Source: an uncultured Erysipelotrichaceae bacterium (GTDB lineage Bacteria; Bacillota_I; Bacilli_A; Erysipelotrichales; Erysipelotrichaceae). Taken from it: DNA of 41,652 bases. Location of the stretch: contig CADCOR010000054.1 in NCBI GenBank assembly GCA_902803055.1, positions 1-41,652 of the forward strand, written 5' to 3'. Every line of letters starts with the position of its first letter. Within the stretch, counting starts at the first letter, position 1. Made by a program: the position numbers and the translations under genes. This document shows positions 1 through 41,652 of this stretch, in pieces. The notes below the pieces were generated by a model that saw nothing but the letters and a program-made list of their open reading frames with translations, searched no databases and was not told the DNA's origin.

Positions 1-759
1 CTTAATGATGATTCACTGGTCATTATGGTCGATCATCATTCAGCTTCGCAGTCTAATGGTGCCAATATTCTGAAAGAAGCCAAGCGCATCATCATTCTTG
101 ATCACCATCGCCGTAAGGCTGATCTGGATGTCGTGGCGATGATGCTGTATATTGAAGCTTCAGCCTCTTCGGCAACCGAACTGATAACTGAACTGTTCCC
201 GTTCTTCTTCAAAAACATCGATATCACTGATGAAGAAGCGAATATCATGTATCTGGGCATCATGATCGATACCGATCACTTCAGAGTCAGAACCGGTTCA
301 AGAACCTTCGATGTCGCCAAGATGCTGCGCAGCTATGGTGCTGATCCGATGGTCTGTGATGAGCTGGCTCAGGAGCCTTATGGAAATGTTATAGAGAGAA
401 GCAGGCTGATCAATGTCGGAAAACTTTATAAAAAAGATGTCATCATCGCAGCGCAAAGTGAAGGAAGCTATTCGCGTTCCATTGCTTCGCAAGCCTGTGA
501 TATGATGGTTAAATCCAAAGAAATTGAAGCTGCCTTTGTCATCTGCAATTCCGATAAGGGCGAAACGATCATCTCGGCGCGCTCAAAAGGCAAGGTCAAT
601 GTTCAGATTATTATGGAAAAGATGCATGGCGGCGGTCATATGACTGCGGCTGGTCTGCAGGTAACTGACAGCAGTGTCGCCAAGCTGGAAGCGGATCTGA
701 TGAAGATCCTTGATGAATATTTTAAAGGAGAAAACGATGAGAGTAATACTGTTGTCTGA
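1..759 (+). CDS. gdpP: Cyclic-di-AMP phosphodiesterase GdpP, C-terminal part (5' end outside window)
   Basis: The reading frame is open from the first base, so only the last 252 codons are present. What remains is the DHH/DHHA1 phosphodiesterase module: a DHH motif (ILDHHRR, about residues 31-37 of the visible part), a metal-site segment (GIMIDTDHF), and the C-terminal glycine-rich DHHA1 signature GGGHMTAAG. GdpP-family proteins hydrolyse the second messenger c-di-AMP; the membrane, PAS and GGDEF-like portions would lie upstream of the window. The stop codon overlaps the start of rplI by 23 nt. The order gdpP-rplI-dnaB is conserved in Bacillota and strengthens the call. Another DHH phosphodiesterase such as NrnA is less likely given this neighbourhood. 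Confidence 0.9.
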   Translation, partial: LNDDSLVIMVDHHSASQSNGANILKEAKRIIILDHHRRKADLDVVAMMLYIEASASSATELITELFPFFFKNIDITDEEANIMYLGIMIDTDHFRVRTGSRTFDVAKMLRSYGADPMVCDELAQEPYGNVIERSRLINVGKLYKKDVIIAAQSEGSYSRSIASQACDMMVKSKEIEAAFVICNSDKGETIISARSKGKVNVQIIMEKMHGGGHMTAAGLQVTDSSVAKLEADLMKILDEYFKGENDESNTVV

Positions 760-1177
760 TGTCCCTAAAGTAGGCAAAAAAGGGGAGATAAAAGATGTTG
801 CGGATGGTTATGCCCGCAATTTTCTGATCGCCAGAGGTCTGGCAGTCATGGAATCGAGCGGTTCCAAGAAGATTCTGGCCAAACAGAAGGAAGATGAAGC
901 AAAACTTGATGCCCAAAAGCGCAAGGAAGCACAGGAATTAAAGAAGCAGCTGGAGGCTAAGACGCTGGAATTCAAAGTCAAAGCTAAAGAAGGCAAAGTT
1001 TCCGGTTCGGTTTCAACCAAGCAGATCGAAGAAGAGCTCAAAAAACAGGACATTATTATTGATAAGCGCAAGATCAAGGATAATGAACCTTTAAATGCTT
1101 TGGGTACTTATAATATAAAAGTTGAATTATATAAGGATGTTATTGGAACAATTAAAGTCAGACTGGTTGAGGAATAG
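737..1177 (+). CDS. rplI: 50S ribosomal protein L9
   Basis: This is a 146-residue protein beginning MRVILLSDVPKVGKKGE, the typical L9 N-terminal RNA-binding domain, followed by a long charged helix (about residues 40-75) and the C-terminal domain ending in a beta-rich segment (YNIKVELYKDVIGTIKVRLVEE region). The start at 737 is chosen over an in-frame ATG at 710 because AAAGGAG lies at 724-730 and the L9 signature begins exactly there. The gene overlaps the end of gdpP by 23 nt and ends 2 nt before dnaB, so the three are almost certainly co-transcribed. Length matches the family (about 150 residues). Confidence 0.97.
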   Translation: MRVILLSDVPKVGKKGEIKDVADGYARNFLIARGLAVMESSGSKKILAKQKEDEAKLDAQKRKEAQELKKQLEAKTLEFKVKAKEGKVSGSVSTKQIEEELKKQDIIIDKRKIKDNEPLNALGTYNIKVELYKDVIGTIKVRLVEE

Positions 1178-1179
1178 TT

Positions 1180-2529
1180 ATGAGCAATAAGTCGATGCCC
1201 TATTCAATAGAGGCAGAAGAATCATTACTGGGCAACATCATGCTGTATTCGGAAGCGATGAGACAGACAGTCGACGCAGGTATGACGGCTGAAGATTTTT
1301 ATCTGGAAAAGCATCGTTCAATCTACAATATCATGATGTCCATGTATGAAAACAAGGAGAAGGTTGATACCGTCTCGCTTTCCTCACGTTTACAGGACTT
1401 TGGGATCTATGACAAGGTTGGAGGTCTTGATTATCTGATGCAGCTGGCCAATGCGACTATTTCCGCCAGCAATACCAAGGAATACATATCGATCATCAGA
1501 AACAAATCACTGGCAAGAAAAGTCATCAAAGTCGGCGAAGAGATTTCCAATGATGCCTATGATGCATCGGTCTCGGTCGATGAGATGCTGGAAAACGTCG
1601 AAAGAAAGGTTACCGAAGTAACCAGATCTAAAACCAACGCAGATTTCCTTAAAGGTGAAGTCGTTTTTGATGATGCGATCAAACATATTCAGGCGATTCA
1701 GGATGCCGGCAGTGATATCACTGGCATCAGGAGCGGCTTTTCTGATCTTGACCGCAAGACCGCCGGTTTCCAGAATGGCGATCTGATTATTCTGGCTGCC
1801 CGTCCTTCTATGGGCAAGACAGCTTTAGCTCTAAATATAGCCATGAATTCCGCCAACAATGTTCCTGGTGCCATAGCGATCTTTTCACTGGAAATGCCTG
1901 CGGAACAGGTGGCGATCAGAATTATGGCTGCCAAAGCTGAAGTGGAAATCCAGAAACTGCGTACCGGAACTTTGAATGATCAGGAATGGTCAAGTATCAA
2001 TATCGCCTCGCAGAATCTGAAGTCACAGCATTTCTACATTGATGATACACCGGGTATCAAGGTATCGGAAATGTTTGCCAAGGCCCGTAAACTCGCTCAG
2101 GATGAAGGTCTTTATATGATCATCGTCGATTATATCCAGCTGATTCAGGCAAGCGGCAAATCTGATTCGCGTCAGCAGGAAGTATCGGAAATTTCGCGTC
2201 GATTAAAGGCGATGGCCAGAGAGCTTAATGTGCCGCTTATCGCTTTATCTCAGCTGTCGCGTGGTGTTGAAAGCCGGCAGGATAAAAGACCGATGCTGTC
2301 AGACTTGAGAGAATCCGGAGCCTTGGAACAGGATGCCGACCTGGTATTGTTCCTTTATCGTGATGCTTACTATAACCTTGAGCAGAATGCGGAAAACGAT
2401 CATGAAGAAGTTGAACTGCTGATCGCCAAGCATCGTAATGGCCCGACTGGAAAGGTGCTGCTGCATTTTGAAAAGAGCAAGAACCGTTTCATTTCGGTTG
2501 CAGGAAGTAATTTAGAGGAAATAAATTGA
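1180..2529 (+). CDS. dnaB: Replicative DNA helicase
   Basis: This 449-residue protein is the hexameric fork helicase (DnaB in E. coli, DnaC in Bacillus). The N-terminal domain starts with the usual PYSIEAEESLLGNIM segment. The RecA-like motor domain carries Walker A ARPSMGKT at residues 207-214, a Walker B region (MIIVDYIQLI), and the LSQLSRGVESR and DLRESGALEQDAD motifs of helicase motifs H3-H4. Length and motifs are standard, and nothing suggests truncation or an intein. The ATG lies 2 nt after rplI. The stop TGA overlaps the TTG start of the next gene by 4 nt, implying translational coupling with a cell-wall peptidase gene. Confidence 0.97.
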   Translation: MSNKSMPYSIEAEESLLGNIMLYSEAMRQTVDAGMTAEDFYLEKHRSIYNIMMSMYENKEKVDTVSLSSRLQDFGIYDKVGGLDYLMQLANATISASNTKEYISIIRNKSLARKVIKVGEEISNDAYDASVSVDEMLENVERKVTEVTRSKTNADFLKGEVVFDDAIKHIQAIQDAGSDITGIRSGFSDLDRKTAGFQNGDLIILAARPSMGKTALALNIAMNSANNVPGAIAIFSLEMPAEQVAIRIMAAKAEVEIQKLRTGTLNDQEWSSINIASQNLKSQHFYIDDTPGIKVSEMFAKARKLAQDEGLYMIIVDYIQLIQASGKSDSRQQEVSEISRRLKAMARELNVPLIALSQLSRGVESRQDKRPMLSDLRESGALEQDADLVLFLYRDAYYNLEQNAENDHEEVELLIAKHRNGPTGKVLLHFEKSKNRFISVAGSNLEEIN

Positions 2530-4043
2530 AAAAACAGTATATCCTGCTGATTATTCTTTCATTGCTGCTGTCAATCGTCATCGTACTGGGCATGCCGCTC
2601 ATCAGAAAGGATAACGCAGAAATATCAGCTGATATAAATAATGAAAAATCCCTGGTAAGTCAGGAGATTCTTTCTTATGATACAAAAGAGAAGACCTATT
2701 CCAAGATCTATTCCAAAGGCCGGCTGATCGGCGTTATTACCGATATGGATCATTTCAATCAGCTGATGGCCGAAAGATATGTCGATTATGCGGCTGACTT
2801 CCCAGACACGACGCTTGGTCTTGGCGAAGACGTCTATATCATTGAAGAGAAGAACTTTGCGAATTTCGCCGATGTTGATGAGAAAATCATGGAATATCTG
2901 GTCGAACACGACCTGCTGGGTGTCAATACGACAGCAGTGGAGTTTTCAACAGCTGACGGTATCTACGAGATCATCTATGTCAAAGATTATGAAGATTTTT
3001 CTAATGCTCTGGAGCGTTTTCTGACCAACTTTGTTTCTGAAGAGACGATCCGCAAGATCCGCAGCGCGGAAAAGATCGAAGCTCCGAAAGAACTCGGCAC
3101 AGTTGAAATGAGTGCCATGATCGAAGAATCCATCAGTACCAAGGAAGCTGTTGTATCACCGTCTTCCATTCTGAAAAACGAAGAAGAGATCTACCAGTTT
3201 CTGTGCTACTGGAACAACGAGGAAAGAGAATACTACACCGTCAGAGAAGGTGATACTCTGCAAGGTGTCGGCTACTACTTTGGTGATATGTCGCCAAAGC
3301 AGATCGTCATGCTTAACCCGCAGAAGCTCAAATCGGAGACGCAGGTTATTACGCCTGGTATGGAACTCAACGTCACATATTTCACTTCGCCGATCAATGT
3401 CGATGTGACTAAACAGAGACTTGCTCAGCAATACATCGTTCCGGAAGTTCCGGAATATATTGAAGATAACTCTTTAGAAGTCGGTATCTACGAAGTAAGG
3501 GTACAGGAAGAATCCGGCATCAAGAATGTCCTTTATGAAGAGACATGGACCAATGGTGTACTGCAGTCAGGTGAAGCTTTATCCGAAACGATCATCAAAC
3601 AGCCAAAACGTGGTGTCATAGCCGTGGGAACCAAACAGGTTATTGCTGTAGGTACCGGAAACTATGTCTGGCCGGTCGACAACCCTGCTATCTCATGCAG
3701 CTGGGGCTGCTACTGGGGTCATACCGGTACGGACTTTGTCAACCTGTATGGCAAGTATACACCGGTATATGCTATCGACTCTGGTGTTGTTGATGCCGTA
3801 GGCTATGCCTGGGATATGGGCAACTTTGTCGTCATAAATCACAATAATGGCGTCCGTACGATGTACATGCATCTTAACGGCAGAGCTTATGTTGATGAGG
3901 GACAGAATGTATACAGAGGACAGACCATCGGCCAGATGGGCAATACGGGTAGTTCTGAAGGTGTGCACCTGCATCTGACTTTTGAGGTCTATGGGGTGAG
4001 AGTCAATGCCTGCAATTATCTGCCTTGCAACCTCTTATATTGA
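2526..4043 (+). CDS. Membrane-anchored M23 peptidase with LysM and G5 domains
   Basis: This 505-residue extracellular protein has a short cytoplasmic start, a hydrophobic anchor or signal segment at about residues 4-22, and a roughly 200-residue region without recognised signature. A LysM domain follows (YYTVREGDTLQGVG onward, about 236-285), then a G5-like domain (about 320-375). The C-terminal M23 metallopeptidase domain has zinc motifs HTGTD at 399-403 and HLH at 481-483. The architecture predicts binding to peptidoglycan and cleavage of peptide cross-bridges, as in lysostaphin-type endopeptidases. The zinc ligands are intact, so it is probably active and not an EnvC-like activator. TTG is taken as the start: it overlaps the dnaB stop, an AGAGGAAAT ribosome-binding site precedes it, and the signal sequence begins there. 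Confidence 0.9.
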   Translation: MKKQYILLIILSLLLSIVIVLGMPLIRKDNAEISADINNEKSLVSQEILSYDTKEKTYSKIYSKGRLIGVITDMDHFNQLMAERYVDYAADFPDTTLGLGEDVYIIEEKNFANFADVDEKIMEYLVEHDLLGVNTTAVEFSTADGIYEIIYVKDYEDFSNALERFLTNFVSEETIRKIRSAEKIEAPKELGTVEMSAMIEESISTKEAVVSPSSILKNEEEIYQFLCYWNNEEREYYTVREGDTLQGVGYYFGDMSPKQIVMLNPQKLKSETQVITPGMELNVTYFTSPINVDVTKQRLAQQYIVPEVPEYIEDNSLEVGIYEVRVQEESGIKNVLYEETWTNGVLQSGEALSETIIKQPKRGVIAVGTKQVIAVGTGNYVWPVDNPAISCSWGCYWGHTGTDFVNLYGKYTPVYAIDSGVVDAVGYAWDMGNFVVINHNNGVRTMYMHLNGRAYVDEGQNVYRGQTIGQMGNTGSSEGVHLHLTFEVYGVRVNACNYLPCNLLY

Positions 4044-4057
4044 TCTGGGGATTAAAT

Positions 4058-5101
4058 ATGAAAAACAATCGCTTACTTTACTTACTGTTCTTCATTCTTG
4101 TGATCTGGCTGGCTTTGCAAAGCAACGAAATAAACAAGCTCAAGCAGGTCAACAGCACCAGTATCGTTAACGAGTATAACGTCAATGGTTTTTCGACTGA
4201 TTTTACTTCGATCGTCGAGGATAATGCTCCGGCTATTGTGAGCATAAGTGCTGACGGAACAGTTCTGAGCGGTTTTGTCTATAAACAGGATGGCGATCGA
4301 GTCTTTATTGTTACGGCTTATCACGGTGTAGCCGGTGCAGAAAACATCAATGTCCATTTTGGTTCTTCATACAGTGTTACCGGCGCACTTGTCGGTCACG
4401 ATATCTATACTGATGTGGCAATCATTTCCATCGATACGCCTTATGATATTTCGGCCTTAAAGACTGGCGATGCCTCGTTATTAAAAAAAGGAGAATTCGT
4501 CGTCAGCATCGGTTCACCGGTCTCGCTTGATTATGCCGGAACTGTTTCTTTGGCTATGGTTTCGGATAATCTGGTCACCGTAGAGAATATCATCAACGTC
4601 GATGCCGAGCGATATATCTATAATCTCGATCTGATCGAGACTGATACTGTCATTGCGAACGGCTATTCTGGTTCACCGCTCATTAATATGGCGGGCGAAT
4701 TTGTCGGCATGAACACCATGGCATATAATACTGATTTTTCATTGGCTGTTACTTCCAACGAGATCAGGATCATCGCTGAAAACATCATCAACGGCATTGA
4801 ACCGATCAGAAATATCCTTGGCATCAAAGGCACTTTCGTCAAAGACATGTATAACTATGAAAGAGTCAATCTCAATATCTCGTTAGAGACAATCGGCGGT
4901 TTCTATGTATCACGAGTCAGAGAAAGTTCTATCGCTCATGATGCCGGAATAAGAGCAGGGGATGTGATCACGGCCATCAATGGCATAAGCATCAATGGGC
5001 TTAATGACTATCTTGGCGTTATTCATACACCGGCCGAAACTTTCTCTTTCGATTACATCAGAGGCGCTGAAACTTTTCATCAGGAAATAAATAATGATTA
5101 A
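4058..5101 (+). CDS. HtrA/DegP-like trypsin-fold serine protease with C-terminal PDZ domain
   Basis: This 347-residue protein has an N-terminal transmembrane anchor (LLYLLFFILVIWLAL, about 5-20), a trypsin-like domain and one PDZ domain (about residues 270-345, including AGIRAGDVITAINGI). The catalytic triad is readable as His89 (TAYHG), Asp119 (TDVAI) and Ser204 (GYSGSPL). The Ser motif differs mildly from the usual GNSGGPL but keeps the nucleophile. It probably degrades or senses misfolded proteins outside the membrane. The start at 4058 is preferred because CTGGGG lies just upstream and the hydrophobic anchor follows directly. The stop overlaps rlmH by 8 nt; an htrA-rlmH neighbourhood is common in Bacillota. 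Confidence 0.88.
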   Translation: MKNNRLLYLLFFILVIWLALQSNEINKLKQVNSTSIVNEYNVNGFSTDFTSIVEDNAPAIVSISADGTVLSGFVYKQDGDRVFIVTAYHGVAGAENINVHFGSSYSVTGALVGHDIYTDVAIISIDTPYDISALKTGDASLLKKGEFVVSIGSPVSLDYAGTVSLAMVSDNLVTVENIINVDAERYIYNLDLIETDTVIANGYSGSPLINMAGEFVGMNTMAYNTDFSLAVTSNEIRIIAENIINGIEPIRNILGIKGTFVKDMYNYERVNLNISLETIGGFYVSRVRESSIAHDAGIRAGDVITAINGISINGLNDYLGVIHTPAETFSFDYIRGAETFHQEINND

Positions 5102-5552
5102 GATCGTTTGTGTCGGAAAAGTCAAAGACCGGCATCTTAGTGCTCTGATCGATGATTATGTTTCCAAGATCGCACATTATCACAAGATCGAAGTCATAGA
5201 AGTGAAGGATGAGCCGATCAAAGATAATGAGAAAGCTGTCCTGGATAAAGAGGCCGAAGCGGTCTTGAGCCGAATCAGAGACGATGAATATGTCATACTT
5301 CTTGATCTGCATGGCAAAAGCATCGATTCTTTGTCTTTAGCCGCTAAACTCGACCGTCTTTTTGTTTCCTATGCCCGGATCACTTTTGTGATCGGCGGTT
5401 CACTTGGCTTAGGGGAAAAACTTCGCGAAAGAGCCAATGAAAAGCTGAAATTATCAGATCTGACTTTCCTGCATCAGATGAGCAGACTCATCATTCTGGA
5501 ACAGCTTTACCGCTGCTTCAAGATCCTCAATAATGAGACGTACCATAAGTAA
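5094..5552 (+). CDS. rlmH: 23S rRNA (pseudouridine-1915 N3)-methyltransferase RlmH
   Basis: This 152-residue SPOUT-family methyltransferase is near the usual 155-160 residues. It shows the SAM-binding trefoil-knot segment FVIGGSLGLGEKLRERA and the C-terminal HQMSRLIILEQLYRCFKIL...YHK block, which corresponds to the conserved HQ-R-EQLYRA-YH pattern of RlmH. It methylates pseudouridine 1915 in helix 69 of 23S rRNA in assembled ribosomes. It overlaps the preceding protease gene by 8 nt and is probably the last gene of the operon that starts upstream of gdpP. No hairpin terminator is obvious before the ptsH promoter. Confidence 0.95.
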   Translation: MIKIVCVGKVKDRHLSALIDDYVSKIAHYHKIEVIEVKDEPIKDNEKAVLDKEAEAVLSRIRDDEYVILLDLHGKSIDSLSLAAKLDRLFVSYARITFVIGGSLGLGEKLRERANEKLKLSDLTFLHQMSRLIILEQLYRCFKILNNETYHK

Positions 5553-5568
5553 TTTTTTATTAAATATC

Positions 5569-5597
5569 TTGAATTAAAGCGCTTACAATTTTATAAT
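5569..5597 (+). promoter_or_regulatory. Sigma-A type promoter of ptsH
   Basis: A -35 hexamer TTGAAT (5569-5574) and a perfect -10 TATAAT (5592-5597) are separated by exactly 17 nt. Predicted transcription start is near 5604, giving a leader of about 49 nt. A strong Shine-Dalgarno (AAGGAGGGAAGG, ending near 5650) precedes the ATG at 5653. Confidence 0.85.
5573..5588 (+). promoter_or_regulatory. Putative cre box (CcpA operator) inside the ptsH promoter
   Basis: The 16-mer ATTAAAGCGCTTACAA matches the cre consensus WTGNAARCGNWWWCAN at every constrained position but one (T instead of G at position 3). It lies between and partly over the -35 element of the ptsH promoter, a position expected to repress initiation. 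Its pseudo-palindromic core AAAGCGCTTA is typical of CcpA/LacI-family operators. Confidence 0.7.
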
Positions 5598-5652
5598 GTT
5601 TTTATAAAGAACATTTTTAGTTTTTTATAATTATAAAGAAGGAGGGAAGGTC

Positions 5653-5919
5653 ATGAAGGAAATCAATGTATTGGTAGTTGATCCGGTAGGTTTGCATGCT
5701 CGTCCTGCTACTGTTGCTGTAAACGCTGCAAGTAAATTTAAATGTGACGTCAAAGTTTCATTTAAAGAGAGATCAGTAAACATGAAATCGATTATGGGTG
5801 TTATGTCATTAGGCATCCCTACTCAGTCTGAAATCACGATTACTTGCGAAGGTGAAGATGAAGATGCAGCAATTGCAGCTATCGAAGATATCTTAAGAAC
5901 ACAGAAAGTAATTCAGTAA
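5653..5919 (+). CDS. ptsH: Phosphocarrier protein HPr
   Basis: This 88-residue HPr carries phosphate from enzyme I to sugar-specific EIIA proteins of the phosphotransferase system. The catalytic His15 sits in GLHARPA, and the regulatory HPr-kinase site Ser46 sits in MKSIMGVMSLG, so it can also act as the Ser46-phosphorylated co-repressor of CcpA. The intact His15 rules out a Crh paralogue. Unlike the common ptsH-ptsI pair, no enzyme I gene follows. The gene has its own promoter with a cre box and its own terminator (5928-5954), so it forms a single-gene transcript, with pgm separately downstream. Confidence 0.97.
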   Translation: MKEINVLVVDPVGLHARPATVAVNAASKFKCDVKVSFKERSVNMKSIMGVMSLGIPTQSEITITCEGEDEDAAIAAIEDILRTQKVIQ

Positions 5920-5927
5920 GAAAACAA

Positions 5928-5954
5928 AAGGGAAGAGAGATCTTCCCTTATTTT
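5928..5954 (+). terminator. Rho-independent terminator after ptsH
   Basis: A perfect 9-bp stem (AAGGGAAGA at 5928-5936, TCTTCCCTT at 5941-5949) with a GAGA loop is followed by a T-rich tract extending to about 5962. The next start codon is only 23 nt past the stem. Confidence 0.88.
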
Positions 5955-5976
5955 AAATTTTTTATGAGAGGTCAAG

Positions 5977-7653
5977 ATGAACTATAAAGAAATTTATGAA
6001 AAATGGTTAAATAATGAAAACGTTCTGAGTGAGCAGAAAGAAGAGCTCCGCAATATGGCTGAACAGCAGATCAAGGATGCCTTCTATACTGATGTTGCTT
6101 TTGGTACAGCCGGCATGCGCGGTCTGATGGGCTTAGGTCCAAACCGTCTGAATATCTACACAATCAGAAAAGCTACCCAGGGTTATGCCAACTATCTCAA
6201 GCATAATAATCTTCATTCCGTAGCTATTGCCTATGACAACCGCTACAATTCTCATGATTTTGCTTTTGATTGTGCTAAACTGCTTGCTGCCAACGGCATT
6301 GAAACATATATTTTTGATACACTTCGTCCTACTCCTGAACTGTCTTATACAGTCAGATATTACAAATGTGATGGCGGTATCATGATCACAGCTTCACATA
6401 ACCCTAAAGAATATAACGGCTATAAGCTCTATGATGAAACCGGCTGTCAGCTGATTCCGGAACTTGCAGATAAGGTTATTGCTGAAATTGCCAAACTCGG
6501 TGATTTCCTGGATATCGTCATTCCTGATGACTATGATGAATCTCTGATCCATGTCGTCAATGATGAAGTTGATAAGGCTTACTATGCTGACTGCTTATCT
6601 ATTCAGCTCAGAGAAGATGTCGACAAGAACTTCAAGATCGCTTTCTCGCCTGAACACGGTGCTTCTTATCATCCGGTCATGGATACACTCAGACTGGCTG
6701 GCTATGATGTTACCGAAGTCGCAAGTCAGTCAACTTTTGATCCGGCTTTCTCCGGTACCAAGACACCAAACCCGGAAGAACCAGGAGCTTATGAAGAAGT
6801 TCTCAAACTGGCTAAAGAAATTGATGCCAAACTGCTGCTGGTCTGTGACCCTGATGGCGACCGTATGGGTGTCGGTATCAAGCACAATGGCGATTATGTT
6901 GTTTTAAACGGCAACCAGACTGGTGCTTTATTGCTGGAATACATCCTTTCAACATATGAGGATCTGGGCATTAAAGTCGCTAATCCATGCATGTTCAATA
7001 CTGTTGTAACATCTGATATCGGTGAAGCTATCGCAAGATATCACGGCTGTGACAACGAAAGAACCCTGACTGGCTTCAAATATATCGGCAATAAAGTCAG
7101 ACAGTATGAAAAGAGTCATGAGAAAGACTACGTCTTCGGTTATGAAGAATCATATGGCTCTTTGATCAAACCGTTTGTCAGAGACAAGGATGCTACACAA
7201 GCCTGTCTGATGCTGGCTGAAGCCTGCGCTTATTATCTGTCTAAAGGCAAAACACTCATGGATGTCATGAATGAAGCCTATGAGAAAGTTGGCTATTACT
7301 ATGATACGCAGTTCTCTGTTATGCTGCCGGGTGCTGATGGTGCGGTGAAACTGCAGCAGATCATGTCAACAATCAGAGAAAATCCGCTTGAAGTTCCTGG
7401 TTTCAAGACGCTCAAGATCGAAGACTACAAACTGCAGAAAGTCTATGGAAACGGAACAGTTACCGATTTCAAAGAACATGATGTATCTGATGTATTAAAA
7501 TATTATCTGGAAGATGGTTCTTTCATTGCGATCAGACCTTCCGGTACTGAGCCTAAGTGCAAGTGCTATCTTTCTGTAAAGGATACAAGTATGGAAAAAG
7601 CCAAGGCAAAATGTGAAGGCTTCATTTCCTACGTTAAACAGATTCTTAAATGA
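5977..7653 (+). CDS. Phosphoglucomutase / phosphomannomutase (alpha-D-phosphohexomutase family)
   Basis: This 558-residue enzyme interconverts hexose 1- and 6-phosphates and so feeds UDP-glucose and cell-envelope synthesis. All four family signatures are visible: the phosphoserine loop TASHNPKEYNG (catalytic Ser140), the metal loop DPDGD at 291-295, a sugar-specificity loop (GYEESYGS), and the phosphate-binding loop RPSGTEPK from residue 520. The length is that of the Bacillus PgcA type, not the roughly 450-residue GlmM type. The RBS is GAGAGGT just upstream. The stop overlaps the next ATG (ATGA), so the methyltransferase is co-translated. Confidence 0.93.
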   Translation: MNYKEIYEKWLNNENVLSEQKEELRNMAEQQIKDAFYTDVAFGTAGMRGLMGLGPNRLNIYTIRKATQGYANYLKHNNLHSVAIAYDNRYNSHDFAFDCAKLLAANGIETYIFDTLRPTPELSYTVRYYKCDGGIMITASHNPKEYNGYKLYDETGCQLIPELADKVIAEIAKLGDFLDIVIPDDYDESLIHVVNDEVDKAYYADCLSIQLREDVDKNFKIAFSPEHGASYHPVMDTLRLAGYDVTEVASQSTFDPAFSGTKTPNPEEPGAYEEVLKLAKEIDAKLLLVCDPDGDRMGVGIKHNGDYVVLNGNQTGALLLEYILSTYEDLGIKVANPCMFNTVVTSDIGEAIARYHGCDNERTLTGFKYIGNKVRQYEKSHEKDYVFGYEESYGSLIKPFVRDKDATQACLMLAEACAYYLSKGKTLMDVMNEAYEKVGYYYDTQFSVMLPGADGAVKLQQIMSTIRENPLEVPGFKTLKIEDYKLQKVYGNGTVTDFKEHDVSDVLKYYLEDGSFIAIRPSGTEPKCKCYLSVKDTSMEKAKAKCEGFISYVKQILK

Positions 7654-8237
7654 TCGAGGAAATCAAAAAAGACGCGTTAGAGAAAGGTGTGCCTATCATC
7701 AAAGATGAAGGGCTTGCCTTTCTTTTAAATTTTATTGATCAGCATCATTGCAAGGATATCCTGGAACTTGGTACTGCTGTAGGTTATTCGGCTATCATGA
7801 TGGCTAACAGCGATCCTGATATCATGATCGATACAATCGAAAAAAATGAAGATATGTATAATCAGGCTGTAAATAATATTAAAGACTGTGGCCTGGAAGA
7901 TAGGATCGAAGTCCATTTATCAGCCATCGAAGATTTTAAGACAGCCAAGATGTATGATCTGATCTTTATTGATGCCGCCAAGGCTCAGTATGGACGCTAT
8001 ATGGAAATGTTTCTGAATAACCTTAAAGATAATGGCTATATGCTGTTTGACAACATGGTCTTTCACGGCCTTGTTGAAGAACCGGAAAAGATCACTTCCC
8101 GCAATCTGAGGAATCTCGTGAAAAAGATCATCAAGTTCAGAGAAATGGTGCAGAATGATAATCGTTTTGATATAATGATGTTTGATAATGTCGGAGATGG
8201 AATACTCGTTTTAAACAGGAGGAAGAGTGAAACCTGA
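7650..8237 (+). CDS. SAM-dependent O-methyltransferase, caffeoyl-CoA OMT family (TrmR/YrrM-like)
   Basis: This 195-residue class I methyltransferase has SAM motif I as ILELGTAVGYSAI (about residues 30-42), the acidic end of beta-2 as IDTIEKNEDM, and the YDLIFIDAAKAQYG block (around residue 105) that holds metal and substrate residues in the CCoAOMT-like family. The Bacillus member TrmR (YrrM) methylates 5-hydroxyuridine at tRNA position 34. This protein is slightly shorter, and the usual yrrN/yrrO peptidase neighbours are absent, so tRNA modification is plausible but not proven. It overlaps pgm by 4 nt and the next gene by 11 nt. Confidence 0.8.
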   Translation: MIEEIKKDALEKGVPIIKDEGLAFLLNFIDQHHCKDILELGTAVGYSAIMMANSDPDIMIDTIEKNEDMYNQAVNNIKDCGLEDRIEVHLSAIEDFKTAKMYDLIFIDAAKAQYGRYMEMFLNNLKDNGYMLFDNMVFHGLVEEPEKITSRNLRNLVKKIIKFREMVQNDNRFDIMMFDNVGDGILVLNRRKSET

Positions 8238-10017
8238 GAATCTTGTCCTATTAGGATTTATAAAAATGGCCATCGCTTATCTGGAAAACAGCGATGCAGA
8301 GGGATCTGACTCGGCTTTATCCAAATTCAGTCCTGCTGATCTGGAAAAACTGAAAAAAGAGCTTGATAAGGAATATGTTTCTTCTGCTGACAGCATTGGC
8401 GAGAAAGCCAATAAGCTGGTCAGTGCCGGTGAAGAAGCTTTTGATGGTATGATCAGTCAGGAGAACGGTGAAGAATCTCTTTCTGCCGAACTGGCCAGAG
8501 TGCTGGATGTTAATTTTGATGCTCTTTCTGATGATTCACTTGTTTTCAATTCTGATACAAAAAACGAGATTTCTGAAGCTGAATTAGCCGATGATTTTGC
8601 CGATATCGTCGAACCTGTCGAAGAGAGCAAAGCTGAACTGCTTGAGTTAGGCAATTCCGAAATCACGAAAGAAGATGAAGAAGACATTGCCGAGTTCAGT
8701 GAAACAGAGACATCCAAAGATGAAACAGAGACATCCAAAGATGAAACTGAACTCTTAGATGAAAGAAAAGTAACTCCTGATATAAAAGAAACTCCTGTAA
8801 AACAAGAAACTGTTTCCGAAGATAAAAAGGAAGAAAAAACTGAGAAGCCAGTTAAGGGTGATGAACATTATATTGGCTTATATCGCATAGATGATGCGGA
8901 TTATGAGGCTAAAATCGAACAAGAAAAAGCTGCCGCCAAAAATACACCTGTTATGAGACACTTCCATCCTATTACCAAAAGAGAAATGAATTATAAGAAC
9001 GAAAAACCGTCATACCTTGGTTTATACAGACCTGAAAATGCTGAACATGAGAATACGAATTCTCATTCAGAAGAAGAAAAATATTTAGGTCTCTATCACC
9101 AGCATAGAGAAAGTGAAGTAAAGAGATCGGATTCAGCTGAAAAACCGCTTGGTCTTTATAATCCTGATAAGCAAATTCAGAAGGAAGAAGAAAAACCTGA
9201 ACCTGCACCTGAAAAAATACAGCCGGCTGAAGAACCGGAAACCGTTTTTGAAATGAGCAAGGAAGATGATGAATTGTTCAAACAGATTGCGGAAAATGTC
9301 TTAAAGACCAGTGAAGATCAGTATACGGAAGCCACACAGCAGGAAGATGTACATGACGTGCTTGATTCGATTTTCAATGAAGTTATTGATAACGAAGAAG
9401 AAAAGAAAAATGATCAGGATGGCACAGCGCCAATCGATCGCAATGATATTCTCAAACTGATCAAAGAGATTCAGAAAAGTGATGAGGCTTATTACAGCCA
9501 CATCAAGAATGAACCGCTGGTCATCAGCCACGAGGAAGAAAAACCGGCAGATCCGCCTGTCAAGGAAGAAGATGTTTATGTCAGCGACCTGATCAGCGAA
9601 CTTCACAGCAAGATGATTGAAGAAGATCAGAAGAAGACGGAAGAAGAAGAGGAATTCAAACGGATATTTGATAAGATCCATGATAATTATCCATATCTGT
9701 CCACTTCTTTTATCAAATCTGTCTATAATATGAAGAAGTCGATCAGCAATGATTATCCGCTTGATATTGAAGTTATCATTCTGCATCGTCTGGTCTTCAG
9801 CAATGTAGAGAATCTGCGGCAGTTTGTTGAAATTGCCTTGAATCACGGTTATATGATAAATGCTGATGAAAATAAACTGATCGTTGATGTGTTTAAACAG
9901 TACGTCAACAGTGATGGCAAGATCGTTTCGACGATCTATGAAGTCGCCAATCAGGGCGCATTGCTCAATGGCGAATATGAAGGCTATAAAGTTTTAAAAG
10001 TTAAAAGCTTAGATTAA
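8227..10017 (+). CDS. Large acidic protein with four LGLY motifs; unknown function
   Basis: I do not recognise this 596-residue protein. It starts at GTG 8227 with AGGAGG at 8217-8222. Residues about 1-60 are helical. Residues about 60-470 are very Glu/Asp/Lys-rich and look disordered, with a perfect tandem ETSKDET duplication near residue 160. They hold four short motifs of the form (Y/P)(I/L)GLY(R/H/N), with the GLY at about 217, 265, 288 and 309. The last 120 residues (from about FKRIFDKIHDNYPYLS) look like a compact helical domain. There is no signal peptide or membrane segment. It is translationally linked to the methyltransferase upstream and sits 18 nt before another acidic protein with a membrane segment. 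A scaffold or adaptor is a guess. Confidence 0.75.
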   Translation: MKPENLVLLGFIKMAIAYLENSDAEGSDSALSKFSPADLEKLKKELDKEYVSSADSIGEKANKLVSAGEEAFDGMISQENGEESLSAELARVLDVNFDALSDDSLVFNSDTKNEISEAELADDFADIVEPVEESKAELLELGNSEITKEDEEDIAEFSETETSKDETETSKDETELLDERKVTPDIKETPVKQETVSEDKKEEKTEKPVKGDEHYIGLYRIDDADYEAKIEQEKAAAKNTPVMRHFHPITKREMNYKNEKPSYLGLYRPENAEHENTNSHSEEEKYLGLYHQHRESEVKRSDSAEKPLGLYNPDKQIQKEEEKPEPAPEKIQPAEEPETVFEMSKEDDELFKQIAENVLKTSEDQYTEATQQEDVHDVLDSIFNEVIDNEEEKKNDQDGTAPIDRNDILKLIKEIQKSDEAYYSHIKNEPLVISHEEEKPADPPVKEEDVYVSDLISELHSKMIEEDQKKTEEEEEFKRIFDKIHDNYPYLSTSFIKSVYNMKKSISNDYPLDIEVIILHRLVFSNVENLRQFVEIALNHGYMINADENKLIVDVFKQYVNSDGKIVSTIYEVANQGALLNGEYEGYKVLKVKSLD

Positions 10018-10035
10018 TAAATGTGAGGTGAATTT

Positions 10036-10722
10036 ATGAAGAGAAGAAGATTTGATGATACAGACGAGACTCTGGACATCCCTGATTTTATTGAAGATAA
10101 GACGATCACTGATTCAAGTACCAGTGTTGATATGTCTATCTTCAAAATGAGTGATGATGAACTCTACGATGATGCCGAGACTGCGGAAGACGAAGAAGAT
10201 GAAGAAGATGATGATTTCGACGATTTAAGACCGAAGAAGAAAAGAAAAGGCAATACGCCTTTAATCATCTGCCTGATCGTTATCGCTTTACTGCTGGCAG
10301 CCTGTGCCGGTTCGCTGTTCTATGCATTGAAGCAGCATCAGTCCCTGGTCAAGACCAAGACGGAATATCTGCAGCTTCAGGCCAACGAAGAAAACTACAA
10401 GCGTCAGCTGCAGGAAAAAGATGATACGATCAACAATCTGACCAAACAGATCGAAGAGCTCAAGAATGCCAACAACAAGGGTACAGGTTCACTGATCTAT
10501 GAGATCGTGGATGGCGGAATGTATTTCCGTAATGAACCGACTTCCGATGCAGATAAGACAACTTTCAACGGTGCTGAGCAGTGTCTGACCGGAGAAAAGT
10601 ACAATGTCATCGAAGTAGTTGATGATAAGGATGTTGCCGGAATCAAGTGGGCTAAGCTCGCTGACAATGTCTACTTCTGTCTGGGTACAGCTGAAGAGAC
10701 CTGGGCTAAACAGGTACAGTAA
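10036..10722 (+). CDS. Single-pass membrane protein with acidic N-terminus, coiled coil and SH3-like C-terminus; unknown function
   Basis: This 228-residue protein starts at ATG 10036 behind a GTGAGGTG ribosome-binding site. Residues 1-72 are strongly acidic (a DEEDEEDDDFDD run), followed by a basic stop-transfer patch KKKRK. One transmembrane helix follows (about 76-98, LIICLIVIALLLAACAGSLF), then a coiled coil (about 104-150). The C-terminal domain of about 75 residues resembles a bacterial SH3/SH3b fold in pattern (GMYFRNEPTSDADK, then short beta-like stretches). The topology predicts an acidic cytoplasmic tail and an external domain. It pairs with the preceding acidic protein and is closed by a hairpin. 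No family is assigned. Confidence 0.75.
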   Translation: MKRRRFDDTDETLDIPDFIEDKTITDSSTSVDMSIFKMSDDELYDDAETAEDEEDEEDDDFDDLRPKKKRKGNTPLIICLIVIALLLAACAGSLFYALKQHQSLVKTKTEYLQLQANEENYKRQLQEKDDTINNLTKQIEELKNANNKGTGSLIYEIVDGGMYFRNEPTSDADKTTFNGAEQCLTGEKYNVIEVVDDKDVAGIKWAKLADNVYFCLGTAEETWAKQVQ

Positions 10723-10727
10723 TGAAA

Positions 10728-10750
10728 AAAGCAGGTTTAAGACCTGCTTT
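10728..10750 (+). terminator. Hairpin between the membrane-protein gene and murA
   Basis: A 9-bp stem AAAGCAGGT (10728-10736) and ACCTGCTTT (10742-10750) closes a TTAAG loop. The T-tract is short (TTTATT), so it may terminate only partly. murA begins 15 nt downstream with no clear promoter of its own, so read-through is likely needed. Confidence 0.55.
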
Positions 10751-10764
10751 ATTGGATAAGAATT

Positions 10765-12009
10765 ATGGATGAAATGATCAGAATAAGAGGCGGCCATAAG
10801 CTCAATGGCGAAGTACGAGTTTCTTCGTGCAAGAACTCTGTCGTTGCCATATTGCCTTCGGTCGTGCTGGCCAGCGAGATAGTCAAACTGTATGATGTTC
10901 CGGAGATCAAGGATGTTGAGATCCTGATCAAACTGCTCAATAAGCTGAATATCTCTGTCAGTGCCAAAGATGATGAACTGACGATCGACCCTACAGATAT
11001 CCGCAATGTTGATCTGCTGGATGAAGACGTCATGAAATTGAGAGCTTCATATTACTTTATGGGGGCTCTTTTAGGCAGATTCAAACATGTCAGAATGTAT
11101 TCTCCTGGCGGCTGCAATCTCGGACCGCGGCCGATCGATCTGCATCTCAAGGGTTTTGAAGCCTTGGGTGCCAAGATCAGACAGGACGGCAATATCATCG
11201 ACATCGACGCGGAAGAACTTGAAGGCGATGATATCTATCTTGATTTTGCTTCAGTTGGCGCGACGATCAATATCATGCTGGCAGCCTGTTTTGCCAGAGG
11301 CCGTACGACGATTGAAAATGCCGCTAAGGAACCGGAGATTATTGACCTGTCATCGATGCTGAACAAGATGGGTGCTCAGATCAGAGGTGCCGGTACTTCC
11401 GAGATCACGATCAACGGTGTTTCCAGACTCAAAGGCTGTATCCACGATATAATCCCTGATCGCATAGAGGCTGGAACCTATATCATTGCTGCTGCCGCCT
11501 GCGGTCAGGATGTCACTGTTTCCAACGTCATTCCTCAGCATATTGAGGCCTTAACTTCAAAACTTGAAGAAATGGGTGTCAGACTTGAACAGGGCTCAGA
11601 CTATGTCCGCGTTTATGAATCGATTGACCTTAAAGCTGTTGATATCATTACGCAGCCATTCCCGGGTTTTGCGACCGATCTGCAGCAGCCCTTAACAGCC
11701 TTAATGACGAAAGCTTCAGGCGATTCCCATATTGAGGAAACGATCTATACGGAACGTTTTAAACATTGCAAGGAGCTCAATGCCTTAGGTGCCAATATCG
11801 AGACTAAGACGGGTGAATCTTTGATCCATGGTCCAACGCCGCTTACGGGAACAGATATCTTTGCGACTGATCTGCGCTGCGGCGCATCACTAGTTATCGC
11901 CGGTCTGATGGCACAGGGTGAGACCTGTATCCATAATGCTTATCACATCTATCGCGGCTATGATTCGATCGTTGATAAGCTTAAGGCAATCGGTGCTGAT
12001 ATTGAATAA
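10765..12009 (+). CDS. murA: UDP-N-acetylglucosamine 1-carboxyvinyltransferase (MurA)
   Basis: This 414-residue enzyme transfers enolpyruvate from PEP to UDP-GlcNAc, the first committed step of peptidoglycan synthesis. The SCKN segment near the N-terminus matches the Lys-Asn substrate pair of MurA (usually GAKNA). The catalytic Cys117 lies in [15 protein letters not shown], so the enzyme should be fosfomycin-sensitive. The [15 protein letters not shown] block carries the catalytic Asp, and [12 protein letters not shown] matches the C-terminal Arg motif. Only a weak Shine-Dalgarno (GGATAAG) precedes the ATG. In Bacillus the comparable copy sits in murAA-rho-rpmE; here rho is missing and rpmE follows directly. 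Confidence 0.95.
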
Positions 12010-12017
12010 AATTTCTG

Positions 12018-12046
12018 TTGCCTTTAAAGATCGCTTATGTTAAAAT
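12018..12046 (+). promoter_or_regulatory. Promoter upstream of rpmE
   Basis: TTGCCT at 12018-12023 and TAAAAT at 12041-12046 are separated by 17 nt, and the -10 is extended by a TGT triplet (12038-12040). Predicted transcription starts near 12053, leaving a leader of about 55 nt before the rpmE ATG at 12108. Confidence 0.7.
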
Positions 12047-12107
12047 ATACAAGCATGAAAACTTACTTTGGGTTGACATGATACTCAAGGCGGAAGGGAG
12101 AGTAAAG

Positions 12108-12317
12108 ATGAAAAAAGGTATTCATCCAGATTATTACAGAGTTACTGTTACCTGTGCAGGTTGCGGAACAACCTTCGAAACTGGTTCTACCAAAAAAGAT
12201 GGAATCAAGGTCGATACTTGCTCAAACTGTCATCCGTTCTATACGGGCAGACAGAGATTCGCAGCTTCGGCAGGCAGAATTGAAAAATTCAATAAGAAGT
12301 ATGGTCTGAACAAATAG
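12108..12317 (+). CDS. rpmE: 50S ribosomal protein L31 (zinc-binding type)
   Basis: This 69-residue L31 begins [16 protein letters not shown]. Cysteines 16 and 19 plus 38 and 41 make two CxxC pairs, so it is the zinc-containing form. The block [26 protein letters not shown] is the family signature. An upstream in-frame extension is possible but is rejected: GGAAGGGAG lies 7 nt before this ATG and L31 proteins start here. It has its own promoter and terminator, and the terminator stem overlaps its stop codon. Confidence 0.96.
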
Positions 12318-12340
12318 AGGATTATTCCTCTATTTTTTTC
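12312..12340 (+). terminator. Rho-independent terminator of rpmE
   Basis: A 10-bp perfect stem (AAATAGAGGA at 12312-12321, TCCTCTATTT at 12326-12335) with a TTAT loop runs into a seven-T tract. The stem begins inside the last codons of rpmE. Confidence 0.92.
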
Positions 12341-12370
12341 GTTATAATTAAGTAGTTGAGGTGATTAGAA

Positions 12371-12967
12371 ATGTATCAGAGTTATCGTGATGGCTGGATC
12401 GAAACGATCAGCGGCTGTATGTTTGCGGGAAAGACTGAAGAGCTTATCCGCCGCATCAAAGTTCTGGAGTTTGCCAAGAAAGAGATCATGGTCTTCAAAC
12501 CGAAGATCGATAATCGCTATTCCAATACCAGAGTTGTATCGCATGCCGGTTCTTCGGTAGAATCTTTTGTCGTCTCTGATGCGATTGAAATACTTGAAAT
12601 GGTAAAACCGACAACCCAGGTCGTTGCGATCGATGAAGCTCAGTTTTTTGACGATAATATCTGTGCTGTGTGCAATGAATTAGCTGACAGAGGGATCCGC
12701 GTTATGGCGGCTGGTCTTGATACCAATTTCAAAGGCGAGCCATTCGGACCGATGCCTTTGCTGATCACAGAAGCTGAGTTTGTTACGAAACTGGCAGCTG
12801 TCTGCAATAAATGCGGTGCCCCTGCAACGAGAACGCAGCGTATCATCAACGGCAAGCCGGCTTCTTATAATGATCCGATCATTCTGGTCGGTGCCTCAGA
12901 GAGTTATGAAGCCAGATGCCGTCACTGTCATGAAGTACCTGATAAACCTCAGGTAAAGTTAGGATAA
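12371..12967 (+). CDS. tdk: Thymidine kinase (type II)
   Basis: This 198-residue TK1-like kinase phosphorylates thymidine for nucleotide salvage. The P-loop GCMFAGKT is at residues 15-22, the Walker B/DEAQ-type segment is [10 protein letters not shown], and the lasso domain contains the zinc cysteines CNKC and CRHC. GAGGTGAT is a good ribosome-binding site. A TATAAT at 12343-12348 just after the rpmE terminator may serve as its promoter, though no good -35 is seen. tdk-prfA-prmC is a conserved Bacillota order, with 6 nt between tdk and prfA. Confidence 0.95.
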
Positions 12968-12973
12968 GCAACT

Positions 12974-14050
12974 ATGGATGCCAAGATAATAAAACTGCAG
13001 GAAATCGAAAAACGCTATAACGAGATTACTGATCTTTTAATGCAGGATGAAGTCGTTTCCGATGTTAAGAAATATACAAAACTTTCCAAAGAACAGGCTA
13101 AGCTGAAAGCTTCTTATGATGCCTATCAGAATTACAAGAAGTACACTCAAATCGTCGAAGATGGCGAAGAGATGCTTAAGGATGATGATCCGGAGATCAA
13201 GGAAATGGCTGAGCTGGAGATTTCTGAAGCAAAGGAAAAACTGGAAGCTCTCGATAAACACATCGAAGAATTGCTTTTGCCAAGAGATCCGGAAGACAGC
13301 TATGACTGTCTGGTGGAGATCAGAGGTGCGGCCGGCGGTGATGAAGGCAACATCTTTGCGGGTGACTTGTTCAGAATGTATTCCTACTATGCCGATTCTT
13401 TAGGCTATAAGGTAGAAGTGATGGAATCTTCAGAAGGTGAAGCCGGCGGCTTTGCCCTGATTTCTTTCGCGGTCAAAGGACTTGATGCCTACCGTCATTT
13501 CAAATTTGAGTCCGGTGCCCATCGTGTTCAGCGTGTCCCGAAGACCGAAACACAGGGACGTGTGCACACCTCTACTGCCACAGTGATCGTCTTCCCGGAT
13601 GTTGAAGATGAAGATATTGAAATTCCTGATTCAGATCTTGAAATCGAGACGCATCGTGCTTCCGGTGCCGGTGGTCAGCATATCAACAAGACTGACTCAG
13701 CGGTCAGAATCGTTCATAAACCTACCGGTATTACCGTAAACTGTCAGGATGGCCGTAACCAGATCGCCAATAAGGAAACAGCTTTGAGAATCATCAGAGC
13801 ACGTGTCTATGAACACTATAAAGCTGAAAAAGAAGCGGCCGAAGGTGCGATCAGACGTTCCAAGATCGGTACAGGTGACCGTTCCGAAAAGATCCGTACT
13901 TATAACTATCCGCAGAACCGTGTATCAGATCATCGCATCGGTCTGACTATCAATCAGCTAGACCGCATCATGGAAGGCAAGCTTGATGATATTGTCAACG
14001 CCTTGCTGGCAAACGATGATAAAGAAAAACTGTTAAATGAGCACTTATAA
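12974..14050 (+). CDS. prfA: Peptide chain release factor 1
   Basis: This 358-residue RF1 recognises UAA and UAG. The codon-reading tripeptide is P-K-T at 189-191 (RVPKTETQGRVHTS), in the PxT form of RF1 and not the SPF of RF2. The peptidyl-tRNA hydrolysis motif GGQ is at 233-235 in SGAGGQHINKTDSAVRI. Length is standard and no frameshift is present. It overlaps prmC, which encodes the enzyme that methylates its GGQ glutamine, by 14 nt. Confidence 0.97.
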   Translation: MDAKIIKLQEIEKRYNEITDLLMQDEVVSDVKKYTKLSKEQAKLKASYDAYQNYKKYTQIVEDGEEMLKDDDPEIKEMAELEISEAKEKLEALDKHIEELLLPRDPEDSYDCLVEIRGAAGGDEGNIFAGDLFRMYSYYADSLGYKVEVMESSEGEAGGFALISFAVKGLDAYRHFKFESGAHRVQRVPKTETQGRVHTSTATVIVFPDVEDEDIEIPDSDLEIETHRASGAGGQHINKTDSAVRIVHKPTGITVNCQDGRNQIANKETALRIIRARVYEHYKAEKEAAEGAIRRSKIGTGDRSEKIRTYNYPQNRVSDHRIGLTINQLDRIMEGKLDDIVNALLANDDKEKLLNEHL

Positions 14051-14885
14051 TCAGCTTATTCATGAATATCGCTTGAAATTCAAAGAAAAAGGTCTTCCAC
14101 CGGAACTGGTGAAGGCTTTTATTTTTGAACTGTGCAATGAGTTTGGGATCAATCTTTATCTTGAGATCGATAATCAAGTAGATAAAGAATTGTATGAAAA
14201 GTTTGAAAAGGGGATCATCAGACTGCTTGACGGGGAGCCTTTAAATTATGTTTTGGGCTATTCTTATTTTTATGGCTATCGCTTTATCGTCAATCCTGAT
14301 GTTCTGATTCCGCGTCCTGAAACCGAGGAACTGGTCAGTCTGATCTTATCGCAGTATGATGAGTACTTCAAAGGTGAAAAGATTAAGGTCTGTGATATCG
14401 GAACCGGTTCGGGGGCGATCGCTATAGCGTTGAAAAAAGAAGAAGATAATCTTGATGTCTATGCTTCAGATATATCAGCTGTAGCCTTGAATGTCGCAAA
14501 GGCAAATGCCAGCAATAATCAATGCGAAATTACTTTCCTTGAGGGTTCGATGCTGGAACCATATATTGAAAAAGGACTCAAGTTTGATATTCTCGTCTCT
14601 AATCCGCCTTATATCCGTTCCGTAGAAAAGGTTGAAGCCTCGGTTTATGATTATGAGCCGCATGTTGCTTTATTTGGCGGTGAAGATGGCCTTAAGTTCT
14701 ATCGCGAGATATTCGAAAACGCAGCAAAGATTCTGAATGATAAAGCCCTGGCTTTTTTTGAGATGGGCTATGACCAGAAAGAAAACCTTTCGAAACTGGC
14801 CAGAGAGTATTTTGATGATGTTGATATCCGAGTCTATAAGGATATCAACGGCAAGGACAGAATGCTGATGCTGAAATTTTTCTGA
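14037..14885 (+). CDS. prmC: Release factor glutamine methyltransferase PrmC
   Basis: This 282-residue enzyme methylates the GGQ glutamine of release factors, including the product of the overlapping upstream gene. SAM motif I is CDIGTGSGAIAIAL, and the catalytic NPPY (N189 onward) lies in ILVSNPPYIRS. The EPHVALFGGEDGL block is typical of PrmC. The ATG is at the overlap with prfA. A strong terminator follows at 14967. Confidence 0.95.
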   Translation: MSTYNQLIHEYRLKFKEKGLPPELVKAFIFELCNEFGINLYLEIDNQVDKELYEKFEKGIIRLLDGEPLNYVLGYSYFYGYRFIVNPDVLIPRPETEELVSLILSQYDEYFKGEKIKVCDIGTGSGAIAIALKKEEDNLDVYASDISAVALNVAKANASNNQCEITFLEGSMLEPYIEKGLKFDILVSNPPYIRSVEKVEASVYDYEPHVALFGGEDGLKFYREIFENAAKILNDKALAFFEMGYDQKENLSKLAREYFDDVDIRVYKDINGKDRMLMLKFF

Positions 14886-14966
14886 CTTTCACAATTATTT
14901 CACAAAGTAATGATATAAATATATTGTAATAATTTTTTCATTAAACAATCTTCCAATAATAAGTAG

Positions 14967-15004
14967 ATAGAGTAAGCTCCCAAAAGGAGCTTGCTCTATT
15001 TTTT
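14967..15004 (+). terminator. Strong terminator after prmC
   Basis: A 14-bp stem with one G-T wobble (14967-14980 with 14986-14999) around a CAAAA loop runs into six Ts. It separates the plus-strand prmC operon from the converging minus-strand genes and overlaps the stop of the minus-strand gene. The preceding 80 nt (14886-14966) are AT-rich and hold no open reading frame that I can support. Confidence 0.9.
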
Positions 15005-15676
15005 ACTGCTGTTTCGATCGTGGATATTTTTATATAGCAGCATGCCTAACAGTGAAAGGGCTGCGGCTATCAGCAGGAAAGAAATAGCCTTTATGTATTG
15101 CTGATCACCCAGACTGCTGCCAGCCAGGGTAGAAGTGATGATGCTTGGTATCCTGCCTAATGTCGTAATCAGCATCAGTTTTCTGATATCGATATCAGTC
15201 AGTCCGCCGTAGTAACATAACAGATCTTTTGGCGTACCCGGCATGATAAAGGCCATCGCAAACAGGATAACTCCATTTTCATCAGAATTGAGGAACTTCA
15301 GATCTTCGATCTTCTTTTTTTCAAAAAACAGTTCGACGATCTTCCTTCCGAATTTCCTGACGATCAGCAGTACGATAATGCTGCCGATGCTTTCGGCCAG
15401 CAGGCAAAGGATCGTGCCTTTAACAGAATCAAAGGCATAGCCGGCAACGATCTCCATCGGTTCACCGGGAATCAAGGGGATCATTATCTGCAAGATTGTG
15501 ATCAGTACATAGATCAAAGGGGCATAGATGCCAAAGGATTCGATCCATGTTCTGAAAACTTCGGGCTGTTTTATCAGCAAGACGATCTTATAGCCGATAT
15601 AAAAAGAAAAGCCTGCAATTATAATCAGGATCGCGGCTATCAGAATTTTGAGTCTGTTTTTATCTTTATTATTCAT
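14996..15676 (-). CDS. TVP38/TMEM64 (VTT domain, DedA-like) membrane protein
   Basis: This 226-residue integral membrane protein has about six hydrophobic segments. The VTT/SNARE-associated signatures are present: the re-entrant loop segment IPGEPMEIVAGYAFDSVKG and the second loop FIMPGTPKDLLCYYGGLT. Family members are implicated in lipid scrambling or transport, and the substrate of this one is unknown. The start ATG overlaps the stop of the upstream GNAT gene (ATGA), so the two form one minus-strand unit. Confidence 0.88.
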   Translation of the reverse strand: MNNKDKNRLKILIAAILIIIAGFSFYIGYKIVLLIKQPEVFRTWIESFGIYAPLIYVLITILQIMIPLIPGEPMEIVAGYAFDSVKGTILCLLAESIGSIIVLLIVRKFGRKIVELFFEKKKIEDLKFLNSDENGVILFAMAFIMPGTPKDLLCYYGGLTDIDIRKLMLITTLGRIPSIITSTLAGSSLGDQQYIKAISFLLIAAALSLLGMLLYKNIHDRNSSKK

Positions 15677-16167
15677 CTGAGTCTGTATTCCATAATATAG
15701 TCATCCATCACAAAACCTCCGCCGATATCCGTAACTATGGCATCGATCACTTTAAAACCGAGATGCAGGTACATTTCATATGAAGGGGTATTGTGCTTAT
15801 TGACAGTCAGATATATGCGCTTTAAATTTCTTTCTTTGGCATAATCCAGGCAATCATCAAACAGAATGCGGCCATAACCCTTGCCGCGTTCAGTGCTTGT
15901 CACATACAGCTTGGAAAGAAACAGCGAACCATCATTTTCTTCGATATATTCGCTGAAACCGATGTAATTGCCATCATCATCACAAAGGATCGTAAAAATG
16001 GCACCATCACTCATCAGCTGGCAGATGCTTTTTTCGCTCAGGAACTTTTCAGCCATGTAAGTTGCTGATGCGGCACCATTGATCCTGGTGTAATATTCGA
16101 TGAAAATGGCTGAGGCAAAAGCTGAGAGTTCACCGCTTTCTTCCGGTCTGGCTCTGTGCAGTTTCAT
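15673..16167 (-). CDS. GNAT-family N-acetyltransferase
   Basis: This 164-residue GNAT has the acetyl-CoA pyrophosphate-binding loop TERGKGYGRILFDDCLDYA (motif A) followed by LTVNKHNTPSYEMYLHLGFKV (motif B). The substrate cannot be read from sequence. The start at 16167 has no Shine-Dalgarno; a -10 hexamer TAAAAT lies 6 nt before the ATG, so the mRNA is predicted to be leaderless. It is divergent from ychF and co-translated with the TVP38-like gene. Confidence 0.88.
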   Translation of the reverse strand: MKLHRARPEESGELSAFASAIFIEYYTRINGAASATYMAEKFLSEKSICQLMSDGAIFTILCDDDGNYIGFSEYIEENDGSLFLSKLYVTSTERGKGYGRILFDDCLDYAKERNLKRIYLTVNKHNTPSYEMYLHLGFKVIDAIVTDIGGGFVMDDYIMEYRLR

Positions 16168-16173
16168 AGCTAT

Positions 16174-16179
16174 ATTTTA
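16174..16179 (-). promoter_or_regulatory. -10 element for a leaderless transcript of the 16167 GNAT gene
   Basis: On the minus strand TAAAAT is followed by ATAGCT and then the ATG, placing the predicted +1 on the A of the start codon. No Shine-Dalgarno is present and the -35 is unclear. Confidence 0.5.
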
Positions 16180-16197
16180 GCATTTAATAGTGCTAAA
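16176..16197. repeat. Inverted repeat in the divergent ychF/GNAT promoter region
   Basis: TTTAGCA (16176-16182) and TGCTAAA (16191-16197) form a perfect 7-bp inverted repeat with an 8-nt spacer. It overlaps the GNAT -10 and lies just before the ychF ribosome-binding site, so it could be an operator for a dimeric regulator. No regulator is identified. Confidence 0.45.
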
Positions 16198-16216
16198 CTA
16201 TTATCGAGGTGAGAGT

Positions 16217-17320
16217 ATGAGTTTAAGAGCCGGTATCGTCGGTTTGCCTAATGTCGGCAAGTCGACGCTGTTTAATGCCATAACCAATTCCCGTGTGGAA
16301 GCTGCCAATTATCCTTTTGCGACAATCGAACCCAATGTCGGTGTCGTCGAAGTCAAAGATGAAAGACTGATCAATCTCAGTGAGCTGTTTGAACCGGAAA
16401 GAACGATCTTTACTACTTTCGAGTTTACTGATATCGCTGGTCTTGTAAAAGGTGCTTCAACTGGTGAAGGGTTAGGCAACAAATTTTTAGCCAATATCCG
16501 TGAAGTTGATGCGATTTGTCATGTTGTGAGATGCTTTGAAGATCCTAACATAACCCATGTCTATGACCGCATTGATCCACTCGATGATATTGAGATCATC
16601 AATTATGAACTGCAGATGGCTGATATCGCAAGCTGCGAAAACCGGATCGCCAAAGTAGAAAAGAAAGCTCAGAACGCCAAGGAAAAGGAAGCGATTTTTG
16701 AATACAATCTGTTAAAGAAAGTTAAAGATGCTTTAGACCGCAATCAGAATATCCGCTCCTTGACTTTCAGCAAGGAAGAAGCTGAATATCTTAAACAGTT
16801 CAATTTCCTGACGGCAAAACCGGTCATCTATGTCTGCAACATCAAAGAGGATGAGATCAATGATCCTGATTCTAATAAGTTCTATGGACAGGTAAAAGAC
16901 TTTGCGGAAAAGGAAGGTTCTCAGGCTGTTGCGATTTCAGCTAAGATCGAAGAAGAACTCTCTGATTTATCCAAGGAAGAAAAGAAGGAATTTCTTGCCG
17001 AACTGGAGATTGAAAGAAGCGGCCTTGATGAACTGATCATCAAAGCTTACAAGACTTTAGGACTTGAGACTTTCTTCACTGTCGGAAAGGATGAATGCCG
17101 CGGCTGGACCTTTAAATCTGGCTATACAGCTCCGCAATGCGCCGGCATTATTCATACCGATTTTGAAAAAGGCTTCATTAAAGCGGAAGTCTATACCTAT
17201 GATGACATGATGGAATACCGTTCAGAAGCCAAGCTCAAAGAGGCTGGCAAGATCCGTCTGGAAGGCAAGGACTATCAGCCTAAAGACGGAGACATCATGT
17301 TCTTCCGTTTCAATAACTGA
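16217..17320 (+). CDS. ychF: Redox-regulated ATPase YchF (OLA1 subfamily)
   Basis: This 367-residue protein is a ribosome-associated Obg-related nucleotidase. The G1 motif GLPNVGKST is near the N-terminus, G3 is DIAGLVKGAS, and the NxxE-type G4 of YchF (prefers ATP) is CNIKED. The C-terminal TGS-like domain ends DYQPKDGDIMFFRFNN, the family hallmark. The start at 16217 is chosen over an upstream in-frame ATG because GAGGTGAG precedes it and YchF proteins begin M-x-L-x-AGIVGLPNVGKS. The stop overlaps the tilS start (TGATG). Confidence 0.96.
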   Translation: MSLRAGIVGLPNVGKSTLFNAITNSRVEAANYPFATIEPNVGVVEVKDERLINLSELFEPERTIFTTFEFTDIAGLVKGASTGEGLGNKFLANIREVDAICHVVRCFEDPNITHVYDRIDPLDDIEIINYELQMADIASCENRIAKVEKKAQNAKEKEAIFEYNLLKKVKDALDRNQNIRSLTFSKEEAEYLKQFNFLTAKPVIYVCNIKEDEINDPDSNKFYGQVKDFAEKEGSQAVAISAKIEEELSDLSKEEKKEFLAELEIERSGLDELIIKAYKTLGLETFFTVGKDECRGWTFKSGYTAPQCAGIIHTDFEKGFIKAEVYTYDDMMEYRSEAKLKEAGKIRLEGKDYQPKDGDIMFFRFNN

Positions 17321-18525
17321 TGTTGACGCTTAAAGATTTAAGCAGTGATTCAAGATATCTTGTTGCTGTATCAGGAGGGCCGGATTCTATGGCCCTTTTG
17401 GATATGTGCCGCAGGATGTCTTTTTATATTGAAGCCGCTCATGTCAATTATCATAAAAGAAGTACGGCTGAGCGCGATGAAAAGATCGTCAGAGACTATT
17501 GCGATAAATATAATATTGTTTTTCATAAGCTCGATTATAAAGATAATAGTAGAGGCAATTTTCAGGCTAAGGCCAGAAAAGCCCGCTATGCCTTTTTTCA
17601 TGAGGTCTGCAGCCGCAATAAGCTGGACTTTGTTCTGGTCGCTCATCAGAAAGATGATCTTCTGGAAACATATCTCATGCAGAAAGAGAAGAAACTTGGC
17701 GTTGACTACTATGGTCTGAAACAGATCAACGAAATATACGGTGCCAAAGTCATCAGACCATTGCTGGATCTGGATAAGAATGATCTGCTTGTCTATTGCA
17801 AGGAAAATGCTGTTCCATATGGGATCGATGAATCAAACCTGCAGGATGATTATACCCGCAACTGCATCCGCCATCATCAGCTTGAACAAATGACCGCAGA
17901 GCAGAAGAGAAGGATCTGCGAGGAAATAGATAATTTAAATCAAGATAATGAAACACTTTTCAAACAGGCTTATAATGAACTCTATGATTCAAGATTAAGT
18001 GTTGAAGAGTTTGTCTCATGCAAAGGCCTTAAGCTCTTTCTGTCGCGCTGTTTTCCACATCATTCTGAATCTTTTCTTGATGAGATGATAAGACAGCTGA
18101 GCGTGTGCGAGCGCTGCATTTATCAAGGAGAGGGATTCTATATAGTTAAGGAATATGATTACATCGATATCTTTCCTGAAAGAAAAGAGTACGAGTTCGT
18201 AATTCGTGACCTGCATGATATTAAAGATATTCGCAATGAATACTGCTGCCTTGACTTCAAAGGCCGATCAACAGAAGGTGTAACGGTAGCTGAATCTGAT
18301 TTTCCATTAATTCTGAGAAGTGCCAAAGCTGACGATCAGATCAGGATGCACTATGGTCACAAGAAGCTGAATCGCTTTTTCATCGATCGCAAAATCGCCT
18401 ATAAAGACCGTCTGATCTGGCCGGTTTTATTGAACAGTCAGGGGGAAGTTATTTTAGTTCCGTTATTGGGCTGCAGCTGCGATCATTATTCTGATAATCA
18501 CAATATATTTGTGATAAAATTATGA
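17320..18525 (+). CDS. tilS: tRNA(Ile)-lysidine synthase
   Basis: This 401-residue PP-loop ATPase attaches lysine to C34 of the AUA-decoding tRNA-Ile. The PP-loop SGGPDS is at residues 18-23, and the AHQKDDLLETYLMQ segment matches the conserved HxxDDxxET block. The C-terminal TilS domain is present (RSAKADDQIRMHYGHKKLNR). It is shorter than the Bacillus protein but complete at both ends. The stop overlaps hpt (ATGA). tilS-hpt-ftsH is a classical Bacillota order. Confidence 0.94.
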   Translation: MLTLKDLSSDSRYLVAVSGGPDSMALLDMCRRMSFYIEAAHVNYHKRSTAERDEKIVRDYCDKYNIVFHKLDYKDNSRGNFQAKARKARYAFFHEVCSRNKLDFVLVAHQKDDLLETYLMQKEKKLGVDYYGLKQINEIYGAKVIRPLLDLDKNDLLVYCKENAVPYGIDESNLQDDYTRNCIRHHQLEQMTAEQKRRICEEIDNLNQDNETLFKQAYNELYDSRLSVEEFVSCKGLKLFLSRCFPHHSESFLDEMIRQLSVCERCIYQGEGFYIVKEYDYIDIFPERKEYEFVIRDLHDIKDIRNEYCCLDFKGRSTEGVTVAESDFPLILRSAKADDQIRMHYGHKKLNRFFIDRKIAYKDRLIWPVLLNSQGEVILVPLLGCSCDHYSDNHNIFVIKL

Positions 18526-19082
18526 AATATACGGAGGACTTTAAGATGCTGATGGATGATGTTAAGGAAGTTCTTATTTCGCAGGATGAGATCACTCAGA
18601 GATGCAAGGAACTGGGTGAAGAGATCTCCCGTGATTATAAAGATACAGTCCCGATCATAGTCGGACTGCTGAAGGGTTCGGTACCTTTTATGGCTGAACT
18701 GATCAAATACATCACGATCGATGTGGAACTGGAGTTTATGGCTGTTTCCAGTTATTCCGGCACTGAGTCAATGGGCGATGTGCGAATTCTTAAAGACCTG
18801 GACCGTTCGATCAAGGACAGAGATGTTCTGGTCGTTGAAGATATCGTCGATACCGGTAATACCTTATTAAAAGTCAAAGATCTTTTATATTCCAAAGGTG
18901 CAAGTTCGGTAGAAGTTGTTTCCTTGCTGGATAAACCGTCTCGACGTACGGTTGAAATAGAGGCTAAATATGTCGGATTTACGATTCCTAATGAGTTCGT
19001 GATCGGTTTTGGTCTTGATTTCAATCAGAAATATCGGAATCTGCCGTTTGTCGGCATACTTAAAGAGGAGTGTTACAGATAA
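18522..19082 (+). CDS. hpt: Hypoxanthine phosphoribosyltransferase
   Basis: This 186-residue purine-salvage enzyme converts hypoxanthine (and guanine) plus PRPP to IMP or GMP. The PRPP-binding motif VVEDIVDTGNTL is at about 104-115, the flexible-loop segment is SSYSGTESMGD, and the base-recognition region FVIGFGLDFNQKYRNLPFVG is intact. It overlaps tilS by 4 nt and lies 3 nt before ftsH. Confidence 0.95.
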   Translation: MKYTEDFKMLMDDVKEVLISQDEITQRCKELGEEISRDYKDTVPIIVGLLKGSVPFMAELIKYITIDVELEFMAVSSYSGTESMGDVRILKDLDRSIKDRDVLVVEDIVDTGNTLLKVKDLLYSKGASSVEVVSLLDKPSRRTVEIEAKYVGFTIPNEFVIGFGLDFNQKYRNLPFVGILKEECYR

Positions 19083-19085
19083 ACG

Positions 19086-21047
19086 ATGAGCAATAAAAAT
19101 AATAATAATAATGATAACAATAGAAGACCTTTATTGAGCTTCCTGCCTTATATCTTCGTATCGCTGTTTCTGATCATTATGGCTTTCTCAAGCCCGGCGC
19201 GTACGACTTCTACAGCTTTGAACTACAGGCAGTTCCATGAACTGCTGTCTTCAGATAAGATTCAGTCAGCCAAGGTTTCGGTAGACTATAATACGCTGAC
19301 GATCACTGGTGTTTATTCCGATGGCAACAATAACCGTCAGTTCTCAGCTATCATTCCGAATACAGAAAAAGCTTCAGATGAACTGCTGGAAGAACTCAAA
19401 GATGTCAAGAATGTCACCTTTGTGGATGCGAATGCCTCAAATTATCTGGTTGAACTGTTATCTTCAATCATTCCGCTGATCTTATTTGTGGTCGCCGGTT
19501 TATTTATCATGAACCGGATGGGTGCCATGAATTCCAATAAACAGGCCTTCGATTTCTCCAAATCGCGTGCACATCTGGAAGACAATATCAGGATCCGTTT
19601 CTCTGATGTAGCCGGCTGTGACGAAGAAAAAGAAGAGATGCAGGAGATCATTGAATACCTGAAGAATCCTAAGCGCTTTTCTAAGATGGGCGCAAGAATT
19701 CCTAAGGGTATCATCATGGTCGGTCCTCCTGGTACTGGTAAAACTTTATTGGCTAAGGCAGTAGCTGGGGAGGCCAATGTTCCGTTCTACTCGATTTCCG
19801 GTTCGGATTTTGTTGAAATGTTTGTCGGTGTCGGCGCCAGCCGTGTCCGTGATATGTTTGCGAAAGCCAAAAAGACGGCTCCATGTATGATCTTTATCGA
19901 TGAGATCGATGCCGTTGGCAGACAGCGTGGTGCCGGTCTGGGCGGCGGCCACGATGAAAGAGAACAGACCTTAAACCAGCTGCTTGTTGAACTGGATGGT
20001 ATGGCAGATAATGCCGGTGTCATCGTTATTGCGGCGACCAACCGTCCGGATGTCCTCGATCCGGCTTTACTCAGACCTGGACGTTTTGACCGCCAGATCA
20101 CGGTATCTTTGCCAGATCTCAAGGGCAGAGAGGCGATCTTAAAAGTTCATGCGCGCAATAAGAAGCTCGCAGATGATGTCAATCTGCTTAATCTGGCTAA
20201 GCGTACTCCTGGTTTTTCCGGTGCTGACTTAGAGAACGTGCTCAATGAAGCGGCGATCTTAGCGGTCAGAGAAAACGTGGAAGTTATAGGTACCAGACAG
20301 ATCGATGAAGCGATCGACCGTGTCATGATGGGACCGGCCAAGAAGTCACGTACTTATGATGAGTACACCAAGAAACTGGTGGCTTATCATGAAGCAGGAC
20401 ATGCGATCGTTGGTCTTAATCTGCCTGATGGTGCTATCGTTCAGAAAGTAACGATCATACCGCGCGGATCCGCCGGCGGCTATAACCTGATCACCCCGCG
20501 GAAAGAAAGAATTCTCAATTCCCGCAGAGAATTGCTTGATACAATCACATCTTATATGGGCGGCCGTTCTGCCGAAGAGATCTTCTTCAACGATATTACG
20601 ACCGGTGCATCCAGCGATATTCAGCAGGCGACAAGGATTGCCAAGGATATGGTTACCACTTATGGCATGTCCGATTTAGGACCGATCCAGTATAATGCCG
20701 GCAATGATTCTGTCTTCTTAGGCCGTGATTACAATTCACCATCCAATGCTTCTTCGCAGGTGGCTTATGAGATTGATACAGAAGTAAGAAAGATCATTGA
20801 AAGCTGCCACAAGGCGGCTAAAGATATCATCTCGAAAAACAAGAAGGATCTTATCCTGATTGCCGAAACGCTGATAGAAAAAGAGACTTTAACAGCGGAA
20901 GAGATCGAAGAACTTTTAGGCAAAGATGCCAAGAAGGCCGAAGATGCTAAGCCTCAGAAGAAAGTCATCTCCAGCAAGAAGGTCAAAAAGAATGCTCCGG
21001 CTGAAAAGAAGCCTGTAAAAAGAAAGACGAAGAAGACGACAGAATAG
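19086..21047 (+). CDS. ftsH: ATP-dependent zinc metalloprotease FtsH
   Basis: This 653-residue membrane AAA+ protease has transmembrane helices at about 18-36 and 120-142. Walker A GPPGTGKT is at 213-220, Walker B is [12 protein letters not shown], the second region of homology is [21 protein letters not shown], and the zinc motif HEAGH is at 435-439. It degrades misfolded membrane proteins and short-lived regulators. The C-terminal 40 residues are a Lys-rich low-complexity tail; such tails vary among species. A modest hairpin overlaps the stop. Confidence 0.97.
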
Positions 21048-21060
21048 TCGTTTTCTTTTA
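21033..21060 (+). terminator. Probable terminator overlapping the end of ftsH
   Basis: An 8-bp stem with one G-T pair (21033-21040 with 21047-21054) closes an AGAATA loop and is followed by CTTTTA. It is weaker than the other terminators in the window, and the hslO -10 element starts inside its tail. Confidence 0.5.
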
Positions 21061-21064
21061 TAAT
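21059..21064 (+). promoter_or_regulatory. -10 element for a leaderless transcript of hslO
   Basis: TATAAT is separated from the hslO ATG by 8 nt (TAGTAAAT), so the predicted +1 (21071) lies 2 nt before the start codon. There is no Shine-Dalgarno and no convincing -35. Confidence 0.55.
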
Positions 21065-21072
21065 TAGTAAAT

Positions 21073-21945
21073 ATGAAAAATAATGTGTTAATAGCTACAG
21101 CATTAAACGATCACGCCCGGATCTATCTTCTTGATTCTACCGAAGTGGTTGAAACAGCCCGCAAGTTTCATGATCTCTGGCCGACCTGTGCAGCCGCTCT
21201 AGGCAGGACCTTATCAATTACCGGTTTATTGGGGCTGATGCAGAAAGAGGAAGAAGAAGCCGTAACAGTTACAATTAACGGCGGGGGACCGATCGGGACG
21301 ATTCTCTGTGTCGGCAAGGGCAATGGTCAGGTCAAGGGTTTCTGTGGCGATCCGCATATTTATGAGACCTATCCGAATTCTCATAAACTGGCCGTAGGCA
21401 AAGCGGTTGGTACCGATGGCTATCTCAAAGTCACCAAGAATCTGAAACTGAAACAGAATTATACTTCACAGACCAGACTTCAATCAGGGGAAATAGGTGA
21501 TGATTTTGCCTACTATTTTTCGGTATCGGAACAGATCCCCAGCATTGTTTCGGTCGGTGTTTTGGTTGATACTGATGATTCAATCAAGGCTGCAGGTGCT
21601 ATGATCATAGAACTGCTGCCAGGACACGAAGAAGAGGATATCAGATACCTGGAGAATCTTGATCTGAGGCCTATTTCTTCGATTCTGAGCGATGATAGAG
21701 ATCTTAGTAAGTATCTTTATTCGCTTTTCCCTTTGGCGCAGATAAGAGAGGAAAAACAGCTGTATTATCACTGTGACTGTTCACGGGAAAGATTTTTAAG
21801 AAATCTGCTGACGCTTCCCAAAAAAGACATCCTGGAACTTATTGCCGAAGGCGATGCCGATATCCGCTGTGAATTCTGTGAAAAGGATTATCATTTCTCC
21901 AGTGACGATTTGAAAATACTGCTTGAATATGTGGATAGGAAATAA
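21073..21945 (+). CDS. hslO: 33 kDa redox-regulated chaperone Hsp33
   Basis: This 290-residue holdase is activated by oxidation. The zinc-binding switch is visible as Cys234-x-Cys236 (HCDCSRE) and Cys266-x-x-Cys269 (CEFC). The N-terminal domain contains the conserved VTVTINGGGPIGTILC and VGTDGYLKVTKNL segments. It follows ftsH, as in many Bacillota. The ATG has no Shine-Dalgarno. The end overlaps the dus gene by 17 nt. Confidence 0.95.
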   Translation: MKNNVLIATALNDHARIYLLDSTEVVETARKFHDLWPTCAAALGRTLSITGLLGLMQKEEEEAVTVTINGGGPIGTILCVGKGNGQVKGFCGDPHIYETYPNSHKLAVGKAVGTDGYLKVTKNLKLKQNYTSQTRLQSGEIGDDFAYYFSVSEQIPSIVSVGVLVDTDDSIKAAGAMIIELLPGHEEEDIRYLENLDLRPISSILSDDRDLSKYLYSLFPLAQIREEKQLYYHCDCSRERFLRNLLTLPKKDILELIAEGDADIRCEFCEKDYHFSSDDLKILLEYVDRK

Positions 21946-22915
21946 GGAAATACAAAGTCCCATCATCATCGCCCCAATGGCCGGCATCAGTAATGATGCC
22001 TTTATTCAGCTGTGCTTTGAGTTTGAAGCAGGACTGGCTTATGGCGAGATGGTTTCGGATAAAGCGATTTACTATGGCAATGAGAAGACGATGAAGATGC
22101 TGGAATTTTCAAAAGACAATCATCCGCTGTCTTTGCAGCTGTTTGGATCTGATATCAGCACAATGGTCTATGCGGCGCAGTTTCTTGACAAGCATACGGA
22201 CTGTGACTTCATCGATATCAACATGGGCTGTCCGGTAAACAAGGTCGTCAAGACCGGAGCGGGCAGTGCCATGATGAAAAGTGAAGATCGCAGTGCAGAA
22301 ATAGTTCACAGAATCGTTGAGAATGTCAGTAAACCAGTAACGGTAAAAATGCGCTTGGGCTGGGACAGAGAACACATCAACTGTCTTTCGCTTTCCAGAA
22401 AACTTCAGGATGCCGGCGTAAGTGCCATAGCTCTTCATGCCAGAACAAGATCACAGATGTATTCCGGCAAGGCCGACTGGTCCTATATCAGATTATTGAA
22501 AGAAAATCTTTCCATTCCGGTTTTCGGCAATGGCGATGTCAGAAGCGTTGCGGATTTCATCAGGATGAAAGATGAAACGGGCTGTGACGGGGTCATGATC
22601 GGCCGTGGTATCATTGGCAATCCTTTTCTGATCAGACAGATCGCTGATTATCTTTCGGGCAAAGAAGTAAAAGAACTTAGTTATGAAGATAAACTGTCAT
22701 ATTGTCTTAAACATGCACAGAAACTTAAGGATCTCAAAGGTGAAAAACTTGCCCTGGCTGAGATGAGAGGCATCGCTCCTCATTATCTCAGCGGCATGTA
22801 TAACTCAACGGCCTATAAAGAAAAAATAAATCGCATGCGTTCCTATCAGGAACTTTGCGATATTGTTGAAGATTTCAGGAATGAATTAGCAGCTTATTAC
22901 AGCAGTGAACAATAG
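21929..22915 (+). CDS. dusB: tRNA-dihydrouridine synthase (DusB-like)
   Basis: This 328-residue FMN enzyme reduces uridines in tRNA D-loops. It starts IQSPIIIAPMAGISNDAFI after the first residues, has the catalytic Cys101 in INMGCPVNKVVKTGAGSAMM, the ALHARTRSQMYSGKADW block, and the FMN phosphate site GCDGVMIGRG. ATG 21929 is taken as the start; TTG 21923 in the same frame would add two residues, and neither has a clear RBS. The stop abuts the stop of ung on the other strand with no spacer. DusB is favoured over other Dus types by the hslO neighbourhood. Confidence 0.92.
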   Translation: MWIGNKEIQSPIIIAPMAGISNDAFIQLCFEFEAGLAYGEMVSDKAIYYGNEKTMKMLEFSKDNHPLSLQLFGSDISTMVYAAQFLDKHTDCDFIDINMGCPVNKVVKTGAGSAMMKSEDRSAEIVHRIVENVSKPVTVKMRLGWDREHINCLSLSRKLQDAGVSAIALHARTRSQMYSGKADWSYIRLLKENLSIPVFGNGDVRSVADFIRMKDETGCDGVMIGRGIIGNPFLIRQIADYLSGKEVKELSYEDKLSYCLKHAQKLKDLKGEKLALAEMRGIAPHYLSGMYNSTAYKEKINRMRSYQELCDIVEDFRNELAAYYSSEQ

Positions 22916-23584
22916 TCATCTGATCTGCCAGTCAATCGGATCTTCGCCATTAGCGATCAGGAAATTATTGGTTTTTGAAAAAGGTCTTGAACCGAAGAAA
23001 CCATTATAGGCGCTTAATGGTGAAGGATGAACTGATTCCAAGATCAGATGTTTTTTATTGGTGATGAAGGCTTTCTTGCTGCGGGCGTTTGAACCCCACA
23101 GAATGAACACAACCGGTTCATCTTTCGCGTTTATCTTTCTGATGATCGTATCAGTGAGTTCTTCCCAGCCCTGGCCGCGATGAGAATTAGCCCGATGAGC
23201 CTGGACGGTGAGAACCGTATTCAGAAGAAGCACACCCTGTTTAGCCCAGCTGATCAGAAAACCATGGTTTGGGATAGAACAGCCCAGATCATCATGAAGC
23301 TCTTTATAGATATTCTGCAATGAAGGAGGTACCATAACGCCTTTATTGACGGAAAAGGCCAGACCATGAGCCTGATTGGGCTCATGATAGGGATCCTGTC
23401 CCAGAATTACGACCTTGGTATCTTTGTATGGTGTAAGTTTTAAGGCAGTGTAGATATACTGCGGCAGGGGATAGATTGTTTTGCTTTTATATTCAGCATC
23501 AAGAAAACGGCGGAGCTGCTGATAATACTCTTTGTCAAACTCTTCTCCCAGTACATCGTCCCAATCATTGCCGATAATTTTCAT
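22916..23584 (-). CDS. ung: Uracil-DNA glycosylase (family 1)
   Basis: This 222-residue base-excision repair enzyme has the water-activating motif GQDPYH (Asp64) and the C-terminal HPSPLSAYNGFFGSRPF loop, both diagnostic of family 1 UDG. Length is standard. It is convergent with dusB without any gap, and divergent from folC across 27 nt. No Shine-Dalgarno is present; TACAAT lies 6 nt before the ATG. Confidence 0.96.
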   Translation of the reverse strand: MKIIGNDWDDVLGEEFDKEYYQQLRRFLDAEYKSKTIYPLPQYIYTALKLTPYKDTKVVILGQDPYHEPNQAHGLAFSVNKGVMVPPSLQNIYKELHDDLGCSIPNHGFLISWAKQGVLLLNTVLTVQAHRANSHRGQGWEELTDTIIRKINAKDEPVVFILWGSNARSKKAFITNKKHLILESVHPSPLSAYNGFFGSRPFSKTNNFLIANGEDPIDWQIR

Positions 23585-23590
23585 AAAGTA

Positions 23591-23596
23591 ATTGTA
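23591..23596 (-). promoter_or_regulatory. -10 element for a leaderless transcript of ung
   Basis: On the minus strand TACAAT is followed by six bases (TACTTT) and the ung ATG, so +1 would fall on the start codon. It lies 1 bp from the folC -10 on the opposite strand. Confidence 0.5.
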
Positions 23597-23597
23597 C

Positions 23598-23603
23598 TAT
23601 AAT
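23598..23603 (+). promoter_or_regulatory. -10 element for a leaderless transcript of folC
   Basis: A perfect TATAAT lies 8 nt before ATG 23612, so the predicted +1 (23610) is 2 nt upstream of the start codon. There is no Shine-Dalgarno. Confidence 0.55.
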
Positions 23604-23611
23604 ATGAATTA

Positions 23612-24817
23612 ATGATGTTCAGTAATATTGATGAGGCAATCAGCTGGATCTGTTCAAAAAGAAAGAATTATTCCTATGAACACTTTAAACAGATCGCTCA
23701 TCTAAAAGGAGATATACAGAATGGTTTCTATACGATCCATGTTGCCGGTACGGATGGCAAGGGATCTTTTGTTTCCTATCTCTGTGATCTGCTGATGTCC
23801 CAGGGCTATAAAGTCGGAACCTTTACTTCGCCTCATTATGTCACTCACCTCGACCGCATCAGGATCAATAAAGAAAACATCTCAGCTCAGTTTTTTCTTG
23901 ACAGTTTAAACAGAAACTATGATTTCTTTACAGAAAACGGTCTTTCCATGTTCGAGATGGATTATCTGATCATGGCTGAGTACTTTCATGCCGAAAAGGT
24001 CGATTTTGCGATCATTGAGACCGGTATCGGCGGACGTTTTGATTCAACCAATGTCGTGGAAGATACCGCCTTATCAGTTATTACAACTATCGGTTATGAT
24101 CACATGGACAGGCTGGGCAATACCCTGGCAGAAATCTGTTTTGAAAAGTGCGGCATCATCAAGGACAATTCAATGGTACTGATCGGGAAACTGCCGCCAG
24201 ACTGTGTGAATATCGTCAGGGAACAGGCGGATGCTCATCATTCGCAATTGTATATCCTTGATGATTATGTACAGACAGCACAAAGACATTTCAGATATCA
24301 CGATCATGAATATGAGCTTTCTTCCTATGCCTCATATCAGTTTCATAATGCTTCTTTAGCACTTCAGGCACTTGAACTCATCAGCAGAGACAGACATTTT
24401 GAAATCGATTATGACAGAGCAAAAAATGCTTTGCGCGTATCAAACTGGCCTTGCCGTTTCGAGATCGTCAGAGAAAATCCCAGAGTTATTCTTGATGGTG
24501 CTCACAACATTCATGGCATAAATGCTCTGGTGGAATCTTTTGATCAGTTTAAAGGTTCCAAATGCATTGTTTTCTCCGCCTTGAAACGCAAAGAATATGA
24601 AAAGATGATCAATGTGCTGAAAGAGCATTGCGATGAACTTTTTATAACATCTTTTGATTATGACGGTTCAATTGATCCGGCAGATTTCAAAGATTATCGC
24701 ACTTTTTCTGACTACAAAGAAGCAATCGATGAAGCGCTCAGAAACTACGATAATATATTGATCTGCGGCTCTTTATATTTTATGAGCGATGTTGTACTGA
24801 ACTATAAATTCAACTAA
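23612..24817 (+). CDS. folC: Folylpolyglutamate synthase / dihydrofolate synthase
   Basis: This 401-residue Mur-ligase-like enzyme adds glutamate to folates. The P-loop GTDGKGS (46-52) carries Asp where GTNGKGS is usual. IETGIGGRFDSTNVV and the C-terminal VILDGAHNIHG block are classic FolC signatures. The start is at the first of two adjacent ATGs; neither has a Shine-Dalgarno. Its product would polyglutamylate the folates used by the fhs-fchA-folD genes nearby. Confidence 0.92.
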   Translation: MMFSNIDEAISWICSKRKNYSYEHFKQIAHLKGDIQNGFYTIHVAGTDGKGSFVSYLCDLLMSQGYKVGTFTSPHYVTHLDRIRINKENISAQFFLDSLNRNYDFFTENGLSMFEMDYLIMAEYFHAEKVDFAIIETGIGGRFDSTNVVEDTALSVITTIGYDHMDRLGNTLAEICFEKCGIIKDNSMVLIGKLPPDCVNIVREQADAHHSQLYILDDYVQTAQRHFRYHDHEYELSSYASYQFHNASLALQALELISRDRHFEIDYDRAKNALRVSNWPCRFEIVRENPRVILDGAHNIHGINALVESFDQFKGSKCIVFSALKRKEYEKMINVLKEHCDELFITSFDYDGSIDPADFKDYRTFSDYKEAIDEALRNYDNILICGSLYFMSDVVLNYKFN

Positions 24818-24848
24818 AATTAGAGTATATAAAAGGGGTTAAAATAAT

Positions 24849-25625
24849 ATGATTGATTATTCTGAAGGAAGCGGCAAGCAATATCATATTGGAGTCGGAA
24901 AAGAAGATATCGGCGAGTATGTCATCCTGCCGGGTGATCCTGGTCGCTGTGCCAAGATTGCCAAATACTTTGATAATTCACAAAAGACCGGCCAGAACAG
25001 GGAATACGTCACTTATACAGGCTATCTCAATGGCACCAGAGTATCAGTGTGTTCGACTGGTATCGGCGGTCCCAGTGCTTCAATCGCCATTGAAGAGCTG
25101 TCAGCTTTAGGAGCGCATACTTTCATCAGAATCGGTACCTGCGGCGGTATGCAGCTGGATGTCAAATCCGGTGATGTCGCAGTTGCGACAGCTTCCATCA
25201 GAATGGAAGGTACGACCAGAGAATATGCCCCGATTGAATTCCCGGCAGTTGCCAATCTTGATGTAACCAACGCTTTAGTTGATGCCTGCAAGCGCCTGAA
25301 TCAGCCATATCATGTCGGTGTTTCGCAATCTAAAGATTCCTTCTATGGCCAGCATCGTCCGGAGACATTGCCTAATGGCGATGAACTGATCAGAAAATGG
25401 AAAGCCTGGCTGGCTTTGGACTGCAAGGTTTCTGAAATGGAATCAGCTGCCTTATTTGTTGTCGGTTCATATTTAAGAGTCAGAGTGGGAGCCTGCTTCT
25501 TAGTTGTGGCTAATCAGGAAAGAGCGAAAGCCGGTCTGGATAACCCGCAGGTGCATGATACCGATGGTGCGATCAGAGTTGCAGTTGAGGCTTTGAAGAT
25601 ACTGATTGATGAGGATAACCGTTAA
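24849..25625 (+). CDS. udp: Uridine phosphorylase
   Basis: This 258-residue nucleoside phosphorylase of the NP-I family has the phosphate-binding PGDPGRC (about 28-34), [26 protein letters not shown] and the ribose-binding SEMESAAL segment. The overall pattern follows E. coli Udp more closely than DeoD. It cleaves uridine to uracil and ribose-1-phosphate for salvage. AAGGGGT is its RBS. It overlaps the next gene by 17 nt. Confidence 0.88.
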
Positions 25626-26118
25626 AATCATCAGAGCTTTGAATTTCCTGGTGGCTGTATTGTTTGTGCTGCCGCTGTTCAGGCTTGATCTGTTTAAGGA
25701 AAATTATTCGACCCTTAGTTTTGATACTAGGGGTTATTTATATCTGCTGCTTCTTGGCCTGAGCAGCGGTTTTCTTTTAGCTTATGAAACCGCCATGATC
25801 GCAGGCAGAAAAAAAGGAATACTGATGTTTGCGACGATGATGATCGGTGTCATCGTTCCGCATCACTATCCCTATGATCTGCAAGGCAATATCCATTTAT
25901 TGCTGGCGTATCTTTCTTTTGCGATGCTGATCATCCTGACTTTCAGCAATATCACTATGGTTCATTGCCGCAAGCTGTATGATCTTCTATATTTTATGCT
26001 TGGCCTTGTCGCGATGCTGTATATCCGCTTTGCGATGGTCACGGCGCTAAGTGAACTGATCATTATTCTGGTCAGTCTGTATCTGAATTATCAGTGTTAT
26101 ACTAAAACGCTTCTATAA
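25609..26118 (+). CDS. Small multi-pass membrane protein, unknown function
   Basis: This 169-residue protein is almost entirely hydrophobic, with about five to six transmembrane segments (for instance [47 protein letters not shown]) and a GRKKG loop after the second. I recognise no family. ATG 25609 is used; an adjacent TTG at 25606 is the alternative. It is translationally coupled to udp by a 17-nt overlap, and its stop overlaps the convergent GNAT gene by 6 nt. Confidence 0.75.
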
Positions 26119-26550
26119 CTGTTTCCACATGCGATCTTCATTGTTGGGTACAAAACCATTTTTGCTGAAGTAGGGCACATTGGTCGTATCACAGCAGATA
26201 TAGTCTGCCTTGAAATACTCTTTTGCTTCTTTGGTGATCAGATTCAGCAATAGAGTACCATAGCCCTGTGAACGTCTTTGCGGAACAGTATAGGCTCCGG
26301 ATATATGAACGATATTGCCAGAGGGGGAATCCGGATGAAAGAAGACCTTCTGATAAGTTGCGGTCATGACAGAGATGAGATGATCATCATCATAGACGCC
26401 ATAGGTCTGTACACACATCTTTATCGGATCAGCGCCCTGACAGTACTCTTTCAGCATGTTCCTGTCGACAGCATAAGGAAAGCCATCCTGTTTTGAGAAT
26501 TCAACAAGATCATCTATGTTTTCGCTTTTCATTCTGATAGTTCTGATCAT
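26113..26550 (-). CDS. GNAT-family N-acetyltransferase
   Basis: This 145-residue protein has the GNAT acetyl-CoA loop PQRRSQGYGTLLLNLITKEA and a following ICCDTTNVPYFSKNGFVP segment, which matches motif B. The substrate is unknown. ATG 26550 is used; it has no Shine-Dalgarno but a TATAAT 7 nt upstream, suggesting a leaderless mRNA. It is a single gene behind the folD terminator. It differs clearly from the 15673-16167 GNAT and is not a duplicate of it. Confidence 0.85.
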   Translation of the reverse strand: MIRTIRMKSENIDDLVEFSKQDGFPYAVDRNMLKEYCQGADPIKMCVQTYGVYDDDHLISVMTATYQKVFFHPDSPSGNIVHISGAYTVPQRRSQGYGTLLLNLITKEAKEYFKADYICCDTTNVPYFSKNGFVPNNEDRMWKQL

Positions 26551-26557
26551 GTAAGAA

Positions 26558-26563
26558 ATTATA
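26558..26563 (-). promoter_or_regulatory. -10 element for a leaderless transcript of the 26550 GNAT gene
   Basis: Minus-strand TATAAT is followed by TTCTTAC and the ATG (7-nt gap), placing +1 one base before the start codon. No Shine-Dalgarno is present. Confidence 0.55.
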
Positions 26564-26574
26564 ACATTTATGTT

Positions 26575-26598
26575 AAAAAAAGACCTTTAGAGGTCTTT
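26575..26598 (-). terminator. Rho-independent terminator of the fhs-fchA-folD operon
   Basis: On the minus strand, AAAGACCT and AGGTCTTT form an 8-bp stem with a CTAA loop, running into further Ts. The stem starts inside the final codons of folD. Confidence 0.88.
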
Positions 26599-27447
26599 AG
26601 CTGCATTGATTGCGGATGTGACAACGTGATCAAGAAGAACAGCGGTCGTAACTGCACCTACGCCGCCCGGGACCGGTGTCAGCATCTTGACTTTATCTTC
26701 AACATCTTCAGCCAAGACATCACCGCACAGCTTCTGCTTGGCTTCATTCCAGGAGATTCCGACATCGATGACACACATATCATCATTGACAAACTCGTCA
26801 TTTACTGCTTCCATCTGACCGCTGGCACAGACCAGGATATCAGCTTTCCTGCATTGGGCAGGCAGATCCTTGCTTCGGGAGTGACAGATCGTTACCGTTG
26901 CATTTCTGTTTAAAAGCATCATTGCTAAAGGTTTGCCTATGACAAGTGATCTGCCGATCACTGTAACATTCTTTGAACTGACCTCGATGTTATAGTAATC
27001 AAGTATTTCTAAGACTGCCTGAGCAGTGCATGGGGCAAAGCCTTTATTCTTATTGATGAAGATCGAAGCCAGCGATATATCGCAGCAGCCATCGATATCC
27101 TTATCAGGATTGATCCTGTTTCTTAACTGCTCATCGTCAAACTGCTTTGGCAAAGGCCGAAAGATCAATATGCCATGAATATTGCCATCAGCATTATCCT
27201 TATCCAGATCTTTATAAAGAAGTTCAGGATCAACATCTTCGCTGTATTCATGAAGCATCACTTTTACGCCCAGAGTCTCGCTTTTCTTGTTTATGCCTTT
27301 TAAATATGAAAGATCGGAGTCCTTATTGCCGACTTTGAAGACACTTAAAACTGGCTCAATCCCTTTATTCCTGAGCTCAGCGATCTGGTTAAGATCTTTT
27401 TCTTCGATTGCTTTTGCAACATCTTTTCCTTTTAACAGAACTGCCAT
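26587..27447 (-). CDS. folD: Methylenetetrahydrofolate dehydrogenase FolD, cyclohydrolase residues missing
   Basis: This 286-residue FolD-family protein has an intact Rossmann domain (VIGRSLVIGKPLAMMLL) and the C-terminal TPVPGGVGAVT motif, so NAD(P)-dependent oxidation of methylene-THF is expected. Two residues of the cyclohydrolase centre are changed. In the YxxxK motif the Tyr is kept (Tyr48) but the Lys (E. coli Lys54) is Ile52. In the VQLPLP motif the Gln (E. coli Gln98) is Phe96 (GILIFRPLP). The KDIDG Asp is retained. The gene follows fchA, a dedicated cyclohydrolase, with a 1-nt overlap, which fits a monofunctional dehydrogenase. Confidence 0.9.
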   Translation of the reverse strand: MAVLLKGKDVAKAIEEKDLNQIAELRNKGIEPVLSVFKVGNKDSDLSYLKGINKKSETLGVKVMLHEYSEDVDPELLYKDLDKDNADGNIHGILIFRPLPKQFDDEQLRNRINPDKDIDGCCDISLASIFINKNKGFAPCTAQAVLEILDYYNIEVSSKNVTVIGRSLVIGKPLAMMLLNRNATVTICHSRSKDLPAQCRKADILVCASGQMEAVNDEFVNDDMCVIDVGISWNEAKQKLCGDVLAEDVEDKVKMLTPVPGGVGAVTTAVLLDHVVTSAINAAKDL

Positions 27448-28061
27448 TACTTTTCCAGTCTCCCGCAGATATCATCATAGATATCGAGTGCTTTGATCGC
27501 ATATTCATCCAGCTGTTTCATTGTTTCCCGATTGAGATCTTCTGCATATGCACGATCTTTCATCAGTCTGGTATTGACAAGGATATTGATGTAGGCGGCA
27601 TATAAACAGCCATGAGCCAGCATCACGCTGGTTCCCGCATCAGATACGGATAATTTGGATCCGATAACAGCCAGTCTTTCGTCGATCTCAATGATTCTTA
27701 AGCAGTATCTGAAGATCAGTAAAGGGGAGTTGGCTGCATTTCTGAGCGCTTCTTCCATCTTTTCTGCATATCTTTCGCTGTTTTTATCCTGTTTATACAA
27801 TTCTGCCAGCGGCAGAAAAGCTTCTTCATCTTTTCTGATGCACTCCAGCAGATTGTTTCGGATTATCTCCAGTTCCTTGCGGATCTCGTTTATTTCAAGA
27901 GAATATTCCAGATATTTCTGCTTGCCAAAGGTGAGGTTGCAGACCATTTCCGCCAGGCAGGCCGCAAGTGAGCCGACTAAAGCCGTAACGCCGCCGCCTC
28001 CTGGTGTCGGCTGCTTGGAAGCAGTCAGATCAGCAAATTCCTTTAAAGACTTGTTTTCCAT
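27447..28061 (-). CDS. fchA: Methenyltetrahydrofolate cyclohydrolase / cyclodeaminase-fold protein
   Basis: This 204-residue protein belongs to the formiminotransferase-cyclodeaminase C-terminal domain family. The signature PTPGGGGVTALVGSLAACLAEMVCNLTFGK is at about 18-47, followed by an all-helical body. Stand-alone members act as 5,10-methenyl-THF cyclohydrolase (FchA) or formimino-THF cyclodeaminase. Between fhs and a FolD lacking cyclohydrolase residues, the cyclohydrolase role is the best reading. Spacing to fhs is 1 nt, and the stop overlaps the folD start. Confidence 0.9.
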   Translation of the reverse strand: MENKSLKEFADLTASKQPTPGGGGVTALVGSLAACLAEMVCNLTFGKQKYLEYSLEINEIRKELEIIRNNLLECIRKDEEAFLPLAELYKQDKNSERYAEKMEEALRNAANSPLLIFRYCLRIIEIDERLAVIGSKLSVSDAGTSVMLAHGCLYAAYINILVNTRLMKDRAYAEDLNRETMKQLDEYAIKALDIYDDICGRLEK

Positions 28062-28062
28062 A

Positions 28063-29733
28063 TCAGAATAATCCTGTGATAACGCCGTTCTCGTCGATAT
28101 CGATTCTTTCGGCTGCCGGTGATTTAGGCAAACCAGGCATTGTCATGATTTCGCCCGTCAAAGCGACAATAAAACCAGCTCCAGCTGAAACTTTGAGATT
28201 GCGGACCGTGATCCTGAAATTATCTGGTGCACCAAGTTTGCTTTGATCATCGGAGAATGAATATTGTGTCTTGGCCATGCATACCGGCAGGGAAGAATAG
28301 CCAAGTTCTTCAAGCTGCTTGAGCTGTTTAGGAGCGGTACCGATCAGATCGACGCCATCAGCGTGATAGACTTTCTTGGCTACAGCACACAGCTTATCAT
28401 AGATTGACATATCATCACTGTAGGAGAAAGTGAAATCATTTTCACATTCGCAGAGTCTGATGACTTCCTCAGCCAGTCTGATGCCGCCTTCACCGCCTTT
28501 AGCCCAGACTTCTGATAAAGCGACATTGACACCTAATTTACGGCATTGCGCTTCGACATAAGCAAGTTCTTTTTCGGTGTCGGCAGGGAAAGCATTGATT
28601 GCAACGACACAAGGAAGTTTATAGACTTTGGTGATATTTTCAACGTGTCTTAATAGATTAGGCATGCCTGCAGCCAGACATTCCATATCTTCCTTATCGA
28701 GATTTTCCTTTTTGCAGCCGCCGTGATGCTTAAGAGATCTGATCGTCGCAACAACAACTACGGCATCAGGTTTGAGATTGCCGATCCGGCATTTGATATC
28801 CAGAAATTTTTCTGCACCCAGATCAGCACCGAAACCAGCTTCCGTAATGGCGTAATCGCCAAGTTTCATTGCCATTCTGGTAGCGATCAAAGAGTTGCAG
28901 CCATGGGCGATATTGGCGAAAGGACCGCCATGAACTAAAGCAGGGGTACCTTCCAGGGTCTGTACCAGGTTAGGCTTGATAGCATCTTTAAGCAAAACAG
29001 CCATCGCACCTTCAGCTTTGAGTTCTCTGGCAAAGACCGGTTTGTCTTCATAAGTATAGCCGATGACGATATTGCCCAGCCGTTTTTTCAGATCGACGAT
29101 ATCACTGGAAAGACATAAGATAGCCATAACTTCGGAAGCGACTGTAATATCAAAGCCGTCCTGTCTTGGCGTGCCATCTGTTCTGTTTCCTAAACCATCG
29201 ACGATATTTCTGAGCTGGCGGTCATTCATGTCTACAGCGCGGCGCCAGGTTATTCTTTTCGGATCGATATTGAGTGAATTTCCCTGCTGGATATGATTAT
29301 CGATCATTGCGGCTAACAGGTTATTGGCAGCACCGATCGCATGGAAATCGCCGGTAAAGTGCAAGTTGATATCTTCCATCGGTACGACTTGTGCATATCC
29401 GCCGCCGGCTGCACCGCCTTTAATACCGAAGACCGGACCTAAAGATGGCTCACGTAAAGCAACAACCGCGTTCTTATTCAGTCTGTTCAGGCCATCGGCC
29501 AGTCCGATAGTTGTTGTGGTCTTGCCTTCGCCAGCCGGAGTAGGATTGATGGCTGTTACTAAAACAAGCTTGCCATCGGGACGGTCTGAGAGTTTTCTTA
29601 ACAGTGAATTATCGATCTTGGCCTTGTAGTTGCCATAAAGTTCCAGATCTTCTTCCGGAATGGATAATTTAGCAGCAATAGCCGTGATCTTTTCTTTTTT
29701 GCTGCGCTGCGCGATCTCAATATCAGTTAACAT
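28063..29733 (-). CDS. fhs: Formate-tetrahydrofolate ligase
   Basis: This 556-residue enzyme makes 10-formyl-THF from formate, THF and ATP. The P-loop PAGEGKTT is at residues 66-73, followed by the family block [19 protein letters not shown] and the [15 protein letters not shown] segment. Length is standard. AGGAGG is a strong RBS about 9 nt before the ATG. With FchA and FolD encoded downstream it provides the whole formate to methylene-THF route in either direction. Confidence 0.97.
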
Positions 29734-29755
29734 GTAAAAAGCCTCCTGTTAAATT

Positions 29756-30280
29756 TTATTGTGCGATTTTTCTTTTCAGAAAGGATATAAGTCTTGGCAG
29801 GATACTTGCATAAAGGAAAGCAAGTATGATGCCGACGATGATCTTAAAGAAGATATTCCCAAATACCAGGGCAGGTGAATAATAGCCATACATCTTAGAG
29901 TCGACATAAAGAGCCAGAATATTTAATGCAGTAATGCATAATGCGGAAACAACGGAAATAAAGGCGATCTTCTTGAAATCCAGATCATAATTGTTTTTTC
30001 TGGCATATAAGCCGACGAGCAGACCGCTGGCAAAATGCGGCAGGATCCACAGCGGAGTCGTAGGAGTCAGACCATAGCCGGAGAAAAACAGCTGATAGAT
30101 AAAGGCTCCCAGAGCGCCAACGAGTGCACCATCCCAAGGTCCCATCAGCAAGGCGGCGACCAGTACGGGGAAAGCTTCAAAGGTAAATTTGAAATTGATG
30201 ATTCTGATCGGGGTCAATATGCTCAAAACCACGTACACTGCCGAAAGCAGTGCAATTGTTGTTAACTTACGTACTTTCAT
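29756..30280 (-). CDS. folT: ECF transporter S component, probably folate-specific (FolT-like)
   Basis: This roughly 174-residue membrane protein has six predicted transmembrane helices and the ECF S-component fold signature near the N-terminus (TIALLSAVYVVLSIL). The FTFEAFPVLVAALLMGPWDGALVGALGAF block resembles FolT-type proteins. It sits 22 nt upstream of fhs-fchA-folD on the same strand, supporting folate or 5-formyl-THF uptake. Energising EcfA/A'/T subunits are not in the window. ATG 30280 is preferred; GTG 30286 would add two residues. No Shine-Dalgarno is present, but TATAAT lies 7 nt before the ATG. Another vitamin substrate cannot be excluded. Confidence 0.8.
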   Translation of the reverse strand: MKVRKLTTIALLSAVYVVLSILTPIRIINFKFTFEAFPVLVAALLMGPWDGALVGALGAFIYQLFFSGYGLTPTTPLWILPHFASGLLVGLYARKNNYDLDFKKIAFISVVSALCITALNILALYVDSKMYGYYSPALVFGNIFFKIIVGIILAFLYASILPRLISFLKRKIAQ

Positions 30281-30287
30281 AGTCACA

Positions 30288-30293
30288 ATTATA
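30288..30293 (-). promoter_or_regulatory. -10 element for a leaderless transcript of the folate operon
   Basis: Minus-strand TATAAT is followed by TGTGACT and ATG 30280. If transcription starts 6-7 nt after the hexamer, the mRNA begins at or next to the start codon. No riboswitch leader can fit. Confidence 0.55.
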
Positions 30294-30302
30294 TTACATA
30301 TA

Positions 30303-30330
30303 TATTAAAAGTGATGCGCTAAGCATCACT
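30303..30330 (-). terminator. Terminator of the Fic-like gene
   Basis: On the minus strand AGTGATGC and GCATCACT form an 8-bp stem around TTAGC, followed by TTTTAATATA. It overlaps the stop codon of the Fic-like gene and insulates the folate operon. Confidence 0.75.
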
Positions 30331-30892
30331 AATAATCTAATTTAGGTCCTTTGACACAATACATGTAGATCCAGTCTTTGATATCGTAATCGTTGGAATC
30401 CTTGTATTCTTTCAGTTTTTCTCTGAAAAGCTGCCGTTTTGAGGCTGCTACGGTGATGATGCCGCAGCCATTGTCGACCATGAACTTGTTGGAAAACATC
30501 AGTGCAGCACGCACATCGCCATCGACAAAGAGCCTTTTATCCAAGATATAAAGCATGACATCGATCGCGACTTCCAGATTAGCTTTGGTCGGCTGATTGA
30601 TCATTAAGTTCAGTTCATCGATCTGCTGCTGGGAGAGCTCGGCTTTGATGCCGTTATCGAGATCTTTCATCAGGATCTCATGCAGTCTGAGCAGACATCT
30701 GTAGTCGTTTTCCACATCCGGGTTGTTCAATATGAAATCATATGCTTCCCTGAAATTGCGGTAAGCAATTTCTCTTTCCGGATCATCATCTTCATAACGG
30801 GAAAGAGCCAGATTGTTATAGATCAGTTCTTCCAGATTAGCTTTGACATAATTGACATTCTGACTTCTGCTTAAAGTATATTTATTGATCAT
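30329..30892 (-). CDS. Degenerate Fic-domain protein
   Basis: This 187-residue helical protein matches the Fic fold in pattern: an N-terminal inhibitory-helix-like segment (LEELIYNNLALSR), a mid-helix with LRLHEILMKDL, and a core loop at residues 120-128 reading RLFVDGDVR followed by AALMFSNKFMVDNGCGIITV. The Fic consensus is H-x-F-x-(D/E)-G-N-(G/K)-R. Here the catalytic His position is Arg120, Asn is Asp126 and the next residue is Val127, so classical AMP transfer is unlikely. The start at 30892 has AAGGT 9 nt upstream. It has its own terminator, and the nearby genes do not reveal a partner. Confidence 0.7.
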   Translation of the reverse strand: MINKYTLSRSQNVNYVKANLEELIYNNLALSRYEDDDPEREIAYRNFREAYDFILNNPDVENDYRCLLRLHEILMKDLDNGIKAELSQQQIDELNLMINQPTKANLEVAIDVMLYILDKRLFVDGDVRAALMFSNKFMVDNGCGIITVAASKRQLFREKLKEYKDSNDYDIKDWIYMYCVKGPKLDY

Positions 30893-30976
30893 ATTGATTT
30901 ACCTTGTCTTAATTATAAAACAATTATAAAAGTTTTAACCAATTAATGTAGTTAGATTAATAAGAGCAGTAGATGA

Positions 30977-30982
30977 TATAAT
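30977..30982 (+). promoter_or_regulatory. -10 element for a leaderless transcript of the murT-like operon
   Basis: TATAAT is preceded by TGA (extended -10, TGn) and followed by six bases (CTTTTT) and ATG 30989, so +1 falls on the A of the start codon. No Shine-Dalgarno is present. Confidence 0.6.
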
Positions 30983-30988
30983 CTTTTT

Positions 30989-32344
30989 ATGAATTCGCTT
31001 AGCTTTTATCTGGGTCTTTGCTCAGGAAAATTGGCTTCATTTTTACTGGGAAAAGATGATGATCGACCGGGACTGCTGGCCAGAAAGTTCGATATTGACT
31101 TCATGGCTCATGCGGGGAAACCGCAGCATGTCCTGCTGGTGACCGGTACCAATGGCAAGAGCTCGATCACCAATATGATCAATGATATGTATCAGGATCT
31201 ATGTGTCAAAACCAGCTGCAACGCCAATGGCAAGAACACCTTTGCCGGTCAGTCACTCGTCATGCTGAAAGCCAACTCGCTTTTCAATAAGCCCTGTGTC
31301 GATATGATCGTCATGGAGGCAGATGAGCTGCACGCTGATGAGACCTTTCCGCAGATCACTCCGACACATCTGATCATCTCCAATCTCGGCCGGGATTCAA
31401 TGTACAAAAATGCCAACCCGGAGATCCCATACCGTTCACTAAAAAAAGCCCTTGATAAGCTTAAGGATACTGTACTGTTTTTAAATGGTGATGATCCTCT
31501 CAGCTGCTTTATTTCTGATCAGCATAAAAGAATCTATTATGGGGTTGCGGATCTGGGTCTCAAAAGTCTTCCAAGCATCTCCAATGATTATTCCATCTGT
31601 ACCAGATGCGGTCATCAGCCAATCTATAAATATCGCAACTATCGCCATATCGGCGCTTTTGAATGTCCAAACTGTGGCTTGAAGGCTCCGGAAAAGGACT
31701 ATCTTTGTACTGACGTGAACGATACAACGATCACGGTAAAAGAAAAGGCGGGATCTTTTGTCTATCCCAAGATTTCCGATACGGTCTATAACATCTACAA
31801 TCAGACGGCAATCATTGCCTATTTCCGTGAAATGGGATATGAAGCCGCAAAGATCGCTGAATTGCTGAAAAAGATCAGACTGCCTGAATTCAGAGAAGAA
31901 CAGCTTACTGTCAACGGCATCGAAGTTATCAGAAGGGCTATGAAAGGGCAGAATGCTTCGGCTGCCGGTTCGGTTTTGCAATCCCTGATCGGCGAAGAAG
32001 GAAACAAGCTCGTCATCCTGATGGAAGATGAGATGCCCGATGAAACGACTCTCGAGACGATCTGCTGGATCTGGGATACGGATTTTGAATATCTCAAAGA
32101 TGACAAGATCAGAAAGATCATCGTTTCCGGCCGTCGGCATTTTGATCACAATGTCCGTCTTCTGACCGCAGGGATTGAGAGATCCCGGATGGTTCATTTT
32201 GAAGATGATCGCGAAATAGTAAATAACCTTGATGTCAAAGGTATTGATAAGATCTATATTCTTTATGATGTCGAAGCTTTCTCGCGCAGCAAGCTCGTTT
32301 TAAAGGAAGTTAAAGAATATCTGGAGAAGATACATGAAGATTGA
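30989..32344 (+). CDS. murT: MurT-like Mur ligase (lipid II isoglutaminyl synthase ATPase subunit homologue)
   Basis: This 451-residue Mur-ligase-fold protein has the ATP loop GTNGKSS at 53-59. The MurT-specific zinc ribbon is inserted in the central domain (Cys204, Cys207, Cys226, Cys229), and the C-terminal DUF1727-type domain has WIWDTDFE. MurT normally activates the alpha-carboxyl of D-Glu in lipid II, and GatD delivers ammonia. Substrate-loop motifs deviate from those I recall for MurT: NLGRDSMYKNANPE replaces the NxFRDQLDRYGE-type segment, and the NREGAN-type loop reads NANGKN. It overlaps the GatD-like gene by 11 nt, and a flippase gene follows. Exact substrate uncertain. Confidence 0.85.
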   Translation: MNSLSFYLGLCSGKLASFLLGKDDDRPGLLARKFDIDFMAHAGKPQHVLLVTGTNGKSSITNMINDMYQDLCVKTSCNANGKNTFAGQSLVMLKANSLFNKPCVDMIVMEADELHADETFPQITPTHLIISNLGRDSMYKNANPEIPYRSLKKALDKLKDTVLFLNGDDPLSCFISDQHKRIYYGVADLGLKSLPSISNDYSICTRCGHQPIYKYRNYRHIGAFECPNCGLKAPEKDYLCTDVNDTTITVKEKAGSFVYPKISDTVYNIYNQTAIIAYFREMGYEAAKIAELLKKIRLPEFREEQLTVNGIEVIRRAMKGQNASAAGSVLQSLIGEEGNKLVILMEDEMPDETTLETICWIWDTDFEYLKDDKIRKIIVSGRRHFDHNVRLLTAGIERSRMVHFEDDREIVNNLDVKGIDKIYILYDVEAFSRSKLVLKEVKEYLEKIHED

Positions 32345-33047
32345 AATTCTGTTTTCGGAAATGGGCATCTATTATGGCGACTATGGCAACATAGTCTATT
32401 TGACAAAGTGCCTGCCGGATGCACAGTTTATCTATACCGATAATCTCAGCAGACCAGCTTTTCTTGATGAAGAAGTTGATCTTGTCTATCTTGGCTCTTT
32501 AAGTGAAAACAAACAGAAACTGGCTATTGAACGTCTGCTTCCTTATCGTGATGCAATCAAAGAAAAGATAGAAGAAGGAGTCTTTTTCCTTTTTACCGGC
32601 AATGCGATCGAGATATTGGGAAATTATATTTCGGATGATGAGGGAAAAACCAAGGCTCTTGGCATTTTTGATTTTTACAGCAGACGCAGCTTTGCAAGAC
32701 GCCTTAATTATCTTGTGATGGGCAAGGAAGAGGATATCATAATAGTAGGCAATAAATCGCAGTATTCTGAACTCTATGATCTCAAGGAAAAACCTTTCAT
32801 GGAGATAATTAACGGCATGGGCAATAACAGTACTGACAAGTCTGAAGGCATTCATTACCGCAATCTCTATGCGACTTACCTGCTTGGTCCTTTGCTTGTG
32901 CTGAATCCTTTATTTGCCAAAAAACTATTACAGCAGCTTGGTCATGATAAGCCTTTAGCATATGAAGAGGATATCATGGCGGCCTATGAAAAAAGAGTTG
33001 AGGAGATGAATAATCCCAAGCTGATCTATAAGCTTAGTGAACACTGA
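32334..33047 (+). CDS. gatD: GatD-like glutamine amidotransferase homologue lacking catalytic Cys and His
   Basis: This 237-residue protein corresponds to GatD, the class I glutaminase subunit of MurT/GatD, in position, length and landmarks (YGDYGNI near residue 15; GNNSTDKSEGIHYRNLYATYL near 165-183). The nucleophile segment, normally of the form x-C-G-G-Y-Q, reads LFTGNAIEILG (Thr88-Gly89). The only cysteine in the whole protein is Cys26. The catalytic His in the TYLHGP motif is Leu184 (TYLLGP). It therefore cannot be a canonical glutaminase. Reading frame and coupling are intact (start inside murT, stop overlapping the flippase start), so it is a maintained pseudo-enzyme, not a decaying gene. 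Confidence 0.8.
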   Translation: MKIEILFSEMGIYYGDYGNIVYLTKCLPDAQFIYTDNLSRPAFLDEEVDLVYLGSLSENKQKLAIERLLPYRDAIKEKIEEGVFFLFTGNAIEILGNYISDDEGKTKALGIFDFYSRRSFARRLNYLVMGKEEDIIIVGNKSQYSELYDLKEKPFMEIINGMGNNSTDKSEGIHYRNLYATYLLGPLLVLNPLFAKKLLQQLGHDKPLAYEEDIMAAYEKRVEEMNNPKLIYKLSEH

Positions 33048-34678
33048 TGAAAAAAACGATGAAGAAAAATGAATTTGCGGAAAGCACATTCATATCATAT
33101 ATCGCTATTGTGGCCTCGAAAGTTCTGGGCATTCTTTATAATATCCCTTTTTATGGACTGATCGGACCGGGCGGTTTTATCTATTCACTTGCTTATCAGA
33201 TCTATGCGCTGTTTCTGGATATCTCAACTTCCGGCATTCCTACGGCGATCAGTATCGTCGTCGGCCACTATAATTCCTTAAAACAGTATTTCAATAAAGA
33301 AAAAGCCTATAAGATCGGCAGCAGAGTTATTCTGCTTGTTTCTTTGCTGTCTTTTATCTTCATGCAGTTTGGCGCAGAAGCCATAGCCCGTTTCTATCTT
33401 TCTTCCATGAAAGAGGGTGCAAGCATTCATGATGTCGCTGCAGCTATCAGGTGCGTTTCCTTCTGCGTGCTGATCGTTCCGTTTTTAAGTATCAGAAGGG
33501 GCTATCTGCAAGGTCATCACTTCTTTGAACTGTCTTCCAAATCACAGGTCATCGAACAGTTTGTCCGCATCATCTTTGCCCTGGCTGGGGCATATCTGCT
33601 TATCAGAGTCTTTAAGCGTTCTGTTCAATCAGGTGTCAATATTGCTTTATTCGGTGCTTTTGTCGGAGCTTTGGCCGCCTTTATCTATGTTGATGTCAAT
33701 ATGCGCAATAACGCTTCAAGTTTTCCTAAGGGTTCGGCAGACGAGAAAATTGATGATACGATGAAGATCGTCAAGAAGATCGCCGGTTATTGTGCGACGA
33801 TCACTCTGGTTTCGATTGCCTCAAGCGTCTACAATATCGTTGATACCAAGCTGATGCTGGAAGGCCTTCGCAAAGTAGGCTATCCCGATATCGTGAATCA
33901 GGAGATCTCTTCTTTGATTTCTTCCTGGGTCCCGAAAATGACTGAAGCCATGGGAGCTTTAGCGATCGCTATGACTTCTTCGATCGCCCCGCATATTGCA
34001 GACAGTTTTGCGAATAACGATATCAAAGGCGTATCCGAAAAGATCAATCGCGGTATCTCCATCCTGATTCTGATCTGCATACCGCTGACTGTCGGTATCT
34101 ATGTCTTTGCGGAACCATATTTCACGCTGTTTTATGGCTTCAACAAATATGGTGCCCCTTTATTGAGAATCAATGTCTTATTCAATCTGGTCTCTTGTTT
34201 CACGATGGTTCTGAGCATGGCTTTGCAAAGCCTTGATCGGGGCAGAAAAGTCATATTCATCGTCTTAACATCCATCATCATGAATACTGCCATGGACCTG
34301 CCGCTGATATATCTGTTTGATTATCTTGGCTTGCCTGCCTATTTAGGCTGCGGCACTTCGAGCATCATTGCTGAACTGTTCAAGATCATCTTCCTGCTGC
34401 GTTTCATTTCTCATGATGTCCATATCGATTATCGTGATTCTTTAAACGTCTTAGGCAAAACGTTTTTGCCGCTATTAGCCATGACTGTTACGGTTTTGCT
34501 GATCAGAATGATCTGGCCGCCTGTGAACTCAAGAGTGCTGCTTTTATTCCAGCTGATGGTTTATGCCTTATCGGGTATATTGGTCTATGGCCTGCTGGGA
34601 CTTAAAAACGGCGTAATCAGAGACGTTTTCACTTCCGAAAAGGTAGATGCTTTGTTGCATAGATTAAAGATCGGGTAA
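33047..34678 (+). CDS. MurJ/YtgP-type lipid-linked oligosaccharide flippase (MVF/MATE superfamily)
   Basis: This 543-residue protein has about fourteen hydrophobic segments. The pattern SIRRGYLQGHHFFELSSKSQVIEQFVRI closely follows the RGYLQG...SQVIEQ-RV block of the Bacillota YtgP (MurJ-like)/SpoVB family, which flips lipid II or related undecaprenyl-linked precursors. An oligosaccharide flippase of the same superfamily is the alternative. It is translationally coupled to the GatD-like gene (overlap at 33047), tying the pair to cell-wall precursor export. Confidence 0.85.
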   Translation: MKKTMKKNEFAESTFISYIAIVASKVLGILYNIPFYGLIGPGGFIYSLAYQIYALFLDISTSGIPTAISIVVGHYNSLKQYFNKEKAYKIGSRVILLVSLLSFIFMQFGAEAIARFYLSSMKEGASIHDVAAAIRCVSFCVLIVPFLSIRRGYLQGHHFFELSSKSQVIEQFVRIIFALAGAYLLIRVFKRSVQSGVNIALFGAFVGALAAFIYVDVNMRNNASSFPKGSADEKIDDTMKIVKKIAGYCATITLVSIASSVYNIVDTKLMLEGLRKVGYPDIVNQEISSLISSWVPKMTEAMGALAIAMTSSIAPHIADSFANNDIKGVSEKINRGISILILICIPLTVGIYVFAEPYFTLFYGFNKYGAPLLRINVLFNLVSCFTMVLSMALQSLDRGRKVIFIVLTSIIMNTAMDLPLIYLFDYLGLPAYLGCGTSSIIAELFKIIFLLRFISHDVHIDYRDSLNVLGKTFLPLLAMTVTVLLIRMIWPPVNSRVLLLFQLMVYALSGILVYGLLGLKNGVIRDVFTSEKVDALLHRLKIG

Positions 34679-34687
34679 GCTGTGGAA

Positions 34688-34703
34688 TTCTTTTATAAAA
34701 GAA
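34688..34703. repeat. 16-bp perfect palindrome upstream of the ATP-grasp gene
   Basis: TTCTTTTATAAAAGAA reads identically on both strands. It lies 10 nt after the flippase stop and about 38 nt before the ATP-grasp start. It could be an operator overlapping an AT-rich -10 region; no loop or T-tract supports a terminator. Confidence 0.4.
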
Positions 34704-34740
34704 ATACAACGCCTGATTACGAGAACGAGGAATTAAGTAT

Positions 34741-35751
34741 ATGAAAAAACTGCTTTATGTGTTTAGAAGAATTCTTTCTCTTGACTACAAGAGTTTCTTT
34801 CAGACGATCAATGAACTGCATAAACGAAGCGGCAAGAGCAGGATCTGGCTGTTTTTTGACATCATTTACTGCGGTTTCAAATATGGGGCTGGTTATCTCG
34901 ACTATAAGTGGTTTCAGTTTTATGATCTTTCGCCGGAGCTCAGAAGTACCTATATAACCCGGATGAAAAACAATCAGATCGTACGGCTCCTTAATGATCC
35001 GGAGTATTATGATCTGGTCGATAATAAAGTCAGATTCCTCAAGCTGTTCAAAGATTATGTACACCGTGACTGGCTGTATCTGCCGGAATGCGAATATGCT
35101 GATTTTGAAGCTTTTGTTTCCAAACATGATGAAATGATGATCAAATCAGTCTATGGTACCGGCGGTCATGGCGTCAGGAAGATCTATCTGAAGGATTTTG
35201 AAAACGTCAGATCAATGTATGATTATATCCTTGCTGCCAAAATGCCGTTGGTAGAAGAATGCATAAAACAGCACGAAGACATCAACCGGATCTATCCGTA
35301 CTCAGTTAATACCTATCGCATTCTGACGATCAGGGATGAACAGAATACTGATCTGATCTTTGCCTATATCCGCATCGGCAATAACGGGTCTTCTGTTGAT
35401 AACCATCACTCCGGCGGCATGTCGACACCGATCGATCTGAACAGCGGCAAGATCCTTTATCCGGCTATTGATATCGAAGGCAATCTTTTTGACAGCCATC
35501 CGATGACAGGAACAAAGCTGCTTGGCTATCAGCTTCCATGCTGGAAAGAAGCAGTTGCCATGGTCAAAGAGGCAGCACAGATCGTTCCGCAGCTCAGATA
35601 TATCGGCTGGGATGTCGCAATCTCTGAAGACGGTCCATTGCTTATAGAAGGAAATCATCTGCCGGGCTATGACTCCATGCAGCTTCCAGCTCAGAATCCC
35701 GACCGGGTCGGATTCCTGCCTTTATACCGTAAATATGTCAAAAACATCTGA
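34741..35751 (+). CDS. ATP-grasp protein, sugar-transfer-associated type
   Basis: This 336-residue protein fits the ATP-grasp fold. The nucleotide lysine and glycine-rich loop segment is MIKSVYGTGGHGVRKI (about 138-153), the central VEECIKQHEDINRIYPYSVNTYRILT block follows, and the metal-binding end is YIGWDVAISEDGPLLIEGNHLPGYDS. The pattern resembles the sugar-transfer-associated ATP-grasp family, often found in polysaccharide clusters. ATP-grasp enzymes ligate carboxylates to amines, so peptide or amino-acid ligation onto an envelope precursor is possible here beside MurT-like and flippase genes. The RBS is GAGGA. The substrate is unknown. Confidence 0.8.
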   Translation: MKKLLYVFRRILSLDYKSFFQTINELHKRSGKSRIWLFFDIIYCGFKYGAGYLDYKWFQFYDLSPELRSTYITRMKNNQIVRLLNDPEYYDLVDNKVRFLKLFKDYVHRDWLYLPECEYADFEAFVSKHDEMMIKSVYGTGGHGVRKIYLKDFENVRSMYDYILAAKMPLVEECIKQHEDINRIYPYSVNTYRILTIRDEQNTDLIFAYIRIGNNGSSVDNHHSGGMSTPIDLNSGKILYPAIDIEGNLFDSHPMTGTKLLGYQLPCWKEAVAMVKEAAQIVPQLRYIGWDVAISEDGPLLIEGNHLPGYDSMQLPAQNPDRVGFLPLYRKYVKNI

Positions 35752-36802
35752 TAAAAACTTAATCTTAAAATTTATTACCATCTTAATGGCGATATTGTTT
35801 GCAGTATCGCTTTCTTCATGTGCAGCCGATAATCAGCAGACCAAAACAGTTATGAGTCTTGATGAATATCTCAAGCAAAGCGAGGAAAAGTGGTTTCTGA
35901 CAGGCAAAAAGAGATATACGATCAAGGCGATGATGGTTTCTGAAAAGATCTCTTTCCGCAACGAATTTGAGCTCACAGACTATACCGTTGAAGATGATGG
36001 TGAAACGGTCGTCCTTAAGGGCACAGCTGATGAAATGTGGGCATCAAAACTGGAGAAAGTTATTGCGACCTACACTAAACCTGATGGATCTTCTTTAAGC
36101 AAAGATGATTTTGTGCCTAAAGATGCCTATATCGATATCGTCACGATCCCTGCACCGTATAAATATTACGCGATGTTTGTGCCGAATGATATCTCTGTAA
36201 CTGTTCTTACCGCCTGGGGAGATGAACTGCACACCAATCTTTCCGAAGTATCTCATGGGAAAGGTGACTATCTAGTCTGCAATAAGGATTCAAATGGTGA
36301 TCCTGATCTAAATGATGTCTGGGTCTTGAATGGTGTTCTTTTTGATCAGAACTACGATACCAGCAGACGCAGCAGTGATCTTTCTTTGCCGAGGATACTT
36401 CTTTATGCCTGTTCAGCATTTTATGCTTTGCTGTGTGTCTTTTCGATAGTTACGGGTCTGATGTATGCCAGCGGCAGAAGAAAACTCAATCCTCTGGAAT
36501 TATCAGATAATTTCATGAACAGATTTGATAGTCAATCCAGCATTGACAGATTTGCTGTCAGAATGGGATGGGTAACTTTTGCGGTTGGCATAATTCAAGG
36601 TCTGACAGCTTACGCACTTTTTAATGGCAAGGGTTTATTCAGCTATCTGATTGCCTTGGGTTTTACGGTTTTTTCTTTGACTTCAGTATCGTTTAAACTC
36701 AAAGGCCGTAAAAGCCTGTTTGCGATCCTGAAATGTCTTGCCTATGTGCTGATCATTATCATTCTGGTTTATCCTGGTGTGCGATCATATTTCTTCAGCT
36801 GA
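35735..36802 (+). CDS. Predicted lipoprotein-like membrane protein, unknown function
   Basis: This 355-residue protein starts at ATG 35735, inside the end of the ATP-grasp gene (17-nt overlap, no obvious RBS). An N-terminal hydrophobic segment (about 11-27) ends in a lipobox-like SLSSC, followed by an extracytoplasmic region of about 190 residues. Several transmembrane helices then occupy the C-terminal third (LLYACSAFYALLCVFSIVTG, WVTFAVGIIQGLTAYALF, and two more). A lipid-modified Cys plus C-terminal helices is unusual; the N-terminal segment may instead be an ordinary membrane anchor. No family is recognised. Confidence 0.7.
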   Translation: MSKTSDKNLILKFITILMAILFAVSLSSCAADNQQTKTVMSLDEYLKQSEEKWFLTGKKRYTIKAMMVSEKISFRNEFELTDYTVEDDGETVVLKGTADEMWASKLEKVIATYTKPDGSSLSKDDFVPKDAYIDIVTIPAPYKYYAMFVPNDISVTVLTAWGDELHTNLSEVSHGKGDYLVCNKDSNGDPDLNDVWVLNGVLFDQNYDTSRRSSDLSLPRILLYACSAFYALLCVFSIVTGLMYASGRRKLNPLELSDNFMNRFDSQSSIDRFAVRMGWVTFAVGIIQGLTAYALFNGKGLFSYLIALGFTVFSLTSVSFKLKGRKSLFAILKCLAYVLIIIILVYPGVRSYFFS

Positions 36803-36816
36803 TTATGGGGGTATAA

Positions 36817-37596
36817 ATGAATCTGTTTGTGGAAGGATTACAGGGCTCTGGCAAGAGTACCTTAACGGATAAATTAGCTAAATTGTATCCTGCATATCGT
36901 CTGATCAAAGAAGGGGACTATTCTCCAATCGAATTGGCCTGGTGTGCTTATGTCAAGAAAGACACCTATGATCAGATCCTTGAAAGATATCCGGATCTAA
37001 GTGAAGCAATAAGACAAAACAGTGTAAATGAAGATGAACATATCATAATCTGTTACACAAAGATCAGAACTGATAATAGTGACTTTTATAAGGATCTGGA
37101 GAGATGCGAGATATATAATAATCGCACTGATGATGAGCAGTTTAAAAACATCATCATCAGTCGTTTTAAAAACTTCAATGATGATGGACTGATCTTTGAA
37201 TGTTCACTGTTTCAGAACATCGTTGAAGATATGATCCTGTTTCGGAACATGAGCGATGAACAGATCATCTCTTTTTACGCAAAGCTCAAAGAAATACTGA
37301 AGGATAAAGATTATCTGATCTATTATCTGATTAGTGATGATATTGAATCCAATTTTGAGATCATAAGAAAGCAAAGAACAGATGAAAAAGGAAATGAAGT
37401 CTGGTATGAAATGATGCTGGATTATTTCAATAATTCACCTTATGCTGCAAGCAGGAATCTTTCGGGAGAAGAAGAACTCATAAAACACTTCTATCATCGT
37501 CAGCAGCTTGAACTGACGATCTGCAGACAGCTTTTTAATGACAGATGCAGGCTGCTTCAAGCAAAGAATTATTCAGAAGCTGAATTATTAAAGTAA
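36817..37596 (+). CDS. P-loop NTPase / nucleotide-kinase-like protein, unknown substrate
   Basis: This 259-residue soluble protein begins MNLFVEGLQGSGKSTL, with Walker A GLQGSGKS at residues 7-14 right at the N-terminus. This layout is seen in nucleoside and small-molecule kinases and in AAA-like single-domain ATPases. A plausible Walker B-like or base region is GLIFECSLFQN, and charged helices resembling a kinase lid follow (IRKQRTDEKGNEVWYEM). No specific family is assigned. The RBS region is TGGGGGT. Downstream is a small inverted repeat (TCCATT at 37605, AATGGA at 37616) with no T-tract. Confidence 0.7.
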   Translation: MNLFVEGLQGSGKSTLTDKLAKLYPAYRLIKEGDYSPIELAWCAYVKKDTYDQILERYPDLSEAIRQNSVNEDEHIIICYTKIRTDNSDFYKDLERCEIYNNRTDDEQFKNIIISRFKNFNDDGLIFECSLFQNIVEDMILFRNMSDEQIISFYAKLKEILKDKDYLIYYLISDDIESNFEIIRKQRTDEKGNEVWYEMMLDYFNNSPYAASRNLSGEEELIKHFYHRQQLELTICRQLFNDRCRLLQAKNYSEAELLK

Positions 37597-37638
37597 TATT
37601 AAAATCCATTATCAGAATGGACACGTTAAAACAGTTGG

Positions 37639-39378
37639 ATGATAATAAAAACAGATATAGACATGACAGAAAACAATAACAGAAAGAAGCACGGATCGCT
37701 GTCTTTGGCTACTAAAGCCAATATTCTCATAGTGGTCATCACGTTAGGAATATCGCTGTCGCTGATTGCGATCTCTGATCGTGCCTATAGAAATTCCGCA
37801 ATTCAGCCCTATTACGAAAGACTTGATACGATCGATATCAATACCGATGGGCTGACTCTTTACATGGATCATTTTCTGCCTTTTTTAGGTACTGATGAAC
37901 TAAGGAAGGTCAAAGAAACAACGCTTGCTCATAATTCACGATTGATCGAATGGATGAGCGGCAAACCATCTCTGAACTCGCAGAACCCGACCATTCCCAA
38001 GACGGAAAACATGTTTACAGACTGGTATCAGCTGAATATGAATCTTTATCGATTCATGGAGTTTGCCGGTTTTGATGATATCTGTACGGAAATTGTTAAG
38101 AATAATAAAGTCTATCGTATCACGGCGTGCGATGCTGTTGAAGAGACTTATTCTTCAGACAGCGATTTTGGACTTGAAGAATCATTCCTGCCTTTACCCG
38201 CGGAGGATTTTGAAAGTCCCAAAGTGATCCAGGTAAAAGATGCCTATATGCTTGCCTGCTGCAGACGTTTTAAACTAAACAACGGCGAAGGAAGAATCTG
38301 GATGACTATCGATCTGTCGGAACAGCTCCTTACGCATGGGGAGTTTTTAAGAAACTCGATAATCTATGTACTTGTATTGACCACAGCCATTTCCTTGATC
38401 TCAATGTCGCTGATGCATCGTTATATCATCACTCCGATCCGCAAAATCACGAAAGCGGCTCAGGTGTTTGTTGCCGATGAGAATGGTCAGTATTCGCGTG
38501 ACAAGATCAGTCAGGTAGAGGTCAATTCAAGAGACGAACTTCAATATCTCAATGAGGAAATGCGTTCGATGCAGACAAGGATCGTCGATAATACCGAACA
38601 TCTGACTCAGCTCACGATCGAAAAGGAAAGACTTAACGGCGAACTGAATATGGCCAATCAGATCCAGACGGGATTCCTGCCTCGGATCACTTCCCAATTT
38701 AAAGACCGCAGAGAGTTCAGAATGTATGCCTCGATGAAACCGGCCAAAGAAGTTGGCGGCGATTTCTATGATTTCTTCTTCATCGATGATGATCATCTGG
38801 TACTGAGTATCGCTGATGTCTCCGGCAAGGGTATTCCGGCAGCTTTGTTTATGATGATCACCAAGGCCATCTTAAAAAACAACGCACATATCGGCAAGAC
38901 ACCTGCGGAAATACTGGAACTGACTAATGATACCATTTATGCCAATAACCGGATGGAAATGTTTGTGACAATCTGGCTTGGCATTCTGGAAATATCCTCA
39001 GGAAAACTCATTGCCGCCAATGCCGGACATGAGTATCCTGCTGTCTATGATAAAGCTGATGGAAAGTTTGACTTATATAATGATCCGCACGGCTTTATTA
39101 TCGGAGGAATGGATGAAGTCCAATACAAAAATTATGAGCTTAAGCTGAATCCTGGTGATAAGCTGTTTGTTTATACTGATGGCGTCATGGAAGCCAAGAA
39201 TGATCAGGGTGAGCAGTATGGCAAAGTCAGAGTAATCGATACACTTAACAGTGTAAATGATCAGGGACCTGAGGAAATAATCGGAACTGTTTACGATTCA
39301 CTTTATAATTTCATGGGTGAAAGTGAACAGTTTGATGATATTACGATGTTATGTCTGGAATATCTGGGTGATCGTTAA
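37639..39378 (+). CDS. Membrane-bound HAMP-PP2C serine phosphatase (RsbU/SpoIIE type)
   Basis: This 579-residue sensor phosphatase has a transmembrane helix (about 28-46), an extracytoplasmic sensor region of about 190 residues, and a second helix (about 240-260). A HAMP linker (TPIRKITKAAQVF...) and a coiled coil follow. The C-terminal SpoIIE-type PP2C domain has metal aspartates in GGDFYDFF (Asp375, Asp378), DVSGKG (Asp393) and the final FDDITMLCLEY. Such proteins dephosphorylate anti-anti-sigma or STAS partners in partner-switching systems; none is encoded nearby. The start is uncertain: ATG 37639 and ATG 37663 are in frame and neither has a clear RBS. Confidence 0.88.
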   Translation: MIIKTDIDMTENNNRKKHGSLSLATKANILIVVITLGISLSLIAISDRAYRNSAIQPYYERLDTIDINTDGLTLYMDHFLPFLGTDELRKVKETTLAHNSRLIEWMSGKPSLNSQNPTIPKTENMFTDWYQLNMNLYRFMEFAGFDDICTEIVKNNKVYRITACDAVEETYSSDSDFGLEESFLPLPAEDFESPKVIQVKDAYMLACCRRFKLNNGEGRIWMTIDLSEQLLTHGEFLRNSIIYVLVLTTAISLISMSLMHRYIITPIRKITKAAQVFVADENGQYSRDKISQVEVNSRDELQYLNEEMRSMQTRIVDNTEHLTQLTIEKERLNGELNMANQIQTGFLPRITSQFKDRREFRMYASMKPAKEVGGDFYDFFFIDDDHLVLSIADVSGKGIPAALFMMITKAILKNNAHIGKTPAEILELTNDTIYANNRMEMFVTIWLGILEISSGKLIAANAGHEYPAVYDKADGKFDLYNDPHGFIIGGMDEVQYKNYELKLNPGDKLFVYTDGVMEAKNDQGEQYGKVRVIDTLNSVNDQGPEEIIGTVYDSLYNFMGESEQFDDITMLCLEYLGDR

Positions 39379-39398
39379 AAACGATAAAGGAGCGACTT

Positions 39399-40142
39399 AT
39401 GTTTAATGTTGAAGGGAAATGGGCTTTAGTAACAGGTGCCAGCAGAGGAATTGGCTATCTGGCGGCTTTATATCTGGCGGATAAAGGCTGCAATATCATT
39501 GCCCATGCCCGCAAAAAGGAAAACTGCGAAAAAGTAATTGAAGAAATAAAAAAACATGGTGTTAAGGTCTATGCAGTCGAAGCAGAATTATCGGATGTCG
39601 ATGAAGTGAATAAGATGTGTAAAGAGATCGATAACTACGGCACTAAAGTTGATATCATTCTGAACAATGCCGGTTATCAGATTGCTTATCATCGCGATTA
39701 TCTTGGCACTCCGGCTTATGATTTTGATGTCAGCTTCAGAGTCAACACGACAGCTCCGATGATGATCGCTTATCACTTCCTGCCAGGGATGAAGGAAAGA
39801 GGCTATGGCCGGATAGTTAATACGACCAGCGGGATTGATCTTGAACCGGAACAGGCTGCCTATTCCGCTTCCAAAGCGGCCTTAAGCAAGATCACCAGAG
39901 ATTTAGGCAGAGACTTTGAAGGCACTGATGTGATGATCTCACTTACTGATCCGGGCTGGTGCCGGACAGATTTAGGCGGAAAGAATGCACCAAATGAACC
40001 GGAAAGTGCCATTCCCGGTGTCGTAGTCGGTGTGTTTATCGATGATAAGAAGAGCGGACGGCTCTTTGCGGCTCAGGATTACACTGGCTTAAGTTTAGAA
40101 GAAGCGGTTAAAAAAGCTCAGAAAGTCAAAGGCGTGTATTAG
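39399..40142 (+). CDS. Short-chain dehydrogenase/reductase
   Basis: This 247-residue classical SDR has the cofactor motif TGASRGIG at 12-19, a structural NNAG, the catalytic Ser in VNTTSG, and Tyr155-x-x-x-Lys159 (YSASK). The Arg-Lys pair after strand 2 (HARKKEN) suggests NADPH preference. The DPGWCRTDLGG segment is seen in uncharacterised SDRs. The substrate is unknown. AAAGGAG is the RBS, 21 nt after the phosphatase gene, and a strong terminator follows. Confidence 0.9.
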   Translation: MFNVEGKWALVTGASRGIGYLAALYLADKGCNIIAHARKKENCEKVIEEIKKHGVKVYAVEAELSDVDEVNKMCKEIDNYGTKVDIILNNAGYQIAYHRDYLGTPAYDFDVSFRVNTTAPMMIAYHFLPGMKERGYGRIVNTTSGIDLEPEQAAYSASKAALSKITRDLGRDFEGTDVMISLTDPGWCRTDLGGKNAPNEPESAIPGVVVGVFIDDKKSGRLFAAQDYTGLSLEEAVKKAQKVKGVY

Positions 40143-40169
40143 CCTGACCCTTAATATATTAGATCGGAC

Positions 40170-40198
40170 AGTACAGAATCATCTTCTGTACTTTTTTA
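40170..40198 (+). terminator. Rho-independent terminator after the SDR gene
   Basis: A 9-bp stem (AGTACAGAA at 40170-40178, TTCTGTACT at 40184-40192) with a TCATC loop runs into six Ts. Confidence 0.92.
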
Positions 40199-40257
40199 TC
40201 TGAACCCTTATACAATTTAGTTAAAGAAGATCAAATTATAATAAATAGGAACAAAAA

Positions 40258-40893
40258 ATGGGAAAAAGAATAGTCGCAGTTAATGCAGGACCAAGAAAAG
40301 GCTGGAATACTGATACGCTGATAAATGAAGCCAGCAAAGGCGCCGAATCAGCAGGAGCCATTATTGAACGTTTTGATCTATATCGCCTGGAGAAATACAC
40401 GGGCTGTATTTCCTGCTTTGGATGCAAAAAGAATCAGAACAGAGGACATTGTATCTGCCGTGATGGACTTACACCGGTATTGGATGCCATCAGACAAAGC
40501 GATGGTCTGATCATCGGTTCACCAAATTATCTGAGTCAGCTTACTGCCTGCTTCAGAGCCTTATATGAAAGACTGGTCTTTCAGAATCTGACCTATAACA
40601 GAGAAACACCTTGCTGCAATGAACATCCGATCCCTGTCTTGCTGATTATGACCAGCAACGCCCCGGATACATCATATGTACAGATGATGGAAGGCTATAA
40701 GCAGACTTTAAGCCGCTTCGTGGGACCGTGCGAAATTCTGATCAGCGGCGATACATTGCAATTGCCTGACTACAGCAAAACAGATTGGGAGTGGACGCTG
40801 TTTGATCCTGAAAAGAAACAGGAACGTCATGATACCATCTTCCCGCAAGAGTGCAAAAAAGCATTTGAACTGGGAGCGTCATTATTCCGCTAG
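40258..40893 (+). CDS. Flavodoxin-fold NAD(P)H-dependent oxidoreductase with Cys-rich loop
   Basis: This 211-residue flavoprotein has the FMN phosphate loop NAGPRKGWNTDTL, a GSPNYLSQLTACFRALYERL flavin-binding block, and a cysteine cluster CISCFGCKK...GHCICRDG of the type seen in iron-sulfur flavoproteins and NADPH-dependent FMN reductases of anaerobes. It may bind an Fe-S cluster and shuttle electrons, perhaps in oxidative defence. AGGAA is the RBS, and a TATAAT at 40237-40242 lies just upstream. The DUF1697 gene follows after 6 nt. Confidence 0.85.
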   Translation: MGKRIVAVNAGPRKGWNTDTLINEASKGAESAGAIIERFDLYRLEKYTGCISCFGCKKNQNRGHCICRDGLTPVLDAIRQSDGLIIGSPNYLSQLTACFRALYERLVFQNLTYNRETPCCNEHPIPVLLIMTSNAPDTSYVQMMEGYKQTLSRFVGPCEILISGDTLQLPDYSKTDWEWTLFDPEKKQERHDTIFPQECKKAFELGASLFR

Positions 40894-40899
40894 ATCATC

Positions 40900-41427
40900 A
40901 TGAAACAGTATATTGTATTTCTAAGAGGCGTAAACATCAGCGGCAAAAACAAGATCAGTATGCCTGAACTCAAGAAAGAACTTGAACAGGCGGGTTTTGC
41001 GGATGTTTCAACATACCTCAACAGCGGTAATATAAAACTGACGACAGATCTTAAAAAACCTGAAATTAAGATCGCAAAACTAATCAGGGATAAGTTTGAT
41101 CTGGATATTCCGGTTTACATCATTGAAAAGAATAAACTGCAGGATATCCTTTCGCATGCTCCTGCATGGTGGAACAATGGCGATAAAGCATTATATGATA
41201 ACCTGATCTTTATCTTAAGTGATGATAAACCTGAAGCTATCTGCAAGCTGATAGGGGAGCCGACTGCTGAACTTGAAAGAATTGAGATCTATAAAGACTT
41301 TATTTTCTGGACATTTGACCGGAAACTCTATCAGAAGTGCAACTGGTGGAAAAAGACAGCAACCAATGGCATTACGGAAAAGCTTACAATCAGAACTGCC
41401 AATACCATTGTGAAACTGTGTGAGTGA
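40900..41427 (+). CDS. DUF1697 family protein
   Basis: This 175-residue protein begins MKQYIVFLRGVNISGKNKISM, the hallmark of DUF1697 (YIAFLRGINVGG-x-x-xKM), followed by STYLNSGNI and the C-terminal NWWKKTATNGITEKLTIR...NTIVKL block with its WRN-like NTx motif. The biochemical function of the family is unknown. It is co-directional with the flavodoxin-fold gene (6-nt spacing) and ends before a probable terminator. Confidence 0.9.
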   Translation: MKQYIVFLRGVNISGKNKISMPELKKELEQAGFADVSTYLNSGNIKLTTDLKKPEIKIAKLIRDKFDLDIPVYIIEKNKLQDILSHAPAWWNNGDKALYDNLIFILSDDKPEAICKLIGEPTAELERIEIYKDFIFWTFDRKLYQKCNWWKKTATNGITEKLTIRTANTIVKLCE

Positions 41428-41450
41428 TCTAGCATCAATTCATAAATGTG

Positions 41451-41473
41451 AAGCCTAGTAATTTTGGCTTTTT
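41451..41473 (+). terminator. Probable terminator after the DUF1697 gene
   Basis: A short 5-bp stem (AAGCC at 41451-41455, GGCTT at 41466-41470) with a 10-nt AT-rich loop is followed by a five-T run. It is weaker than the other terminators here. Confidence 0.55.
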
Positions 41474-41503
41474 GAGTTTCCTGAATGGAATTTTTTGGGT
41501 TTT

Positions 41504-41593
41504 TAAATAACTGAGTGGCTATACCTATAAACACTGTGTGGTCAGGCTATAAACATTCAGTGGCAGGCCTTTAAACAGACTGTGGTCTGCAAT
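41504..41593. repeat. Array of four 22-24 nt direct repeats (TAAACA...GTGG)
   Basis: Units start at 41504, 41528, 41550 and 41572. Each opens with TAAA (TAAACA in the last three) and has GTGG at the same offset (10 nt; 11 in the first), mostly followed by a pyrimidine/G-rich block such as TCAGGC or CAGGCC. The period is 24, 22 and 22 nt with no spacer, so it is not a CRISPR. Arrays of this spacing are typical of transposase-binding sites at element ends (Tn7-like, IS21-like) or of iterated regulator or initiator sites. Confidence 0.65.
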
Positions 41594-41652
41594 GTTCAGA
41601 CATATTAATTCAAAAGGCGTTATACCGTCAGAAGATATCGATCGTATAACGC
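41592..41652 (+). CDS. Possible start of a gene running off the window
   Basis: From ATG 41592 the frame stays open to the window edge and encodes MFRHINSKGVIPSEDIDRIT. It begins in the last repeat unit and lacks a Shine-Dalgarno. If the repeats mark the end of a mobile element, this could be the transposase start, but 20 codons are too few to decide. Confidence 0.3.
   Translation, partial: MFRHINSKGVIPSEDIDRIT

Follow-up and report, generated by a model that had tools for sequence, protein, structure and literature searches.

A widespread version of the MurT/GatD enzyme pair with a GatD that lacks the glutaminase residues

The four-gene locus

The window analyzed here is a stretch of 41,652 nucleotides from an uncultured Erysipelotrichaceae bacterium. 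It contains four ORFs, all on the forward strand and overlapping or nearly overlapping their neighbors: a MurT-type ligase (30989..32344, 451 aa), a pseudo-GatD (32334..33047, 237 aa), a SpoVB/MurJ-like flippase of lipid-linked precursors (33047..34678, 543 aa), and an ATP-grasp ligase (34741..35751, 336 aa). Their positions, which are those of the original prediction, and their Pfam matches confirm the MurT/pseudo-GatD/flippase/ATP-grasp cluster described in it. A close relative, a MAG from goat jejunum (L029/L073), has counterparts of all four, 76-86% identical, which excludes an assembly artefact. The neighboring 187-aa protein on the reverse strand (30329..30892) has no Pfam match and flags the site where congeneric relatives hold a lone ATP-grasp.

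The ligase scores above the Pfam cut-offs for Mur_ligase_M and MurT_C (70 bits for the latter), and it matches 6fqb_A at E 2.4e-36 and the MurT of S. aureus at E 2e-30. It belongs to a clade of MurTs whose GatD partner has lost the catalytic Cys and His, hereafter the dead-GatD type, and in a tree of MurTs a single change divides this class from the canonical one. The ATP P-loop GTNGKS (residues 53-58, 31145..31162, in the context VTGTNGKS) and the Cys4 zinc ribbon (C204, C207, C226, and C229, 31598..31675) are kept in both classes. Both are intact in the window, as had been predicted, and the two altered loops quoted at that time, NLGRDSMYKNANPE and NANGKN, are indeed present. Residues N132-N143 (NLGRDSMYKNAN, 31382..31417) are the equivalent of the ammonia-channel loop, whose role in MurT we take from previous work (PMC6085368). 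In a multiple alignment of 123 dead-GatD-type and 32 canonical sequences, the consensus of this loop is RDSxxRNxH in the former and RDQxDRxxE in the latter. Asp136 and Arg140 are retained in the dead-GatD type, and the new residues are themselves conserved (N in 120/123, H in 106/123), which argues for selection on this MurT rather than decay. The gate region (residues 347-360, 32027..32068) is rearranged, with Asp347 in place of the canonical Asn. As for the third residue of the triad (MurT Asp349), HMMER puts Asp351 at this place, and in the multiple alignment the gate is longer and rearranged, which makes the assignment ambiguous; we therefore do not claim that this residue is entirely lost.

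The pseudo-GatD has the GATase_3 fold (Pfam, 40 bits), and its AF2 model (pLDDT 93) has S. aureus GatD as best PDB match (6gs2_A, TM 0.85). The catalytic residues are absent. A TGNA motif (residues 88-91, 32595..32606) occupies the place of the nucleophile, with its Gly replacing S. aureus Cys94 in the pairwise alignment, and Leu184 (32883..32885) takes the place of the catalytic His189. Lacking both equivalents, the protein should be unable to hydrolyse glutamine, in agreement with the earlier claim that it could not supply ammonia. Glutamine-dependent amidation of D-Glu by the pair is not expected, because C94 mutants lose the use of glutamine. The S. aureus variant GatD C94G shares the Cys-to-Gly change of the window: its glutamine use is abolished and it still supports MurT, which is active with NH3 as external nitrogen source at pH 8.5 and was never active without GatD (PMC3266927).

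This variant brings up an alternative, which we consider unlikely, where the pair would still make D-isoglutamine from free ammonia, abundant in the gut, after decay of the glutaminase, with GatD kept as a scaffold. Lipid II was indeed amidated in this way by S. aureus MurT and GatD C94G, with GatD still needed (PMC3266927; PMC6085368), and the retention of Asp136 and Arg140 fits with it. However, the S. aureus pair made no use of ammonia at pH 7.5 (PMC3266927), and the channel loop and the gate of the dead-GatD type are not merely relaxed, they are replaced by new conserved residues. C94G is an engineered variant working with NH3 at high pH, whereas the pair in the window is natural and its channel loop remodeled.

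The flippase matches the Pfam families Polysacc_synt, MurJ, and MatE. It passes the cut-off of PF03023 (37.5 bits vs 27.4) and remains below those of TIGR02900 (104.5 vs 372) and TIGR01695 (38.5 vs 236). The ATP-grasp ligase is a member of PF14397 (ATPgrasp_ST), with 203.8 bits for a gathering score of 31.4; the folds nearest to its AF2 model (pLDDT 88) are RimK and peptide ligases, and we found no sequence relatives of it in the PDB. Both genes are the sole copies that sequence searches found in the genome of the window.

Distribution of the pair and exclusion of the canonical pair

The loss of the glutaminase residues is not a local decay of the pair in the window, which we ruled out since it is common to every readable GatD beside a weakly scoring MurT, in Erysipelotrichaceae and in Clostridia, mostly with TGN[A/S] instead. 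In the named collection, the catalytic Cys and His are absent from 79/79 GatDs; the scan for named species, narrowed since the first alignment was too diverse, returned almost only MAGs. We also considered the NCBIfam cut-offs to discriminate between the classes. The window pair is far below them (143 bits for MurT, cut-off 800; 90 bits for GatD, cut-off 400-450), but so is a canonical relative with Cys and His (L003, 283 and 189 bits), and this discriminator was dropped.

The loss of both catalytic residues could also suggest a decaying pair of pseudogenes without enzymatic role. We rejected this explanation, which we hold to be extremely improbable, on the conservation of the new motifs; moreover, full-length ORFs of the dead-GatD type are found at more than 100 loci of two classes, with intact ATP and zinc sites.

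The genome of the window has a second murT/gatD pair (G000:C114, L001/L005), and its GatD also lacks the Cys and the His. A canonical pair elsewhere in this genome had been named as an observation that would speak against the original prediction; we found none in this MAG, which is 73% complete. More generally, the two MurT classes never occur together among the genomes with MurT of Erysipelotrichales (146) and Oscillospirales (61), and none of the 36 clostridial genomes carrying the dead-GatD pair has a canonical MurT. The pair is common in Oscillospirales, several of which have the DNPR (DAP-type) motif in MurE. Some genomes have 2-3 paralogues, which would be odd for a single reaction with ammonia. 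The dead-GatD type is widely distributed and represents a version of this cell-wall amidating enzyme that had not been described before.

Gene neighbors and the co-occurring ATP-grasp ligase

In relatives, the pair is found among genes of peptidoglycan synthesis. It lies inside the dcw cluster in L040 (PBP-mraY-murD-murT-gatD), and the gene orders are flippase-murT-gatD-..-murC in L010 and murT-gatD-ATPgrasp-murB in L115. L122 has a natural fusion of MurT with a relative of the flippase, alr is also among the neighbors, and the ATP-grasp adjoins rodA or ftsA-ftsZ. These neighborhoods, together with the mutual exclusion of the dead-GatD pair and the canonical peptidoglycan pair, argue against an action on another lipid-linked polymer or on a secondary metabolite. 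We regard such an action as quite improbable, even if other polymers are also transported by flippases of this family (and the one in the window matches Polysacc_synt), PF14397 takes its name from sugar-transfer clusters, and in a single genome of canonical genus g8 (L284) the ATP-grasps seem, judged by eye, to be surrounded by genes for sugar modification.

The ATP-grasp tends to be found together with the dead-GatD type. In the order of the window, it is present in 41/48 dead-GatD genomes, 7/98 canonical genomes, and 22/91 genomes without MurT; the contrast between the first two (p=1e-21) is 12/16 vs 1/29 when counted by genus. In Oscillospirales, it was found in 23/44 dead-GatD and 1/17 canonical genomes (p=9e-4). 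Shared ancestry is handled in these comparisons solely by the count at the genus level and by this second order.

A diaminobutyrate aminotransferase directly adjoins the dead-GatD pair in six genomes, and four of the MurTs beside it, when compared, share 39-53% identity. The five annotated copies score 561-610 bits with NF006733 (cut-off 438) and four of them pass TIGR02407, the one of L139 being below (527.5 vs 552.2); the copy of L235 was assigned by BLAST only. Among the nine clostridial genomes with this gene, four carry it away from the pair. In the cultured Neglectibacter timonensis SN17, the genome shows a MurT of the dead-GatD type only, along with a diaminobutyrate aminotransferase and two ATP-grasps. 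At three loci the pair adjoins a gene whose best family is TIGR01229, at 188-212 bits and thus below the cut-off of 227.6; by sequence, these neighbors are arginase-like only. Within the family of the window, a strong match to the aminotransferase is absent from all 46 dead-GatD genomes, the diamino-acid neighbors being those of clostridial relatives. A racemase adjoining the pair in G246 was considered as a diaminobutyrate racemase and dropped, as it is the sole alanine racemase found there. Amidation with free ammonia would leave the aminotransferase and the arginase-like neighbors unexplained.

Proposed function and the question of group B peptidoglycan

We think it somewhat probable that the pair ligates an amino acid, instead of ammonia, to the α-carboxyl of D-Glu, that the ATP-grasp perhaps extends the product, and that the flippase exports it. 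The non-ammonia joining by MurT and its partnership with the ATP-grasp had been put forward in the original prediction, and they gain support from the family-wide pattern, the exclusion of the canonical pair, the peptidoglycan and diamino-acid neighbors, and the co-occurrence with the ATP-grasp. In the mechanism that we infer, MurT/pseudo-GatD would be a Mur-ligase-type enzyme using ATP to activate the α-carboxyl of D-Glu in a peptidoglycan precursor, probably lipid-linked, and then linking this carboxyl to an amino acid, through the amino group of the latter, rather than to glutamine-derived ammonia. GatD would have lost its glutaminase chemistry and been kept as an obligatory structural half, with the old ammonia path remodeled. 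Several lineages probably use a diamino acid as the amine, 2,4-diaminobutyrate or perhaps ornithine. A further residue would probably be added by the ATP-grasp, and the modified lipid II would be exported by the flippase; this order of steps is also conjectural. On a larger scale, we tentatively propose, as a possibility slightly short of even, a large unrecognized family of (di)amino-acid ligases, derived from MurT/GatD through loss of the glutaminase, which together with the ATP-grasp would build branches on the D-Glu α-carboxyl, or group-B-like bridges, in Erysipelotrichia and Oscillospirales.

Staphylococci and streptococci depend on MurT/GatD for viability, and the amidation of D-Glu shapes cross-linking and the response to antibiotics. 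The canonical lipid II isoglutaminyl synthase (S. aureus, S. pneumoniae, S. pyogenes) shares with the dead-GatD type the gene pair, the folds, the ATP loop, the zinc ribbon, Asp136, and Arg140. The dead-GatD type differs by the loss of the GatD Cys and His (TGN[A/S] instead), by its MurT loop, and by its flippase, ATP-grasp, and diamino-acid gene neighbors. Domain matches alone would label the dead-GatD pair an isoglutaminyl synthase, and a natural family with a dead yet retained glutaminase half indicates that the MurT/GatD complex can be re-tooled. Archaeal MurT-like proteins and the pseudomurein ligases pMurC/D/E are also Mur ligases that diverged from the canonical function, but the archaeal MurT-like has no GatD partner (PMC11915815), whereas the window type keeps a dead one. 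Amines on the α-carboxyl of D-Glu, as proposed here, are known from group B bridges (B1-δ, B2-γ) and from the polyamines of Negativicutes (PMC10628300). The literature that we searched describes no gene for joining such compounds to this carboxyl, and amino-acid ligation by the pair, if true, would provide a candidate and change the predicted wall chemistry of many uncultured gut bacteria. The ATP-grasp may resemble AslA, the D-Asp ligase of lactic acid bacteria, in extending a peptidoglycan precursor by an amino acid; AslA puts D-Asp on the stem L-Lys (PMC4155827), while the PF14397 enzyme has no solved sequence relative and a fold nearest to RimK.

A special case of amino-acid ligation would be a true group B bridge, where the pair attaches the first bridge residue to D-Glu and the cross-link from D-Glu to D-Ala is then completed by the ATP-grasp. 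Our literature search found no paper on group B bridge enzymes or on a Cys-less GatD. Relatives of the window's organism include Holdemania filiformis and E. rhusiopathiae, with B1-δ walls (PMC4062643), and the B2-γ wall of Clavibacter has diaminobutyrate as its diamino acid (PMC5358740). Within the order, dead-GatD genomes and the probable Erysipelothrix genus are the main carriers of the ATP-grasp, and the MurE motif of the window's genome, DDPS, is not of the DAP type. We nevertheless find this special case rather unlikely. Of the six diaminobutyrate-linked genomes, five have a MurE with the DNPR motif, unusual for known group B walls (none was found in G252). In the probable Erysipelothrix genus, 11/12 genomes lack a detectable MurT, and group B would thus need no MurT there. 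With the frequency of the pair in Oscillospirales and the DNPR motif in several of them, this leaves the link to group B peptidoglycan made in the original prediction not established. The probable Erysipelothrix genomes mostly have ATP-grasps without MurT, and one of the 12 has the pair.

The four-gene cassette of the window

On the forward strand, the window carries a murT (30989-32344; Pfam Mur_ligase_M and MurT_C), a gatD (32334-33047; GATase_3), a flippase gene (33047-34678; Polysacc_synt/MurJ/MatE) and an ATP-grasp ligase gene (34741-35751; ATPgrasp_ST, PF14397), with neighbouring genes overlapping or separated by a 62-base gap. All four genes of the original prediction are thus in place, with fitting domains, and a close relative, a MAG from goat jejunum, has an identical cassette make-up (76-86% identity). 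Among solved structures, the MurT matched S. pneumoniae 6fqb_A (E 2.4e-36) and the GatD matched S. aureus GatD (E 4e-20), which is also the nearest fold (TM 0.85) to the AlphaFold model of the window GatD (pLDDT 93). In the alignment to S. aureus GatD, Gly takes the place of the nucleophile Cys94 (within LFTGNA) and Leu that of His189 (within TYLLGP), and the protein is therefore predicted to be unable to supply ammonia, as had been proposed. HMMER pairs Asp351 of the window with Asp349 of S. aureus, the third triad residue, whereas a multiple alignment does not, so we claim the loss of Cys and His only.

Two types of MurT/GatD pairs

MurT_C matches occur in 146 of 237 Erysipelotrichales genomes and fall into two groups, a strong one with E below 1e-28 and a weak one with the remainder. 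In every readable case, GatD has the canonical motifs (CG[G/A] and HGP) with strong matches and lacks Cys and His with weak ones; the gene of G096 is a canonical one truncated at the edge of its contig. Scanning named genomes gave 236 coding places, the best 80 of which were mostly in clostridial MAGs, plus Neglectibacter timonensis; Cys and His were absent from all 79 GatDs aligned, most having TGN[A/S]. In Oscillospirales, 61 of 237 genomes have MurT (17 canonical, 44 weak). No genome had both types among these 61 or the 146 Erysipelotrichales, and canonical MurT was absent from 36 clostridial genomes carrying the Cys/His-less pair. The majority of the genomes compared are MAGs. A tree of 102 MurT and GatD pairs sets the two classes apart by one change. 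In G417 (C17:506970-507305), a canonical MurT match lies within an open frame of 1167 codons that may be a fusion.

A second canonical pair in the window's genome would have spoken against the original prediction. The MurT_C search of this genome (73% complete) found no canonical murT/gatD, only the window locus and contig C114 (metS-like gene, murT-gatD, PAP2 phosphatase), whose GatD also lacks Cys and His (TGNA; IIGP). On the tree, both pairs lie on the Cys/His-less side, but apart from each other.

Comparing 123 MurTs of this type with 32 canonical ones (S. pneumoniae numbering) bore out the predicted intact ATP loop and zinc ribbon with altered loops. Both classes keep the P-loop, the acidic residues of the ATP site, the cysteines of the zinc ribbon, and Asp136 and Arg140 of the ammonia-channel loop (PMC6085368). 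In this loop, Gln137, Asp139 and Glu143 are replaced, and Ser137 (94/123), Asn141 (120/123) and His143 (106/123) are newly conserved; the gate motif is longer, with Asn changed to Asp.

Gene neighbours and the ATP-grasp ligase

In relatives, the pair sits behind PBP-mraY-murD (L040), precedes ATP-grasp-murB (L115), follows the order flippase-murT-gatD-..-murC (L010) or, in many Clostridia, lies between aspS/mnmA-like and rlmN-stp-prkC-like genes. In L122 (4990-8004), flippase and MurT are naturally fused into a single reading frame of 1004 aa, with a Cys-less GatD downstream. A diaminobutyrate aminotransferase directly adjoins the pair in six loci (L110, L139, L146, L147, L290 and L235, the last from outside the nine-genome search below); the MurTs of four of them share 39-53% identity, so the link is either old or arose more than once. 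Strong aminotransferases were found in nine genomes with Cys/His-less GatD (adjacent to the pair in 5/9). No strong one turned up in 80 Erysipelotrichales genomes with canonical MurT or none, or in 46 Erysipelotrichaceae with Cys/His-less GatD, and the link therefore belongs to the clostridial branch. An arginase-like gene scoring below the arginase cut-off adjoins the pair in three loci, two of them closely related (their MurTs share 75% identity) and the third more distant (about 50%). L290 (1747-6099) is a tight run of diaminobutyrate aminotransferase, MurT, Cys/His-less GatD and the only alanine racemase found in that genome.

PF14397 occurs in 41/48 Erysipelotrichales genomes with Cys/His-less GatD, 7/98 canonical and 22/91 MurT-less ones; the first two differ at Fisher p=1e-21 and, when counted by genus (12/16 vs 1/29), at p=7e-7. 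The Oscillospirales figures are 23/44, 1/17 and 6/19 (p=9e-4, first two). The window's enzyme has a predicted fold nearest RimK and peptide ligases. Formate-tetrahydrofolate-ligase-like, cyclodeaminase-like and ECF-type genes, recognized by eye, adjoin the cluster (27447-30286); two further members of the genus have them next to the ATP-grasp gene. In the two examined, it occupies this ECF/fhs-marked site, with a 187-aa gene also there in one. The window cassette occupies the same site, but its ATP-grasp is of another kind and shares 32-35% identity with the resident one of L279 and L280.

Possible substrates of the pair

The mutual exclusion with the canonical pair suggests the D-Glu alpha-carboxyl as common target. 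Neither S. aureus MurT nor GatD is active alone, and MurT with GatD C94G, the same substitution as in the window, loses glutamine-dependent activity and keeps NH3-dependent activity at pH 8.5 (PMC3266927). These results make the altered GatD a workable scaffold, and nitrogen must come from another amine. Ammonia itself fits the activity at pH 8.5, but the S. aureus pair does not use it at pH 7.5 (PMC3266927), and we consider ammonia-dependent amidation improbable. We rather favour, with some reserve, an amino-acid ligase in which GatD would stay as a scaffold while MurT would join an amino acid instead of glutamine-derived ammonia. Diamines are known D-Glu alpha-carboxyl substituents in Negativicutes (PMC10628300), group-B walls carry bridge residues there (B1-delta in Holdemania and Erysipelothrix; PMC4062643), and that of Clavibacter has diaminobutyrate (PMC5358740). 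Assembly of a group-B bridge, a special case of the amino-acid ligase whose probability overlaps with it, is a tentative proposal. Against it, 5/6 diaminobutyrate-linked genomes have a MurE with DNPR, a motif characteristic of DAP ligases; in contrast, the window MurE has DDPS. The window's genome also has a second, divergent MurE-like ligase scoring below the MurE cut-off (G000:C88:6-1142, L067); similar ones occur in G125, G130 and G135. Both G211 and G247 carry MurE genes in tandem.

Genus g22, probably Erysipelothrix, has MurT in only 1/12 genomes and PF14397 in 11/12 (G152 not listed), mostly in two copies; if the assignment holds, these are candidate bridge enzymes. ATP-grasp genes of relatives adjoin rodA or ftsA-ftsZ; in g22, two of them flank tig-lon-engB-like genes without MurT in G148 (L271), G147 (L272), G149 (L273) and G144 (L274), and they lie near murI in G148.
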